This document shows positions 1 through 55,102 of a stretch of DNA of 55,102 nucleotides, in pieces. This DNA is from Thermoplasmata archaeon (GTDB taxonomy: Archaea; Thermoplasmatota; Thermoplasmata; UBA184): assembly GCA_021826525.1 (NCBI GenBank), contig JAKAZU010000004.1:1-55102 (forward strand). The letters are read 5' to 3'. The notes below the pieces were generated by a model. It was not told the origin of the DNA. It saw only the letters and a program-made list of their open reading frames with translations, and did not search any database. Position 1 is the stretch's first letter. Every line of letters starts with the position of its first letter. Made by a program: the position numbers and the translations under genes.

Positions 1-462
1 ACCGGGACGTCGCCGGTGCTCGTGCAATCGGCTACGATGTCCTTCGCGACGGGGGTCCGCGACCCTTACAATGACAATGCGAACGACTCGCTCTCCAACC
101 AGACGGTCACGGGCCGCTCGATGTCGCCGCCGACCTACAACGAATACGCAAGCTGCCTGAGCTCCTCCGCGGCGACCTGCTCCGCGACCAGCCTCGTCGG
201 CCCGGGCCCCCTGGGTCTCCCCGCGTCGGTGGGGACGTACCTCCCCGTCGGAGCGGGGCTCGTGGTCGCCGCGCTGATCGCGGCCGTCCTGGTCGCGCGC
301 CGTCGACAACTCCCTCCTCCTCCGTATCCGAACGCGGCCCTGTATCCGCCCGGATCGACCACGGTTTCCAGTTCGAGGCGGGCTTCCGCTCCCGCCACTC
401 CGAAGAACGGCGGTCCCCCGGAGCCGAGCGCGGAGGACGATCCCCTCAGTCAGCTTTGGTAG
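1..462 (+). CDS. C-terminal part of a membrane-anchored surface protein (5' end outside window)
   Basis: The frame is open from the first base, so only the C-terminal 153 residues are present. The visible part is a Ser/Thr/Asn-rich extracellular-type stretch with NQT and NDS sequons, then one hydrophobic helix (about residues 79-98, VGAGLVVAALIAAVLVA) followed by RRR and a Pro/Ser-rich cytoplasmic tail of about 50 residues. That layout is a C-terminal membrane anchor with the bulk of the protein outside the cell. The family cannot be named. Two other proteins of this window (25309 and 39132) share the plan of exterior domain, anchor helix and cytoplasmic tail. Its 3' end overlaps the 3' end of the convergent release-factor gene by 17 bp. 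Confidence 0.7.
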   Translation, partial: TGTSPVLVQSATMSFATGVRDPYNDNANDSLSNQTVTGRSMSPPTYNEYASCLSSSAATCSATSLVGPGPLGLPASVGTYLPVGAGLVVAALIAAVLVARRRQLPPPPYPNAALYPPGSTTVSSSRRASAPATPKNGGPPEPSAEDDPLSQLW

Positions 463-1768
463 CCGCCGGGGTTCCGGCCGGGCTTCGGCGCGCGAGGAGG
501 GGCTCGCTCGTGCGGCCGAGAGGGTAGCGTAACAGCGCGGCGATCCCACCGAATGCCTTGCTCAGCATCTCCCCCTCCTCGCTCTCGGTCGAGATCAGAC
601 GCACGGACCCCCCGGCGGCGGCCACGCGCGAGAACAGCCCTTCCACGTAGTCCTCGCTCGCGGCTTCGTGGACCTGCCGTTGGCCGCAGCTCGGGCACGG
701 GGCCTCGAGGACCGCTTCCACTTCGGAGTCGTTCAGCACGCGTTCGAACGACGCGGAACAGGCCGAGCAGGTGAACGTCACGCGTCGGCGACGAATTCCC
801 TCGCTCACCAGGAGCAGGTCGATCGCGCGCGCCTCGAGCGCGCGCTCCACGTTGGCCGGACCGTAGGCGGCGAGGCCGGTATCGCCCTTGCGGATCTCGG
901 AGAGCAGGCGCTGGATGATTCGCTTCTCTTCGGTGATTTCGAGGCCATGGAGGACGGAGGATGCCTTCTCGACGAGCTCGCGGAGGCCGTAATCGTCCGT
1001 GTAACCGGTGTCGAAGAGCGGCTGAACGACCTTCTGCTGGAGGCGAAAATCGAGGAACCCCTCCTTGTAGAAGTATTCCTTCGTGGCGCCCGGCCCGCCG
1101 AGCAGGATCCCCTTCAGGCTATCGACCTTGGGGAGGAACAGCTCGCCGGCCATCTCGCCGATCTTCACGAAGAACTCGTGGGCGGCGTGCTCGATCATGC
1201 GCTCGAAACGGTGCGCGGACTGACCGCCACGTCCGTGCTTGCTCGGAACAAGGGAGTTGCGGTTCCGCAGCGCCTCCACCCGTTTCCCGCGCAGGAAGCC
1301 GAGGGTCACCTCAGCGCGGTCCATCACGATCAAGCCCCAGAGCTCGGGCTCGTGAGCCATCGAGAGGAGCGGCTCCAGGAAGAACGTGGAATCGCATCGG
1401 TAGAGGTACGTGTTCAGCGGCTCCGGCGGCTCCACGATGAACGTCACCGGCTCCGAACGGTCCGCGCCGACGGCCTTCGAGCCCACGAAGAAGGCCACCC
1501 CGTTCGCCGGCGGCGCCTTGTAGGCCCGCACGCGGCCCATCAGCGATTCGATCGCCCACATCACGTTCTTGCGCGTCGTCCGGCTCTTGATGTTCGAGCT
1601 CTGGGCGTATTCGTTCCGCAGGTATCCGATGACGTCGGCGATCTGCTTACCCGGCGGGACGTAGAGCGAGATCAGCTCCGTCGCGCGGCCCTTGGCCGCG
1701 GAGATCTCATCCAGCTTGCGCTGAAACGAATAGCGCTGGAGTTGCGGGTCGGGGTCGGAAGTGCTCAA
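446..1768 (-). CDS. prf1: Peptide chain release factor aRF1
   Basis: aRF1 recognises all three stop codons in the ribosomal A site and triggers peptidyl-tRNA hydrolysis. All diagnostic motifs are visible: N-I-K-S at residues 59-62 and Y-x-C-x3-F at 123-129 for stop-codon reading, and GGQ at 181-183 in the peptidyl-transferase loop. Near the C terminus two C-x2-C pairs (FTCSAC and CPSC) form the zinc-binding insert of archaeal domain 3. The open frame continues about 108 codons upstream, but that part only mirrors the trxA coding region; a TTG preceded by GGAGGG at 4-nt spacing gives 440 residues, close to the usual archaeal length of about 410-420. It lies 80 nt behind trxA on the same strand and may be co-transcribed. 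Confidence 0.95.
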   Translation of the reverse strand: MSTSDPDPQLQRYSFQRKLDEISAAKGRATELISLYVPPGKQIADVIGYLRNEYAQSSNIKSRTTRKNVMWAIESLMGRVRAYKAPPANGVAFFVGSKAVGADRSEPVTFIVEPPEPLNTYLYRCDSTFFLEPLLSMAHEPELWGLIVMDRAEVTLGFLRGKRVEALRNRNSLVPSKHGRGGQSAHRFERMIEHAAHEFFVKIGEMAGELFLPKVDSLKGILLGGPGATKEYFYKEGFLDFRLQQKVVQPLFDTGYTDDYGLRELVEKASSVLHGLEITEEKRIIQRLLSEIRKGDTGLAAYGPANVERALEARAIDLLLVSEGIRRRRVTFTCSACSASFERVLNDSEVEAVLEAPCPSCGQRQVHEAASEDYVEGLFSRVAAAGGSVRLISTESEEGEMLSKAFGGIAALLRYPLGRTSEPLLARRSPAGTPAATKAD

Positions 1769-1848
1769 TGTCCCTCCGGCGCACGAACCTGGCGAGCGAT
1801 CTCGTTCGGGCCGGGGACGCCCCCGGGTCCGCGCCCTGCGCGGGGGAG

Positions 1849-2166
1849 TCAGAGCAAGCGGCGGATGTGCTCGTCGATGACCTCTTCGGGGTAGGCACCG
1901 ACCATGCGGTCGACGAGCTTTCCTTGCTTGTAGAAGAGGAGCGTCGGGATGCTCATGATGCCGAGCGCGCCCGCCTTGTCTCCGTTGTCGTCGGAGTTCA
2001 TCTTGCCGAACGAAACCTTGCCCTTGTACTTCTCGCTCAATCGGTCGACGACCGGGGAGACCATCCGGCAGGGCCCGCACCACGGGGCCCAAATGTCGAT
2101 TACCGCCGCGCCGTTCCCTTGGGCGAACCCGTCAAAGTGTGCCCCATCGATCTCTTGGACCACCAT
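1849..2166 (-). CDS. trxA: Thioredoxin
   Basis: A small cytosolic dithiol-disulfide oxidoreductase of 105 residues, the usual thioredoxin length. The active site W-C-G-P-C has its cysteines at positions 30 and 33, and the conserved cis-proline is in S-I-P-T (Pro74). The fold is complete, with the final F-Y-K-Q-G-K strand-turn and C-terminal helix. A TATA-like TTTAATAAG sits about 37 nt before the ATG, so the transcript would have a leader of only about ten nucleotides. The release-factor gene follows on the same strand. The partner reductase is not in this window. Confidence 0.95.
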   Translation of the reverse strand: MVVQEIDGAHFDGFAQGNGAAVIDIWAPWCGPCRMVSPVVDRLSEKYKGKVSFGKMNSDDNGDKAGALGIMSIPTLLFYKQGKLVDRMVGAYPEEVIDEHIRRLL

Positions 2167-2198
2167 CGTCGGACTCCGTGGGTAATCGAGAACAGGGG

Positions 2199-2207
2199 CT
2201 TATTAAA
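2199..2207 (-). promoter_or_regulatory. TATA-like element of trxA
   Basis: TTTAATAAG on the minus strand in an otherwise GC-rich intergenic stretch, centred about 37 nt upstream of the trxA ATG, the spacing expected for a near-leaderless archaeal transcript. Confidence 0.5.
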
Positions 2208-2302
2208 CGATTGGCGGAACTCGGCACCACTTCGGAACATGCACCGCCGAGGGTTCGCCCGGGGCATGACAAGCCTTAGTACGGGCAGGCCGTATCCTGG
2301 GC

Positions 2303-3109
2303 ATGGCCGATCCGGCGTCCGCCCGGGTAGACCCGGAGGCCTCGAACCCCCTGACCCGAGGCGCGAACGCGGTCGGACCTCGGAGCAATCGGCTTCCCCC
2401 TGTCCTACGTCCTGCCGCGCTGAAGGCCCTGCGCCAGCGCATGCTCCTCACCCGACAAGCGAGCCTCGATCGCCTGGCCCGTCTAACCGACTGCGACCGG
2501 GATCGGCTGCGGAGCTACCGACGCGAGCTCCAGGCGGACGGGATTGCGGATCAGTTGCTCGCGCGGGGAGCGGGTCTCGCGTTCGTTCGAGAGCTGCCGC
2601 AGGGCCCCCTGTTCTATCTTCTCGTCCGGGCGCTACGACCGGCCCGGGTCGTCGAGACCGGCGTCCGACCGGGGTACTCGACCACCTGGATCCTCGCGGG
2701 AATGGAAGCGAACCACTACGGGGAACTCACTTCCCTCGGCCCCGGCACCCCTGCGGGGAGGGCCGAAGGGGTGGACAACGTCGGGGTCGGCCAGTTCGTA
2801 CCGCCGTCGTTCCGGGGCCGCTGGACCCTGGTGCTCGGGAACACCGAGCAACGCTTCCGGTCGATCCTCGGGAACGCTGCGGGGATCGACCTCTTCTTCT
2901 ACGACAACGGGCCCGACACGACGCGCGCGCGCTTCGAAATCAAGGGCGCGTGGGAGGCGCTGAGCGAGCGGGGAGTGCTCCTCGCCCACCACGTCGATGC
3001 CAATCGCGCGTGGAACGACTTCTGCGCGTTGCAAGGGCTCCCGCCGCAGATTCTCGACCCCGGCCCGCCGGCGCTCGGGGCGCTGTCGATGCGCCGCGAC
3101 TCGGCCTAG
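2303..3109 (+). CDS. Class I SAM-dependent methyltransferase (Methyltransf_24 type)
   Basis: 268 residues. The first ~45 residues are Pro/Arg-rich and probably disordered. From about residue 110 there is a Rossmann SAM-binding core: V-V-E-T-G-V-x-x-G-Y-S-T is motif I, with the acidic GxG-like loop and the S-T-T-W-I helix typical of the Methyltransf_24 group, and D-L-F-F-Y-D-N-G carries the later acidic motif before L-A-H-H-V-D. Enzymes of this family methylate small molecules or sugars; the substrate here cannot be read from the sequence. The ATG used has a weak TATA-like CCTTAGTAC about 28 nt upstream. An internal ATG at 2441 would remove the low-complexity N terminus and is a possible alternative. 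The gene converges on moaB with 9 nt between the stops. Confidence 0.75.
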   Translation: MADPASARVDPEASNPLTRGANAVGPRSNRLPPVLRPAALKALRQRMLLTRQASLDRLARLTDCDRDRLRSYRRELQADGIADQLLARGAGLAFVRELPQGPLFYLLVRALRPARVVETGVRPGYSTTWILAGMEANHYGELTSLGPGTPAGRAEGVDNVGVGQFVPPSFRGRWTLVLGNTEQRFRSILGNAAGIDLFFYDNGPDTTRARFEIKGAWEALSERGVLLAHHVDANRAWNDFCALQGLPPQILDPGPPALGALSMRRDSA

Positions 3110-3118
3110 TGCCTGTCC

Positions 3119-3643
3119 TCAGCGCTCGAGCTCCTCGACGAGGTGTTGGGCCGCCGGAAGGATCAGCCGTTCGGTGGCCGTCCGGACCGCGCGCTCCGAG
3201 CCTGGCAGCGCGAAGACCGGCTTGCCGTGGATGACGTAGAGCGAAGCCCGGCTCATGAGCGCGAGCGCCCCCACCTCCTGGAAGCTCAGATTGCGGTAGA
3301 GCTCGCCGAAGCCTTCGAGCTTCTGGCCGCCCATCGCGTCCAGCGCCGCCACCGTTCGGTCGCGAGAGCTAACCCCGGTTCCACCGATGGTGATCGCCGC
3401 TTCGACCTGAGGGTCGGCGAGCCACGGATCGAGGGCGTCTCGGACATCGGCGACCGAGTTCGCCACGAGCTTGTAGTGGAGAACTTGGTGGCCTCCCCCG
3501 GTGAGGAGGTCGCGCGCGAGATGGCCCGACGGGTCGTCCTCCTCGGTGTGCATGTCGGACACCGACAGGACCCCGAAACGTAGCGATCGGTCTCCGCCAA
3601 GATGGTGCCGCGATCCACCGCTGGGTGCTTCCTGTGGGGTCAT
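3119..3643 (-). CDS. moaB: Molybdenum cofactor biosynthesis protein MoaB (molybdopterin adenylyltransferase family)
   Basis: 174 residues of the MoaB/MogA fold, which binds molybdopterin and adenylylates it before metal insertion. Family motifs are visible in order: F-G-V-L-S-V-S-D near the N terminus, T-I-G-G-T-G-V-S-x-R-D-x-T for the molybdopterin-binding loop, G-F-G-E-L-Y-R-N-L-S-F-Q-E-V-G, and the C-terminal F-A-L-P-G-S loop. The start codon overlaps the moaC stop as ATGA, so the two are translationally coupled and probably transcribed from the rfcS promoter. No MoaA, MoeA or molybdoenzyme is in the window. Confidence 0.93.
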   Translation of the reverse strand: MTPQEAPSGGSRHHLGGDRSLRFGVLSVSDMHTEEDDPSGHLARDLLTGGGHQVLHYKLVANSVADVRDALDPWLADPQVEAAITIGGTGVSSRDRTVAALDAMGGQKLEGFGELYRNLSFQEVGALALMSRASLYVIHGKPVFALPGSERAVRTATERLILPAAQHLVEELER

Positions 3644-4092
3644 GATCCTTCGGACTCTCCTTTCTGCTTCACCGTGACGCGGACCGGCCCGAGAGCCGTC
3701 GCGGGGTAGAGCCCGCGCGCATCCTTCTCCAAGTACTTGACCATGTCCCAGACCGTAAGCAGCGCTACGGTCGCGCCGACGAGGGCCTCCATCTCGACAC
3801 CGGTGGGCCCGACCGACTCTGCCCGAGAGGTCACCTCGACGCCGTCGCGCCGGATCGCGATCGCGATCTCGCTCCCCGTGAGAGGCACGATGTGGGTGTG
3901 AGGGAGGAGTTCGGAGGTGCGCTTCATCGCCAGAAGCCCCGCGACCTCCGCCGTCGGGAGGACCGGGCCCTTCTCGACCCGGCCCGCGCGCAACCTACGC
4001 ACCGTCGAAGGGCGGAGACGGAGGCGGCCCCGCGCGACCGCGCGCCGCAGGACGTGCGGCTTGCCCGAGACTCGACGCTGGCGAGCGACCAT
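3640..4092 (-). CDS. moaC: Cyclic pyranopterin monophosphate synthase MoaC
   Basis: MoaC converts the MoaA product to cyclic pyranopterin monophosphate, the second step of molybdenum cofactor synthesis. Seen: K-G-x-V-L-x-T-A-x-x-A-G, then K-R-T-S-E-L-L-P-H-T-H (the conserved substrate-site histidines), and G-P-T-G-V-E-M-E-A-L-V followed by A-L-L-T-V-W-D-M-V-K, with Asp and Lys of the catalytic helix present. The frame is open further upstream, but that part is a shadow of rfcS. The ATG two bases after the rfcS stop gives 150 residues, the normal size. Some positions, such as P-H-T-H for the bacterial P-L-C-H, follow the archaeal variant. Confidence 0.92.
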   Translation of the reverse strand: MVARQRRVSGKPHVLRRAVARGRLRLRPSTVRRLRAGRVEKGPVLPTAEVAGLLAMKRTSELLPHTHIVPLTGSEIAIAIRRDGVEVTSRAESVGPTGVEMEALVGATVALLTVWDMVKYLEKDARGLYPATALGPVRVTVKQKGESEGS

Positions 4093-4094
4093 GG

Positions 4095-5081
4095 TCAACG
4101 AATCGTCCGCGAGCCCCGGGAGAGATGGGCGAGCACGGCTTCGAGCTGGATCCGGTCGTTCGCGCCCTGCGCGATGCGGAACTCGGCCTCCGCGAGGTGC
4201 TCGACCAGGTCGATCTTTCCCGCGGGAGGGACGAGGGAATCCGGAATGTCCGCGATGTAGCTGTGGATCGCCCGAACGATATCCTCCCCGCTCACCCCCC
4301 GGTCGGCGAAGAGGCGGATGAGGAGCGTGCGGGCGCCGAAGAAGTCCCCTCGGGCGGCCGTCGCGACTAATGCTTGGACCTCGCTCTTCAACGGAACGGC
4401 GGCATGGGACTCGACCGCCGCCTCGGTGACGTGATCGGTGTCGGTGGCGGAAAGCTGGAGGAGGTTCACGGCGCGGCGCATGTCGCCGGCGGCGGCTGCG
4501 ACGAGGGCGTCGCGCGCCGCCGGGTCGAGGGTCTTCTTCTCCAACTTCGCGATCCGATCGAGGAGCTCCGCGACCGCCTCGGGCGCGTAGGACCGGAAGC
4601 GGAACACCGCACATCGAGACTGGATCGGATCGATGATCCGGGAGGAGTAATTGCAGGACAGTATGAACCGACAGCTCGACGAATAGCGCTCCATGAGGCG
4701 CCGCAACGAAGCCTGGGCTTCGGCGGTCAGGTTATCGGCCTCGTCCAGAAAGAGGAGCTTGAACCCCACATCGCCGAGCGAGGCCGTGCGGGCGTACTCC
4801 TTGACCTTCGTGCGGACCGTATCGATCCCGCGCTCGTCGGACGCGTTGAGCTCAAGGAAGTTGTCGCGCCACCCTTCGTGATAGAGGTCCCTGGCCAGCG
4901 CGAGCGCGGCGGTTGTCTTGCCGGTCCCGGGGGGTCCGGCGAACAGGAGATGGGGCATGGACCGCACCGCGGCGTAGGCTCGCAGGAGGGGCACGATGCC
5001 CTCCTGCCCGACCATCTCCGCGAGACCGTGGGGCCGGTACTTCTCGACCCAGACAGCCCCGGCTTGACGCGCGTCCATCAT
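4095..5081 (-). CDS. rfcS: Replication factor C small subunit (clamp loader)
   Basis: RFC small subunits form the AAA+ clamp loader that opens PCNA and places it on primed DNA. The protein has 328 residues, the standard length. It shows V-E-K-Y-R-P at the N terminus (RFC box II), Walker A G-P-P-G-T-G-K-T at 49-56, Walker B L-L-F-L-D-E-A-D at 109-116, and the S-R-C motif at 155-157 that supplies the arginine finger. Two consecutive ATG codons lie at the start; the upstream one is used. A TATA-like CCTTAATGG about 28-30 nt upstream contains the stop codon of the preceding gene. It heads an operon with moaC and moaB, a pairing with no obvious functional logic. Confidence 0.96.
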   Translation of the reverse strand: MMDARQAGAVWVEKYRPHGLAEMVGQEGIVPLLRAYAAVRSMPHLLFAGPPGTGKTTAALALARDLYHEGWRDNFLELNASDERGIDTVRTKVKEYARTASLGDVGFKLLFLDEADNLTAEAQASLRRLMERYSSSCRFILSCNYSSRIIDPIQSRCAVFRFRSYAPEAVAELLDRIAKLEKKTLDPAARDALVAAAAGDMRRAVNLLQLSATDTDHVTEAAVESHAAVPLKSEVQALVATAARGDFFGARTLLIRLFADRGVSGEDIVRAIHSYIADIPDSLVPPAGKIDLVEHLAEAEFRIAQGANDRIQLEAVLAHLSRGSRTIR

Positions 5082-5106
5082 CGTGGGCGAGGCGAGGGCG
5101 GGCGCC

Positions 5107-5115
5107 CATTAAGGA
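5107..5115 (-). promoter_or_regulatory. TATA-like element of rfcS-moaC-moaB, overlapping the upstream stop codon
   Basis: CCTTAATGG on the minus strand, about 30 nt before the rfcS ATG. Its TAA is the stop codon of the preceding 151-codon gene, so one short stretch serves both purposes. Confidence 0.45.
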
Positions 5116-5564
5116 TTCTCCGTCGGCGGGCGGACGTACTGTTGCTCGTCCGCGAGGTGCCGGCGAACCGACTCGGTCACGAGGCGACCGAACTGGCCCA
5201 GCGCCTGGCGGTTCCCCCCGTGGTCGTCCTGCTCGACCAGCCCAAGGAACCAGCGCAGCTGATCGAAGGATTGCGAGAACCAGCGGTGGTCGGCCCGGAG
5301 AACGATTCCGAGCCGGTCGGCCGGTCCGCGAACGGGAGGAAGGGTCGTGTGCTCCGTGTGGTGCCGGACCGCGGACTCGAACCGGTCCACGGCCGACCGG
5401 ATCTGGTCGAGAGAGTATGTCTCGAGGATCACGAGCCCGTAGCTGATCCGCTCGAACCAGTCCACGAGATCGGAAAGCTCCGTCGGTGGGCGATCCCAAT
5501 CGATGGTCGGTCGCTCCGGATAGGCCGGCACCGCGCCGTGCGACATCGTCCGGTCCGCGGTCAT
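5109..5564 (-). CDS. Helical His-rich protein, possibly hemerythrin-like
   Basis: 151 residues, no signal peptide, no membrane segment. After a Pro-rich N terminus the rest looks like a four-helix bundle. Histidines and acids fall where a hemerythrin HHE domain places metal ligands: R-H-H-T-E-H-T, then A-D-H-R-W-F near the start of the next helix, and near the C terminus R-R-H-L-A-D-E-Q-Q-Y, which resembles the H-x4-E signature. These are motif resemblances, not a firm family match, and a first-helix ligand is unclear. It could equally be an unrelated conserved helical protein. It is divergently transcribed from the SppA-like gene over 64 bp. Confidence 0.55.
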   Translation of the reverse strand: MTADRTMSHGAVPAYPERPTIDWDRPPTELSDLVDWFERISYGLVILETYSLDQIRSAVDRFESAVRHHTEHTTLPPVRGPADRLGIVLRADHRWFSQSFDQLRWFLGLVEQDDHGGNRQALGQFGRLVTESVRRHLADEQQYVRPPTENP

Positions 5565-5589
5565 CTGCTATCCCCGTGGCCATCGCGTC

Positions 5590-5598
5590 ATTATATCG
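5590..5598. promoter_or_regulatory. Single TATA-like element between two divergent genes
   Basis: ATTATATCG is the only A+T-rich stretch in the 64-bp divergent region. It is about 35 nt before the plus-strand SppA-like ATG and about 30 nt before the minus-strand ATG at 5564. Read from either strand (ATTATAT or GATATAAT) it resembles a TATA box, so it may serve both genes. Confidence 0.45.
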
Positions 5599-5628
5599 GC
5601 TCTCGAGCTCACCGGTCCGCAGAGGACC

Positions 5629-6417
5629 ATGTTCGAGCGACTGGGAGTCATCCAATTCCGCGGCACGATCCGGGAGCGCTCCGTAGAGCCGTACCTACGC
5701 ATCCTGCGCACCCTACGGGACCGGCCCAGCGTGAAGGGACTCCTACTCGACATCGCAAGCGGAGGCGGAGAGTCGATCGCCTCGATGGACTTCTATCTCG
5801 CCGTCAAACGGCTCGACGCCGTCAAGCCGGTGATTGCGAGCATCGGCTCGATGGGCGCGTCCGGAGCCTACATGGCCGCGCTGGGAGCCCGGAAGATCTA
5901 TGCGTACCCCGAGTCCGCTGTCGGATCGATCGGCGTGGTCATGCCGCACCTCGCGGTGCAGGACCTCCTGCGTCGGATCGGGATCTCCGTCGAGCTCCTG
6001 CACGAGGGCCGACACAAAGACGCCTTCCAAGGGCTGCGCCCGCTTCAGGACGAGGAGCGCGCCAAGCTCCAGGCCGTCCTGCATGAGGACTACGAGCTCT
6101 TCGTCAACTTGGTGGCCACCGCGCGAAAGAAGCCCGTGGACGAGATCCGTAACCTCGCGACCGGCGAGTTCTGGACGGGAAAACGCGCCCGCGATCTCGG
6201 GCTCGTCGACGAGCTCGGCGACCGAGAGCTCGCGCTCGAGGCGCTCGCCCAGGCGACCGGAGTCCCGGCGCATCGGGCGGTCCGGTTTTCCCCTCCGCAA
6301 CGGTTCCTGCAGCGCGTGCTATCGGGCAGCATGGACTCGGTCGCTCCGAGCGTCCTCGGTCGGCTGCGGGAGTCGGTCGAGGACTCGGTGCTCGACCCCT
6401 TCGGCTGGTACCGATGA
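5629..6417 (+). CDS. sppA: SppA-like serine protease (peptidase S49)
   Basis: Family S49 proteases use a Ser-Lys dyad to degrade signal peptides and membrane-associated peptides. Seen: the S49 core G-L-L-L-D-I-A-S-G-G-G, the nucleophile in S-M-G-A-S-G-A-Y (Ser78) and the general-base Lys130 in G-R-H-K-D-A-F. The 52-residue gap between them matches the short single-domain SppA of Bacillus. The protein is 262 residues and, unlike most members, starts directly in the catalytic domain with no N-terminal hydrophobic helix, so a cytosolic or peripheral location is inferred. The end (about 215-262) is family-variable. The gene is followed by the Sec61-beta gene, which is consistent with a secretion-linked role but does not prove it. 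Confidence 0.88.
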   Translation: MFERLGVIQFRGTIRERSVEPYLRILRTLRDRPSVKGLLLDIASGGGESIASMDFYLAVKRLDAVKPVIASIGSMGASGAYMAALGARKIYAYPESAVGSIGVVMPHLAVQDLLRRIGISVELLHEGRHKDAFQGLRPLQDEERAKLQAVLHEDYELFVNLVATARKKPVDEIRNLATGEFWTGKRARDLGLVDELGDRELALEALAQATGVPAHRAVRFSPPQRFLQRVLSGSMDSVAPSVLGRLRESVEDSVLDPFGWYR

Positions 6418-6437
6418 ACGCTCGCCTCGGAGCGTTG

Positions 6438-6446
6438 GATATATAC
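6438..6446 (+). promoter_or_regulatory. TATA-like element of the Sec61-beta gene
   Basis: GATATATAC centred about 28 nt before the ATG at 6470, in a GC-rich setting; it predicts a leaderless transcript. Confidence 0.6.
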
Positions 6447-6469
6447 TCCCGTCCGGATAGGGCCGGTTG

Positions 6470-6634
6470 ATGTCGAGCAGCAGCCAGCGCGGCTTCTCCA
6501 GCGCCGCGGGTCTCATCCAATACTACGACATGGAGGAGACCAAGGCGGTCAAAATCCACCCCTACATCATCATCGGGATAGGGTTCGCCGTCGCGGTCCT
6601 GGTCGAAGTTCTCAACTGGCGCCTTCCGTCCTAG
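6470..6634 (+). CDS. Preprotein translocase Sec61-beta (SecG-type) subunit
   Basis: A 54-residue tail-anchored membrane protein. The small subunit of the SecYE-beta channel has a cytosolic N terminus with a conserved S-S-A-G-L-I-x-Y-x-D-x-E segment followed by one transmembrane helix. Here S-S-A-A-G-L-I-Q-Y-Y-D-M-E-E occupies residues 10-23, and the helix runs about 32-49 (Y-I-I-I-G-I-G-F-A-V-A-V-L-V). The exact length and order match archaeal Sec61-beta. A TATA-like element lies 28 nt upstream and a run of seven T follows the stop, so it appears to be a single-gene unit. The partner SecY and SecE genes are elsewhere. Confidence 0.92.
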   Translation: MSSSSQRGFSSAAGLIQYYDMEETKAVKIHPYIIIGIGFAVAVLVEVLNWRLPS

Positions 6635-6640
6635 ACGCGC

Positions 6641-6647
6641 TTTTTTT
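6641..6647 (+). terminator. T-run terminator after the Sec61-beta gene
   Basis: TTTTTTT begins 6 nt after the stop codon. Archaeal RNA polymerase stops at such U-runs without needing a hairpin. Runs like this are rare in this GC-rich window. Confidence 0.5.
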
Positions 6648-6690
6648 CGATCGTCCCGAACGCCGGGCGGAGAGCTTGGCCGCACGCACG

Positions 6691-7431
6691 ATGAATCTGC
6701 CACCCGTGGAGGACGTAACCCCCCCCTCGCTCGTCCTGTTCGATCTGGATGATACGCTCTTCGACGATCGCTACGCCCGCCTCGCGGCGCTCCGCGATCT
6801 CCGAGGCGCCGAACCGGTCCTCGCTCGTCGCCCTCTCTCCGCACTTAGCCGGGAGTACGGGCGGTTGCTCGATGCCGGCTACCCGGCGGTGATGTCGGGG
6901 GACGTCCCCCCCGAGGAGGCGCGAGCGCTGCGCTTCGAGAGGCTCGCGATGTACTGCGGCGAGCGGATCTCCGCCGCGAGAGCGGCCGAATGGGCCGCGC
7001 GCTACCGCATGTCCCACGAAGCGCACCGCCGGGCGGTTCCGGGATCCCGAAGGTTGATCGAACGTTTAGGCGCCTCCGCGCGCATCGGCGTGGTGACGAA
7101 CTGGGTCCACGCGGAGCAGCGAGAGAAGCTCCGCGCGATCGGCCTCGAGGGCGTCGTCGACTTCCTGGTGGCCCCGGACACGGCCCACGCGACCAAACCG
7201 GATCCGCGGATCTTCCGGCACGCGCTCCGGGAGGGTCGAAGCCGCCCCGAGCGAGCGGTGATGGTCGGAGACTCGCTCGTCTACGACGTCCGCGGGGCGC
7301 GGGCGTGCGGCATCCGGCCGATTTGGCTCAACCGGTGGAAGGAACCGGCCCCGCCCGGGGAGAACGTCGACCAGCTCTCCTCGTTCGTCCCCACGTCCCG
7401 CGTGCTCGAGCGGATCGTCGGGCGGCGTTAG
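6691..7431 (+). CDS. HAD-superfamily hydrolase
   Basis: 246 residues of a haloacid dehalogenase-type phosphatase. Motif I is D-L-D-D-T-L-F-D-D (Asp nucleophile plus the +2 Asp acid/base), motif II is V-V-T-N, the motif III lysine is in A-T-K-P-D-P, and motif IV is G-D-S-L-V-Y-D-V. Between motifs I and II there is an all-helical C1 cap, as in pyrophosphatase PpaX and phosphoglycolate phosphatase relatives. The substrate cannot be deduced. The ATG is used; a TTG 15 nt upstream (6676) is in frame and also possible. The 3' end overlaps the convergent taw1 stop by 4 bp. Confidence 0.85.
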   Translation: MNLPPVEDVTPPSLVLFDLDDTLFDDRYARLAALRDLRGAEPVLARRPLSALSREYGRLLDAGYPAVMSGDVPPEEARALRFERLAMYCGERISAARAAEWAARYRMSHEAHRRAVPGSRRLIERLGASARIGVVTNWVHAEQREKLRAIGLEGVVDFLVAPDTAHATKPDPRIFRHALREGRSRPERAVMVGDSLVYDVRGARACGIRPIWLNRWKEPAPPGENVDQLSSFVPTSRVLERIVGRR

Positions 7432-8408
7432 CTCACGACCGGTAGCGCTTCCGGCCGCGACGTCGGCGGAGCGAGTCCGTCCAGATAGCGCCCCTCGCGT
7501 CGGGCCCCGAGCAGATAGACTTTCGACTCGGGGGATTCGTCGAGCAGGTGGTAGCCTGTTCGACGCGCCAGCGCGCGCGCGAATCCGCCGATGTCGGCGT
7601 GAGAGGGGACGTGGTCCGTGCCGAGGCGTTGACGCGACTTGCCCATGTAGACGTACCCCTTCGGCTCGATGAAGTCCGGGCGCGCGAGCAGGTCCATCGC
7701 GGCGTACTCCTCCACCCATCCGAGGTTCCACCCCTTCACGAGCGTGTGGCGGACGACGCGTCGCGTGGGCAGGCCTCGGAGGATCTCGAGCGACTCCTGG
7801 AGGCGGTCCCAGGCCCCCGGCTGGGAGGGCAGCGTCAGGCGTCGGAAGATCTCGGCGTTGGGGGCGGTCACCGAAATGTAGAGCTGGGTCGGGAGCGGAT
7901 CGAGATGGCGGAGCGCGTCCGGGTTCGTTCCGTTCGTCACGAGGAACGTCGTGATCCCTCGCTCGTGGCAGAGCTCGAGGAACCGGTTCATCTTGGGGTA
8001 GAGGGTCGGCTCCCCGGTCAGACTGATCGCGATATGGCGGGGACTCTGCGACTCCTGCCAGCGGTCGAGCTCGACGCCCGCGTCTCCTTTGAATCCCGAG
8101 AGAACCCGGCGTTGGGCCGCGATCGACCGATCGAGCAATCCCTCGGGGTCGTCGTACTCGGGCATGACCTCGTCGTTCTCCCAGCCTTGGTTGCGCCAGC
8201 AGAACCGACAGTGGAGATTGCACGAGTCGATCGCCGGGCTCATCTGAAGGCACCGGTGGCTCTGGATCCCGTAGAACCGCCCCTTGTAGCAGTCGCGTCC
8301 CTGCGTCAGCGACTGCCGCGTCCAGTAACACATCTTGACCGCGCTGTGCTTGCCGACCAGTTGGTAGCCCTGGCCCTCCAGCTCGGTGGACAAATCCTGG
8401 TCTCCCAT
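7428..8408 (-). CDS. taw1: 4-demethylwyosine synthase Taw1 (radical SAM)
   Basis: Taw1 condenses m1G37 of tRNA-Phe with pyruvate carbons to form the tricyclic imidazopurine base of wyosine derivatives. The radical-SAM cluster motif C-x3-C-x2-C is at residues 63, 67 and 70 (C-N-L-H-C-R-F-C-W-R), preceded by the family signature C-L-Q-M-S-P-A. Three further cysteines at 27, 40 and 53 match the set that holds the second Fe-S cluster in Methanocaldococcus Taw1. S-L-T-G-E-P-T-L-Y-P is the radical-SAM GGE-like motif. Length 326 is normal. The substrate-forming enzyme Trm5 is encoded at 36743-37765. Confidence 0.95.
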   Translation of the reverse strand: MGDQDLSTELEGQGYQLVGKHSAVKMCYWTRQSLTQGRDCYKGRFYGIQSHRCLQMSPAIDSCNLHCRFCWRNQGWENDEVMPEYDDPEGLLDRSIAAQRRVLSGFKGDAGVELDRWQESQSPRHIAISLTGEPTLYPKMNRFLELCHERGITTFLVTNGTNPDALRHLDPLPTQLYISVTAPNAEIFRRLTLPSQPGAWDRLQESLEILRGLPTRRVVRHTLVKGWNLGWVEEYAAMDLLARPDFIEPKGYVYMGKSRQRLGTDHVPSHADIGGFARALARRTGYHLLDESPESKVYLLGARREGRYLDGLAPPTSRPEALPVVS

Positions 8409-8435
8409 CGCGCGGCGACCGCACGGGTCGCCCCT

Positions 8436-8444
8436 CCATAAGAG
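8436..8444 (-). promoter_or_regulatory. TATA-like element of taw1
   Basis: CTCTTATGG on the minus strand, centred about 32 nt before the taw1 ATG in the 67-bp gap behind copA. Confidence 0.4.
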
Positions 8445-8475
8445 TACGCGGGAGCGGGCGGCGCCCGGCCCCGCC

Positions 8476-10596
8476 TTAGGACGGGGCGGAGCCCCCGGGC
8501 ACGGGAAATCCCCGGGCGCGGCCGCGCGGTCGCAGGGCGCGGCGCAGCGAGAGGGAGTTCAGGAGCACGGTCGTCGACGAGATGGCCATCGCGATCGCAC
8601 CGGCGATCGGCAAGACTGTGTAGACCCCGAATCCAAGGAACGGGACGAGCGCCCCCGCCGCGATCGGGAGCAGGACGGTGTTGTATCCGATCGCCCACGT
8701 GAGGTTGCCGCGGACCTTCCCGACCACGGCCCGAGAAAGACGGATCGCCCGAGGGACCCCTCGGAGGTCGGGTCGCACGAGCAGCACCTGGCCGGAATCT
8801 CGCGCAATCTCCGCCCCGGTCCCGATCGCGATACCGACGTCGGCGCCCGCGAGGGCCGCCGCATCGTTGATCCCGTCACCGACGAACGCGACGGACTTCC
8901 CGCTCGCGCGTTGCTCCCTCAGATAGGCCAGCTTCTCCTCGGGCGACGCGCGCGCGCGGGCGACCGAAACGCCGAGCGTGCGGGCCACCTGGGCGGCTGC
9001 CTCGGCTCGGTCGCCCGTGACGATCTGAAGCGGGATGCCCAGTTCGGCAAGATCGCGCACGGCATCGATGCTACCGGGCCGGAGGGGTGTGGCGAACGAC
9101 AGCACCCCGACCAGCTGTCCGTCCTCCCAGAGCGCCGACCAGCTCTCCCCGCGGGCGACGGCCGCGTCGATCGAGTCCCGTGCGGCTTGGAGGGAGTCCG
9201 ATCCCAATCCATTCGAACCCTCGCTCCTCAGCGAAAGGTGCCGCCCCGCGATCGTCCCCTCCACTCCGGAGCCGGGGATCGCCCGGACGTCCTCGACGCT
9301 CGCGGGTGCGATTGCCTCGGAGCGGGCCATCGCTAGGACCGCGCGAGCGTACACGTGCTCGGAGTGCGCCTCGAGTCCCGCGGACAGGGCAAGGAGCTCG
9401 GATCGCGTACGTCCCGGGGCGACCCACGTCGAGGCGACGGACGGGACGTCAGTCGTCAAGGTCCCGGTCTTGTCGCTGACGACGAGGTCCACCCGGGCCG
9501 TGCGCTCGATCGAGTCGCCCCCGCGGAACAGGATCCCTTCCTCCGCCGCTCGGCCGGTACCGACCAGAATTGCCGCGGGCGTGGCGATTCCAAACGCGCA
9601 CGGGCAGGCGATGATCACGACGCTGACGAAGATCAGCACACCGGTCGCCAGCGAAGCCCCCGCGAGAAGCGTCCATCCAAGCGACGCGGCGATCGCGAGG
9701 GTGAGGACCACCGGCACGAAGATGGAGGCGATGCGATCGGCGAGCCGGCGCAAAGGGATCCGGGACGCCTCCGCATCGCTCAGGAGCTCGGCGATCTGGG
9801 CGACGAACGAGTCCGGCCCGACGGAGCGGGCCTCGATGTCGAGCGACCCGGTTCCGTTGCGCGCCCCCGCGATCACGGTCTCGCCCGGGCCTCTCGGCAC
9901 CGGGAGAGATTCCCCCGTCCATAGCGCCTCGTCGAGCTCGGACCGTCCCTCGAGCACGACACCGTCCGCCGGAACGATCCCTCCGGGCAGGACTCGAAGC
10001 CGGTCCCCCACTCGAATGTCTTCCCGCGGGACGCTACGCGGGGAGCCCCCCTCCACCCGGAGGGCTTCCCGCGGTAGGAGTTGGTCGAGGTCCCTCAGCG
10101 AGGAGCCCGCGTGGCGACGGGTCCGCTGCTCGAGGAGATTCCCCGTGAGAATCAGCGTGATGATCAGGGTGGAGGCGTCGAAGAACACGCCTCCCTTCAG
10201 CGCGCCCGGAAGCGCGAGCGCTGCGAGACTGTAGCCGAACGCCGCCGATGTCCCGACCGCGATGAGCACATCCATGTTGGCTATGCGCGAGCGGATCGAG
10301 TCGACCGTCCCGACGTAAAAGTCCCAGCCGCTGTATAACTGGACGGCCGCCGCGAGCACCGCCGCGATGTACAGCACGACGGTCGGATGGGCGAGGTACG
10401 TCAGTACGGTCGCCCCCGCGGCGAGCGGAATGGCTACACCGAGACGGCGGACGGTCCGCAGCTCGGCGACCTCGGGAGCGGTGAACGACTCGCGGCAGGC
10501 CTGGCTGCAAAAGTAGTACGTTCGGTTGTCCCGAACGAGCGAGAGCGAGGACGTCCGCTCGTCGACGTGCATCCCGCAGACCGGATCGGTCGGCAT
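8476..10596 (-). CDS. copA: Copper-translocating P1B-type ATPase with N-terminal YHS/TRASH domain
   Basis: A 706-residue heavy-metal pump. The N terminus is a YHS/TRASH metal-binding domain (D-P-V-C-G-M with Cys7, then F-C-x3-C at 30/34) in place of the usual HMA domain. The membrane metal site C-P-C is at 331-333 and the last helices carry Y-N and M-A-I-S-S, the signature of the Cu(I)-exporting P1B-1 group. Catalytic motifs: T-G-E-S 227-230, D-K-T-G-T 375-379 (phosphorylated Asp), and G-D-G-I-N-D near 570. The usual S-E-H-P loop that binds ATP reads S-E-H-V (His414, Val415), an unusual replacement. The 48-aa YHS gene lies 53 nt upstream on the same strand and is probably co-transcribed. Confidence 0.93.
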   Translation of the reverse strand: MPTDPVCGMHVDERTSSLSLVRDNRTYYFCSQACRESFTAPEVAELRTVRRLGVAIPLAAGATVLTYLAHPTVVLYIAAVLAAAVQLYSGWDFYVGTVDSIRSRIANMDVLIAVGTSAAFGYSLAALALPGALKGGVFFDASTLIITLILTGNLLEQRTRRHAGSSLRDLDQLLPREALRVEGGSPRSVPREDIRVGDRLRVLPGGIVPADGVVLEGRSELDEALWTGESLPVPRGPGETVIAGARNGTGSLDIEARSVGPDSFVAQIAELLSDAEASRIPLRRLADRIASIFVPVVLTLAIAASLGWTLLAGASLATGVLIFVSVVIIACPCAFGIATPAAILVGTGRAAEEGILFRGGDSIERTARVDLVVSDKTGTLTTDVPSVASTWVAPGRTRSELLALSAGLEAHSEHVYARAVLAMARSEAIAPASVEDVRAIPGSGVEGTIAGRHLSLRSEGSNGLGSDSLQAARDSIDAAVARGESWSALWEDGQLVGVLSFATPLRPGSIDAVRDLAELGIPLQIVTGDRAEAAAQVARTLGVSVARARASPEEKLAYLREQRASGKSVAFVGDGINDAAALAGADVGIAIGTGAEIARDSGQVLLVRPDLRGVPRAIRLSRAVVGKVRGNLTWAIGYNTVLLPIAAGALVPFLGFGVYTVLPIAGAIAMAISSTTVLLNSLSLRRALRPRGRARGFPVPGGSAPS

Positions 10597-10649
10597 GAAA
10601 TGGTATCGCTCCGGTAAAAGCTCGCGACCGACGCCGGGCGCTCGCCCGC

Positions 10650-10796
10650 CTATGCCTGCGCGGTCGGGTGGGCGGCGAGGTACTTCTGTCGGCAGCCTTC
10701 CGAGCAGAAGTAGATCGTCGTGCCGTGATCGACCACCCGGGCCGGCGCGCGCGTCGACTCGACCGTCATCCCGCAGACTGGATCGACGACCTTCAT
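10650..10796 (-). CDS. 48-aa YHS/TRASH-domain metal-binding protein
   Basis: A complete small gene that is easily missed. The translation has D-P-V-C-G-M at residues 5-10 and Y-F-C-S-E-G-C at 29-35, which is the whole YHS/TRASH module and little else. The same module forms the N terminus of the copper ATPase encoded 53 nt downstream on the same strand. It may be a cytosolic metallochaperone or sensor that hands metal to the pump; that role is an inference from context. A TATA-like element sits about 27 nt before the ATG, predicting a leaderless transcript covering both genes. Confidence 0.85.
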   Translation of the reverse strand: MKVVDPVCGMTVESTRAPARVVDHGTTIYFCSEGCRQKYLAAHPTAQA

Positions 10797-10818
10797 CGCC
10801 GCGCTAGCGACTTGCCAC

Positions 10819-10827
10819 CTTATATCG
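10819..10827. promoter_or_regulatory. TATA-like element shared by the YHS/copA unit and the rhodanese gene
   Basis: CTTATATCG is centred about 27 nt before the minus-strand YHS ATG and about 45 nt before the plus-strand rhodanese ATG, which additionally has an AGGTGAT sequence just before its start. It is the only TATA-like stretch in the 71-bp divergent region. Confidence 0.45.
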
Positions 10828-10867
10828 GCTCCTCCAAGACCGAACCGCTGCCGCGGCCAAAGGTGAT

Positions 10868-11221
10868 ATGTCGCGCAGCCCGCTCGTTCGCCCGATGGTG
10901 CTCGGCATCACGCCGCGTGAGGCCGCGTGGCGGCTTCGCGAGAACCCGGACGCGACGCTGCTTCTGGACGTGCGCGAGGTCGAAGAGCGCGAGGTGGCGG
11001 TGATCGAGCCCTCCCTCCATATCCCGATGGGCGAGATCCTCGAGCGGATCTCAGAGATCCCCCGGGACCGGGAGGTCGTGGTCTATTGCCACGTGGGCGG
11101 CCGCTCCGAGCTGATCGCATCCTACCTCGAAGCAGAAGGCTACGAGAGGGTCCGGAACTTGACCGGTGGGATCGATGCCTGGTCCGTCGAAGTCGATGGC
11201 GGCATTCCTCGCTACAGCTAG
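10868..11221 (+). CDS. Rhodanese-domain protein
   Basis: 117 residues, one rhodanese domain. Seen: L-L-L-D-V-R-E-x-x-E at the end of the first strand, H-I-P-M-G-E at the CH2A-like position, and the active-site loop Y-C-H-V-G-G-R-S with the persulfide-forming cysteine. Such proteins carry sulfane sulfur for thiolation or detoxification. The loop is that of the small single-domain GlpE/PspE-like type. It is divergent from the copper-export genes, which allows joint control by a thiol-reactive metal signal, but nothing in the sequence proves this. Confidence 0.88.
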   Translation: MSRSPLVRPMVLGITPREAAWRLRENPDATLLLDVREVEEREVAVIEPSLHIPMGEILERISEIPRDREVVVYCHVGGRSELIASYLEAEGYERVRNLTGGIDAWSVEVDGGIPRYS

Positions 11222-11571
11222 TCGTGGGGGGAGCCGGCCCGTGGTTTCCCTCCCGACCGGCGCGCCCCCGCGTGGGTCCCTCCGAGGACGTCGATGTAGG
11301 CCTTCATCTTCCAATACGTGTCGAGGAACTCCTGCCCCCGGGCCGTGACATCGAAGTAGACGTGGCCGTCATCTTCCTGGCTCGACAGTAGGCCGAGCTC
11401 CAGCAGCCGTTCCACCGCCACCCGCAGCCGGTCGACGGGCATTCCGGCGCCGTAGCTGACGCGGGTGATCCGGGCCCGACCGCGGTGACGCTTGACGACC
11501 TCGAGGATCGTCGCGAAAAGGTCCGTGGGCTCCCGCCGTCGGCTCGACGGTTCTCGGTTCCGCCCGTCCAT
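11218..11571 (-). CDS. Winged helix-turn-helix DNA-binding protein (HTH_45/ArnR1-like)
   Basis: 117 residues. The core (about 17-90) is a winged helix of the archaeal HTH_45 type: I-L-E-V-V-K-R, then A-R-I-T-R-V-S-Y-G-A-G-M-P as the helix-turn-helix entry, L-x-x-L-L-E-L-G-L-L as recognition helix, a wing with Y-F-D-V-T-A-R-G-Q-E-F-L, and a last helix D-T-Y-W-K-M-K. Many archaeal regulators are of this size and act as dimers. It lies 15 nt behind the bactofilin-like gene on the same strand and is probably in its operon; whether it regulates that operon is unknown. The 3' end overlaps the rhodanese stop by 4 bp. Confidence 0.8.
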   Translation of the reverse strand: MDGRNREPSSRRREPTDLFATILEVVKRHRGRARITRVSYGAGMPVDRLRVAVERLLELGLLSSQEDDGHVYFDVTARGQEFLDTYWKMKAYIDVLGGTHAGARRSGGKPRAGSPHD

Positions 11572-11586
11572 CCTAGCTCCCCCTTG

Positions 11587-12804
11587 CTACAGCGGGTACA
11601 GGCCGAGGTCGGACACACGACGCGCCGGTCGAGCGAGCTGCGCGCTCGGATCGATGGTCGCTTCTCGGGAGTAGACCACTTCTCCGACGCGAGCTCCGGG
11701 GCCGATGTGCGTAGTCTCGGCGATAATCCGTTCCACCTCCGCACCGTCGCCGACCCGGACGTCCGTGCCGTAGACATCCTCGGCGCGGGCCCGGCTGCGG
11801 ATCTCTACGAGGCCACCCACCAGCGGCCCGTGTGCGTGCGATTTTCGGCTCAGAACAATCTCGGCCGACTTGGCCCCCGATTGTGTGGAGAGCGAACCCC
11901 CGATCTCGATACGGCTGCGGGCGAGGATCTTGCGCGCCCTCAACTGCCCTCCAATCTCCACCCGGTCCGCGTCGATGTCCCCCGCGACGGCGACCCGGCC
12001 CCCGCCCTCGAGCCGGCCGGTGAGCTCGATCGATCCCCCGCAGCCGAGAAGGCCGCCAATCTCGATGCTCTCGCCCTTCGCGGATCCCTGGATGTCCCCG
12101 ATCCCGCCGATCTCAAGAGAGGCGAACTCGAGATCTCCTTTCGCGCGGAGGGTGCCGCCGACCTCGATCCTCCCTCCCTTCGCGTCCCCCCCGAGTTCGA
12201 TCTGTCCCCCCGCCTCCAGCTGGCCGAACGTGAGGGGACCTTCGGAAACGAACTGCCCCCCGACTTTGATCCGGTCTCTCACCACCCCCGACCGGAGCCG
12301 GATGCGGCCTCCCGCCTCGAGACGGTCGATCGCGACCTCGGACAGGTCCACGGAACCGCCCGCCTCCACCTGGGATGCGCTCACGGTCCCCCGGGCCCCC
12401 ATCGTTCCCCCGACGGAGATCTCGCGCGAGGCCACGGTGGAATCCGCTTGGAAGGTCCCTCCTACCTCGATACGGGTCGCGGCAACCGGTCCCTGCACGT
12501 GTAGGCGGCGGTCCACGTCGATGTCCTGAGCTTCCAGCCGGCCCTCGACCTCCAGCGTCCCGTCCTCGACGCGGATCGGGCCGTGGATGAGGAGATCTCC
12601 GCGCACGGTCACTTGGCCGTTCTCGCTGTGGAACCCTCGGCACTCGAACGTCCCGGCGACTTCGGCGGGCCCCTCGAACCGGGCGATCCCGCTCACCCGG
12701 ACCGCGCCGTCCGCCTCGATCCGGACGTGGGGACCCGCCCGCAAGTCCCCTTCGACGTTCCCGAGACGGATGCGCCCACCGCGCGGAATCGAGGTCTCTT
12801 CCAT
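11587..12804 (-). CDS. Bactofilin-like polymer-forming beta-helix protein
   Basis: 405 residues with no signal peptide and no membrane helix. Nearly the whole chain is built from units of about 17-18 residues, each with a hydrophobic-x-hydrophobic pattern and a Gly-Gly turn. At least eleven units carry a [I/L/V]-x-[V/I/A]-G-G signature (for example R-I-E-V-G-G-T, Q-V-E-A-G-G-S, R-I-E-I-G-G-S) between about residues 112 and 310. One rung per unit gives roughly 20 rungs of right-handed beta-helix, the fold of bactofilins, which self-assemble into nucleotide-free filaments. Typical bactofilins are about 150-200 residues, so this one is about twice as long. The N-terminal ~20 residues and the final V-S-D-L-G-L-Y-P-L lack the repeat. 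It heads a unit with the winged-helix gene. Cytoskeletal or scaffold function is inferred. Confidence 0.75.
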   Translation of the reverse strand: MEETSIPRGGRIRLGNVEGDLRAGPHVRIEADGAVRVSGIARFEGPAEVAGTFECRGFHSENGQVTVRGDLLIHGPIRVEDGTLEVEGRLEAQDIDVDRRLHVQGPVAATRIEVGGTFQADSTVASREISVGGTMGARGTVSASQVEAGGSVDLSEVAIDRLEAGGRIRLRSGVVRDRIKVGGQFVSEGPLTFGQLEAGGQIELGGDAKGGRIEVGGTLRAKGDLEFASLEIGGIGDIQGSAKGESIEIGGLLGCGGSIELTGRLEGGGRVAVAGDIDADRVEIGGQLRARKILARSRIEIGGSLSTQSGAKSAEIVLSRKSHAHGPLVGGLVEIRSRARAEDVYGTDVRVGDGAEVERIIAETTHIGPGARVGEVVYSREATIDPSAQLARPARRVSDLGLYPL

Positions 12805-12828
12805 CGCCGTCCCTTACGGTAACGGGGG

Positions 12829-12837
12829 GGTATAGGG
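12829..12837. promoter_or_regulatory. TATA-like element between the bactofilin-like and UDG genes
   Basis: GGTATAGGG is centred about 29 nt before the minus-strand ATG at 12804. On the plus strand it would start transcription near 12859, which fits the UDG start at 12900 and excludes the upstream GTG at 12852. Confidence 0.4.
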
Positions 12838-12899
12838 GTAGGTCACGGAATGTGAGCACCTTAGGTGAACGTCAATTGGGTCCGGGGTACCGCCGCCCT

Positions 12900-13610
12900 A
12901 TGGCCGACTCGCTCGCCCGGGTGCGCGACGAAGTGGTTGCGTGTCGCATCTGCCCTCGGCTCGTCCGCTACCGCGAGCAGATCGCCCGCGAACGCAAGCG
13001 GGAGTTCCGTTCTGAGCCGTACTGGGGCCGCGGCGTTCCCGGCTTCGGAGACCCCGAGGCTCGGCTCGTCGCGGTCGGTCTCGCGCCCGCTGCACACGGC
13101 TCGAACCGAACCGGCCGGGTATTCACGGGGGACCGCTCCGCCGCTTTCCTCGTCCGGGCGTTCTATGCCGCGGGCTTTGCGAGCCAGCCAACCTCGTTGC
13201 GGCGGGGCGACGGGCTCCGCTACCGAGACCTCTACCTGACCGCCGCCGTTCGATGTGTCCCCCCGGACAACCGTCCAACGCCGGCCGAGCTTGCCCATTG
13301 CCGCCCCTACTTGGACCGGGAGTTGCGGTTGCTCTCGAACGTGCGGGCGATCCTCGCCCTCGGTGGGTTCGCGTGGGAGGCTCTTCGGAACGCGGTCGCC
13401 TCGGTCTACGGCGTTCCGAAGCCGACCGTGCCGTTCTCGCACGGCGCCGCAGCGGCCCTAGGACCGGGTCGACCGATGCTCTATGCGTCCTATCACCCCA
13501 GCCCGCAGAACACGAACACCCGCAAGCTCACCCACGCCATGCTGGTCGAACTGCTGGAACGGATCCGCTCCGGCTACACCCAGACCACGCCATCGTTAGC
13601 GACCCGGTGA
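12900..13610 (+). CDS. Uracil-DNA glycosylase, family 5 (UDGb) type
   Basis: Removes uracil and related deaminated bases from DNA. 236 residues. The N terminus has C-R-I-C-P-R (Cys15, Cys18), and later R-C-V-P-P and A-H-C-R-P supply the other two ligands of a 4Fe-4S cluster. G-L-A-P-A-A-H-G-S-N-R-T-G-R-V-F-T-G-D is the family 5 active-site motif A, in which the Asn of family 4 is replaced by Ala; S-Y-H-P-S-P-Q-N is motif B. An in-frame GTG 48 nt earlier exists, but the conserved region begins just after this ATG. tgtA follows 6 nt downstream. Confidence 0.92.
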   Translation: MADSLARVRDEVVACRICPRLVRYREQIARERKREFRSEPYWGRGVPGFGDPEARLVAVGLAPAAHGSNRTGRVFTGDRSAAFLVRAFYAAGFASQPTSLRRGDGLRYRDLYLTAAVRCVPPDNRPTPAELAHCRPYLDRELRLLSNVRAILALGGFAWEALRNAVASVYGVPKPTVPFSHGAAAALGPGRPMLYASYHPSPQNTNTRKLTHAMLVELLERIRSGYTQTTPSLATR

Positions 13611-13616
13611 ACGAGG

Positions 13617-15563
13617 ATGGGCAACTTCGAACTCCTGGAACGCGACGGCCTCGCCCGGATCGGCCGACTCGCCACCCCCCATGGCCCGCTGGAGACGCCC
13701 GCGCTCTTGCCGGTGGTCCATCCGGATCCCGATCGGCAACCGATTCGTCCTCGAGAGATCCGTCGACGCTTCGGCCTCGGAGCGTTCATCACCTCGTCCT
13801 ACATCACCTACCGGAGCCCGGAGCTGCGAGAGCGAGCGCTCGCCTCGGGGATCCACGGCCTGATCGACTTCGACGGCCCCGTGATGACCGACTCGGGAGC
13901 GTTCCAGCAGCACGCGTACGGTCACGTGGAGGTAGGGCCGACCGAGATCCTCGAGTTCCAGAACCGGATCGGGACCGACATCGCGACCGTGCTCGACGTG
14001 TTCGTTGAGCCGTCCGCGGCCCACGGGGAAGCCGAGGCAGGCGTGCGGCTCACGGTGGATCGGGCCCGCGCGGCTCGGAAGGGACGAGAAGGGCTCCTAG
14101 CCGTACCGGTGCAGGGGGGATCGTTCGCGGACCTCCGCGCCGAGTCCGCCCTCGAAGCGAGCGCGGTCGGGGATATCCTTGCCGTCGGCGGAGTGGTGCC
14201 CCTCTTGGAGCAATATCGGTTCCCGGAGCTGGCGGGCGCCGTCGCGGCCGCGCGACCCTATCTCTCCCCCGCCGGTGTCGTCCACCTGTTCGGGACCGGA
14301 CACCCGATGACGTTCGCGTTCGGGGCGCTGCTGGGGGTCGATCTCTACGATTCTTCGGCGTACCACAAGTTCGCTCGAAGGGACCGCCTGTTGCTACCGG
14401 AAGGAACCGTTCCCCTCGACCAAGTCCGAGAGAACTGGTGCCAGTGCACGCTCTGCGGCGAGACGCCCCTTGCCGAGGTCGCAAAGCTTCCGGACGCCGA
14501 GCGCGAGATCGCGCTCGCGCGCCACAACCTGCTCGTGAGCGCGGAGGAGATGGCCCGCGTTCGGCAATCGATCCGCGACGGAACGCTCTGGGAGCTCGCC
14601 GAGCGCCGCGCCACCGCCCATCCCGCGCTCTTGGCCGGGCTGCGGACGCTCAAGGACCACCCCGAGGTCTTCCGGTCGAGCGAACCCGAGAGCCGTCGAA
14701 CCTACCGCGAGACGGGCATCGACAGCTTTCGCCGGCCGGCGGTCGATCGGTGGCGCGAGCGTCTCGAACGCTTCCTCACACCTACCGACGCTCGCGGTCC
14801 GATGGTCCGACGCGTTCCCCTCGAACCGAACTACCTCGCACGGATCCCTCCGAACGACGCGGCCGGTTCGCCGCTCGGCTGGCGCTGCCCGACCCCGTTC
14901 GGACCGGTGCCGATCGAGCTGATCGAGACATACCCGGTCGGGCCCGCTCTCGCGGAGGCCGAGTTCGTGCACCCGCCGGACGCGGGCTCCCTGAGCGCCC
15001 AGGTCTTCGAGGACGTATCGCGGGCGCTCGGCCGGGAGTATCCCTGGGACCGGGACTGGGTGGCGGAGTGGACCCGACGCCAGGTCGCGGCGCTCCTGCG
15101 GTTCCGCTACGGGGACGAGGTCGCCGGGCCCGCACACGCTCGGGCCTGGATCGGGGAGCGGTCCCGGCGCACCGGCCGCCTCCGCACGATCCGAGAAGAG
15201 GACCGCGTGCTCTTCCAGATCGGGAACGATGGGATCCCGCGCCCGACGTTCGCCGGGGCGCAGTGGCTGGTGGACGCAGTGCCCGAAGGGAGGGAGCGAG
15301 TGGTGGTCGACGCCGACGCGGCCCCGTTCGTACGCGAGGGGCGGAGCTTGTTCTCCCGCTTCGTTCGGGCAGCGGATCCGACGCTGGCACCGGGATCCTC
15401 GGCGCTGCTGGTCGATCCGGACGGAGGGTTGCTCGCCGTCGGGCGTCTCCTCCTAGCCCCTCACGAAATGGGCGTCCTGCGCCGAGGGATCGCCGTGCGC
15501 GTCACCGCCCACCGGCACGTTCCCTCCGACCCGACCGAGGAGCTGGGGCCCGACGAGCTTTAA
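13617..15563 (+). CDS. tgtA: tRNA-guanine(15) transglycosylase (archaeosine) with C-terminal PUA domain
   Basis: Exchanges guanine-15 in the D-loop of archaeal tRNAs for preQ0, the first step to archaeosine. The TIM-barrel has V-M-T-D-S-G-A-F-Q (substrate-binding Asp near residue 87), V-P-V-Q-G-G and H-L-F-G-T-G-H-P; the zinc site is C-Q-C-T-L-C plus a downstream H-N. After about residue 380 comes the archaeal-specific C-terminal region, ending with a PUA domain from about 560 (R-V-V-V-D-A-D-A-A-P-F-V and a final L-R-R-G-I-A-V-R-V). Length 648 is slightly above the well-known Pyrococcus enzyme (582). The UDG gene ends 6 nt before it. Confidence 0.95.
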   Translation: MGNFELLERDGLARIGRLATPHGPLETPALLPVVHPDPDRQPIRPREIRRRFGLGAFITSSYITYRSPELRERALASGIHGLIDFDGPVMTDSGAFQQHAYGHVEVGPTEILEFQNRIGTDIATVLDVFVEPSAAHGEAEAGVRLTVDRARAARKGREGLLAVPVQGGSFADLRAESALEASAVGDILAVGGVVPLLEQYRFPELAGAVAAARPYLSPAGVVHLFGTGHPMTFAFGALLGVDLYDSSAYHKFARRDRLLLPEGTVPLDQVRENWCQCTLCGETPLAEVAKLPDAEREIALARHNLLVSAEEMARVRQSIRDGTLWELAERRATAHPALLAGLRTLKDHPEVFRSSEPESRRTYRETGIDSFRRPAVDRWRERLERFLTPTDARGPMVRRVPLEPNYLARIPPNDAAGSPLGWRCPTPFGPVPIELIETYPVGPALAEAEFVHPPDAGSLSAQVFEDVSRALGREYPWDRDWVAEWTRRQVAALLRFRYGDEVAGPAHARAWIGERSRRTGRLRTIREEDRVLFQIGNDGIPRPTFAGAQWLVDAVPEGRERVVVDADAAPFVREGRSLFSRFVRAADPTLAPGSSALLVDPDGGLLAVGRLLLAPHEMGVLRRGIAVRVTAHRHVPSDPTEELGPDEL

Positions 15564-15565
15564 GG
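15558..15565 (+). promoter_or_regulatory. TATA-like element of the 76-aa gene, overlapping the tgtA stop
   Basis: CTTTAAGG contains the TAA stop of tgtA and is centred about 29 nt before the ATG at 15591. Confidence 0.45.
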
Positions 15566-15590
15566 GTCGGGCGAAGGTCCTACGCTACCG

Positions 15591-15821
15591 ATGACCCGGA
15601 CGTTTCTCCTCCTGCAGCTCGACAGCGAAGGCGCTCCGTACTCCGACATCGCCGAAGTGCTGCAGAACATGGGATTCCGACCCGAGATCCGCGGCTACGA
15701 CTTCGTCTACGACTGGGGCCGGACCGTCACCGTCCCGGAGTCGCTCGATCTCGCCGACCGAATCCACGCGGCGCTCCATGGAAAGCGCGTGGCCTTCCGC
15801 CTCGAGACGGCCGATGATTGA
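15591..15821 (+). CDS. Small conserved-looking protein of unknown function
   Basis: 76 residues, soluble, acidic ends. The start R-T-F-L-L-L-Q-L-D-S-E-G looks like a first beta strand, followed by an amphipathic helix (Y-S-D-I-A-E-V-L-Q-N-M-G-F), a strand pair (E-I-R-G-Y-D-F-V-Y-D-W-G) and a second helix (D-L-A-D-R-I-H-A-A-L) with a final strand (K-R-V-A-F-R-L-E-T). This is a plausible complete alpha-beta fold. I do not recognise the family. The regular secondary structure, its own TATA-like element at leaderless spacing and its position between tgtA and kae1 argue that it is real. Context suggests a link to tRNA modification, but that is only an inference. Confidence 0.7.
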   Translation: MTRTFLLLQLDSEGAPYSDIAEVLQNMGFRPEIRGYDFVYDWGRTVTVPESLDLADRIHAALHGKRVAFRLETADD

Positions 15822-15860
15822 GCGCGGTCTCCCGTCGGGGCGCGTCGGAGGGAGCGCGCC

Positions 15861-16874
15861 GTGACCGTACTGGGGATCGAATCGACCGCGCACACGTGCT
15901 CGATCGGGATCGTCGACGAGGGCGCGAAGGTCCTCGCGCTCGCCGGAGACATGTACAAGCCTCCGAAGGGGGGGATCCATCCGCGCGAGGCGGCGAACCA
16001 CCACGTAGAGATGCTTCCCGTGCTCCTCGAGCGCGCGCTGGCCGAGGCCCACGTCTCTCCGAAGGAGATCGACGGGATCGCCTTTGCGCAGGGACCGGGC
16101 CTCGGTCCCTGCCTGCGCGCGGGAGCCACGGTGGCGCGCGCACTGTCCCTCGCGTGGGACCGGCCGCTCCTCCCCGTGAACCATTGCGTCTCGCACATCG
16201 AGATCGCGCGAGTGCTCAGCGGTCTGGACGATCCGATGCTGCTGTACGCAAGCGGCGGCAACACCCAGGTCATTGCCTACGGTCGCGGCCGCTACCGGGT
16301 CCTCGGTGAAACGATCGACGTGGGCATCGGGAATTTCCTGGACAAGCTCTGGATCGCCCTAGGTGGGACCTTCCCGGGGGGCCCCCAGCTCGAAGCCGAA
16401 GCGAGGAAGGGCTCGAGCCTGTACCCTCTCCCGTATTCCGTGCATGGCATGGACGTTGCCTTCTCGGGACTGTTGACCGCGAGCCTCGCGCTGGCGAATC
16501 AGGGAGTCGCACGGGCGGACCTCGCCTTCTCGGTCGAGACCACCGCCTACGCGATGCTCACGGAGATTACGGAGCGTGCGCTGGCCCATCGCCAGATGAA
16601 GCATGTCGTGCTGGGCGGCGGGGTCGCCTGCAACGAACGGCTACGGAGCATGGTCCGTGCGATGGTCGAGGAGCGCGGCGGGACGATGTTCGCTCCACCG
16701 CGGAACCTGTGCGTCGACAACGGCGCGATGATCGCCTGGACCGGCGAACTCGCGCGACGCAGCGGCCTTGCCGTGCCCATCTCGGCCTCCGCGGTCGATC
16801 CGCGTCAACGAACCGACAAGGTCCGGGCCCCGTGGCGGGACCAAGGCGCCGGAGCGCTCCCCGGGGTTAACTAG
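15861..16874 (+). CDS. kae1: KEOPS complex catalytic subunit Kae1 (t6A37 synthesis)
   Basis: Kae1 transfers the threonylcarbamoyl group to A37 of ANN-decoding tRNAs. 337 residues with the ASKHA fold: L-G-I-E-S-T-A at the start, F-A-Q-G-P-G-L-G-P-C-L-R, the metal ligands H-C-V-S-H (His108, His112), S-G-G-N-T-Q, H-G-M-D-V-A-F-S-G-L, and C-V-D-N-G-A-M-I-A with the third metal ligand Asp. The GTG start is preceded by GGAGG at 9-nt spacing. There is no Bud32 kinase domain at the C terminus, although many archaea fuse the two; Bud32 must be encoded elsewhere. GTP- and tRNA-linked partners (Pcc1, Cgi121) are not in the window. Confidence 0.96.
   Translation: MTVLGIESTAHTCSIGIVDEGAKVLALAGDMYKPPKGGIHPREAANHHVEMLPVLLERALAEAHVSPKEIDGIAFAQGPGLGPCLRAGATVARALSLAWDRPLLPVNHCVSHIEIARVLSGLDDPMLLYASGGNTQVIAYGRGRYRVLGETIDVGIGNFLDKLWIALGGTFPGGPQLEAEARKGSSLYPLPYSVHGMDVAFSGLLTASLALANQGVARADLAFSVETTAYAMLTEITERALAHRQMKHVVLGGGVACNERLRSMVRAMVEERGGTMFAPPRNLCVDNGAMIAWTGELARRSGLAVPISASAVDPRQRTDKVRAPWRDQGAGALPGVN
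16865..16872 (+). promoter_or_regulatory. TATA-like element of the geranylgeranyl reductase gene
   Basis: GGTTAACT, in the last codons of kae1, is centred about 27 nt before the next ATG. Confidence 0.35.
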
Positions 16875-16894
16875 GCCTCTCGGCTCTTAGGCCC

Positions 16895-18124
16895 ATGGAC
16901 CGCGTCGATGTCCTGGTGGTAGGCGCGGGACCCGCCGGATCCACGGCGGCGTACCACCTCGCCCGCGCCGGGTACGATGTTCGAGTGCTCGAGGAGCACC
17001 CGCAGATCGGCCGGCCGGTTCAGTGTGCGGGCCTCGTGTCGCAACGCGTCCTAGATCTCGCGGGCTCGCGCAGCTCGGTCCGTCGGCCCGTCCACGGTGC
17101 GGCCGTGTTCGGACCATCCGGGGGGTCGATCGAGTTCCGGGCCCCAGAGGCCCGGGCGTATGCGATCGATCGAGCGGCGCTCGACCTCGAGCTCGCGGAC
17201 CGCGCGGTCCGCGCCGGAGCGCGGTTCGATGCCCGGGTCCGGTTCGACCGGCGCCAGGACGAGCGGGACGGGCGCGTCCTCATCGAGGCGACGCAGGATG
17301 GGTCGACCCGACGGGAGTACGCAGCACGCCTCGTGATCGGGGCGGACGGAGTGGCGAGCGCGGTCGCGCGTGCCTTCCGTCTGCGCCGGCCGGTCGAGAT
17401 CCTTCCGGCGTTCGAAGCCGAATTCGGCCGGAGCCCGGGCGATCCCGATCGGGTCGAAGTATACCTTTCCCGTACCTTCGCGCCCGGGCTGTTCGGCTGG
17501 TGGATCCCCGACGGTGCCGGCGGGGCGCGGGTCGGCGTCGCCGTGAACGCGGACGGGACGAGCGCGCGACGCTACTACGAGCGCATGCTCGAGTTCCTTT
17601 CCCGGCGTTTCGGGGCGCCGCTCCTGAACCCCACCAGCCACCTCGCGTCGGGGATCCCGATCGGGAACGTGCCGCGGACCTACGGGGACCGCGTCCTCCT
17701 CGTCGGCGACGCCGCCGCCCAGGTGAAGCCGCTCAGTGGCGGCGGGATATTCGCGGGCATGCGCTGCGCGGAGATTGCGGCCGGAGTGGGGATCGATGCG
17801 CTCGGAGCCGGCGACCTTTCCGCGCTGCGGCTGGCCGAGTACGATCGCGCGTGGCGAAACGAGTTCGGCGAAGAGTTCGGACGGGCTCTCGCACTCCGTC
17901 GGATCTTCACGCGGATGTCCGATGCGGACTTCGACCGGCTGGTCGAGACGCTACGCTCCTCCGATCTGCTGGGGACCATCGTCGCATTCGGGGACATCGA
18001 CTTCCCGACCCACGTCGTGCGCCGCCTGCTCGGGTCCTCGCCGTCGCTCGTGCGGCTCGTGCCGAAGGCTCTCGGCGCCTGGCTGCGGCCCCGTTCGGAG
18101 TATCAGGTCCCCGATCTCGCGTGA
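16895..18124 (+). CDS. Geranylgeranyl reductase family flavoprotein
   Basis: 409 residues. FAD-binding motif V-L-V-V-G-A-G-P-A-G-S-T-A-A is at the N terminus, followed by C-A-G-L-V-S (the family motif at the substrate channel), L-V-I-G-A-D-G-V-A-S-A-V in the middle, and G-D-A-A-A-Q-V-K-P-L-S-G-G-G-I, the second FAD motif with the catalytic-type Gly-rich turn. In archaea these enzymes saturate the isoprenoid chains of membrane lipids (digeranylgeranylglycerophospholipid reductase) or of quinone side chains. The specific substrate cannot be assigned. There is no lipid-biosynthesis neighbour. Confidence 0.9.
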   Translation: MDRVDVLVVGAGPAGSTAAYHLARAGYDVRVLEEHPQIGRPVQCAGLVSQRVLDLAGSRSSVRRPVHGAAVFGPSGGSIEFRAPEARAYAIDRAALDLELADRAVRAGARFDARVRFDRRQDERDGRVLIEATQDGSTRREYAARLVIGADGVASAVARAFRLRRPVEILPAFEAEFGRSPGDPDRVEVYLSRTFAPGLFGWWIPDGAGGARVGVAVNADGTSARRYYERMLEFLSRRFGAPLLNPTSHLASGIPIGNVPRTYGDRVLLVGDAAAQVKPLSGGGIFAGMRCAEIAAGVGIDALGAGDLSALRLAEYDRAWRNEFGEEFGRALALRRIFTRMSDADFDRLVETLRSSDLLGTIVAFGDIDFPTHVVRRLLGSSPSLVRLVPKALGAWLRPRSEYQVPDLA

Positions 18125-18855
18125 CGGCGCGTGCGGCGGAAATAGACGTACGCGCCGAATCCCGTGAGGACGAGCGCGACGGCGAGGATCACGTAGAGCG
18201 CGATATCGAGCGAAGACCCCGTCACTTGGATCGAGGTCTCCGGGAGCACCCCCGAGACGTTCAGAAGCTCAAGGGAGTGGCTCGTCAGCTCGGTCGTTCC
18301 GTTCGGTCCGGACGTCGCTTCGGCCCAGAGGGCCGCCGGGAACCAACCTCGCGACTCGAGGAGGTAGACCGTCCCGTTCGACCCGGTGAACCGTAGCGCG
18401 AAGCGGACGGCGTAGGCGCCGAGCGGCGTCACGCTCGAGGTGGTGACTCCCACGGTCCCTCGGGGAGAGATGCTGGCGCCGGCGGCGAGGCTCGCCCATG
18501 TGAAGTTCGCCCAGAGGCCGGCCGAGGTCGGCGTGCTCAGGACCGGTGGATCCGATAGGGTTCCCGAGCCGCTCGCCCCTCCGGGGAACGCGCTGAAATT
18601 GTAGAGTTGGAGGGAGAGCGATATCGCGCGGATCGTCCCGTTGAGAGGGTTGTGCAGCGTGAAGCTCATCGTGCCGGAGTCGCCGGCCGTAAGGGAAGGA
18701 GCCGAGACGTTGCCGACGAACCGGCTCCCAAGAGCCACCGGCAGCGTTGGGTTTGGCGCCCCCGACGTGGCGGGGAGGCTCACCACGATCGCCACGACGA
18801 CCGCCGCGACCCCCCAGGCCGCCGCCCGGCGCCCGTGCTCGGCGGGGCTACGCAC
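18103..18855 (-). CDS. Exported, C-terminally membrane-anchored protein of the BlaI/protease operon
   Basis: 250 residues from a GTG that overlaps the protease stop codon by 8 nt, so translation is probably coupled. The N terminus is a typical Sec signal (R-R-A-A-A-W then a hydrophobic run of V and A, ending A-T-S-G-A near residue 32). The mature part is beta-rich with N-G-T, N-F-S and N-F-T sequons; T-M-S-F-T-L-H-N-P resembles the first strand of CARDB/NEW3-like Ig domains. A single anchor helix (about 217-237) precedes a basic tail. The frame is also open further upstream, but that part lies inside the protease gene. The function is unknown; being the third gene of this unit it could be a sensor, a substrate of the protease, or a regulated surface protein. 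It overlaps the reductase gene tail-to-tail by 22 bp. Confidence 0.7.
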   Translation of the reverse strand: MRSPAEHGRRAAAWGVAAVVVAIVVSLPATSGAPNPTLPVALGSRFVGNVSAPSLTAGDSGTMSFTLHNPLNGTIRAISLSLQLYNFSAFPGGASGSGTLSDPPVLSTPTSAGLWANFTWASLAAGASISPRGTVGVTTSSVTPLGAYAVRFALRFTGSNGTVYLLESRGWFPAALWAEATSGPNGTTELTSHSLELLNVSGVLPETSIQVTGSSLDIALYVILAVALVLTGFGAYVYFRRTRRHARSGT

Positions 18856-19747
18856 CGCCGTCCTCCGGGATCGTCCCGGACTCGGCCCAGTGCACGAGGC
18901 GTTGGATCCGCTCGAGAGCGTGGCGCCGGCCGCGGGGGCCCCGGGCGCCGAGGAACGCGGCGGCGACGGTCGATCGGGGGTTCCCCCACTCCAGGGCCTT
19001 ATACAGCGCGCGGGCGAGGGCCAAGGGATGGCCGGTCGCCCGCACCGCGTCGCGGTCGGCACGCAGTTCCTCACGGCGGGACCAGAGACCGGAGAAGTAG
19101 TCCAGAACCGGGTCCCAGCGCATCAGCTGGGAGAATGTGCGGAAGAAAGTGAGGTAGCGGCCGTCGAGGTCGCGTACGTGCCCGAGCTCGTGCGCGAGGA
19201 CGGTCTCCGCTTCTTCGGGGCTCAGGATCGCCAAAAGAGGCCGCGAGATCAGGACCATCTCCCGTCGGAGGAACCCCGTTCCGGGGCGGTAGCTCAGCAG
19301 GGTGTAGGAGAACGCGTCGCCATGGGGCAGCTCGATGCAGAAGAGTTCGGTAGAACCCGCAGACTCGGCGAGGGACGAGGGCCAGGGGATCGGCTGCGAG
19401 CGGTAGAGCTTCAGGAACCCCCGCGCCACGATCTGGTTGAGGCCGAAGGCGATGCATAGGACCAAAAGCGCCCCAAGGCCCCCAAAGAGCCAGACGACCG
19501 TTCCCGAGAGGGAGATGATCGTCGGGGGTTGGCGCAATAGGCCTGCGAGGGCGGACCACCCTCCGTTCGCGACGACCCAGACGAGCGCGCTGGTGGCGAG
19601 GAACGCCCACAGTGCGACGAACGCAACGCCAAGACGGTGGACGATGGTCGATGAACGGTGCTGCCGGAGCGCGACGGCGATCGCCAAGCCCAAGGCTGCC
19701 CACGCAAGGACGGGAGTCAACAGGATCCCGGCCACCGGGACTTCCAT
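18848..19747 (-). CDS. Membrane metalloprotease, M56 (BlaR1-like) or M48 type
   Basis: 299 residues. Three hydrophobic helices (about 4-26, 38-61, 78-104) are followed by a cytosolic-type catalytic domain with H-E-L-G-H at 186-190 and the third zinc ligand in E-E-L-R-A-D about 38 residues later. M48 (HtpX/Ste24) and M56 (BlaR1/MecR1) families both show HExxH then E-x2-A/C-D. The short spacing, the H-x3-D-L-D after HExxH, and above all a BlaI/MecI-family repressor gene 23 nt upstream favour the M56 reading, in which the protease cleaves the repressor. No extracellular penicillin-binding sensor domain is attached. The chosen ATG starts exactly before the first membrane helix; a longer open frame upstream is a shadow of the blaI gene. 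Confidence 0.82.
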   Translation of the reverse strand: MEVPVAGILLTPVLAWAALGLAIAVALRQHRSSTIVHRLGVAFVALWAFLATSALVWVVANGGWSALAGLLRQPPTIISLSGTVVWLFGGLGALLVLCIAFGLNQIVARGFLKLYRSQPIPWPSSLAESAGSTELFCIELPHGDAFSYTLLSYRPGTGFLRREMVLISRPLLAILSPEEAETVLAHELGHVRDLDGRYLTFFRTFSQLMRWDPVLDYFSGLWSRREELRADRDAVRATGHPLALARALYKALEWGNPRSTVAAAFLGARGPRGRRHALERIQRLVHWAESGTIPEDGGA

Positions 19748-19770
19748 CGGTGCGCGACGACTCGTCGCAA

Positions 19771-20130
19771 CTACAAAAGCCCGAGGCGTCGGCGCAATTG
19801 GTCCGCCTCGGCGGGCTTGAGCTTCTCGATCTCTTCGTTCAGGTGAACGACGCCGGAGGGGCCGAACATCGTCACAACCCCCCGGAGAAGGTTCTGGAGG
19901 TACTTCCGCTCGAAGTCGACCGGTCGGTAAACGTATCGTTCCCCCCCGCGACACGTCTCTCGGCGACGCCTCACAAGGCCCTTATCGTACAGACGGGAAA
20001 GGATGGTCGCGACGGTGGTGTACGCGACCCGGGTCCCTTGCCGTTCGAGGTCGCTGCGGATCGTCCGCGCGGGGGCCTCCCCCCGCACGGAGAGCGAGCG
20101 AAGCACGTCGGATTCCAGCGCGCCCAACAT
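19771..20130 (-). CDS. BlaI/MecI/CopY-family winged-helix repressor
   Basis: 119 residues, the usual size of Penicillinase_R-family proteins. The N-terminal winged helix shows L-E-S-D-V-L-R-S-L, A-R-T-I-R-S-D-L, T-T-V-A-T-I-L-S-R-L-Y-D-K-G-L-V-R-R as recognition helix, and a wing with R-Y-V-Y-R-P-V. The C-terminal helical part (about 75-119) is the dimerisation domain, which in BlaI and MecI is cut by the membrane protease. It is the first gene of a three-gene unit with the M56/M48-type protease and an exported anchored protein. A TATA-like GGATTAAGG is 31 nt before the ATG. An operator could not be identified with confidence. Confidence 0.85.
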   Translation of the reverse strand: MLGALESDVLRSLSVRGEAPARTIRSDLERQGTRVAYTTVATILSRLYDKGLVRRRRETCRGGERYVYRPVDFERKYLQNLLRGVVTMFGPSGVVHLNEEIEKLKPAEADQLRRRLGLL

Positions 20131-20156
20131 CCTGGACTTCCATGGGCGGGACTTCG

Positions 20157-20165
20157 CCTTAATCC
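20157..20165 (-). promoter_or_regulatory. TATA-like element of the blaI-like operon
   Basis: GGATTAAGG on the minus strand, centred about 31 nt before the ATG at 20130. Confidence 0.4.
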
Positions 20166-20238
20166 CTCTGTGGGGTAGGAACGCACCAGTTCGTACGGCC
20201 GGTGCCCATTGGCGGCCCCACCTTCCGTGCCCTCCCTA

Positions 20239-20248
20239 GGGCTTATCC
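20239..20248 (+). promoter_or_regulatory. TATA-like element of the cystathionine beta-synthase unit
   Basis: GGGCTTATCC is centred about 28 nt before the GTG at 20271 and supports that start over the GTG at 20202. Confidence 0.4.
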
Positions 20249-20270
20249 CCACCGCTCGACTCCGCGCGGC

Positions 20271-21668
20271 GTGCCGCCCGAGCGATCGACTCCCCGCTCG
20301 ATCCTCGACCTGGTAGGGAATACGCCGGTCGTCCCGCTCCGGCGGGTCACGGCCGCATTGCCGTACCGCGTCCTCGCGAAGCTCGAGTTCCTCAACCCCG
20401 GCGGGAGCGTCAAGGACCGCATCGGAGCGACGATGGTCGATCGGGCGGAGGCCGCCGGCCTGCTCCGCCCCGGGGGGACCATCGTCGAGGCGACCAGCGG
20501 GAACACGGGGGTGGGCCTCGCGATGGTCGCTGCCGTCCGCGGCTACCGCGCGGTCTTCGTACTTCCCGACAAGATGAGCTCGGAGAAAATCCGGCTGTTG
20601 CGAGCCTTTGGAGCGAGGGTTGTCGTCACGCCGAGCGGGGTTCCACCGGATCACCCCATGAGCCACTATTCTGTCGCCCGTCGTCTTGCCGAGGAGATCC
20701 CAGGTGCATACTACCCGAACCAGTACGAGAACCCCGAGAACCCGGACACGCACTACCGTACCACGGGGCCCGAGATCGACCGCGACGGCGGCGAGACGCT
20801 CAGGGCGGTCGTGGGCACGGTCGGGACGGGAGGCACGATGAGCGGAATCGGCCGCTACTTCAAGGAACACCGGCCCGACGTTCGCATCGTGGCCGTGGAC
20901 CCCGTGGGCTCAATCCTCACCGAGTATGCTCGACACGGAACGGTCGGAACCGCGACGCCGTACCGGGTGGAAGGGATTGGCGAGGATAAGATCCCGCAGT
21001 CCGTCCAGTTCCAGTACCTCGACGAGTTTGTCCAGGTGGACGACCCGGAGTCGTTCCGGTATGCGCGTCGTCTCGCGCGGGAGGAGGGGCTCTTCGTAGG
21101 GGGGTCGTCCGGCTCGGCGGTCGCGGGAGCAGTTCGTTGGCTCGAGAGTCGCCCGATCCCCGAAGGTGCGACAGTCGTCGTGATCTTGCCGGATTCGGGA
21201 GACCGGTACCTGTCGAAGTTCTATTCGGACGAGTGGATGCGCGAGGAGGGCCTGCTCGATTCGACGGCGACTGCCCGGGAACTCGTCGCCCGCAAGTCCG
21301 TCCCCGCGCTCGTATCGGTCGAACCCACGACGACGGTGCGCGACGCCGTGGCCCTATTCGGCCAGCACGGTATCGGGCAGGTTCCGATCCTCGATGGGTC
21401 CAAGAATCTGGGGAGCGTCCAAGCCGAGGAGGTCCTGCGACGGCTCATGACCGACGACACCATGCTCGATCGGACCGTAAGCGCTCTCGCAACGCCCCCG
21501 TTCCGGGAAGTGCCCGAAGACGCCCCAGTCGCGGTGGTCCTCGAGACCTTGAGCCGGGAACGCGCGATCCTCCTGCGCGAGAGCCCGAGCGGAGGCATAG
21601 TCGGGCTCTTGACCCGGCATGACCTGGTGCGTTACCTTTCGGATGCCGGAGAACCACATGAGGTTTAG
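20271..21668 (+). CDS. Cystathionine beta-synthase (PLP domain plus CBS pair)
   Basis: Condenses serine (or an activated serine) with homocysteine to cystathionine. 465 residues. The fold II PLP core has I-L-D-L-V-G-N-T-P, the Schiff-base lysine in N-P-G-G-S-V-K-D-R, the S-G-N-T-G-V loop, G-T-G-G-T-M-S-G and S-G-S-A. The C-terminal ~120 residues form two CBS motifs (T-V-R-D-A-V-A-L-F with I-G-Q-V-P-I-L, and V-V-L-E-T-L with G-L-L-T-R-H-D-L), as in the eukaryotic enzyme but without the heme domain; they probably sense SAM or adenine nucleotides. An in-frame GTG 69 nt upstream would add a low-complexity stretch. The gene overlaps the next one by 11 nt. O-acetylserine sulfhydrylase activity is a possible alternative. 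Confidence 0.9.
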   Translation: MPPERSTPRSILDLVGNTPVVPLRRVTAALPYRVLAKLEFLNPGGSVKDRIGATMVDRAEAAGLLRPGGTIVEATSGNTGVGLAMVAAVRGYRAVFVLPDKMSSEKIRLLRAFGARVVVTPSGVPPDHPMSHYSVARRLAEEIPGAYYPNQYENPENPDTHYRTTGPEIDRDGGETLRAVVGTVGTGGTMSGIGRYFKEHRPDVRIVAVDPVGSILTEYARHGTVGTATPYRVEGIGEDKIPQSVQFQYLDEFVQVDDPESFRYARRLAREEGLFVGGSSGSAVAGAVRWLESRPIPEGATVVVILPDSGDRYLSKFYSDEWMREEGLLDSTATARELVARKSVPALVSVEPTTTVRDAVALFGQHGIGQVPILDGSKNLGSVQAEEVLRRLMTDDTMLDRTVSALATPPFREVPEDAPVAVVLETLSRERAILLRESPSGGIVGLLTRHDLVRYLSDAGEPHEV

Positions 21669-22800
21669 CACGCGCGCGATCCACGCCGGCCAGCCTCCGG
21701 AGGCGGTGACGGGAGCCGTGAACGTGCCGATCTTCCTCTCCACGACGTTCGCCCAAGCGTCGCCGGGGAAATCGAAGGGTTTCGTCTACGGCCGCACGGG
21801 CAATCCAACGCGCGCGGTGCTGGAACGCACGATCGCGGAGCTCGAGGGCGGTAAGGCCGGGCTCGCGTTCTCGAGCGGCCTCGGGGCCCTCGTGACCCTC
21901 GTCGAATCGTTCGGTAGCCACCAACGGATCGTCGCGATCGACGATGTCTACGGCGGCACGTGGCGCCTCCTCGATCATCATCACCGCAAGTTCGGCGTCG
22001 ACGTGGAGTTCGTCGACATGACGCGCATCGACTCGATTCGCGGGGCGTTGGCCCGGGCCCGGACCGATCTGGTTTACCTGGAGAGCCCGACGAACCCGCT
22101 GCTCCGGGTCGTCGATATCCGCGCGATCTCCCGGCTCTCCCACGCGGCCGGGGCGCGGGTCGCGGTCGATAACACGTTCGCGACCCCGGCGCTCCAGCGC
22201 CCGCTCGAGCTCGGCGCCGACATCGTCCTTCACTCGACGACCAAGTACCTTGGCGGCCACTCGGACGTCCTGGGCGGAGCCCTCGCGTTCCGAGACCCGC
22301 GGTTGGCCCGACGCTTCGCGTGGCTCCAGAACACGGTCGGCGCGGTGCCGAGCCCCGTCGACAGCTTCCTCATTCTCCGTGGGATCCATACGTTGGGGAT
22401 ACGAATGCGCGCGCACGAGGCGAGCGCGCGGGCCGTCGCCGAGGTCCTCGAGCGCTCGTCGAAGGTGCGAGCCACCTACTACCCGGGGCTGGCATCCCAC
22501 CCTCAGTATCGGATCGCGCGACGTCAGATGAGCGGGTTCGGAGGGATGGTCAGCTTCGAGCTCGCGAACGCCGGGGCCGCGGGCCGCTTTGCCCGCGCTT
22601 TGAGGATCTTCACGCTCGCCGAGAGTCTGGGCGGGGTCGAATCGCTCGCCGACCACCCCGCCTCGATGACCCACGCGAGCGTGCCTCCGGAGATTCGTCG
22701 CGCACGCGGCGTTCGGGACGGGCTCATCCGGCTGTCCTGCGGTATCGAGGACCCCGCCGATCTCGCGGACGATGTGGGGCGCGCCCTGCGACGGGTGTAG
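21658..22800 (+). CDS. Cystathionine gamma-lyase/gamma-synthase family enzyme
   Basis: A PLP enzyme of the Cys/Met metabolism family, 380 residues. Seen: F-S-T-R-A-I-H-A-G-Q at the N terminus, Y-G-R-T-G-N-P-T, F-S-S-G-L-G-A, V-D-N-T-F-A-T-P, and the PLP lysine in H-S-T-T-K-Y-L-G-G-H-S-D. The C-terminal part has L-A-E-S-L-G-G-V-E-S-L and the H-P-A-S-M-T-H substrate-binding segment. Lyase and synthase cannot be separated by motifs. Being coupled to cystathionine beta-synthase and followed by cysS favours the lyase direction, cystathionine to cysteine. The ATG lies inside the end of the preceding gene, giving translational coupling. Confidence 0.92.
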   Translation: MRFSTRAIHAGQPPEAVTGAVNVPIFLSTTFAQASPGKSKGFVYGRTGNPTRAVLERTIAELEGGKAGLAFSSGLGALVTLVESFGSHQRIVAIDDVYGGTWRLLDHHHRKFGVDVEFVDMTRIDSIRGALARARTDLVYLESPTNPLLRVVDIRAISRLSHAAGARVAVDNTFATPALQRPLELGADIVLHSTTKYLGGHSDVLGGALAFRDPRLARRFAWLQNTVGAVPSPVDSFLILRGIHTLGIRMRAHEASARAVAEVLERSSKVRATYYPGLASHPQYRIARRQMSGFGGMVSFELANAGAAGRFARALRIFTLAESLGGVESLADHPASMTHASVPPEIRRARGVRDGLIRLSCGIEDPADLADDVGRALRRV

Positions 22801-22803
22801 CGG

Positions 22804-24249
22804 ATGCGTCGGGTTCAGCTCTACGACTCGATGAGCCGGGAGACCCGGCTGTTCCAGCCCCGGTTCCCCCCGCGTGTCGGGATGTTCGTTTGCGGTCTGA
22901 CGCCCTACGACGAGCCGCACTTGGGTCATGGCCGCTTCGCGGTCGTCTTCGACGTCGTCGCACGAGCTCTTCGTCACTGGGGATACCGCGTTTTCTATGT
23001 CCAGAACGTGACGAACCTGGACGACAAGGTCATTCGCCGGGCCTCCGAGCTCGGAATGGACCCGCTCGAGCTGTCCGCCCAGCACTTCCGCACGTGGCGA
23101 CGCATCCAGGCCGCGATGAACATCGAGAGCGTCGACCTCTACCCCTTCGCCACCGATTACGTGCCAGAGATCCGGGAACAGATCGCGGAGCTCGAGCGTC
23201 GGGGATTTGCCTACCGCGCGGACGACGGGTCCGTCTATTACGACATCCACCGGTTCCCTGCCTACGGCCGGCTCTCCGGGCAAAAGATTGAATCGCTGCG
23301 CGCCGGCGCGCGGATTGAGGTCGATCAGCGCAAGCGCTCCCCCGAGGATTTCGTGCTTTGGAAAGCCGCGACTCCGGGCGAGCCGAGCTGGGAGAGCCCT
23401 TGGGGACCGGGACGGCCGGGCTGGCACATCGAAGACACGGCGATCACGGGTCGGCTGCTCGGCCCGCAGTACGACTTGCACGGAGGAGGTCTCGATCTCA
23501 TCTTCCCGCACCACGAGGCCGAGATCGCTCAGGCCGAGGGTGCGTCCGGGCTCTCGCCGCTCGTCCAGTACTGGATGCACAACGGACTTCTCATGATGTC
23601 CGGTGAGAAGATGTCGAAGTCCCTCGGCAACGTCGCGTCGCTCGAGTCCGCGCTGGAGAAGTATGGCGCCATGCCGCTGCGTTTCTACTATCTCAACGCG
23701 CACTACCGCAGCCCGCTCGATTTCACCCCGGGGGAAAGCCTGGAGGCGGCACGAGAGTCGTATGGCCGCCTTCGTGCCCCGTACGCGCGGATCGTCGCGG
23801 CGGGCCACTCCGCATCCCCGCAGGGAGACGAACTCCCGGAGGCGCTAGCCGCCGAGAGCGGGCGCGTCGTCGGGGAAATCGACGACGATCTCGCCGACGA
23901 CTTCCGCACGCGCGAGGCGGTGGCGAAGCTCTTCGTCTGGTCTCGGAAGGTATTCGAGCTCGAGGATCGGATCTCCCGGCTCTCTCTCGGTGCGCTCGAG
24001 ACGCTCGCCGCTCCGTACGAGTGGGCCGAGAGCGTCCTCGGTCTCTTCGCCGACGTTGGCGCGCGAGCGGGGACGTCGCTCGACCCGGTCGTCCGTGCCG
24101 CGATCGCCGCTCGGGCCCGTGCCCGCCAGCGGGGCGATTTTGCGGAGGCCGACCGGATCCGGGACGAACTCGCGGCCGCGGGCATTCAACTCGAGGACGG
24201 ACCGGACGGCACGCGCTGGTCGCTCGATACGCCGCGCGGGGCCGGCTGA
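22804..24249 (+). CDS. cysS: Cysteinyl-tRNA synthetase
   Basis: Class I synthetase of 481 residues. H-L-G-H-G at 39-43 is the HIGH motif and K-M-S-K-S at 269-273 is complete. The four zinc ligands of the E. coli enzyme (C28, C209, H234, E238) correspond to Cys30, Asp211, His236 and Glu240: the second cysteine is replaced by Asp in G-W-H-I-E-D-T. I recall similar sequences in some archaeal enzymes, so this may be normal for the lineage. The anticodon-binding helices and the final zinc-free domain are intact. It starts 3 nt behind the cystathionine gamma-lyase gene, so cysteine synthesis and its charging are encoded together. Confidence 0.96.
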   Translation: MRRVQLYDSMSRETRLFQPRFPPRVGMFVCGLTPYDEPHLGHGRFAVVFDVVARALRHWGYRVFYVQNVTNLDDKVIRRASELGMDPLELSAQHFRTWRRIQAAMNIESVDLYPFATDYVPEIREQIAELERRGFAYRADDGSVYYDIHRFPAYGRLSGQKIESLRAGARIEVDQRKRSPEDFVLWKAATPGEPSWESPWGPGRPGWHIEDTAITGRLLGPQYDLHGGGLDLIFPHHEAEIAQAEGASGLSPLVQYWMHNGLLMMSGEKMSKSLGNVASLESALEKYGAMPLRFYYLNAHYRSPLDFTPGESLEAARESYGRLRAPYARIVAAGHSASPQGDELPEALAAESGRVVGEIDDDLADDFRTREAVAKLFVWSRKVFELEDRISRLSLGALETLAAPYEWAESVLGLFADVGARAGTSLDPVVRAAIAARARARQRGDFAEADRIRDELAAAGIQLEDGPDGTRWSLDTPRGAG

Positions 24250-25283
24250 TGCGCGGCTTCGGCTTCGAGGAGCACGGAGGCCCGGACCGGCTCAAGTACG
24301 TCGAGGTCCCGGAACCCGCCCCCGGCCCGGGCGAGGTCCGGATCGGGGTGCGAGGGGCCGGGCTCAACCATCTCGATCTCTTCACCCTCGCCGGGATCCC
24401 GGGGGTTCCGATCGTTCGGCCGCACGTGCTGGGCTCCGACGTCAGCGGCATCGTCGACGCGCTCGGATCCGACGTCGAGAACGTCCGGGTAGGGGAGCGG
24501 GTGCTCGTGAACCCGGGATTCTCCGACGGAACCTGCGAGCAGTGCCGGCGGGGCCAAGACTCGCTCTGCCGCAACTACCGAATCCTCGGCGAGCACACTC
24601 AGGGGAGCGTCGCGCCGTTCGTGGTGGTACCTGCGCGAAACGTCCACCCGATTCCCGACGGTCTTGGCTTCCCGGAGGCGGCCGCGGCCCCGCTCGTCTT
24701 CGAGACCGCGTGGCGCGCGCTGGTGACGGTGGGCGAGCTCCGGGCCGGGGAGCGGGTCGCGATCGTCGGCGCGGGAGGGGGAACTGCGACGGCCGCGCTC
24801 CAGATCGCGAAGCTCCGAGGCGCGACCGTCTCGGTCGTATCGAGGTCCGCGGCGAAGGCGGAGCGCGCTCGCTCGCTAGGCGCGGACGCGGGGCTCACGT
24901 TCGATGAGAATCATCCGCTGGATCGGGTTCTGTGGGAGTGGAGCGGCAAGCGCGGCGTCGACCTCATCTTCGACTCGGTGGGTTCGCCGACGATTGCCCG
25001 GTCCCTGCAGGCGATCGCCCGAGGGGGCCGGATCGTCGTCATCGGTGCGACCGCCGGGTCCAAGGCCGAGATCGAGCTGAGGACTCTGTTCTGGCGCCAG
25101 GCGTCGATCCGGGGCAGCACGATGGCCAGCGCCGCGGAATTCGCCGCGATGCTGCACGAGCTGACCGAGGGACGGTTGCGGCCGGTCATCGACTCAGTAC
25201 ATCCTTTCGAGAATGCTCGCGAAGCGTTCCTGCGACTTACGGCCCCGGACCTGTTCGGCAAAGTAGTGGTGAAGCTCCCCTGA
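24249..25283 (+). CDS. Zinc-type MDR oxidoreductase / quinone reductase-like
   Basis: 344 residues of the medium-chain dehydrogenase/reductase superfamily. N-terminal GroES-like domain with P-E-P-A-P-G-P-G-E-V, then V-L-G-S-D-V-S-G-I-V, and the NAD(P)-binding Rossmann motif V-G-A-G-G-G-T-A-T-A-A-L. The catalytic-zinc cysteine position (G-x-C-x-x-D in alcohol dehydrogenases) is G-L-N-H-L-D here, and the structural-zinc lobe keeps only three cysteines (C-E-Q-C-x7-C), so a quinone reductase or enal reductase-like activity is more likely than a zinc alcohol dehydrogenase. The start overlaps the cysS stop as TGATG. Substrate unknown. Confidence 0.85.
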   Translation: MRGFGFEEHGGPDRLKYVEVPEPAPGPGEVRIGVRGAGLNHLDLFTLAGIPGVPIVRPHVLGSDVSGIVDALGSDVENVRVGERVLVNPGFSDGTCEQCRRGQDSLCRNYRILGEHTQGSVAPFVVVPARNVHPIPDGLGFPEAAAAPLVFETAWRALVTVGELRAGERVAIVGAGGGTATAALQIAKLRGATVSVVSRSAAKAERARSLGADAGLTFDENHPLDRVLWEWSGKRGVDLIFDSVGSPTIARSLQAIARGGRIVVIGATAGSKAEIELRTLFWRQASIRGSTMASAAEFAAMLHELTEGRLRPVIDSVHPFENAREAFLRLTAPDLFGKVVVKLP

Positions 25284-25308
25284 AGATAGATGACCCGCGT
25301 GAGGATCG

Positions 25309-28300
25309 ATGATGGGGCGCAAGTCTTGCCTAGCACAGGGTAACCTCCACGTCCTGTCGATCGTAGCAAATGTAATCCTAGCAGTCATTCTGGTTACCTC
25401 CTTCGTGCTTCCTCTACTCGCACCTACCTCGGGGGCGGCCACCGTGAGCACAGGAGGAGGACGAAGGTCCATCGAGGCACCTCAAGTCGAAGAGGGATGC
25501 ACGGCTGAACTGACGCAACCACTAGTGGTCATGGCAGGTGAGACCTGTTGGATCAATGGCACAGGTACCTCCTCGACGTTCTACGTCCACGGTAATGTCA
25601 CGGTCGAATTTGGCGCAACCTTAGTGATTCAGAACGTTACTGTATCGATTGTCCAGTCAGTCCCTGACTCTGGGACGAGTTTGAGCGGAAGACTCTCCGA
25701 GCTCTCGAAACTTTACGATAGCGGAAGTGTCAATTTCGTGCGTTCAATCCTAACGACCGATACCAACGCCTCGAACCCGTACATCAAGTTCAACGTGACC
25801 GTGACGGGCACGCTGTCACTCTTCGACTCGAGTTTTGAATTTCCCGGATGGGTGAATCTCGTTGGCTCGAGCGCGGAATTTCTCCTAAATCAGTCGACTG
25901 TAACTTCGAACCCTCTCGCAGGCAAGATGACTCTACCCGAGCCGATCATTCAAGATGCATCATACGCCCCTGATATCCTTGCGCGGAGTGGAGCGCGAGT
26001 CATTGCCTTTGCCAGTTCGTTTGACCATGTGTATGCGGACAATTTTTCAGCGAACGGAGTTCCAGCAGTACTGCCCGTCACGGACCCATCTACCTTCACA
26101 ATCTCCCCTTCGGATAGCGTTAATCTCTCGACCTTCGTGGCTCCCGATAGTGCGACGGAGCTCATACAAGATTTCCTGAACCCTGTGAACCTGACAGCGT
26201 CGTATCTTGAGTTCAATTATACGCTAACTGGCTCGCTCACGACCAACATTACGTTCGGGTTCAACGGGGAGAACTTCGACTTAGGCTTCTTTCCGCTCTC
26301 CAGCGGAACTAATTCTATCGCCATTCTTAATCTACCACCCTTGCTACAAGCCGCGATTAGACAGGTCGGGACGAGAGGTCTACTTTCCTCTACTGCGTCT
26401 TTTGGGAGCCCGACGTCATCACTTACTGTAGGATTCCTTCAGACAGGTGTAGGCACATCTTCTGCCACCATCACCAATCCAAGGTTCCTCTTCGGTACTG
26501 ACGTGAGTTACAATCTTACATTCGAGGGTACGGGAACGACACTGGTCTCTGCTGACTCATCGTTCGCAGTGAATTGGAACTCTACATCCCAAGTGGATTC
26601 TCGAGGGGTTCCATGGCAGTCGAGCAAGTTGAATCTACAGTCCGGCGCCCTCGCATTGCTCGCCAATCTATCGGTTCCCTCTCGCCCTCCCTCTGGTAGT
26701 GCTTCTGTGATTGTGGTAGGTTCCCTGAGTCAGGCCATCACGTATCGATGGGCGGAATTCAGCGCCGCTGGGCCGGGCGGATTTATAGGGAACGCAACAG
26801 TGTCCGCCTTTCCTGCCTCGACTGAGACTAACGCTTCGACGAATCAAGCAAACAACCTCGAGCAGTCGAACCCCGGGCTTGCTAGCTACGTCAGCTGGGT
26901 TTCGGCTCAACTAGGATTCGGGAGCTACGGCAAGACCAGCGCTTCTGGGATCCATCACGGCGAGGCTCTGCTCCTACTGGCCGCTGACCAGATGGCCCCC
27001 GGCGGGAGCCCGGTCTTCCTAGGCAACTACACCGTGCTGGTAAACCCTACGACAGTCGGCATCGCAGCCGAGGCACTCACTTGTAACGTCACGCCGTATC
27101 CGGAGGATCTGGACCAACCATCTCTCGACGTTATACCCCTCACTTATTTTCCTGACTACTCGAGCGAGCTTTCGATAGTGGCCGACACATACCTCATTGA
27201 AGGCGTGATGTCAGCGAACGCGAGCATCGGTGACACGGTCGTATCTCACGTAGAGGTTACAAATTTTGGCCCTGCAGCCTCATGGAATCTCTCCGCTTCA
27301 TTGGAACTCGCTGACCCAAACATAGGTCTACTATCGGAGGTGGCATCCACTGGAATCTTAGCGGTTTCGCTTCAATCCTTGGAGTCGTATACTCTAGTAG
27401 AGAGTTGGACAATCACCCAGACGACGGTCGGCTTGCACGGAGCTGAGAGAGTCTCACTGGGCCAGACTGTCGAGTGGGACGGCGGATCAGCGTTCAAAAA
27501 TGGCGGGAGTGCGTTCACTTCAACTTCTTTCGTGATTGAACCATCCAAGATAGCCATCAGTAACATTGCTGGGCCCCCGAGCGCCCTCTACCCATCGAGA
27601 AACTACACGGTCAACGGAACCGTGACCTTCAATGGGACCGGCTCTGCTTTAATCAGACTTTCAGCCGTTCCGAGTTTTACAAACGCAACGGTTGTTGCCC
27701 TGGGCTCTACTTTCGCCACAGACGGCCCGTTCTCACTTGTGTTCGGTCACGTTGGGTCAGAACTCACTCCTGGGACGTCTTACGACTTGACCCTCCAAGC
27801 GACGTTCAACAACGGGAGCTCTCCCGAGTACATCTTGCCGGGGACATTCTCAGAGGCGCCAAGTTCTCTCAATATTTCTTCAATGCGGTTCTTGATTAGT
27901 GGGCTTGAGGTCGAATCAGCAAGAATAGGACAAACGCTCGAATTGAGCGCCCTACTTACTAATCAGGGAGCCGCAGCGGTCTCAAACATCTCAGGAAGTG
28001 TCGAGTTAAGCGACAGTGCCACTAACCTTAGCCGAGTGGTATCTATGATTCCGTTCACTGTCGTCGACATCTTTGCCGATGCAACCCTCCTCCTTGAGAC
28101 TAACTGGACTGTCAATCAGACGGTAGTTGGACTCCATGGCCTCGAGAAAGTGAATCTTACATTTACCGTCGAGTGGAATGGGGGGTCGGGATTCGCCAAT
28201 GGAGGAGCAGTGTCCCTTGCCACTCCCTTCACCATACTTCCCTCGACCATTAGTGTCGTAAAAGTGACGTCTCCGCCCGCAACTCTCTATCCGAACCGCA

Positions 28301-29769
28301 ACTACACAATATCTGGAACCGTCGCCTTCAATGGTACGGGAAATGTGGAAGTTTCTCTCTTAGCCCAGGCCCAGGAGACAGACGGAGTTTCCGTGCTCCT
28401 GGCCGAGGCAGCGTCCGATAACTCGACGTTCCTTCTGTTCCTTGTTGCCCCGGGTTCCCTCCTTGTCGCAGGGGTTTCGTACAATCTCGTCGCTGAAGCG
28501 ACTTTTAACACAGTTACCTCTTCGAAGTTTGTATTGAATGGCTCGTTCTCCGAGCCAGTCGCTTCACTGGTAGCGGCGTCGATTGAGTGCATCGCGGATG
28601 GATCCAGTACGGATTCCGTTCGAATTGGTCAAACGATCGGGATAGAAGCAACGTTCTCGAATTCAGGCGTTGCCTATGTCCAGAACGTGACGGAGACGAT
28701 TCTTGTGGTCGACGCGTCTCTCGATCTAACGAGTGAAGTACTCTCGATCACTTATCTCGGGGTATCTATCCCCAACGATGGCAATTTGACAGTCTTCGCG
28801 AACTGGACAGTGACGCAAGACGAGATTGGTCTCCATGGCTTCTTCAATGCCACAGTCGAGATCGAGGTTGGCTGGAACGGCGGGGTAGGACAACTCAACG
28901 GAGGATCGGTAACCGAAAGTCAACCCCTCGAAATCCAGCCCTCGAACATCCTAGTGGAAAACGCGACTGCGCCGCCGAGCATTCTCTCTCGTACGCAGAA
29001 CTACACAACTATCGGATCAATCTCCTTCAACGGCACCGGCTCAGCCACTATCATGCTTTTCGCGATACCTGCAGGCAGCGGGTCGCCGATTGAAGTCACA
29101 ACCGCCCGGACCTCGAACCGTTCGTTTGTCCTAACCTATGGATCTCTCGGCAGCCTGCTTAGTCAAGGAGTTCGGTACGACCTCGTCGTCAAGGCGTCGT
29201 TCAACAACGCGACCTCTCCCCCCTATGCGATTCCGGGGACAGTTTCCCTAGCACCCTTGCCCCCACCCAACGCTTCGATTCCCTGGGGAATAGTCGCGAT
29301 TGTGGCGTCAGTACTGGTCGGCGTCACTTCTGCGATTTTCGTTACCCGTCGCGCCCGGTCCCGCGCAGTCGAGTGTGGAGAGTGCGGATCGATCCTGCCT
29401 AAGGCCGCAAAGACTTGCCCGATTTGCGGAACTCTCTTCGATTACGGCGACGTGCGATGTTCCCAGTGCGGCGATGACATACCGACCAACGCCGCGGAAT
29501 GCCCGACGTGCCATCGGACTCTGGCGAATCGTCCGGGCCGACCAGGATCGCTGTCGGACCGAGAGTCATACCACGAACACATCGAGCAGTTCCGTGCGGC
29601 GGCGCACGGTGACCTCGGAGACGACTTCCCGGAGCCTTCCTTCTGGGAGTGGTGGCGTCAACAACCGGCGTACCAAAGTTATCGGGACTGGCTCGAAGGA
29701 CGGCCTCCTCGCCCGCCGGGGGGGGATGCGATGGACAAAGATCCGCTCGGTCTTGGAGACGGACGGTAG
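25309..29769 (+). CDS. Giant surface protein with three CARDB-like repeats, membrane anchor and cytoplasmic zinc ribbons
   Basis: 1486 residues. A signal segment (about 14-42) starts a long exported region rich in Ser, Thr, Asn and sequons (N-x-S/T), typical of archaeal cell-surface proteins. Three copies of a module of about 225 residues begin near residues 631, 860 and 1088; each has a CARDB-like half (R-I-G-Q-T, then V-G-L-H-G or I-G-L-H-G and W-N/D-G-G) and a second beta-sandwich half (Y-P-x-R-N-Y-T, then F-N-G-T-G). One anchor helix (about 1325-1347) is followed by two zinc-ribbon motifs (C-G-E-C...C-P-I-C near 1357-1374 and C-S-Q-C...C-P-T-C near 1384-1402) and a Trp-rich acidic tail with F-W-E-W-W. 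The exterior part (to about 29300) has clearly lower GC and more A/T-ending codons than its neighbours; the cytoplasmic part returns to the local GC. Ligand unknown. The first of two adjacent ATGs is used. Confidence 0.85.
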   Translation: MMGRKSCLAQGNLHVLSIVANVILAVILVTSFVLPLLAPTSGAATVSTGGGRRSIEAPQVEEGCTAELTQPLVVMAGETCWINGTGTSSTFYVHGNVTVEFGATLVIQNVTVSIVQSVPDSGTSLSGRLSELSKLYDSGSVNFVRSILTTDTNASNPYIKFNVTVTGTLSLFDSSFEFPGWVNLVGSSAEFLLNQSTVTSNPLAGKMTLPEPIIQDASYAPDILARSGARVIAFASSFDHVYADNFSANGVPAVLPVTDPSTFTISPSDSVNLSTFVAPDSATELIQDFLNPVNLTASYLEFNYTLTGSLTTNITFGFNGENFDLGFFPLSSGTNSIAILNLPPLLQAAIRQVGTRGLLSSTASFGSPTSSLTVGFLQTGVGTSSATITNPRFLFGTDVSYNLTFEGTGTTLVSADSSFAVNWNSTSQVDSRGVPWQSSKLNLQSGALALLANLSVPSRPPSGSASVIVVGSLSQAITYRWAEFSAAGPGGFIGNATVSAFPASTETNASTNQANNLEQSNPGLASYVSWVSAQLGFGSYGKTSASGIHHGEALLLLAADQMAPGGSPVFLGNYTVLVNPTTVGIAAEALTCNVTPYPEDLDQPSLDVIPLTYFPDYSSELSIVADTYLIEGVMSANASIGDTVVSHVEVTNFGPAASWNLSASLELADPNIGLLSEVASTGILAVSLQSLESYTLVESWTITQTTVGLHGAERVSLGQTVEWDGGSAFKNGGSAFTSTSFVIEPSKIAISNIAGPPSALYPSRNYTVNGTVTFNGTGSALIRLSAVPSFTNATVVALGSTFATDGPFSLVFGHVGSELTPGTSYDLTLQATFNNGSSPEYILPGTFSEAPSSLNISSMRFLISGLEVESARIGQTLELSALLTNQGAAAVSNISGSVELSDSATNLSRVVSMIPFTVVDIFADATLLLETNWTVNQTVVGLHGLEKVNLTFTVEWNGGSGFANGGAVSLATPFTILPSTISVVKVTSPPATLYPNRNYTISGTVAFNGTGNVEVSLLAQAQETDGVSVLLAEAASDNSTFLLFLVAPGSLLVAGVSYNLVAEATFNTVTSSKFVLNGSFSEPVASLVAASIECIADGSSTDSVRIGQTIGIEATFSNSGVAYVQNVTETILVVDASLDLTSEVLSITYLGVSIPNDGNLTVFANWTVTQDEIGLHGFFNATVEIEVGWNGGVGQLNGGSVTESQPLEIQPSNILVENATAPPSILSRTQNYTTIGSISFNGTGSATIMLFAIPAGSGSPIEVTTARTSNRSFVLTYGSLGSLLSQGVRYDLVVKASFNNATSPPYAIPGTVSLAPLPPPNASIPWGIVAIVASVLVGVTSAIFVTRRARSRAVECGECGSILPKAAKTCPICGTLFDYGDVRCSQCGDDIPTNAAECPTCHRTLANRPGRPGSLSDRESYHEHIEQFRAAAHGDLGDDFPEPSFWEWWRQQPAYQSYRDWLEGRPPRPPGGDAMDKDPLGLGDGR

Positions 29770-29788
29770 GGTCGCGAGACCGACCAAC

Positions 29789-29797
29789 CCAAATAGG
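29789..29797 (+). promoter_or_regulatory. TATA-like element of ahcY-gcvH
   Basis: CCAAATAGG is centred about 32 nt before the ahcY ATG, directly after the stop of the surface-protein gene. Confidence 0.4.
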
Positions 29798-29824
29798 CCG
29801 CCCGCGTCCGCGAGCGGGCAAGGC

Positions 29825-31057
29825 ATGCCGGGAGACCTATCGCGGGGCCAGCAGAAGGTTGCGTGGGCACGCTCCCACATGCCCGTGCTTGAGGGAATCC
29901 GCCGTAGGTTCGAGGCGGAGCGACCGTTCGAAAACCTCGTGGTGTCGATGGTCCTTCACGTCGAGGCGAAGACGGCGGCGCTGGCTCTCGCGATGCGCGC
30001 CGGCGGAGCCGAGGTACACCTCGCGGCCGGCAACCCGCTTTCCACCGACGACGACGCCGTCGCCGCGCTTCGGGCCGAAGGTATCGATACCCGCGCCGTG
30101 AAGGGTGAATCTACGGCAGACTACCGTGCGGCGATCCTCGCGATGCGGGACGCGAACCCCCATGTCGTCATCGACGACGGCGCAGACCTCGTCGCACTGA
30201 TCCATTCCGACCCGAAGGGCGTGAACCGCTTGCGCGGCTCGACCGAGGAGACGACCACCGGGGTCACTCGATTGCGCGCTCTCGAGAACGAAGGGAAGCT
30301 GCGGTTTGCCGCGATCGACGTCAACGACGCGGAGATGAAGCATCTGTTCGACAACCGCTACGGAACCGGTCAATCCACGATCGACGGGATATCGGCGGCG
30401 ACGAACCTCCTCATCGCAGGGAAGGTCGCGGTGGTGGCCGGATACGGCTGGTGCGGGCGTGGCGTCGCGTCGAGATTGAAGGGAATGGGGGCCGATGTGA
30501 TTGTTACCGAGGTCGATCCGGTCTGCGCGCTCGAGGCGCGGATGGACGGTTACCGTGTGATGCCGATGCTCGACGCCGTGCCTCAGGCCGATATCATCGT
30601 CACCGTGACCGGCACGACGGGCGTGGTACGAGGCGAGCACTTCCGCGTGATCAAGGACGGCTGCATCCTCGCGAATTCCGGGCACTTCGATGTCGAGGTC
30701 GCCCGCAATGAGCTCGAGGGGATGAGCGTGGGCCACCACACCGTACGACCGAACGTGGACCAGTACGATCTCCCGGACGGACGCAAGGTGTACCTTTTGG
30801 GCGAGGGCCGCCTGATCAACCTCGCTGCTGGTCAGGGCCATCCCGTGGAGATCATGGATCTATCGTTCGCGTTGCAGGCGCTGAGCGCGGAACACATCGC
30901 GAAGCATGGGCTGTCGATGGCCCATCGGGTACACCCGGTGCCCCGCGAGATCGACCGGGCGGTGGCTCGGGCTGCCTTGGTCGCCTTCGGGGTTGCAATC
31001 GATATACCGACCGAGGCCCAGCGGCATTATCGACAGAGTTGGAATTCCGGAACATGA
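29825..31057 (+). CDS. ahcY: Adenosylhomocysteinase (S-adenosylhomocysteine hydrolase)
   Basis: Splits S-adenosylhomocysteine into adenosine and homocysteine, relieving inhibition of methyltransferases. 410 residues, the shorter archaeal form. Seen: G-Q-Q-K-V-A-W-A near the start, H-V-E-A-K-T-A, G-S-T-E-E-T-T-T-G-V, the substrate Lys/Asp region with M-K-H-L-F-D-N-R-Y-G-T-G-Q-S, and the NAD site V-V-A-G-Y-G-W-C-G-R-G-V-A. The C-terminal tail Y-R-Q-S-W is the short archaeal counterpart of the K-x-D-H-Y-R-Y end. The open frame extends upstream into the surface-protein gene, but family similarity starts here. The gcvH start overlaps its stop as ATGA. Homocysteine feeds the CBS pathway encoded 8 kb upstream. 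Confidence 0.95.
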   Translation: MPGDLSRGQQKVAWARSHMPVLEGIRRRFEAERPFENLVVSMVLHVEAKTAALALAMRAGGAEVHLAAGNPLSTDDDAVAALRAEGIDTRAVKGESTADYRAAILAMRDANPHVVIDDGADLVALIHSDPKGVNRLRGSTEETTTGVTRLRALENEGKLRFAAIDVNDAEMKHLFDNRYGTGQSTIDGISAATNLLIAGKVAVVAGYGWCGRGVASRLKGMGADVIVTEVDPVCALEARMDGYRVMPMLDAVPQADIIVTVTGTTGVVRGEHFRVIKDGCILANSGHFDVEVARNELEGMSVGHHTVRPNVDQYDLPDGRKVYLLGEGRLINLAAGQGHPVEIMDLSFALQALSAEHIAKHGLSMAHRVHPVPREIDRAVARAALVAFGVAIDIPTEAQRHYRQSWNSGT

Positions 31058-31452
31058 GCGAAGTTGCGCTACCAGGGGACCTAGCCTACACGAGGACGCA
31101 CGAGTGGGTTCGCGTCGAGGGGAATGTCGCGACGGTTGGAATTACCGACCACGCGCAGTCCCAGCTCACGGACATCGTATTCGTCGACCTCCCGGCCGTC
31201 GGGAAGGAAACGAAGGCGGGCACCTCGGCTCTCGTCCTCGAGTCGGTGAAGACGGTCACGGATATCTACGCCCCGGGCAACGGGACGGTCAGCGAAGTGA
31301 ACTCGGAGCTCAAGAGCCATCCAGAATGGATCAACCAGGACCCCTACGGCAAGGGCTGGCTGTTCAAGGTCCGCCTTACCGAGCCGATCCCGGCGGGAGT
31401 GCTTCTCAAGGCGGAGGCCTACCGCGCTCTGATCGAGAGCGGTACGCACTGA
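31054..31452 (+). CDS. gcvH: Glycine cleavage system H protein (lipoyl carrier)
   Basis: 132 residues. H protein carries the aminomethyl group on a lipoyl-lysine between the P and T proteins of the glycine cleavage system. Seen: Y-T-R-T-H-E-W-V-R at the N terminus, G-I-T-D-H-A-Q-x-Q-L-T-D-I-V-F-V-D-L-P, the lipoylation site L-E-S-V-K-T-V-T-D with Lys66, and N-Q-D-P-Y-G-K-G-W-L-F-K-V at the end. The gene is coupled to ahcY by an ATGA overlap; both link to one-carbon/methyl metabolism. The T and P proteins are not in the window. It converges on the fatty-acid fusion gene with 4 nt between the stops. Confidence 0.95.
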   Translation: MSEVALPGDLAYTRTHEWVRVEGNVATVGITDHAQSQLTDIVFVDLPAVGKETKAGTSALVLESVKTVTDIYAPGNGTVSEVNSELKSHPEWINQDPYGKGWLFKVRLTEPIPAGVLLKAEAYRALIESGTH

Positions 31453-31456
31453 GCAC

Positions 31457-33364
31457 TCATCGGCCCTGGAATCTCGGCGAACGCTTTTCCAGGAACGCCC
31501 GCATTCCCTCGAGCCGGTCCTCGGTCCCAAAGGTGTGTCCCGCCGACTGACCCTCGAGATCGAGGGACGTCGCCAGCGAAGCGTCCATGCCGTTGTCGAT
31601 CACACGCTTGATCCAGGCCACGGCGAGCGGAGCCCGGTTCGCGATCATCTCGGCGAGGGCCTGCACCTCCTCGCGAGCGCGATCGGCGGGTACGACGCGG
31701 ACTACGAAGCCCATCCGCGCGGCTTCCTCGGCCGAAACGGGAACGCCGGTGTACGCGAGGTACTTCGTCCGAGCTCGACCGATGATGCGGGTAAGGCGGC
31801 TCGCCCCGCCCATCCCGGGATGTATCCCGACGCTTACCTCCGGCAGGCCGATCTGGGCTCCTTCCGCCGCCACGATGAAATCGGCGGCGAGGGCGATCTC
31901 AAGTCCGCCCCCGAGCGCGTAGCCCTCGACCAACGCGATCACGGGATGAGGGAACTTCTCGATCACGCGAGCGGTTTGCTGCCCCAGAAATCCGAAGGCG
32001 AGCCCCTCTGCCGGAGTCTTGCGCTCCATCTCGCCGATGTCGGCTCCCGCCGCGAACACGGGGGAGCTCCCGGCGAGCACCACCGCGCGTACGCTTGCGT
32101 CGCCGGCGAGCTCGGTGAACGCCTGGCGGAGAGCGATCAGCATGTCGGAGTTGAGCGAGTTCAGTACCTCCGGCCGGTCGAGCAAAACCCACGCGACCGG
32201 GCCCTGGTGTTCCACGATTACGGAGCGCAACGGCCACGTGCGATCCCCTCGGGCCGCCCGGGATCCGAGCTCCGCAGAGACCGGGAACGCGCCCTTCCAA
32301 GGCTTCGCGTACTCCTCCACCAGTCGCAGACCCTCGGATACTCCGACCGAAGAGAGCTGGGCGAAAGGCCCCCACTTCCGGCGAAGGCCGATCGTCGCTC
32401 CTCGATCAACCGCCTCGGGCGTCGCGACGCCTTCCTCGACCAGGCGGGTCGCGATCCCGATCGTCAGTCCCAGCAGCCGGTCCCGGACCGCAGCCTTCTG
32501 GTTCCCCACGACCTTCGTTGACCTCCAGTCCCAGAGCTGGCGGGAGGAGAACTGCTGCTCAAGCAACCGGCTCGGAGCGTACGCCGGGCCGAACGCGGCA
32601 CACAGCGAGTGCTGCGCGTGAAAGGCAATCGGGATCCCCGTGACGTTCATCAGTTCGAACGGGCCCAACGTGGCTCCGAAGAGCTCTCGACCGACCTCCT
32701 CGATCGTCGCGAGGCTCGCGACGCCCTCCTCCGCGAGACGGCACGACTCGTTCAGGTACGGAACGAAGAACCGGTTGACGGCAAACCCGGCGCGGTCGGC
32801 CGTGCGGATCGGGATCTTCCGCAGGCGATAGCCGAACTGCTCGAGCTGCCGCACTACGACGGGATCGGTGCGGTCCCCGGCAATCACCTCGAGGAGCTTG
32901 TTCACGGCGGCGGGAAAGAAGAAGTGGAGACCGGCGAAGCGACCGGGTTCGGGGAATCCGTCCGCGAGCTTCGTGACGGAAAGCGAGGAGGTGTTCGTCG
33001 CGACGATCGTGTCGGTACCGACAATGCCGGCCAGCTCGCGGAACACTGGTCCCTTGACCGTCTCGTCTTCGAAAACGGCCTCGACGACCAGGGCGGCGTC
33101 CTTTGCGGCGTCCGCGAGGCCGGTCGTAAACGAGATTCGGGAGAGGACTTCGTCTCGCTTGGCGGGAGTGAGCTTCTTCCGGTCGATGGCCCCTTGGAGC
33201 GTCTTCGCGATGAGCGAGCGTCCGCGATCGAGCATCGAAGCGTCGAGGTCGCGCACGCGCACGGTAAACCCGGCTTGGGCGCAGGCCAGCGCGATCCCAC
33301 TGCCCATGTTGCCGGCGCCGATGATCGCCACGGTTGCGGGTGGTCGGAGCGATGGGTAGCTCAT
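31457..33364 (-). CDS. Bifunctional 3-hydroxyacyl-CoA dehydrogenase / enoyl-CoA hydratase
   Basis: 635 residues with two fused enzymes. Residues about 1-185 hold the NAD-binding HCDH domain (I-I-G-A-G-N-M-G-S-G) and about 186-365 the C-terminal HCDH domain, with catalytic H-F-F-F-P and N-R-F. From about 378 to the end lies a crotonase domain with the oxyanion-hole segment F-A-A-G-A-D-I and A-L-G-G-G-L-E. The order dehydrogenase then hydratase is the archaeal one; such proteins act in beta-oxidation or, in autotrophic Thermoproteota, as crotonyl-CoA hydratase/3-hydroxybutyryl-CoA dehydrogenase. Which direction applies here is open. A hairpin in the presumed leader and a palindromic promoter lie upstream. 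A second, single-domain crotonase is at 52672. Confidence 0.94.
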   Translation of the reverse strand: MSYPSLRPPATVAIIGAGNMGSGIALACAQAGFTVRVRDLDASMLDRGRSLIAKTLQGAIDRKKLTPAKRDEVLSRISFTTGLADAAKDAALVVEAVFEDETVKGPVFRELAGIVGTDTIVATNTSSLSVTKLADGFPEPGRFAGLHFFFPAAVNKLLEVIAGDRTDPVVVRQLEQFGYRLRKIPIRTADRAGFAVNRFFVPYLNESCRLAEEGVASLATIEEVGRELFGATLGPFELMNVTGIPIAFHAQHSLCAAFGPAYAPSRLLEQQFSSRQLWDWRSTKVVGNQKAAVRDRLLGLTIGIATRLVEEGVATPEAVDRGATIGLRRKWGPFAQLSSVGVSEGLRLVEEYAKPWKGAFPVSAELGSRAARGDRTWPLRSVIVEHQGPVAWVLLDRPEVLNSLNSDMLIALRQAFTELAGDASVRAVVLAGSSPVFAAGADIGEMERKTPAEGLAFGFLGQQTARVIEKFPHPVIALVEGYALGGGLEIALAADFIVAAEGAQIGLPEVSVGIHPGMGGASRLTRIIGRARTKYLAYTGVPVSAEEAARMGFVVRVVPADRAREEVQALAEMIANRAPLAVAWIKRVIDNGMDASLATSLDLEGQSAGHTFGTEDRLEGMRAFLEKRSPRFQGR

Positions 33365-33375
33365 GCGATCTCACT

Positions 33376-33394
33376 CCGCCGGCTGGACCGGCGG
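33376..33394 (-). promoter_or_regulatory. Perfect 7-bp hairpin in the presumed leader of the HCDH/hydratase gene
   Basis: CCGCCGG, a five-base loop, then CCGGCGG. It lies between the predicted start of transcription and the ATG at 33364. Its base overlaps a GGAGTGA sequence that could act as ribosome binding site, so folding could hide it. GC-rich repeats arise by chance more easily in this composition. Confidence 0.3.
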
Positions 33395-33416
33395 CGGGAG
33401 CGCAGGAAGGCAAGGA

Positions 33417-33428
33417 TTCTTTAAAGAA
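33417..33428. promoter_or_regulatory. Perfect 12-bp palindrome with TATA-like core between divergent genes
   Basis: TTCTTTAAAGAA is self-complementary and contains the CTTTAAAG core. It is centred about 32 nt before the GNAT GTG (33455) and about 58 nt before the minus-strand ATG (33364). It could be a promoter for both genes and, as a palindrome, also a regulator site. Confidence 0.45.
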
Positions 33429-33454
33429 CGCCATCGTCCCCGGCCGGGTTCCCC

Positions 33455-34303
33455 GTGACCGACCCTAGGCCTGCAGAGCTTGCCGATGCTCTCCTCGCTG
33501 ACGAGCAAGCGCTGGTGCTCAGCCTCGGAGGTTTCACGGTCGGCTTCGCGGGCGGGACCCTGCTGTTGCACGACCGGATACCGGCGCCTCGATTCAACTT
33601 TGTCACCGTGGATCGGGTCGGGGCTAGCCGACAGACGGGTTTCTTCGAGCGTGCACTCGACCAATACTTCCAGCGCGCGGTCCGACCGACCTTCCGGGTC
33701 GCGCGCCCCGTTCCGCCGTACATCGATCGCACCCTGCGGTACCTCGGGTTCGCTCCACGCGAGGATGCTCTCGAGATCCTCGCCGGCCGCCGCATCGCCG
33801 CTCATGTGCCGGGCTGCGGCACGGCCCACCTGGCCGACGACGAAGATGCTCACGATCTCGCGCAGCTATGGGTGGGAGAGAAGGAGTCGCCCGAGTTTGC
33901 GAGTGCGCTCGACATTCTTCGCCATCATCCTAACCCCGGGGAGGCGCTATTACCCGTGGTGGTAGACGACAATGGGGAACGGCTTGGTGCGGCCCTGATC
34001 TATCGACGCGAGCGCCGGGCACTGTTCTTCGGGGTCTCGACGCAACCCCTGGCACGTGGCCGAGGGGTGGCGACGGGCCTCGTACGCTATGCGATCCGTT
34101 CCCGGCTTGGGGGCCCCAGGGCGACGTACGCGCTGCTGTCCGATTCCGCGCGCCTGACCCGGCACCTCGTCCGCCTGGGACTCCGCCGGCTCCGGTCGAT
34201 GACGGTCTATGAGTTGGGCGCGGATGCCCAACTTTCTCTTCCCCCCGTTCCCCCCCTTGGCCCTCCGCACTGGCGCCCTCCGCGGAGCGCTCCCGCCGGA
34301 TAA
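33455..34303 (+). CDS. GNAT-family acetyltransferase
   Basis: 282 residues starting from GTG. The N-terminal half (about 1-120) is family-unassigned and begins with a D-E-Q-A-L-V-L-S-L-G-G segment. The C-terminal half is a GNAT fold with the acetyl-CoA loop Q-P-L-A-R-G-R-G-V-A-T-G-L (R/Q-x-x-G-x-G/A) and strands R-L-G-A-A-L-I-Y and A-L-F-F-G-V-S, then helix S-A-R-L-T-R-H-L-V-R-L-G-L-R. The last 35 residues are Pro-rich. It resembles two GNAT halves, the first degenerate. Substrate unknown. It is divergent from the HCDH/hydratase gene and ends 67 nt before the ppsA stop on the other strand. Confidence 0.75.
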   Translation: MTDPRPAELADALLADEQALVLSLGGFTVGFAGGTLLLHDRIPAPRFNFVTVDRVGASRQTGFFERALDQYFQRAVRPTFRVARPVPPYIDRTLRYLGFAPREDALEILAGRRIAAHVPGCGTAHLADDEDAHDLAQLWVGEKESPEFASALDILRHHPNPGEALLPVVVDDNGERLGAALIYRRERRALFFGVSTQPLARGRGVATGLVRYAIRSRLGGPRATYALLSDSARLTRHLVRLGLRRLRSMTVYELGADAQLSLPPVPPLGPPHWRPPRSAPAG

Positions 34304-34370
34304 CTCGGACTTCAGAAGGTTGGGGGTTATCCGGCCGGCCCGAGGCTATGAACGATGGGGGGTAGCGCGG

Positions 34371-36746
34371 TCAGGCCGGGGCGCGGCGAAAGCCTTCGAG
34401 CTTCATCCGCTGCTCGAGCGAGGCGATCGTACGGATGGTCGGAACCACGGTGTCGGCGTTGAGCGAGATCGAATCGATCCCTTGGCGCACCAGGAACTCC
34501 GCGAACTCGGGGTAGACGCTGGGACCTTGGCCGCAGATCCCCACGGTCCGGTGCTCTGCGTGCGCGCCCTCGATCAATAGCTCGATGGCGCGTTGGACCG
34601 CCGGGTCGCGTTCGTCAAAATATCCCATCCGGCCCAGGGTCTCGGAGTCACGATCGGCGCCGAGCACGAGCTGGGTGAGATCGTTTGATCCGATGGAGAA
34701 ACCGTCGCAGAACTTCGAGAAATCCCGTGCGAGCAGCACCGTCGACGGGACCTCGGCCATGAGGTAGAGCTGGAAATCGCGGGAACGTCGGAGGCCCGCG
34801 TCGCGCATCATACCCGCGATCTCTTCGAGCTCCCAAGTATTGCGAACGAACGGCAGCATGACGTGGGCGTTCTTCAGTCCCCGCTCGGTGCGGATCCGGT
34901 GGATCGCTTCGAGCTCGGCCAGGAACGCAGGACGGAACGCGGGAGCGATGTAGCGCGAACAGCCGCGCCATCCGATCATCGGGTTCTCCTCCTCGGGTTC
35001 GAACTGGGCCCCGCCGGGCATCCCGCGGTACTCGTTCGTCTTGAAGTCGGACGTACGGATGATCACCGGTCGCGGATGGAAAGCCTGGCAGACCTGGGCG
35101 ATCCCGTCGGCGAGGCGGCGCACGAGTTCTTCGCGCTTTCCCTCTTGGAGGAGCTTGAGCGGATGCTCACGAACGTGGGCGGTGAATATGAACTCCGTTC
35201 GGAGCAGGCCGACGCCGGACACCGGGAGCTGCGCGTACTCGGTCGCCTTCTCCGGGACCCCCACGTTCACGTAGATTTTCGTTGCGGTGACGGGGGACGA
35301 GTGAGCGCCGCCGGCGTACCCGGCCAACCCGTAATCTCCAGCGGCGGGGGAGGGAGCCACGACCGTCGCTCGCCGACCCCGGTAGACCGAACCAGTCTTG
35401 CCATCTACGGTGACCTCGCTACCGTCCGTGATGGTCTTCGTCGCAGAGCGCGTCCCGACGACGCAAGGAACCCCGAGCTCGCGGGATACGATCGCCGCAT
35501 GGCAGGTCATGCCGCCCTCGTCGGTGACAATGGCCGCGGCGTGCGCCATCGCCGGCACCATGTCCGGGGTCGTCATCGAGGTCACGAGGATCTCTCCCGG
35601 CCGGAGCTTCTCCATGTCCGACGGCCCGGCAAGGATCCGGGCCACCCCGCTCGCAGCCCCAGGGCTCGCCCCGAACCCTCGCACAATCGGCTCTTCCTCG
35701 GAACTTGGAGGCGACTGCGGAGGCGGGCGGGCACTCGACATCCCGGCGGGGGAAGCGCGCGACGTAGATGACGGTGCGGAGCCGTCCCCTCCGGGGATGG
35801 TCGTCACCGGGCGCGCTTGGACGATGTAGAGGCCGTGGCGGTCCGCGCACCACTCGACGTCCATCGGCCGACGGTAGTGCGCCTCGATCCTCCGTCCGAG
35901 GGACGCGAGACTCTTGATCCGCTCGTCCGAGAGCTTCTGAGCGCGGCGGTCCTTCTCGGGGACATCCTGTCGCTCGTTCCCTCCACCTTCGGCCCGGACG
36001 ATTCGGAACCTCTGATCGCTGAGTTGCTTCTGGATGATGCTCTGGGTGGATCCGTCGATGACGTAATGGTCCGGGGTCACTTCGCCCCCGACGATCGCTT
36101 CGCCAAGTCCCCACCCGGCCTCGATGATCATTCGATTCTCGCCGGTGTTGGGATCGCGCGTGAAGAGGATCCCGCTCACGGTCGAGTCGACCATCTTCTG
36201 AACAAGTACGGCGAGCGCGACCTCCGAGTGCTCGAAGCCCTTGCGGGCTCGGTAGGCGATGACCCGAGGAGTGAACACGCTACTCCAGCAGCGTCGGACC
36301 ATCCGGAGGATCGAGTCCGTCCCGGTGACGTTGAGATACGTGTCCTGCAGCCCGGCAAACGAGGCTCCTTCTAGGTCCTCGGCGGTCGCGCTGGATCGTA
36401 CTGCGGAGAACCGCACGGAGTGATCCTTGGCATAGGATTCGTACGCCCGGACGAGCTCTTGGCGTAAGCTCGCCGGGAACTCGGTCGCTTCGAACGCGGC
36501 GCGGATCCGTTGCGATGCCGCCTCTACGGTATCGGCCTTCGCGGGGTCGATCTGGTCGAGCGACTCCCGAATCACTTTGGCGAGCGAAGGGATCGATGCG
36601 AAGGAGACGTACGCCTCGGTGGTGATCACGAACCCCGGTGGAATTGGGAGACCTTCCCGGACCAGCTCGCCGAGCTTGCTCGCTTTGCCTCCGACCAGCG
36701 GGCGATCACTATCGGAGACGTCGGCGAGATCAACGACGGTCCTCAT
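34371..36746 (-). CDS. ppsA: Phosphoenolpyruvate synthase
   Basis: Makes PEP from pyruvate and ATP, releasing AMP and phosphate; the entry to gluconeogenesis in archaea. 791 residues in the usual three-part order: ATP-binding domain (about 1-315; V-G-G-K-A-S-K-L-G-E-L, R-S-S-A-T-A-E-D), a Ser/Pro-rich linker (318-352) that is longer than usual, the phosphohistidine domain with G-G-M-T-C-H-A-A-I-V-S-R-E (His416), and the PEP-binding TIM barrel ending with G-I-C-G-Q-G-P-S, whose Cys is catalytic, and S-I-S-L-N-A-D-T-V. The start overlaps the trm5 stop as ATGA and is part of apgM-trm5-ppsA. Confidence 0.96.
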   Translation of the reverse strand: MRTVVDLADVSDSDRPLVGGKASKLGELVREGLPIPPGFVITTEAYVSFASIPSLAKVIRESLDQIDPAKADTVEAASQRIRAAFEATEFPASLRQELVRAYESYAKDHSVRFSAVRSSATAEDLEGASFAGLQDTYLNVTGTDSILRMVRRCWSSVFTPRVIAYRARKGFEHSEVALAVLVQKMVDSTVSGILFTRDPNTGENRMIIEAGWGLGEAIVGGEVTPDHYVIDGSTQSIIQKQLSDQRFRIVRAEGGGNERQDVPEKDRRAQKLSDERIKSLASLGRRIEAHYRRPMDVEWCADRHGLYIVQARPVTTIPGGDGSAPSSTSRASPAGMSSARPPPQSPPSSEEEPIVRGFGASPGAASGVARILAGPSDMEKLRPGEILVTSMTTPDMVPAMAHAAAIVTDEGGMTCHAAIVSRELGVPCVVGTRSATKTITDGSEVTVDGKTGSVYRGRRATVVAPSPAAGDYGLAGYAGGAHSSPVTATKIYVNVGVPEKATEYAQLPVSGVGLLRTEFIFTAHVREHPLKLLQEGKREELVRRLADGIAQVCQAFHPRPVIIRTSDFKTNEYRGMPGGAQFEPEEENPMIGWRGCSRYIAPAFRPAFLAELEAIHRIRTERGLKNAHVMLPFVRNTWELEEIAGMMRDAGLRRSRDFQLYLMAEVPSTVLLARDFSKFCDGFSIGSNDLTQLVLGADRDSETLGRMGYFDERDPAVQRAIELLIEGAHAEHRTVGICGQGPSVYPEFAEFLVRQGIDSISLNADTVVPTIRTIASLEQRMKLEGFRRAPA

Positions 36747-37765
36747 GCGGCGCCCCGTCGCTCGAGCGTGTAGGCGCGCAGGTCGGATGTGGGAGAGTAC
36801 GCGTGGACCTCTCGGCTCTCTCGGATCGACCAGTCACTGCGTTCTCCGGTTCGTTCTAGGATGGTCATCGCTCGTGTGTCGAGCTCCGCGCGTTCGACCA
36901 CCTCGTAGTAATGAATCGAACCGCCGGGGCGGACGGCGCGTGCCACTGACGGTAGATACTTAATCCCTTGCAGCGGAAGATTCAGGATGGCGCGATCCGC
37001 GGGTTCGGCCCTCGCCAAGAATCGCTCGACATCGTCCTGGACGACCTCGACGGGGATACGCGGAGCCAACCGGCCCAGGCTCGTGCGAAGGAGTTCGAGG
37101 GCGTCGGGGTTCTGGTCCACCGCCGCCACTCCGGTGGCCCGACCATCGCGGGCGATTGCGAGCGCGAACGGGCCGACCCCGCAGCACAGGTCGTACACCG
37201 TCTCGCCCCGGCAGACGGCTCCGGCCACGCGCGCATGCTCGCGCGCGAGACGGGGCGAGAAGTACGCGCGTTCGACGTCCACCTCGATCGAGATCCCATT
37301 CTCTCGATGTTGCGTCTTCCAGCTCCCGGTTCCCGCAACCCTGCGCAGGGACCGACGACGGTCCGGCCCATGTACGCCCATATCGACTCCGACCAGGCGC
37401 GCCCCGGGCACGAACCGGAGCAACGCATCTCCGATCGCATGAGCGTCCGGTTCCAACTCTCTCGGGATGCGGACGAGCACGATATCGCCGATCACGTCGA
37501 ACGCGCGCGGGAGCAAGGCACGTCGGTCCGGAGGGAGGGAGACCAGATCCTGGTACCGACGCGCGGGACCTCGGTCCGATAGAGGCAAGAACTCCTCCTC
37601 CGCAACCGATCCGCGCACGGGAAGCGCTCCCGGCCCGACGGGGAGGACTACATCACTGCCGTCGACGCGGATTCGGAGATCGGTGCGTAGCTTGCCCGCG
37701 TGGACCAGGGCGCGGCGGGCCTCTTCGCCTTCGCTGCGGGGCACCCGTATCGCGCGAGATCTCAT
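36743..37765 (-). CDS. trm5: tRNA (guanine(37)-N1)-methyltransferase Trm5
   Basis: 340 residues. Trm5 puts the m1G37 methyl group on tRNA next to the anticodon, which prevents frameshifts and supplies the substrate for wyosine synthesis. Seen: D-V-I-G-D-I-V-L-V (D2 domain entry), E-V-D-V-E-R-A-Y-F-S-P-R-L-A-R-E-H, SAM motif I D-L-C-C-G-V-G-P-F-A-L-A-I-A, and the catalytic-type A-I-L-N-L-P motif followed by H-Y-Y-E. The N-terminal D1 domain is short and partly replaced by an Arg/Pro-rich start. It is coupled to apgM upstream and ppsA downstream by ATGA overlaps. The Taw2 aminocarboxypropyl transferase is a related family, but the N-L-P motif favours Trm5. Taw1 is at 7428-8408. Confidence 0.9.
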   Translation of the reverse strand: MRSRAIRVPRSEGEEARRALVHAGKLRTDLRIRVDGSDVVLPVGPGALPVRGSVAEEEFLPLSDRGPARRYQDLVSLPPDRRALLPRAFDVIGDIVLVRIPRELEPDAHAIGDALLRFVPGARLVGVDMGVHGPDRRRSLRRVAGTGSWKTQHRENGISIEVDVERAYFSPRLAREHARVAGAVCRGETVYDLCCGVGPFALAIARDGRATGVAAVDQNPDALELLRTSLGRLAPRIPVEVVQDDVERFLARAEPADRAILNLPLQGIKYLPSVARAVRPGGSIHYYEVVERAELDTRAMTILERTGERSDWSIRESREVHAYSPTSDLRAYTLERRGAA

Positions 37766-39075
37766 GTCGGGGTCCGAACCGACCGTTCTAAGAGTAGCGG
37801 CATCACGTCGGACCCGTGCAAGCGGCCGAGAACCCCTATCGAGGCCGCCTGTTCGCCGAACGTCCGGGGGACGGCCTCGGTCGCCGAAGCGGCCCTGGCT
37901 CCGACGAGGAGGAGCGGCACGGGATCGTCCGAGTGGGCTCGCAGGATCGCCGGGGTCGCATGGTCCGCAGTGACCACGATGCGCGTACGATCCAGGTCCA
38001 CGCTGGCGAAGAATGGGCCGAAAAAAGAGCGATCGATCGCCTCGATGATCTCCTGCTTGCGCGGCGCATCGCCATCGTGGCCGGGTTCGTCCGGCCCCTT
38101 GAGGTGGACGTAGACGAAGGGATACCGGGAGAGCGCCCGGAGGGTGCGTTCGGCTCGCTCGCGGTATCCGGCGTCACGGTCGGGGCCCATAGGGCCTACA
38201 TACTCGTCAGCGAGACCTATGAGTCGGGCGATCCCACGCTCCACCGGCATTTCGGTGATCGCCGCACCCGCGATCCCCCAACGCTCCCGCCACGGCTTCG
38301 GGAGAGAGGAAGGAACGGTTCCCGCGTTCCGAAGCAGGATGCCATTCGCCACCGGCTTGCCTGCGATGGCGCGACGTGCGTTTGTGGGGTCGCCCGCGAG
38401 CCGGAGGGCGGATCGAGCGATGAAGGCATTGACCGCGGTGGCGGTCCGGGCCGCGGCCGGGTCGTCGCTCTCCGGCCGGGCCTCGGGGATACGCCGGTCG
38501 GCATCGGCCCGCGCTCGTCCCATTCCCCCGACACGCTCGTAGAATGGGTCGGCATTCGTTACCCGGGGCGAGAGAGCGTCTCCCGAGCGCGCCCGAAGGA
38601 TCAGAACTCCCCGGTGACCTACGGTCGCCCGGACCGTGGCCTCGATGCCAAGGTCTTGGAGGAGGTCGCCGTGCGTGAGCGACTGCGCGAGGGCCTCCGA
38701 CTCGTGCGTGGTCAACGATCGGCCGACCCGCTGGTCCACGACCGTACCGGCGCCGTTCGTTGTGGCGAAGTTCAGCCGAAATGCGACCTCCCCGCTCGCA
38801 ACGCGTATGCCGATGCCTTCTGCCTCGAGCACGCCCCGTCCGGGCGAATCGCGCACGGGATCGTAGCCCAGGAGCGAAAGAACGCCGGCATCGGACTCCG
38901 GCGCCGTTCCCGGACCGATCACGTCGACCAACCCCATTTGGCCCCTCACAAGGGCCCGGTCGAGCTCCGGGGTGTGCGCCGCTTGAACGGGACTTAGGCC
39001 TCCCGTCGCAGGATTCGGTCGATCTCCGAGCCCGTCGAGGATCACCAGAGCGTATCGAAGTGAAGGTCCGCTCAT
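37762..39075 (-). CDS. apgM: 2,3-bisphosphoglycerate-independent phosphoglycerate mutase, archaeal type
   Basis: Interconverts 3- and 2-phosphoglycerate. 437 residues with the alkaline phosphatase-type fold: L-V-I-L-D-G-L-G-D-R-P holds the first metal ligand, S-D-A-G-V-L-S-L-L-G-Y-D-P replaces the usual S-D-T-A-x-L segment with the active serine still present, and V-T-A-D-H-A-T-P near the end carries metal ligands Asp and His; K-G-P-D-E-P-G-H-D-G-D is also typical. The ATG is chosen because a strong TATA-like element lies 28 nt upstream; an in-frame GTG 9 nt earlier would be too close to it. First gene of apgM-trm5-ppsA, two of which are glycolytic/gluconeogenic. Confidence 0.93.
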   Translation of the reverse strand: MSGPSLRYALVILDGLGDRPNPATGGLSPVQAAHTPELDRALVRGQMGLVDVIGPGTAPESDAGVLSLLGYDPVRDSPGRGVLEAEGIGIRVASGEVAFRLNFATTNGAGTVVDQRVGRSLTTHESEALAQSLTHGDLLQDLGIEATVRATVGHRGVLILRARSGDALSPRVTNADPFYERVGGMGRARADADRRIPEARPESDDPAAARTATAVNAFIARSALRLAGDPTNARRAIAGKPVANGILLRNAGTVPSSLPKPWRERWGIAGAAITEMPVERGIARLIGLADEYVGPMGPDRDAGYRERAERTLRALSRYPFVYVHLKGPDEPGHDGDAPRKQEIIEAIDRSFFGPFFASVDLDRTRIVVTADHATPAILRAHSDDPVPLLLVGARAASATEAVPRTFGEQAASIGVLGRLHGSDVMPLLLERSVRTPT

Positions 39076-39097
39076 TCGCTCCACCGCGGGGTGTTTT

Positions 39098-39108
39098 CCT
39101 TATAAAGG
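39098..39108. promoter_or_regulatory. TATA-like element shared by apgM and the divergent zinc-ribbon membrane protein
   Basis: CCTTATAAAGG, nearly palindromic, is centred 28 nt before the apgM ATG (minus) and 29 nt before the ATG at 39132 (plus). Only 56 bp separate the two start codons, so both transcripts would be leaderless. Confidence 0.6.
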
Positions 39109-39131
39109 GGTGCCGGGCTCGCCCCGCGGGC

Positions 39132-40175
39132 ATGGCGAAAGGACGGATCCGAGCGTTCTTCAACACTCGAGTGGGCTTGGCCGTTCTCATCGCGATCGCG
39201 ATCGTCGTGACCGCGGGCTCGTTCCTGATCGGAGAATATCTGACTGCCACCGTCGCCGCGTTGCTCTTCGGGCTTGGGATCCCGGTTTGGATGGGTCAGA
39301 AGAGCATCAAGTGGCTCGCCGTCGTCGGCGTAGCGATACTTGCCGTCAGCCCGGCCATCAGCACGGCCTTCGAGGTCCCGGTCGTGCTCGCGCCGACAGC
39401 AGCGGCTTCCTCGTCGAATTACATCCTGCAGAACGCCACCGTATCGCCGTACTTCGGCGGTCCCGGAACGAACTTCACCTGGACATTGCTGGTCGACTTC
39501 AATCGGATCCCCAGCGGCAACGAGAGTTGGAATATGACCCTCTACCTCAGCACTTGTCCCGGCGCCACGGGCCGGAGCGATCCGAACTGTAGTTCCGGAT
39601 ATCCCTTTACCTCCTACACCCAGAGCGTAGTCAATCAGACCGGAAACCAGACGATCAGGTTCTCCGAGGCGATCAGTTCCTCGAACATCTGGGACTGGCA
39701 GATGAGCCTGTTCTACACGAATAACTCCGGCCGGAACGGGACGTACGTGTTCCTCGTCGGAGACCCTACCTATAACGGGATCGCCGGACCCGTGGTCGCG
39801 AACGGATGGGGGGGCGTCTACGGGCTCATTGTCGGCGCGATCTACAGCGACTACCTCATCGTAGGGATCGTGTTCTTCATCGGTCTCCTGATCTACGCGG
39901 TCTTCAAGCAGCGGCGCATGCGCCGAGAGCAGGCGGCGAGCCGAGCCGCGCCATCGTCGGGGACCGCGGGAGCCGAGAGTCCTCCGGCGGGGCCCGGTGC
40001 CTCTTCGGCTCCTCTCGCTTCGGGCAGCACGGCGCGCCCCGCGGCGACCCAAGAGCTGGCGTGTCCCAATTGCGGCGCCGTGGTCTATCCGAAGGAGACG
40101 TTCTGCTGGAAGTGCGGTACGAGCCTATCGACGCCCTCGAATGCGATGACCGGCCGAAGTAACCCTCCCTCGTAA
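39132..40175 (+). CDS. Membrane protein with exterior domain and C-terminal zinc ribbon
   Basis: 347 residues. Three hydrophobic helices at the N terminus (about 13-35, 37-53, 59-80), an exterior domain of about 145 residues rich in Asn/Ser/Thr with sequons (N-A-T, N-F-T, N-E-S, N-M-T, N-Q-T) and two cysteines (C-P-G-A-T-G-R-S-D-P-N-C) that may form a disulfide, one more helix (about 229-257), a basic stretch K-Q-R-R-M-R-R, a Pro/Ala/Ser-rich linker and a cytosolic zinc ribbon (C-P-N-C then C-W-K-C, about 313-333). I do not recognise the family. The zinc-ribbon tail after a membrane helix recalls the giant protein at 25309. Leaderless from the shared element with apgM. Confidence 0.8.
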   Translation: MAKGRIRAFFNTRVGLAVLIAIAIVVTAGSFLIGEYLTATVAALLFGLGIPVWMGQKSIKWLAVVGVAILAVSPAISTAFEVPVVLAPTAAASSSNYILQNATVSPYFGGPGTNFTWTLLVDFNRIPSGNESWNMTLYLSTCPGATGRSDPNCSSGYPFTSYTQSVVNQTGNQTIRFSEAISSSNIWDWQMSLFYTNNSGRNGTYVFLVGDPTYNGIAGPVVANGWGGVYGLIVGAIYSDYLIVGIVFFIGLLIYAVFKQRRMRREQAASRAAPSSGTAGAESPPAGPGASSAPLASGSTARPAATQELACPNCGAVVYPKETFCWKCGTSLSTPSNAMTGRSNPPS

Positions 40176-40210
40176 CGCGACGGGGAAGCGTCGGGCCGTC
40201 ACGGAGCCGG

Positions 40211-40843
40211 TTAGGTGGGGAGCGGGACGGTAAGGGTGCCCGAGTAGCCCGTGACGCCGACCGTCTCGAGCGTCAACGTCTGGTTGGTGAACGACGTGGG
40301 GGCTCCGACATCGATCCAGAGCTTCATCACGGTGGTAAGAGGCGAACCGGTCGTGTACGGAGATGTCGCAGTCCAGCCGGGTCCGGAAAGACCGGCGACC
40401 GATCCGGGGGCGTACGACACGATCCCCGGCGGAACCGTCGACGTAAGGATCGAGAAATTCCAGCCGGACGTGGAAACGGTCTGCGATAACTGATTCTCCA
40501 CATAGATCTCAAGCGACGAGGGAGAGGGGGCACTACCGCTCGCCGTCGTAATCGGAACGACCCAACAGGTGACGTCACCCAGGCACCCCGTGGAGTTTGG
40601 ACCCGGATTCGTGCAACCGGCCATCGGACCGTAGCACGTCGCCACCCCCCAGGCGAGATTTCCCGACAGCGGCGTGGTCACGTGGCTGACCAGCGGTATG
40701 AGAAACACATAGAGAACGGCGGCGAGCACGACCGTAATCGCGACCAGCAGGATCGTCGCGATGATCGGCGAGACCGCCCGGCGATCCCGACGGTGGGTCA
40801 GGAGCCGCAGGTCGCCGGCCCGTCGTCGTACTCCTCGCATCAT
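40211..40843 (-). CDS. Archaeal type IV pilin (class III signal peptide)
   Basis: 210 residues. The N terminus is basic (R-R-D-R-R-A) and is followed directly by the archaeal pilin signature V-S-P-I-I-A-T-I-L-L-V-A-I-T-V-V-L-A-A-V, a hydrophobic helix that forms the filament core; a PibD-type peptidase would cut before it. The mature domain is beta-rich with N-x-S/T sequons, T-rich, and two cysteine pairs (A-T-C-Y...G-C-T and G-C-L-G-D-V-T-C). It is a single gene with no pilus ATPase near. An ATG 33 nt further upstream is in frame; the one used here has a TATA-like TCAAATGG 34 nt before it. It is divergent from the RHH/FtsZ-like genes. Confidence 0.85.
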   Translation of the reverse strand: MMRGVRRRAGDLRLLTHRRDRRAVSPIIATILLVAITVVLAAVLYVFLIPLVSHVTTPLSGNLAWGVATCYGPMAGCTNPGPNSTGCLGDVTCWVVPITTASGSAPSPSSLEIYVENQLSQTVSTSGWNFSILTSTVPPGIVSYAPGSVAGLSGPGWTATSPYTTGSPLTTVMKLWIDVGAPTSFTNQTLTLETVGVTGYSGTLTVPLPT

Positions 40844-41092
40844 GGAACGTACCCGTACTGGGACGGTTGCTCCCATTTGAGCCTTCAGTTGGAGTTGGCC
40901 GAGACCAACTCCGCCTCTCCATGGACGCCGGGCGAGCGCACGCGCACAGCACCTAGGGGTTATACTCCGCCAGCGGAAGTCGGCGCGCTGTTCGACGAGT
41001 ACAAATTTTTGTTTGACACGTCAGAGAAACGTTGGGAGAATCCCCACGCACATGGTTTCTCGCTTTTTCTCGCGATGTTTAAGTAGTAGGAA
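40844..41092. other. Longest gene-free region, between the pilin and the RHH gene
   Basis: About 250 bp with no convincing coding region and no tRNA-like structure. It holds an 8-bp perfect inverted repeat (40891-40912), A/T-rich stretches ACAAATTTTTGT (41002-41013) and GTTTAAGTAG (41077-41086), and AGTATAACC on the minus strand near 40958-40966. The last plus-strand stretch is only 12 nt from the RHH ATG, so the RHH start or promoter may differ from the ones given. Confidence 0.5.
40891..40912. repeat. Perfect 8-bp inverted repeat, candidate operator
   Basis: GGAGTTGG, six bases, CCAACTCC. It lies just upstream of the TATA-like element of the pilin and 180 bp before the divergent gene for a double ribbon-helix-helix protein. 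It could be an operator or an RNA hairpin. Confidence 0.4.
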
Positions 41093-41614
41093 ATGGGTCA
41101 TACGGACGTAACCGTGTTCGACAACGTCCCCCGTCGAGAAACCCCGCTCGTTCGCGAGCGGAACGCTCGCCGGACCGACCCCGAGGACGCACGCATCGCC
41201 CTACGGTGCAACCGCAAGGAACTGGAGCTGATCGACTCGTTCGTGGCCAACGGCGAGTTCGAGAGCCGCTCCGAGCTCTTGCGGGCGGCGATGCACGCGC
41301 TGCTCCGGTCGCGCTCGTTGTCGTCCGAGGTCGCGCTCGCCCGAGATTCTGAGGGTTACGTCGAAGTGCCCGTGCGCATGCGACCGCACGAGCTCGCCGA
41401 GTGGCAAGCCTTCGCCCGACTGGTGGAGAACGGACAGCCCGTGCGCGATGTCCTCGCGCGAGCGATCCGAGAGTTGGCGGCCGGCCGCCGCATACGTGAC
41501 ACCGTCGCCTACCACCGCGAAGGGATACAGCAAGCCGCCGCGCGGCAGGAGCAGGAGTCGGCACTTAGTGAAAGCGGAAAGAATCTCGAACGCAAGGGCG
41601 TGCTCGGTCGATAG
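41093..41614 (+). CDS. Ribbon-helix-helix regulator with two RHH-like domains
   Basis: 173 residues, soluble. The first RHH unit covers about 33-72: ribbon A-R-I-A-L-R-C-N, helix K-E-L-E-L-I-D-S-F-V-A-N-G, then S-R-S-E-L-L-R-A-A-M-H-A-L-L. A second similar unit covers about 89-130: Y-V-E-V-P-V-R-M, H-E-L-A-E-W-Q-A-F-A-R-L-V-E-N-G, V-R-D-V-L-A-R-A-I-R-E-L. RHH proteins bind DNA as dimers through paired ribbons, so two in one chain could form a built-in dimer. The last 40 residues are charged and probably flexible. The FtsZ-like gene follows after 37 nt on the same strand. In haloarchaea the RHH protein CdrS controls ftsZ2; this context is similar, the proteins need not be orthologous. Confidence 0.8.
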   Translation: MGHTDVTVFDNVPRRETPLVRERNARRTDPEDARIALRCNRKELELIDSFVANGEFESRSELLRAAMHALLRSRSLSSEVALARDSEGYVEVPVRMRPHELAEWQAFARLVENGQPVRDVLARAIRELAAGRRIRDTVAYHREGIQQAAARQEQESALSESGKNLERKGVLGR

Positions 41615-41651
41615 GGGTTCCCGAGGTTGATCATGGAAGCGGGGTGGATAC

Positions 41652-42539
41652 ATGTCCGGGGCCGATCGAGGTGCGAGCGTAGGTAGTCCGTCGTCGGGAT
41701 CTGACGAGCCGAACGGAGCGGCGATCTCCGGGACCGTGCGCCTGGGCCAGGATATCCGGTTCGTGATGATCGCCGTCGGCGGAGGCGCGATCCGCGTCGC
41801 ACGGCCGATCGCCCGCCGCCACTTGCGCCACTTGGAAACGGTCGCGATCAACTGCGATCCCCGGGTGCAGGACTGCGAGGAGTTCGACCGTCGAATGTGT
41901 CTGATCCCGGAAATGGGGGGACCTGCCGACACCTGCGGAAGTCCGCTGGCCGGAGCCGTCCTCGCGCGCGCGGCCGAACCGGCACTGCGACGCCTGTTCG
42001 ACGAGGCGCACTTCGTTACGATTATCGGTAGCCTCGGCGGGGGCGCCGGTAGCGGAGTGCTACCGAACCTCCTCGAGCTCGCAAGCGAGCGCAGCCGGCA
42101 CGTGACCGCCTTCGTCCTGAAGCCGTTCGCCTGTGAAGGAGAGCGCCGTGCGATCGCGGACCGGACGATCGGCCGCATCCACTTGCTCGAAGGCTTCTCC
42201 GACCTCAAGAACCAAAACCGTGCCGCCCTTCATGTCCTCGATAACCAATCGCTCGTCGGACCGCTGGGCTCTCGAGCGTTCCGGAGCGTCTCCGAACACT
42301 GGGCACAGGTCATCGGCGACTACGTGGAACAGAACTACATCGACGTCGCCGAGGCCTTTCTCCACTCGATGCTCTCTCCCGCCATCCCGGCGACGACGGT
42401 GGTAGTACCCCCGACCTCCATCATCGGTCCCGGGATCGCACCGCCCGCCGAGATGCTGCCCCCGATCCCCGCCCAGCACCTCGAGGCCGAGCTCACGTTC
42501 GAGGTCCACAGCGCGGTTCGGCCGCCCCCGACTCCGTAG
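41652..42539 (+). CDS. FtsZ/tubulin-like GTPase lacking the C-terminal domain
   Basis: 295 residues. After a 33-residue flexible start the GTPase fold is clear: M-I-A-V-G-G-G-A at 39-46 (T1 loop), V-A-I-N-C-D-P at 64-70 (FtsZ A-I-N-T-D), the tubulin signature I-G-S-L-G-G-G-A-G-S-G at 125-135 with Ala in place of Thr, and V-L-K-P-F-A-C-E-G-E-R-R at 155-166 (FtsZ K-P-F-x-x-E-G-R-R). A segment aligning with the T7 loop reads I-D-V-A-E (230-234), so the second catalytic Asp is Glu. After it only a Pro-rich tail of about 55 residues remains instead of the ~110-residue FtsZ C-terminal domain. It is therefore a divergent, shortened family member and not the main cell-division FtsZ. The preceding gene encodes an RHH protein. 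Confidence 0.8.
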   Translation: MSGADRGASVGSPSSGSDEPNGAAISGTVRLGQDIRFVMIAVGGGAIRVARPIARRHLRHLETVAINCDPRVQDCEEFDRRMCLIPEMGGPADTCGSPLAGAVLARAAEPALRRLFDEAHFVTIIGSLGGGAGSGVLPNLLELASERSRHVTAFVLKPFACEGERRAIADRTIGRIHLLEGFSDLKNQNRAALHVLDNQSLVGPLGSRAFRSVSEHWAQVIGDYVEQNYIDVAEAFLHSMLSPAIPATTVVVPPTSIIGPGIAPPAEMLPPIPAQHLEAELTFEVHSAVRPPPTP

Positions 42540-42596
42540 GGAAGCGAAAGCACGCTGGGTCGGCCCGGGATCGGGCCATCCTCGGGACGGGACACA

Positions 42597-42606
42597 ACGT
42601 TAAGTG
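42597..42606 (+). promoter_or_regulatory. TATA-like element of the 54-aa membrane protein
   Basis: ACGTTAAGTG is centred about 29 nt before the ATG at 42631 and supports that start instead of the in-frame GTG at 42604. Confidence 0.4.
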
Positions 42607-42630
42607 GGGGATTCGTTGAATGCGACGCGA

Positions 42631-42795
42631 ATGGACGGCCGCATCCTCACGGCGCTTTTGACGATCCTCCTCCCCGCGGTCCTGATCGGGGTGACGATCG
42701 AGTTCTTCTCGTCAAACCCGCTGGCGATCCTGGGTCTGTTCGTCGTGATCGTCGGCGGAACGTTCTGGCTCTTGTCCTACACCGACTCGTTCTAG
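42631..42795 (+). CDS. 54-aa protein with two membrane helices
   Basis: A small hydrophobic protein: M-D-G-R, a helix of about 20 residues (I-L-T-A-L-L-T-I-L-L-P-A-V-L-I-G-V-T-I), a short polar loop F-F-S-S-N-P, a second helix (L-A-I-L-G-L-F-V-V-I-V-G-G-T-F-W-L-L) and S-Y-T-D-S-F. A hairpin in the membrane is expected. I do not recognise a family. It follows the FtsZ-like gene by 91 nt on the same strand but seems to have its own TATA-like element. It could be a membrane partner of the FtsZ-like protein; that is a guess from position. Confidence 0.6.
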   Translation: MDGRILTALLTILLPAVLIGVTIEFFSSNPLAILGLFVVIVGGTFWLLSYTDSF

Positions 42796-42808
42796 CGCCG
42801 GCCGCGCC

Positions 42809-43600
42809 TCATTGATACATGGAGTCGGCACCCGAGGGAGGCGCCGGCTCGGTCCCGGGAGAACTACCGGGCGGTGGAGAGGCCTTCATAACGGCCCGAA
42901 GCGCCCGCTCGATCTCCTCGGCTTGGGCGCGCAGGGGCAGCGTATCGATCTTGAGCTCGGGGAGCACCCGGTCCAGCGCCTCGATCAGCGCGGCCCCGGC
43001 TCGGTGGTCCGGGAAGACCTGAGCCGACCGCGCGGTCGCGAGCAGCACGGCCACTGGGAGTTGTCGGTCGAGCGCCTGGACCAGCAACGCTCCCGAGACG
43101 CCGCCGAGGACTCCCTCGTCGAGCGCTTCGGCGCCGCTCTTGCGGATTGAGTCGAACGCCGGCCCGCTGGACGGGGACACGATCGCGTATACCTTGGGTT
43201 CGGGTTCCTTCGTGCTGGTCTCGTCCTCTTCCTCCCCCGGGTGGGTAGAGACACCCTCGAGGACCAATATCCACCGAGCCTTTCGTCGTTCGGCCTCGTT
43301 CAGGAGCCTGCGGGCCAAGGAGGAGGCCTGGGAGGGGGTGGGGGGGAACTCGGAAAGAACCACCGCGAAGTCTTTGCGTCCGTAGACGCGAATGGGCGGG
43401 TTGACAATCCCGCCCTGAATCACCGCGATCGGGGGCATCTCCTGCGATGATAAGACGCCGATACGAGGAAGCTTGAGCGTTCGGACGATGTAATGGGCTG
43501 CGATCGTGGTCGCGAGCCCGGCACTCGGAAAGCACGTCAAGATGGTAGCTCCGGGGTCGAGCGGCGGGGCCCCTTCCTCGTCCTTCCAGATGAACTCCAT
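42809..43600 (-). CDS. PAC2-family protein (proteasome assembly chaperone-like)
   Basis: 263 residues. Archaeal PAC2-family proteins resemble the eukaryotic proteasome-assembly chaperone PAC2 and have a purine-nucleoside-phosphorylase-like fold. Seen: I-L-T-C-F-P-S-A-G-L-A-T-T-I-A-A-H-Y-I-V near the start, P-P-I-R-V-Y, W-I-L-V-L-E-G-V after the mid-domain, G-G-V-S-G-A-L-L-V and then a predicted substrate-binding-like C-terminal half. The tail is Pro/Ser-rich. The open frame reaches far upstream as a shadow of fen1; the ATG at 43600 with a TATA-like CCTAAATC 35 nt upstream is preferred over the ATG at 43645. Molecular function in archaea is unproven. Confidence 0.82.
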   Translation of the reverse strand: MEFIWKDEEGAPPLDPGATILTCFPSAGLATTIAAHYIVRTLKLPRIGVLSSQEMPPIAVIQGGIVNPPIRVYGRKDFAVVLSEFPPTPSQASSLARRLLNEAERRKARWILVLEGVSTHPGEEEDETSTKEPEPKVYAIVSPSSGPAFDSIRKSGAEALDEGVLGGVSGALLVQALDRQLPVAVLLATARSAQVFPDHRAGAALIEALDRVLPELKIDTLPLRAQAEEIERALRAVMKASPPPGSSPGTEPAPPSGADSMYQ

Positions 43601-43631
43601 GTCCTCGCCTCGTACGGAGCACGCGAAGGCG

Positions 43632-43639
43632 GGATTTAG
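43632..43639 (-). promoter_or_regulatory. TATA-like element of the PAC2 gene
   Basis: CCTAAATC on the minus strand, about 35 nt before the ATG at 43600; it supports that start. Confidence 0.35.
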
Positions 43640-43702
43640 GCTCATGCGTCCGATCGTGCGATCCGCCGGCAAGGCCAAGTACTGAAGTCCGCTCGCCGGA
43701 AC

Positions 43703-44746
43703 GTGGGGCTTCCGTTCAAGGATATTGTGACCCCGCGGGAGCTTCCGTGGAGCGCCCTCTCGGGTCGGGCCGTCGCCGTCGACGCCTACAATGCCCTCTA
43801 TCAGTTCCTCGCGACCATCCGGCAAGCGGACGGCCAGCCTTTCTCCGACGCCGATGGCCTCCCGACGAGCCATCTGATGGGTTCCTTCTATCGGACGACG
43901 TCCCTTCTCGCTGCGGGCGTCCGACCTGTCTGGGTCTTCGATGGGAAGCCGCCCGAACGCAAGGCCGGCACGATCCGGCAGCGGATCGAGGCGAAGGAGC
44001 GGGCTACCGAGCAATGGCACGCGGCGCTCGCTGTCGGCGACCTGGCGACGGCCCGCCGGAAGGCGGCCCAGACTTCTCGGCTCACCCCCCCGATGGTTGA
44101 GGAGACGATCGAGTTGCTCGACGCTCTGGGGGTCCCCACGGTCCGCGCGCCGAGCGAAGGGGAGGCGCAAGCGGCTCGCATGGCGGCCGACGGCGTCGTG
44201 TGGGCCACGGCGTCCGAAGACTACGATACATTGCTCTTCGGAGCGCCCCGGCTCGTTCGGGGACTGGCCGCCCGCCGCTCCGGCCGGACCGGCGGAACGG
44301 ACGCGGCTCAGCTCATCGATCGGGAAGAGATGCTCCGGCTCCTCCATATCTCGGGGGACGAGCTGATCCTGATCGGGATCCTCGTGGGAACGGACTTCAA
44401 CGACGGCGTTCGGGGCTACGGACCGAAGAAAGCGCTGAAGATCGTCCAAGAGCACCTAGGTTGGGCCGAGACGATAGCCCGCACGGGCCTCGACCCGACC
44501 GAGGCGGATGAGGTCGCCGAGATCTTTCGCCATCCGAACACGACGCCGGCACCGCTCCTCGACTTCCGTCCACCGGACCCCGATCGGGTGGCCCACGTTC
44601 TCGTTCGCCGTCACGGTTTCTCGGAGGAGCGGGTGCGCTCGGCGCTTCAACGCGTGGGGCGCGCTCCGACGCAGGCAAAACCGGTTCCGACCACCCCGCG
44701 CGGGCGCCAACAGAGCCTCGATCGTTTCGAGGAGGTCCCGTCGTGA
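43703..44746 (+). CDS. fen1: Flap endonuclease 1
   Basis: Cuts 5' flaps during Okazaki fragment maturation and base excision repair. 347 residues from GTG (M-G-L-P-F as in archaeal FEN1). Seen: V-A-V-D-A-Y-N (first catalytic Asp), V-W-V-F-D-G-K-P-P, A-P-S-E-G-E-A-Q-A-A with the catalytic acids, S-E-D-Y-D-T-L-L-F-G, and G-T-D-F-N-D-G-V-R-G-Y-G-P-K-K-A-L for the helix-two-turn-helix. The C terminus has Q-Q-S-L-D-R-F, a PCNA-binding (PIP) motif. It is followed by ftcD with a GTGA overlap. Confidence 0.96.
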   Translation: MGLPFKDIVTPRELPWSALSGRAVAVDAYNALYQFLATIRQADGQPFSDADGLPTSHLMGSFYRTTSLLAAGVRPVWVFDGKPPERKAGTIRQRIEAKERATEQWHAALAVGDLATARRKAAQTSRLTPPMVEETIELLDALGVPTVRAPSEGEAQAARMAADGVVWATASEDYDTLLFGAPRLVRGLAARRSGRTGGTDAAQLIDREEMLRLLHISGDELILIGILVGTDFNDGVRGYGPKKALKIVQEHLGWAETIARTGLDPTEADEVAEIFRHPNTTPAPLLDFRPPDPDRVAHVLVRRHGFSEERVRSALQRVGRAPTQAKPVPTTPRGRQQSLDRFEEVPS

Positions 44747-46215
44747 GCTGGCTCGAGTGCGTGCCGAACTTCTCCGAAGGGAGGGATGCCGCCAAAGTCG
44801 GACGCATCGCGGGCGCGGCTCGGAACGTGCCGGGCGTCGTGGTGCTCGACGTCGAGTCGAACGCCGATCACAATCGATCGGTGATCACGCTCGTCGGGAA
44901 TGGAACGGCGTTGATCGAGGCAGCGATGGCGATGATGCGCGTGGCGACCGAGCTCATTGATCTCAACCACCACCAAGGGGAGCACCCCCGCATCGGAGCG
45001 ACCGACGTTGTCCCGTTCGTCCCGCTGGAAGGCTCCACGATTGCCGACGCAATCGAGTGCGCGAACCGACTCGGCGAGCAGGTGGCCCGCGAGCTCGGGA
45101 TCCCGGTTTATCTCTACGGCGCCGCGGCCCGACGGCCCGAGCGGTCCGAGCTGCCGAACGTGCGCGCGGGCGAGTTCGAGGGACTTCGAGAGTCCATCCT
45201 GCGCGACCCGGCCCGTGCGCCCGACTTTGGGGAGGCGCACGTTCACCCCACGGCGGGGGCCGTGGCGATTGGTGCGCGCGCGGTGCTCATCGCCTACAAT
45301 GCCTATCTGACGACCCCGGACGTGCAGGTCGCGAAGCGGATTGCCCGAACGGTGCGCGCGCGGGACGGCGGTCTCGCGGAGGTGCGGGCTCTGGGCTTCG
45401 AGATCAAGGAACGGAACCGCGCGCAGGTCTCGATGAACCTCACCGACTACCGCCGCACGCCCATCCACCGAGCGCTCGAGGCGGTCCGCCGCGAAGCGAG
45501 GCGCTATGGCGTGGAGGTCGAGGAGTCCGAGATCGTTGGCCTCGTTCCGGAGGAAGCGCTCTTCGACGCAGCGGAGTACTATCTCCAACTCAATCACTTC
45601 GACCGGGCGGCGATCCTGGAACGAAAGGTCCGGAGTGCCGCAGGATCCGAAGAGTCCTTCCCACGGTTCCTCGAGCGGCTCGCCGCGCGCACGCCCACGC
45701 CCGGAGGAGGGAGCGCCGCGGCCGCGGCGGGCGCCCTCGCGGCCGCGCTGGGCGAAATGGTCCTCGCGTACTCCATCGGCGCGAACACCCCGGGCGACGA
45801 TCCTCTTGTCGCAGCCCGGACCGCTTGCCGGGACGCGCGGACCTTCTTCGTCCGAGCCGTGGACGACGATGCGGCCGCGTACGAGGCAGTTCGCGCCGCC
45901 CGCAAGGAGCTCAAGGACCACCCGGCGGACCCGGCCAAGCTCGCCGCGAACATCGCAGCGCTGCGCCGTTCGGCCGACGTTCCGCTATCCACCGCGCGGA
46001 ACGCGGTCCGGCTCGCCGAGGTTCTGCGTTCCGTAGGACCAAGGACCAAGCCGGCTCTCGCGAGCGATCTGACGACCTCGCTTGCGCTCCTCTCAGCCGC
46101 TCGCGACGGTGGGCTCGCGAACGTCCGGGTCAACGTGGCGGACCTGAAGGCCGCCGGGCAATCCACCGCGGACTTTGAGGCCGAGGCGGCTCAGCTGAGC
46201 GGCACGGACGGATGA
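44743..46215 (+). CDS. ftcD: Glutamate formiminotransferase / formiminotetrahydrofolate cyclodeaminase fusion
   Basis: 490 residues joining two enzymes of histidine degradation and folate one-carbon supply. Residues about 1-295 are the formiminotransferase: E-C-V-P-N-F-S-E-G at the start and H-Q-G-E-H-P-R-I-G-A-T-D-V with the catalytic His. From about 305 the cyclodeaminase follows: R-T-P-T-P-G-G-G-S-A-A-A-A-A-G-A-L-A-A-A-L is its signature, then the helical bundle and final N-V-R-V-N. The fused form is known from animals and from some bacteria and archaea. The GTG start overlaps the fen1 stop; arfC starts within its stop codon. Confidence 0.94.
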   Translation: MSWLECVPNFSEGRDAAKVGRIAGAARNVPGVVVLDVESNADHNRSVITLVGNGTALIEAAMAMMRVATELIDLNHHQGEHPRIGATDVVPFVPLEGSTIADAIECANRLGEQVARELGIPVYLYGAAARRPERSELPNVRAGEFEGLRESILRDPARAPDFGEAHVHPTAGAVAIGARAVLIAYNAYLTTPDVQVAKRIARTVRARDGGLAEVRALGFEIKERNRAQVSMNLTDYRRTPIHRALEAVRREARRYGVEVEESEIVGLVPEEALFDAAEYYLQLNHFDRAAILERKVRSAAGSEESFPRFLERLAARTPTPGGGSAAAAAGALAAALGEMVLAYSIGANTPGDDPLVAARTACRDARTFFVRAVDDDAAAYEAVRAARKELKDHPADPAKLAANIAALRRSADVPLSTARNAVRLAEVLRSVGPRTKPALASDLTTSLALLSAARDGGLANVRVNVADLKAAGQSTADFEAEAAQLSGTDG

Positions 46216-46883
46216 GCGACCCCACCCCACGGGCTCGACCGCTCATCTGGGTGAACTGCGCGATTTCGATCGATGGGCGACTCGCGTTCGCTCGCGGCGC
46301 TCGCGCCCGCCTTTCTGGGCCCCAGGACCTCGCACGAGTACAGCGGTTGCGAGCCGAGAGCGATGCAATCGTGGTCGGATCGGGTACGGTGGCTCTGGAC
46401 GACCCATCCCTGGCGGTTCACTGGGAAGAGATCGGCCGCACCGTCGGTCGCCCTCCCACGCGGATCGTGCTCGACTCGAAGGGAAGCCTGCCGGAGGGAG
46501 CCCGGGTGTTCGACGGCTCGTCCCCGACCTTAGTGGCCACGCTCGAGAGCAACCGGCGGACCTATCCCCCGTACGTCGAGCGCCTCGTCGTGGGGCCCGA
46601 TCGGGTCGACCTCGCTCGGCTCTGGGGCATCCTGTACGAGCGGGGCATGCGTCGGATCCTCGTCGAAGGCGGCGCGCGCGTGATCGCGAGCGTCGTGGCC
46701 TCCCGTACTTTCGATCGGCTCACGGTCTACGTCGCCCCGGTGCTCATCGGGCAAGAGACCTCTCCTCCGATGGTCGCAGGACCGGCGGCCCGTGGGTTCG
46801 AGGAACTGGCCCGGCTCCGACTGCTGGGCGTGGAACGCCTGGATGATGGGTACGTCGCGAGCTACGAGCCGAGCCTTCCGTGA
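46212..46883 (+). CDS. arfC: 2,5-diamino-6-ribosylamino-pyrimidinone 5'-phosphate reductase (RibD C-terminal family)
   Basis: Reduces the ribosyl side chain to ribitol with NADPH in archaeal riboflavin/F420 precursor synthesis. 223 residues, a RibD C-terminal (DHFR-like) domain alone: W-V-N-C-A-I-S-I-D-G-R-L-A at the start, A-I-V-V-G-S-G-T-V-A-L-D-D-P-S-L for the substrate site, P-T-R-I-V-L-D-S-K-G, and I-L-V-E-G-G-A-R-V for the cofactor region. The single-domain size matches MJ0671-type enzymes. Coupled to ftcD by an ATGA overlap. No other riboflavin gene is nearby. Confidence 0.9.
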   Translation: MSDPTPRARPLIWVNCAISIDGRLAFARGARARLSGPQDLARVQRLRAESDAIVVGSGTVALDDPSLAVHWEEIGRTVGRPPTRIVLDSKGSLPEGARVFDGSSPTLVATLESNRRTYPPYVERLVVGPDRVDLARLWGILYERGMRRILVEGGARVIASVVASRTFDRLTVYVAPVLIGQETSPPMVAGPAARGFEELARLRLLGVERLDDGYVASYEPSLP

Positions 46884-46956
46884 GCGGAACCCTGCCCCCC
46901 GCTCCACGAACGAGTTATGAACTCACCACCCTCCGGGAGGGGCGAAGAACCGGACC

Positions 46957-47973
46957 ATGAAGCTCGTGCACTTCTCTCTCGGTGACCAGTTCCACTTCGG
47001 GATGCTGACCGACGCGAACGAGTACATCGACCTCGACACCGCCTGTCGGGACTACTTCGGTGTCAACCCCATCAAGGGGGCCGATCCGAGCCGCTTCCGG
47101 GACATGCGGGCCTTCTTCGCCGGAGGCGCCGAGTCGGTCGAGATCACCCGGAAGATCCAGGAGTACATCGACCGGCGGCGCGCATCCGGATGGACCCCGC
47201 GCGCGGCGACGGGCGCCCGGTTCCTCTTCAAGCCCGAAGAGGGGGTCAAGCTGCTCGCGCCGGTCGTTCGCGGCGCGAAGATCTACTGCCTGTCGTCGAA
47301 CTCGCAGAGCCACATTACGGAAGAGGGGAAGCCCGCCCCGCGCCAGCCCCACTTCTTCACCCGATTCTTCAACAGTTTGGTCGGCCCGAGCGAGAGCCTG
47401 GTGATCCATTCCGCGGGAACGTTTCCCGACGTGGCGGTGGATCTCGCGGCGGTGGTCGGCAAGTCCGGCAAGCACATCCCGGCCTCCGAGGCGATGGCCT
47501 ACGTCGCCGGCTACACGATCGCGCTCGACATGGGCTACCGCGACCTCCAGTACCCGCCCGATAGCCCGACCGATTGGGTCATGGGCAAGGGCTTCGACGC
47601 TTCGATGGCCGTCGGCCCTTGGGTGGTGCCGAAGGAGGAGATCGGCGAACCCTACCCCCTCAAGATGGAACTCAAGGTCGCCGGGACCGTCCGGCAGTCC
47701 GGCGACACCAACGACTATCTCTTCCGCCTCCCCGAGGCGATCGCGCATCTTTCGCGCGGCATCACGCTCGAGCCGGGCGATCTGTTGAGCCTCGGCACGC
47801 TCGGGGGAACCCCGGGATTCGAGTTCGGGAAGGAGAGCCGCAAGCTCCGGGCCGGGGATTCGATCGAGGCGTCGATCGAGAAGATCGGGCGCCTGGTCAT
47901 GTCGGTGAAGGCCGAAGCTCCGCCTCGCCCCGCAGGACCAGAAACAGCGCCTGCGTCGTCGGTAGCTCGATAG
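46957..47973 (+). CDS. Fumarylacetoacetate hydrolase family protein with altered metal site
   Basis: 338 residues. The FAH-family core is present: P-H-F-F-T-R-F-F-N-S-L-V-G-P, G-T-F-P-D-V-A-V-D-L-A-A-V-V-G-K, A-Y-V-A-G-Y-T-I-A-L-D-M, G-K-G-F-D-A-S-M-A-V-G-P-W, and L-E-P-G-D-L-L-S-L-G-T-L-G-G. In active FAH enzymes the segment before V-I-G-K carries two glutamates (E-x-E) that bind the divalent metal; here the positions read A and D. The last segment, usually T-G-T-P, also differs. Hydrolase or decarboxylase activity may be reduced or changed. Its 3' end overlaps the convergent priS gene by 77 bp. The pathway is unknown. Confidence 0.85.
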   Translation: MKLVHFSLGDQFHFGMLTDANEYIDLDTACRDYFGVNPIKGADPSRFRDMRAFFAGGAESVEITRKIQEYIDRRRASGWTPRAATGARFLFKPEEGVKLLAPVVRGAKIYCLSSNSQSHITEEGKPAPRQPHFFTRFFNSLVGPSESLVIHSAGTFPDVAVDLAAVVGKSGKHIPASEAMAYVAGYTIALDMGYRDLQYPPDSPTDWVMGKGFDASMAVGPWVVPKEEIGEPYPLKMELKVAGTVRQSGDTNDYLFRLPEAIAHLSRGITLEPGDLLSLGTLGGTPGFEFGKESRKLRAGDSIEASIEKIGRLVMSVKAEAPPRPAGPETAPASSVAR

Positions 47974-49132
47974 GCTGTTCGGCCCGGACGCGCACCCCCC
48001 CGTCCGGGAACGGGTACTCGGCGTCGACCCGAGGGGTCACCCGAGCCCGTCCGGGCATCGCTTTCGCCACGACCGCGTCGCGGAACGGGTCGAAGGACTC
48101 GAGCCGGTCCCTTGGGAGCGCCGTGACACGCAAACCGGTTCCGCCGTGCAGAGATCCCGGCAGGCGGATCAGTCGGTGGATATCGGTCGTCACGGGCGCG
48201 TCCGTCTCACCCTGAACTACGATCTCGGCCTGCTTCAGCACGACCTCGAGCAGATCGTTGGGGACGAGGGTCGCGGGTACCGCGAGCTGCGGGTCGGAAC
48301 GGAACCGGCGGGCCCCACCCTCGGTGATCAAGAGCCCCGCCCAGCGACGCGCCTTCGGCCGCGGGACCCCCATCGCCTCGAGCTCGGCGGCCGCACCCTC
48401 GGTACCCAGGGCCTCCCACCGGGACAAGAGCGCGAGGAGCGCCCGGGTCTCACGCCCGGTCCACCCCGGAGCCTCGGGGGGGGCGAGATGGCGGGTCGGT
48501 GCGACCCGTCCGGCCGGTGGAGCGTCCTCCGAGCGAGGGTCGCCCTCCCTCCGGCGTCCGATCACGCTTCCCGGGTCAAAGCCCGTGCCGCTGAGGTAAT
48601 CGACCAGCTCTCGTCGCTCCGGGCTCGTGAGGGGAAGGAACCGCTCCTCCCGGACGTGGACGTGGTAGCCCCGACCGCCCGAGAATGCGAGGAGCATCGA
48701 TTGGGGATCGATGCCGAAGTCGCGGACCAGGAAGTCGTCGACCAGCGCGAGCAGTCGCTCCTTGACGAGGAGTAGCTGGCCCGCATAGTCCAGCTTCTCG
48801 GCCCCCCGCAGGTGGTCCGCATCTAGGTCGAAGATCAGGTCCGCGCCCAACCATTCCTTCTGCGCCATCGTCGGCTCGGACGGCTTACGATAATACGCCG
48901 TGGAGTAGTACACATGGCGTGGGACCTCGCCACGGAGAAAGCGCCCGAACTCTTCCGGAGTGCGGAACGACGCGTGCCGGCGCATCATCGTCTCTCGGGC
49001 GAAGGGGAACGCGGCGAACTCTCGCCGTAGGAGACGTGGGGGAGGGTCGATGGACGCGCTGCGGTAGTACTGGGCGAATCGGTCGCGCGCCCACGCGAGC
49101 GTCGGACCATCGAGCTCGACGACCTTCGCCAC
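47897..49132 (-). CDS. priS: DNA primase small (catalytic) subunit PriS
   Basis: Synthesises primers for replication. 411 residues from GTG. Seen: Y-Y-R-S-A near the N terminus, H-V-Y-Y-S-T-A-Y-Y-R-K-P, the catalytic motif D-L-D-A-D-H with Asp102 and Asp104, and S-G-G-R-G-Y-H-V-H at 151-159 that contacts nucleotide. A helical insertion of about 80 residues (about 195-275) before the second half accounts for extra length against ~350 in Pyrococcus; H-R-L-I-R-L-P-G-S-L-H-G near residue 325 is the last conserved motif. It is third in rio1-KH-priS, 3 nt behind the KH gene. The large subunit PriL is not in the window. Confidence 0.93.
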   Translation of the reverse strand: MAKVVELDGPTLAWARDRFAQYYRSASIDPPPRLLRREFAAFPFARETMMRRHASFRTPEEFGRFLRGEVPRHVYYSTAYYRKPSEPTMAQKEWLGADLIFDLDADHLRGAEKLDYAGQLLLVKERLLALVDDFLVRDFGIDPQSMLLAFSGGRGYHVHVREERFLPLTSPERRELVDYLSGTGFDPGSVIGRRREGDPRSEDAPPAGRVAPTRHLAPPEAPGWTGRETRALLALLSRWEALGTEGAAAELEAMGVPRPKARRWAGLLITEGGARRFRSDPQLAVPATLVPNDLLEVVLKQAEIVVQGETDAPVTTDIHRLIRLPGSLHGGTGLRVTALPRDRLESFDPFRDAVVAKAMPGRARVTPRVDAEYPFPDGGVRVRAEQPIELPTTQALFLVLRGEAELRPSPT

Positions 49133-49135
49133 CGG

Positions 49136-49705
49136 TCACTCCGCCCCGTCGAGATCGCTCGGGGTCGTCGCCGAGGCGACCGCCGAGTCGAACCGCAGCC
49201 GGGCGAGCAGATGGAAAACCGTGGAGTGCTCGCTGCCGTGCAGGAGGAGCTCTACCGCGCGACGGCCCCGATCGATTTGGTCGATGTCCCCGATCAACGC
49301 AACGGTGGACCCGTAAACGCTCATGAAGCAGCCCGACAGCTCCTCGATGCGCTCCCGTGCACGGCCGCGGGTGCCAATCAGGCGGGCCCGGATGCGACAC
49401 AACGCGGCCTTGTCGCGCTTCCCGGTCTCGAACTTGATGTCGAGGATCGCGAGCACGGCGTTCTCTCGGGTCAGCCGGAACGCGCGGCCCGGCGAAAAGC
49501 CCCGGCCGATGGCGAGGGTGATGTCCCGCGCCCGCATCGCGGCGTCGGGATCTTCGTCCGGAGAGGCAATGCGTACCTCGCCCTCGGAGGCATCGACCTC
49601 GAGCTCGGCGCCCGTGCGCATCGCGATCTCCCTCTTCGTTCGCCCTGCGGGGCCGATCAGCACCCCGATCCGATCCTCGGGAATTCGCGCGTATAGGACC
49701 GGCAT
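49136..49705 (-). CDS. KH-domain ribosome biogenesis protein (archaeal Dim2/Pno1-like)
   Basis: 189 residues with two KH domains. The first (about 4-70) has I-P-E-D-R-I-G-V-L-I-G-P-A-G-R-T-K-R-E-I, with the RNA-binding G-P-A-G loop at 18-21. The second (about 85-170) has A-R-L-I-G-T-R-G-R-A-R-E-R-I-E-E-L-S-G. Archaeal Dim2/Pno1 proteins bind the 3' end of 16S rRNA precursor and work with the Rio kinase; here the rio1 gene is directly upstream (2 nt gap), the same pairing seen in many euryarchaea. priS follows after 3 nt. Confidence 0.92.
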   Translation of the reverse strand: MPVLYARIPEDRIGVLIGPAGRTKREIAMRTGAELEVDASEGEVRIASPDEDPDAAMRARDITLAIGRGFSPGRAFRLTRENAVLAILDIKFETGKRDKAALCRIRARLIGTRGRARERIEELSGCFMSVYGSTVALIGDIDQIDRGRRAVELLLHGSEHSTVFHLLARLRFDSAVASATTPSDLDGAE

Positions 49706-49707
49706 TG

Positions 49708-50487
49708 CTATTCCTCGGTGGATTTCGGCGACGGGCGGATGCGTTCTAGGAACTCCTCGGTCTTGACCTTTAGTCCCTCCCGTCCGAGGAACTCGGCCAG
49801 GTGGCCGACGTCACGCTCGAGCAGTCGCTTCGCCTCCGGATGCTCGGCGGAAACGGCCTGCGCCACATCGATGGTGACGACCTTGCCCTCGTGGTAAAGG
49901 AGGTTGTAGGGAGAGAGGTCCCCATGGACGAGCCTCGCGATCTCCCACATCTTGCGGATCTGCTCGACCAAGTCGTCGTAGAGCCCGGGCAAGTCCTCCA
50001 CGAGCGCATCCTTCAGCCGAGGAGCGGCTCCCTCGGGGCCGCCGATGTACTCCATCACGAGGACGTTCCGAAAGTGACCCAAGGGCTCGGGGACTCGGAC
50101 GCCCGCGGCTCTCAGGCGACCGAGTATCGTGTGCTCTCGCCGCGTCCAGGCCGGGATTAGCGTGCGCAAGTTCCGGACGGAGACTTCGCGACGGAGCTCC
50201 TCCAAGGCGTAGAGCGGGAAACGGCGAAACGTTGCGTTTCCGACCCGGTACACCTTGATCGCGACCCACCGCTTTCCCTTCGTACCGCGAAAGACCCCAC
50301 CCTCCTTACCGGTAGAGATCGGATGGTCGATCGCGTCGAAATAGCCTTGGTTGATGAGGCGGGAAATCGCGAGGAGGGTAGGATGGTCGAAAAATTCGTC
50401 CAGAACTTTCCCCTGATGGGCCTCCTTGCGGCGGTCCTGTAGGCGCTCGGGCCGGGTAGGGTACATGATCTCCTCGGGGCGCGGCAT
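49708..50487 (-). CDS. rio1: Rio1-type atypical serine kinase/ATPase
   Basis: 259 residues. Rio1 acts in late maturation of the small ribosomal subunit. Seen: V-L-D-E-F-F-D-H-P-T-L, the ATP loop I-S-T-G-K-E-G-G-V-F-R-G, V-A-I-K-V-Y-R with the catalytic Lys, the hinge V-M-E-Y-I-G, the catalytic loop H-G-D-L-S-P-Y-N-L-L-Y and the metal Asp in V-T-I-D-V-A-Q-A-V. An in-frame ATG 78 nt upstream (50565) gives a low-complexity extension; the ATG at 50487 is chosen, with a TATA-like CCTATC 28-36 nt before it. The ATG at 50466 is also possible. Confidence 0.92.
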   Translation of the reverse strand: MPRPEEIMYPTRPERLQDRRKEAHQGKVLDEFFDHPTLLAISRLINQGYFDAIDHPISTGKEGGVFRGTKGKRWVAIKVYRVGNATFRRFPLYALEELRREVSVRNLRTLIPAWTRREHTILGRLRAAGVRVPEPLGHFRNVLVMEYIGGPEGAAPRLKDALVEDLPGLYDDLVEQIRKMWEIARLVHGDLSPYNLLYHEGKVVTIDVAQAVSAEHPEAKRLLERDVGHLAEFLGREGLKVKTEEFLERIRPSPKSTEE

Positions 50488-50581
50488 TTCAGGATTGGAA
50501 TCGTTTCGAGCGGATAGGATGATAGGGGGACCCGGTGGTTGAGAGCCTCCCCGCCGCCCGCTCACCCTTTGGACAGCTCGT

Positions 50582-50590
50582 CTATATGAG
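50582..50590 (+). promoter_or_regulatory. TATA-like element of the 66-aa gene
   Basis: CTATATGAG is centred about 26 nt before the TTG at 50612, in the GC-rich region between the divergent rio1 and the NfeD genes. Confidence 0.45.
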
Positions 50591-50611
50591 TATCTCCACG
50601 CCCTCGGCTAC

Positions 50612-50812
50612 TTGGACGAGGGCGAAGTACGTCGGGTCACGGCGTACGTGACCCAGCGCGCCTTCGGGCCGGACCACCCGGCATCGCGTATGGCGAGCGG
50701 CGACCTGTGGCGCATGTTTCCTTTCCTTTCCTACACCCGAGGCGGCAACGGCCAGAGCATTCGGATCGTCCGTCAATTCGATACGAGCTCGACCGATACG
50801 TACATCCGGTAA
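50612..50812 (+). CDS. Small hypothetical protein with TTG start
   Basis: 66 residues. The frame is open from 50543 but has no other start codon; a TTG lies about 27 nt behind a clear TATA-like element, which would make it leaderless. The protein has L-D-E-G-E-V-R-R-V-T-A-Y-V-T-Q-R-A-F, a helix-like start, then a loop rich in R/S/G and a strand-like end S-I-R-I-V-R-Q-F-D-T. I do not recognise it. The overall composition (aromatic and charged residues in mixed order) is more protein-like than antisense frames around it. It stands before nfeD on the same strand, 63 nt apart. Confidence 0.45.
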   Translation: MDEGEVRRVTAYVTQRAFGPDHPASRMASGDLWRMFPFLSYTRGGNGQSIRIVRQFDTSSTDTYIR

Positions 50813-50875
50813 GGAACTCCCGGTCCCTCGACAGCGCCAAATACATGCGACCCGCTGGGTGCGCGGTCGAGGACG

Positions 50876-51346
50876 ATGGTGGATGCAGCAGCGGTCGCGG
50901 CCATCGTCCTGATGGTCGTGGGCGTGGCCCTGTTCGCGCTCGAGTTGTTCCACCCCGGTGCCCTCCTGCTCATCCCGGGATCGGTGCTCCTCGCCGGAGG
51001 GTTGCTCTACCTCTTCCTCCCTTCGCTGCTCCTCAATAGCTGGGTGGGCATTGTGGTCGTGACCGCGGCTGCGGTCGCCGGCGCGCTCATCGAGATTCCC
51101 TACTACCGGCACGTATCGCCCGGCCATCCTCCGATGACGACAATGCCCATGACGCTTGTCGGAAAGGAGGGTATCGTCGTCGTCGACGTGATTCCCAACA
51201 CCCTGCGCGGGAAGGTTCGCGTCGGTTCCGAGATCTGGAGCGCGAACTCGTCGATCCCGATTTCAGCCGGCACTCCTGTTCGGATCGTCTCGGGAGAAGG
51301 GGTCTCGATCAAGGTCGTGCCGATCGCTTCGGCCCCGGCATCCTAG
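50876..51346 (+). CDS. nfeD: NfeD-like membrane protein
   Basis: 156 residues of the short NfeD type. Two to three hydrophobic segments (about 5-25, 29-49, 54-72) are followed by a small beta-barrel (OB-like) domain from about 90 to 150 with L-V-G-K-E-G-I-V-V, V-R-V-G-S-E-I-W-S-A and G-T-P-V-R-I-V. NfeD proteins pair with SPFH/stomatin proteins in one operon across bacteria and archaea and are thought to act in membrane-domain organisation or membrane protein quality control; the SPFH gene follows after 53 nt. No protease domain is fused to it. Confidence 0.9.
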   Translation: MVDAAAVAAIVLMVVGVALFALELFHPGALLLIPGSVLLAGGLLYLFLPSLLLNSWVGIVVVTAAAVAGALIEIPYYRHVSPGHPPMTTMPMTLVGKEGIVVVDVIPNTLRGKVRVGSEIWSANSSIPISAGTPVRIVSGEGVSIKVVPIASAPAS

Positions 51347-51399
51347 GCGCGAGCGACGAGCTTAATCACGGGCTTCCGTATGGAGGCCCGGGTACATCG

Positions 51400-52617
51400 A
51401 TGGTTTCGGACATCACCGTTGTCGAAGTCGCACTGGCCGCCATCGTCGTCGTCGTTATTCTCCTCATCCTCCTGCAGCGGATGCTGTACACGATCCAGCC
51501 GTACCAGCAAGGGGTGGTGACCCGGCTGGGTTCCTACGTCCGCACACTGAATCCCGGCTTCCAGGTCGTCAGCCCCCTCGCGGTCATCCTGAAGGTTGAC
51601 CTGCGTACGCAAGTCCTCGAGGTCCCGCGCCAGGAAGTCATCACCAAGGACAACTCGCCGACGAACGTCGACGCGATTATTTACATCAAGGTCGTGGACT
51701 CCCCGAAGGCCCTCTTCCAAGTACAGGACTACCACGTTGCGACGGTCGCCCTCGCCCAGACGACGCTGCGCAGCGTCATCGGCGATATGGAACTGGACGA
51801 GATCTTGTACAACCGGGAGCGGATCAACACCCGCCTCCGAGACATCCTCGATGAAGCGACCGACCGCTGGGGCGTCCGCGTCGAGGCGGTTGAGATCAAG
51901 GAGGTCGACCCGGTCGGCCCCGTCAAGTCGGCGATGGAAGAGCAGACCGCTGCCGAACGCCAGCGGAGGGCCGCGGTGCTACGGGCGGACGGAGAGAAGC
52001 GGTCCGCCATCCTCGTGTCGGAAGGCCAGAAGCGATCGCGCATCCTGCAGGCGGAGGGGGTCCGGCAGTCGAAGATCCTCGAGGCCGAGGGTGCGCGGGT
52101 GGCGACAATCCTCGAGGCGCAGGGGGAGGCCCAACGCCTCCGTATCCTTGCCCTCGGAGCGAGCCCGCTCGATGCCAAGGCGCTCACCGTCCTCTCGCTC
52201 GACACGCTTACCGCGGTAGGGGATGGCCAAGCGACGAAGATCCTCTTCCCGTTCGAGTTCTCGCGGCTGATGGAGGGGGCGGCCGAGTACCTCGGAACGT
52301 CGCGTACCGTCCCCGACCGCTCGCTCAACACCATGGAGGACTTGGAGAAGCGGATCGGTTCGATGAACGACATCCTAGGCCCGATTCCGCGCCAAGAGGA
52401 GTTGATGACGGAGATCAAGTCCATCGAGGACGAGATCAAAGCCGAGTCCGACGAGTCGACCGCGATGGTCGGACCCTTCGGAGGGGCGCACGCCGCCAAA
52501 GTAGTGGCCCCCGATCTCCCGGACCCGGACGCCGTCGCACCGCCCCCACCCCCGGCCGCCGCGACTCCACCGGCGCGCAAACCCGGCCCACCTCCCTCGA
52601 CCACGGACCCGGTCTGA
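51400..52617 (+). CDS. SPFH/stomatin-family membrane protein
   Basis: 405 residues. An N-terminal membrane helix (about 7-25) is followed by the SPFH/Band 7 domain (about 30-190: Q-P-Y-Q-Q-G-V-V-T-R-L-G-S-Y at the start, V-I-T-K-D-N-S-P-T-N-V-D-A, L-D-E-I-L-Y-N-R-E-R-I-N, V-E-I-K-E-V-D-P). From about 190 to 250 is a long coiled-coil of repeated E-G-x-K/R-R/Q-S-x-I-L units, typical of stomatin oligomers. The final ~50 residues are Pro/Ala-rich and likely unstructured. Forms oligomeric rings or scaffolds with NfeD at the membrane. A TATA-like GCTTAATC is about 37 nt upstream, so it may also have its own promoter. Confidence 0.93.
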   Translation: MVSDITVVEVALAAIVVVVILLILLQRMLYTIQPYQQGVVTRLGSYVRTLNPGFQVVSPLAVILKVDLRTQVLEVPRQEVITKDNSPTNVDAIIYIKVVDSPKALFQVQDYHVATVALAQTTLRSVIGDMELDEILYNRERINTRLRDILDEATDRWGVRVEAVEIKEVDPVGPVKSAMEEQTAAERQRRAAVLRADGEKRSAILVSEGQKRSRILQAEGVRQSKILEAEGARVATILEAQGEAQRLRILALGASPLDAKALTVLSLDTLTAVGDGQATKILFPFEFSRLMEGAAEYLGTSRTVPDRSLNTMEDLEKRIGSMNDILGPIPRQEELMTEIKSIEDEIKAESDESTAMVGPFGGAHAAKVVAPDLPDPDAVAPPPPPAAATPPARKPGPPPSTTDPV

Positions 52618-52671
52618 AGTCCGGGCTCGGAACGACAGCATCGAATACCGGCCGGTCGTGGACGTGAATCG

Positions 52672-53463
52672 ATGAGCGACCCGCTCCGAGTCGAGCGCCG
52701 AGGCTCGATCGCCCTCCTCACGATCGATCGCCCGGAGCGCCGCAATGCGCTCGATATCCCAGCGATGCGGCAGCTCAAGGAGAAGGTCCAGGGCCTTCAC
52801 CTGGACCCGGAGATCCGCGCCGTCGTCCTCACGGGCGCGGGCGATTCGTTCAGCGCCGGCGGCGATGTCGCTACGATGGGTCAATTCCTCGACCGCGGCG
52901 AGCTCCCCCGCTTGTTCCACGAGCTCACGGCGGAGATGGAGCAGGTCATCCGCGAGATCGTCACGATGCCGAAGCCGGTGGTCGCCGCGATTCCCGGGGT
53001 CGCGGCCGGTGGAGGGCTTTCCCTCGCCCTTGCCTGTGATTGGCGCATCGCAAGCGAAAGAGCCCTCCTGGTACCCGCCTTCTCCCGCTTGGGAGCCGTC
53101 CCCGACGGCGGCCTTACGTACTTTCTTCCGCACTATCTGGGCATCGGCGGTGCTCAGGCACTGCTCTTCGCGGACGCGCGCGTGCCGGCCGCTCGCGCGC
53201 TCGAACTCAGCCTCGTCCACGAGGTCGTGCCGGCGGACCAGCTCACCGCCCGAGCCTGGGAACGGGCGCACGAGCTCGCCACGGGCCCGACCCGGGCCTG
53301 GGCATGGGTGAAACGTCTGACGGTCTCGGCGTTCGGCCAGAGCCTCGAGTCCCAGCTGGCCCTCGAACGGAAAGGGGCGGTCGAAGCGGCCCAAGGACCC
53401 GAGCTCGCCGAGGGGATCCGCGCGTTCCGGGAAAAGCGCCCGCCTCGTTTCGAAGGTGCCTAG
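52672..53463 (+). CDS. Enoyl-CoA hydratase/isomerase family protein
   Basis: 263 residues, one crotonase domain. Seen: I-D-R-P-E-R-R-N-A-L, F-S-A-G-G-D-V with the first oxyanion backbone, and P-G-V-A-A-G-G-G-L-S-L-A-L-A-C-D with the second. The catalytic glutamates of hydratases are not obvious: the A-F-S-R-L-G-A-V-P-D-G-G segment has an Asp at the position where isomerases and the PaaG type carry their catalytic acid. Isomerase or another crotonase activity is therefore possible. It complements the fused hydratase at 31457. Its end overlaps the convergent GNAT gene by 4 bp. Confidence 0.9.
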   Translation: MSDPLRVERRGSIALLTIDRPERRNALDIPAMRQLKEKVQGLHLDPEIRAVVLTGAGDSFSAGGDVATMGQFLDRGELPRLFHELTAEMEQVIREIVTMPKPVVAAIPGVAAGGGLSLALACDWRIASERALLVPAFSRLGAVPDGGLTYFLPHYLGIGGAQALLFADARVPAARALELSLVHEVVPADQLTARAWERAHELATGPTRAWAWVKRLTVSAFGQSLESQLALERKGAVEAAQGPELAEGIRAFREKRPPRFEGA

Positions 53464-54764
53464 GGCGGAGGGTGGCCCGGCCACGGGCGGTCGAGCTTTT
53501 GTTCGAGATCTCGACGCACTCCCGGCCACTCGCTCGCCAGGATGCTGTAACAGACCGAGGACCGGTAGATACCGCTCGGCAGCTTGAGATGCTCGCGAAG
53601 TACCCCCTCCCGCCGGGCCCCTAGCCGCTCGATCGCTCGTTGCGAACGCTCGTTCCGCGAGTCCGTGCGCAACTCCATCCGGTGCGCGTGCTCGGCCTCG
53701 AACGCGTGCCGCAGGAGGAGGTACTTCGCTTCGGTGTTGATCGGCGTTCGCCACAGCGCGGAATCGATCCAGGTGCCGACCTCGGCCGACCGGTCGGCTC
53801 GTTCGATGTCCAAGTAACGGCACATCCCCACGACGCGGTCCTCGGTTAGGGAGCGGATCACGAAGGGGAGGACTTCGCCGCGTTCCTGCTGCGCCAGCAG
53901 CATCTCCACGAGCGCGGTCATCTCCGCCTCGTTGCGACCCGGGCCGATCCGCAACCACTGCCAGACTTGGGGGTCCCGACCCGCTCGGGCGAGTCCGGCG
54001 ATGTGACGGCGCTCTAGCGGAACGAGCTCGATCCACCGACCTCGAAGAACACCCGCATGCCGAAAGCGGAGCGGCGGGGGAGGTTCGACCGGTCGGCTCC
54101 GCGGCAGACCTGCGTCGTTCGAGACGCGCGCCGCAGTCGCCGAGCCGGTGGGCGAAGGGCTCCACGGGCGAGCGAGCCGCGCGTCGAGCTTGGCCCGTAC
54201 TTTCGCCCACTCGGAACGAAGGACGCCGAACTGCACGCTCGTGCGGAACCACCCGTCCGCGAGCAGTACGTTCTCTCGTAGCGCGGCCTCGCGAGTGGCT
54301 CCGAGGTCCAGGATGGCGTGCTGTGACCGCTCGTTGCGCAGGTCGGTCTGAAGACTGACCCGATGCGCCCGACCCTCCTCGAAGGCATGGGTGAACAGGA
54401 CCCGCTTACAATCCGAGTTGATCGGTGTTCTCCAGTACGCAGAGTCGAGCCAAGTGCCGCCCACCTCCACGGACTCGTTCGCGGTGTCGATGTGGTGGTA
54501 TCCCGTGGCGCCTACCAGCCAGCCGCTCGTTTCGAGCCGTATCGCGAACATGACCGATTGGCCGGCCGCGACCGCCGAGTCATACCCCTGCACGTAGGCG
54601 CGAGCATCTTCGAGCGTCGTCCCAGGCCGATGACGTAGGTAGCGCTGCACCTCGGGCGAAGCGGCGGCGCGCAGGAGTTCCGGTGCGTCGTCGACGGATA
54701 AGGGCCGAAGGTCCACGTAACGTCCCTTCAGCCGCAGGTCGGGGGCGAACTGGTCGGAACGCAT
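53460..54764 (-). CDS. Tandem RimJ/RimL-type GNAT acetyltransferase (two domains)
   Basis: 434 residues with two copies of the same GNAT fold. Both copies have R-x-V/I-x-L-x-P-L near their start, G-x-x-x-Y-x-x-I-x-x-A-x-x-S/R-x-E-V-G-T-W-x-D-S-A-x-W-R-T-P-I-N, a helix A-F-E, and H-R-x-x-L-x-T-D-x-R-N-E-R-S-Q-x-A-I-x-x-L-G-A-x-R-E-x-x-L-R; the first runs about 8-200, the second about 230-428, joined by a Pro-rich linker. This is a clear internal duplication. The family usually acetylates protein N termini or antibiotics. An in-frame GTG 21 nt upstream is less likely because a TATA-like AGTTATCC lies 28 nt before the ATG chosen. Confidence 0.85.
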   Translation of the reverse strand: MRSDQFAPDLRLKGRYVDLRPLSVDDAPELLRAAASPEVQRYLRHRPGTTLEDARAYVQGYDSAVAAGQSVMFAIRLETSGWLVGATGYHHIDTANESVEVGGTWLDSAYWRTPINSDCKRVLFTHAFEEGRAHRVSLQTDLRNERSQHAILDLGATREAALRENVLLADGWFRTSVQFGVLRSEWAKVRAKLDARLARPWSPSPTGSATAARVSNDAGLPRSRPVEPPPPLRFRHAGVLRGRWIELVPLERRHIAGLARAGRDPQVWQWLRIGPGRNEAEMTALVEMLLAQQERGEVLPFVIRSLTEDRVVGMCRYLDIERADRSAEVGTWIDSALWRTPINTEAKYLLLRHAFEAEHAHRMELRTDSRNERSQRAIERLGARREGVLREHLKLPSGIYRSSVCYSILASEWPGVRRDLEQKLDRPWPGHPPP

Positions 54765-54851
54765 CGCGACGCTGTGGACCCGCACCGGATAACTTCGACG
54801 GGGGCATTCGCACCGCTCCGTTGCGCCCGTTTACGTCAAGAAATGGAGCAC

Positions 54852-54866
54852 GGCTTAAATAAAGCC
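54852..54866 (+). promoter_or_regulatory. TATA-like element inside an inverted repeat, upstream of the nuoA-like gene
   Basis: GGCTT-AAATA-AAGCC: a perfect 5-bp inverted repeat around AAATA. It is about 55 nt before the nuoA-like ATG and about 32 nt before a short upstream frame at 54891. Confidence 0.45.
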
Positions 54867-54890
54867 CCGCGGTCGGACGTACGTCACTGG

Positions 54891-54929
54891 ATGAGCGGCA
54901 GGAGGGAAGGAAAATGGATGCCGGCGTAA
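54891..54929 (+). other. Possible 12-codon upstream frame overlapping the nuoA-like start
   Basis: ATG at 54891 opens a frame of 12 codons ending at TAA in 54927-54929. It lies at leaderless spacing from the TATA-like element and overlaps the nuoA-like start in another frame. It encodes M-S-G-R-R-E-G-K-W-M-P-A. It could couple translation or be accidental. Confidence 0.25.
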
Positions 54930-55102
54930 CGACGTTCCTCGTCTTCGCGCTCGTTGCCGTTGCCTTCGCCGTCGGATCGATCACGATGAACCGCACGCTC
55001 GGTGCGAAGCGTCGCCGTTCCTACCTCCAGCTCACGACGTACGAGTGCGGGGAAGAGGCCGAGGGAGAGGCCCAGATCGACTTCCCCACCCAGCACTACA
55101 CC
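54914..55102 (+). CDS. nuoA: NADH/F420H2:quinone oxidoreductase subunit A (3' end outside window)
   Basis: Only the first 63 codons are present. The protein starts with a membrane helix (about 5-25, T-T-F-L-V-F-A-L-V-A-V-A-F-A-V) and continues with the loop R-x-x-Y-L-Q-L-T-T-Y-E-C-G-E-E-A-E-G-E-A, which contains the Y-E-C-G motif of complex I subunit A (quinone-site loop, Cys accessible to the active/deactive transition in other systems), then the beginning of the next segment (I-D-F-P-T-Q-H-Y). GGAGGG lies 7 nt before the ATG. The rest of the operon should lie just beyond the window. Confidence 0.85.
   Translation, partial: MDAGVTTFLVFALVAVAFAVGSITMNRTLGAKRRRSYLQLTTYECGEEAEGEAQIDFPTQHYT

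Follow-up and report, generated by a model that had tools for sequence, protein, structure and literature searches.

What might a regulator with two RHH domains, a shortened FtsZ-like GTPase and a 54-aa membrane protein, encoded side by side in a Thermoplasmata archaeon, do together? To our knowledge, the control of archaeal cell division is largely open, and CdrS is among the few regulators that we know of. The locus lies in the window (the whole stretch of DNA analysed here, 55,102 nucleotides of contig JAKAZU010000004.1, assembly GCA_021826525.1), where the + strand at 41114-42795 encodes, in this order, a tandem RHH protein, an FtsZ-superfamily GTPase and the 54-aa membrane protein. A divergent type IV pilin gene lies upstream of the trio, and genes for PAC2 (- strand), FEN1 (+ strand) and FtcD (+ strand) follow downstream. 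The features of the locus are as follows.

40990..40996, + strand: O1, GTTCGAC, an upstream copy 21 bp before O2; found at -122 to -125 in 31 of 52 upstream regions
41010..41024, + strand: O2, TGTTTGACACGTCAG, core operator-like site; the sole perfect match in the window
41078..41085, + strand: TATA-like box TTTAAGTA of the putative RHH-GTPase promoter; at -35/-36 in 51 of 52 regions
41114..41614, + strand: tandem RHH protein, CdrS-like, 166 aa (family searches, alignments with partners); first RHH at residues ~27-67, second RHH at ~81-122, conserved C-terminal tail at ~149-166
41116..41122, + strand: O3, GTTCGAC, overlapping the RHH start codon; may reflect a coding constraint instead
41652..42539, + strand: FtsZ-superfamily GTPase, 295 aa (Pfam, NCBIfam, PDB, profile and alignment comparisons); loops T1-T6 at residues ~36-204, variable linker at ~241-276, conserved tail peptide at 280-284, no FtsZ_C
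42600..42605, + strand: TATA-like TTAAGT, 31 nt 5' of the membrane-gene start; such a box is present in 35 of 36 copies
42631..42795, + strand: 54-aa protein with two hydrophobic stretches, a candidate membrane hairpin (36 aligned copies, coding pattern)

Conservation of the locus

An earlier note, made from the sequence alone, had described three consecutive same-strand genes and proposed that they form a module. The trio and its spacing recur in relatives, which argues against a chance arrangement. Within a single genus, 37 genomes keep the gene order, as do 54 named loci (the genomes being partly shared), and almost every gap in this conservation coincides with a contig end. Among the 101 genomes searched, GTPase matches below 1e-40 were found in 37 of the 61 belonging to the genus of the window and in none of the 40 others, where the best match reached 2e-16. 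Strong RHH matches likewise occur in 37 genus genomes; the two sets differ only by G024, which has the GTPase on a contig that begins there, and G038, which has an RHH fragment at a contig edge. Candidatus Lutacidiplasma silvani is one named carrier of the locus.

When the window was compared with 38 fetched loci from 37 genomes, with gene starts chosen by a script, the RHH gene was missing from two and the membrane gene from three, all five being cut by contig ends. The RHH and GTPase genes adjoin wherever both were assembled, with 23-80 nt between them. Of the 54 named loci, 52 contain the RHH gene, the two others beginning at a contig start, and 48 contain the membrane gene; the six without the latter are three contig ends, two loci with only ~700 bp of downstream sequence, and L214. 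In the rearranged locus L037, compared using the 54-aa query without its first residue, a PAC2-FEN1-FtcD-RibD block is inverted on the other side and the trio is still together. Linkage of all three genes is thus conserved across the genus genomes, the named loci and this rearrangement. The co-occurrence search that the earlier note had suggested places the GTPase regularly beside the RHH and membrane genes, and the contrary possibility, that they never adjoin, is clearly not the case.

The GTPase was not found in 24 of the 61 genus genomes. As 23 of these also have no FEN1 match and both contigs of G001 end at the locus, they were not counted as losses, and reading the absence as true loss was set aside as uninformative. 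A search for the PAC2 neighbour in ten of the 24 returned matches of 30-37% only. Some genomes without the locus (e.g. G059, G043, and G031) are rated ~90% complete, yet belong to the 23 without a FEN1 match, and the whole region seems to be missing from these 23 assemblies.

The earlier note had also suggested that the pilin links the locus to surface remodelling. The comparison does not support this part, as many loci, though not all, have a pilin-like gene upstream, and its distance varies. In L214, where the 54-aa gene was not found, inspection by eye showed a long downstream ORF (1403-3811) whose N-terminus is pilin-like.

The FtsZ-like GTPase

Membership of the GTPase in the FtsZ/tubulin superfamily follows from its Pfam Tubulin match (PF00091; 41.9 bits, cut-off 33). 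It is not a canonical FtsZ, scoring 50.3 of the 295.2 bits needed for TIGR00065 (ftsZ), and no FtsZ_C domain (PF12327) was matched in it by Pfam. The best PDB FtsZ chain aligns at E=1e-9 across residues 36-174, while a profile of 72 GTPase rows reaches PDB FtsZ chains at E values down to 3e-16, only up to position ~178. Against canonical FtsZ of the same class, the profile gave 98% probability over 182 columns, with the alignment ending at loop T6. The shortened FtsZ-like core that had been read from the sequence is thereby recovered.

Canonical FtsZ (TIGR00065; PF00091 plus PF12327) and the GTPase have the nucleotide loops T1-T6 in common. Across the 72 rows loops T1, T2, T4, T5, and T6 are almost invariant, and the T4 signature GGGxGxG is present in every row. 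The T7 loop motif of FtsZ is NxDxxD. This motif is not kept in the GTPase, where D231 occurs in 6 of the 72 rows; E234 is invariant at the T7 position, which suggests that some catalytic function of T7 may remain. The GTPase also differs from canonical FtsZ in its missing FtsZ_C, its score far under the ftsZ cut-off and its position in a separate clade. Since the C-terminal domain and an intact T7 motif are missing, the GTPase is unlikely to form FtsZ-type filaments alone, and it probably does not polymerise in the manner of FtsZ.

In FtsZ, a variable linker is followed by a conserved tail that docks on tethers. The GTPase is reminiscent of this layout, with a tail peptide that is almost invariant after its variable linker (E280, L281, and E284 in all 72 rows).

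FtsZl1 resembles the GTPase in its FtsZ-like N-terminal core, in having no recognisable C-terminal FtsZ elements and in a host genome that keeps canonical FtsZ, as far as the accessible part of the source goes (PMC2875224). According to that same part, FtsZl1 combines a coiled coil with a helical C-terminal domain (one example has 1051 aa, against 295 aa here) and has vWA/kinase neighbours (PMC2875224). Unlike FtsZl1, the GTPase is adjoined by the RHH and hairpin genes, and no vWA domain was found in the 10 window proteins scanned around it.

Two trees were used to place the window group, which joins L136/L137 at 83% in the first and L102 at 94/77 in the second. An origin as a decayed FtsZ2 beside its cdrS was considered and is not firm, as the canonical genes group apart in a clade of their own (100/99) and the trees give no clear branching order for the RHH-partnered genes. 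A single loss of the C-terminal domain is not firm either: in the second tree, where branches are long, four changes or more are needed to explain the short forms.

The tandem RHH regulator

The window RHH protein, above all its second RHH, is weak in family searches. Its first RHH is recognised by RHH_1 at E=0.005, below the cut-off, and by NCBIfam CdrS (NF058555) at E=5e-5, where the protein scores 23 of the 100 bits of the equivalog cut-off. The second RHH had no family match; it can be aligned with its counterpart in tandem-RHH partners from other loci. That a single chain carries two RHH domains, as first proposed, is therefore supported by weak CdrS/RHH_1 matches for one and by alignment for the other, and the sub-threshold CdrS match agrees with the proposed CdrS-like character. 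Among ten RHH proteins scanned, five contain two CdrS stretches and the window protein contains one; the partner RHHs match the CdrS model with a best E of 6e-23.

The conserved start is GTG 41114; ATG 41093, which had been assigned as the start, probably lies too far upstream. Rows of the RHH alignment were picked by start sequence, so its invariant MFD is no evidence. The conserved C-terminal tail is a possible contact to the GTPase.

The arrangement recalls cdrS-ftsZ2, in which an RHH gene likewise stands directly before an FtsZ-family gene on the same strand. The CdrS-like RHH and an RHH site near the FtsZ-family promoter (here a putative one) are further common traits. CdrS has 55 aa and one RHH, against two in one chain here, and FtsZ2 is full length with the C-terminal domain that is missing here, according to the accessible portions of two reports (PMC7439475, PMC8406309). 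A membrane-hairpin gene near the locus and the pairing of RHH genes with FtsZ-family genes other than canonical ftsZ also set the present case apart.

Transcription units and the membrane-protein gene

The RHH start GTG 41114 sits 36 nt past the TATA-like TTTAAGTA. A TATA-like box precedes the RHH start in all 35 scored copies and the GTPase in none of 37. Shine-Dalgarno-like words, in turn, were found before the GTPase in 22 of 37 copies, before the RHH gene in 1 of 35 and before the membrane gene in 2 of 36. From these counts and the box before the membrane gene, we infer a two-gene (bicistronic) RHH-GTPase operon and a membrane gene that would be started separately from its own promoter.

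The 54-aa gene begins at ATG 42631 and was aligned in 36 copies, window included; its product matched no family above cut-off. Compared with the 92%-identical copy in L050 there are 4, 1, and 12 differences at codon positions 1, 2, and 3, a pattern by which the ORF behaves as a coding gene. Together with the two hydrophobic stretches, this accords with the tiny two-helix membrane protein described earlier.

Of the 48 named loci with the 54-aa gene, 10 have it more than 290 bp from the GTPase, and in seven named loci 0.65-1.2 kb lie between the two. In L221 and L235, gene-like ORFs on the opposite strand were seen by eye in this interval; those of L235 (3376-4267) resemble a PIN/AbrB-type toxin-antitoxin pair and that of L221 (3902-4447) a NUDIX gene, both again by eye. 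In L214 the 54-aa gene was not found within 2.8 kb downstream. The idea of the three genes as one regulated set is thus upheld as to linkage and weakened as to the 54-aa gene, which probably lies outside the RHH-GTPase operon, considering its own TATA-like box, its distance and its absence from that stretch of L214.

A profile of the 54-aa protein gave no convincing match in the loci of 14 genomes, the genus's own excepted (best E 0.16), and no equivalent was seen in the downstream ORF lists of related operons. The 54-aa gene was seen beside the window-type GTPase subfamily only, whereas RHH and FtsZ-like pairs are far wider in the phylum.

An operator-like site at the RHH promoter

In the window, TGTTCGACACGTCAG lies ~104 bp 5' of the RHH start. 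Of 52 distinct upstream regions, 48 have this sequence or a close form (at least 11 of 15 letters) at -102 to -105, and 50 have GTTYGAC at the O2 place, accompanied in the regions listed above by a second GTTYGAC at the O1 place. The regions were picked via an anchor on encoded FD, so finding O3 in every one carries no independent weight. The exact 13-bp core GTTYGACACGTCA was found once each in 9 of 12 genomes, always ~100 bp before the window-type RHH gene; two further genomes have it at the same place with one mismatch, and G030 has no close match. Elsewhere in the 12 genomes there were 16 other one-mismatch matches, and two matches to the reversed pattern. L213, L235, and L238, the deepest relatives among the loci read, have their GTTCGAC copies at the start codon and 24 bp into the coding sequence instead of upstream. 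The suggestion of a regulated system gains support from a conserved site, operator-like in character, at the RHH promoter, to which the RHH protein may bind.

By its letters, TGTTCGACACGTCAG resembles the palindrome YGTCNGACR. The window site TGTTCGACA differs from this palindrome, so the link between them is one of similarity; the O2 of one species, L188, reads TGTCTGACA and bridges the two forms.

RHH and FtsZ-like pairs across the phylum

A set of 14 related Thermoplasmatota genomes holds 73 Tubulin-domain (FtsZ-family) genes. A tandem-RHH gene lies directly upstream of 25 of these, all non-canonical (23 found by script and two hidden by long open frames, L101, the same gene as L058, and L095). 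None of the 38 canonical-clade genes in these genomes has one, at least one of the 38 being cut upstream, and ten non-canonical genes are also without it. Among the RHH-partnered proteins, eight short ones of 250-299 aa have the Tubulin domain and no FtsZ_C, while two longer ones have both.

A profile of 20 partner RHHs matched in 145 of 147 phylum genomes, where many matches may be other RHH proteins. When one RHH locus per genome was returned, an FtsZ-like ORF came next in 21 of 30. Eight of the nine others belong to family f19 (L255, L258-L263, and L266), and in the four f19 loci read, the tandem-RHH gene stands directly before a pheT-like gene, named by eye. The FtsZ-like partner of the RHH in L102 and L103 (G062:C22 and G064:C13), which belong to a sister family, has apparently lost both the T1 and the T4 glycine motif and looks like a pseudo-GTPase. 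A clade of eight divergent FtsZ-like proteins with no RHH partner (L143, L147-L153) was also seen, in 8 Thermoplasmata genomes.

Related sites at other FtsZ-family promoters

The palindrome is enriched beyond the window-type operon. In 39 other tandem-RHH and FtsZ-like loci, from which exact duplicates had been removed and of which some come from sister species or the same genus, YGTCNGACR is present 46 times, spread over 27 loci, where Markov shuffles predict 2.0 sites; the remaining 12 loci have none. In 12 of the 39, two sites are spaced by 20-22 bp (by 22 in ten of these), where 0.0 were expected. Where no FtsZ-like gene adjoins the RHH gene, the site is present in 4 of 8 cases (4 sites against 0.41 expected), which points to the RHH protein as reader of the site.

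The paired form YGTCNGACR-N13-YGTCNGACR is present in 52 of 62 genus genomes, once in 46, with no control match; six genus genomes contain additional 22-bp pairs. Of 30 pairs checked, 29 lie at a second tandem-RHH gene, which precedes a longer FtsZ-like gene in the loci read (L244, L251, L254, and L096).

One canonical ftsZ clade also bears the site: 6 of its 14 upstream regions have it, with 8 sites where 0.19 were expected, whereas it was found in 0 of 22 upstream regions of other canonical ftsZ genes. The canonical-ftsZ form CGTATGACGCTCGTCTGACA, allowing up to two mismatches, occurs in 48 of 62 genus genomes with no control match; 28 of 30 checked sites lie before ftsZ and two at contig ends.

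One haloarchaeal record, from Natronorubrum bangense, carries CGTCAGACAGTCGTCTGACG ahead of a canonical ftsZ, with the tenth base of the site 57 nt from the ATG. Judging by the neighbouring gene and the N-terminus, we take this ftsZ to be ftsZ1. It is nearer to the site-less canonical clade (L107, L085, and L109; ~54-60%) than to the operator-bearing one (L083, L084, and L089; ~46%), so the genus and haloarchaeal sites precede different paralogues. In Haloferax volcanii, the RHH protein CdrS binds upstream of ftsZ1 in vivo by ChIP-seq, and its motif, at -50 from the TSS, is described as notably symmetric in the accessible part of the report (PMC8406309). The genus sites and the single haloarchaeal record would be compatible with one code, used at different paralogues.

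Possible functions of the locus

We give an even chance to the reading in which the locus is a diverged, duplicated relative of the cdrS-ftsZ2 arrangement, an autoregulated RHH-GTPase operon whose GTPase modulates canonical FtsZ polymers. The RHH protein and the GTPase would form an autoregulated two-gene operon, in which the two RHH domains of one chain probably fold as a built-in dimer. At the promoter, this protein would bind TGTTCGACACGTCAG as well as the copy upstream of it and so set the level of the GTPase. The GTPase, with its FtsZ nucleotide-binding loops, is predicted to bind GTP and would be unlikely to build FtsZ-type filaments alone. Its likeliest role may be to modulate, depending on GTP, the polymers built by the cell's true FtsZ, for example as a capping or titrating subunit, recruited to these putative partners via the conserved tail peptide. 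The 54-aa hairpin is a candidate for a partner at the membrane, suggested solely by where its gene lies. In favour of this reading are the adjacency of the two genes, the distribution of TATA-like boxes and Shine-Dalgarno-like words, the conserved and near-unique O2, the palindromes at related loci and at one canonical ftsZ clade, CdrS binding upstream of ftsZ1 in Haloferax, and the nearly invariant loops in a protein without FtsZ_C. It is weakened by the difference between TGTTCGACA and YGTCNGACR, by the missing core in G030, by the 12 other loci that have no site, by the placement of GTTCGAC in L213, L235, and L238, by the faint family matches of the window RHH, by the differing tree placements, and by the invariant E234.

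The GTPase could instead assemble through a non-FtsZ contact into a polymer of its own, with the hairpin holding its tail peptide at the membrane and the envelope being shaped as a result. The constant nearness of the hairpin gene, the tail peptide placed as in the tether-docking layout of FtsZ and the invariant E234 at the T7 position all favour such a polymer, but the hairpin gene has its own putative promoter and is sometimes distant or not found, FtsZ_C is missing and the contact between GTPase and hairpin is hypothetical; we think it unlikely. Gene order, autoregulation-like sites and the conserved RHH tail would also suit an autoregulating RHH antitoxin whose tail blocks the GTPase, which when free would poison FtsZ. 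Mobile toxin-antitoxin loci do not show the vertical, once-per-genome conservation at one place seen across the genus, and searches of Pfam and NCBIfam gave no toxin family match for the GTPase, making this quite improbable. Least probable of all is a partition-like system (TubZR/ParMR-like), in which an RHH protein, repeats 21-22 bp apart and a cytoskeletal partner in one operon would couple a small centromere to a DNA-moving tubulin-like filament, given only two or three sites per locus and one locus per genome, similar sites before canonical ftsZ and a GTPase without the filament-contact domain.

A wider history can be proposed, which we advance tentatively and consider somewhat doubtful: an old archaeal CdrS-type code would have been duplicated in Thermoplasmatota, with one operon turned into a membrane-associated GTP switch. 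CdrS-type RHHs would read YGTCNGACR at FtsZ-family promoters from haloarchaea to Thermoplasmatota, at sites often paired and spaced by whole helical turns. Duplication of the tandem RHH would have given several separate RHH and FtsZ-like operons with their own site variants, in one of which the GTPase would no longer polymerise like FtsZ and would tune division.

In the literature searched, which covered few subscription journals, there was no report of tandem-RHH and shortened FtsZ-like operons or of this operator. A short site found about once per genome at an FtsZ-family promoter offers a testable handle on division control in lineages without genetics. A GTPase with the nucleotide loops of FtsZ and without its C-terminal domain would, in turn, test what FtsZ does without canonical filaments.
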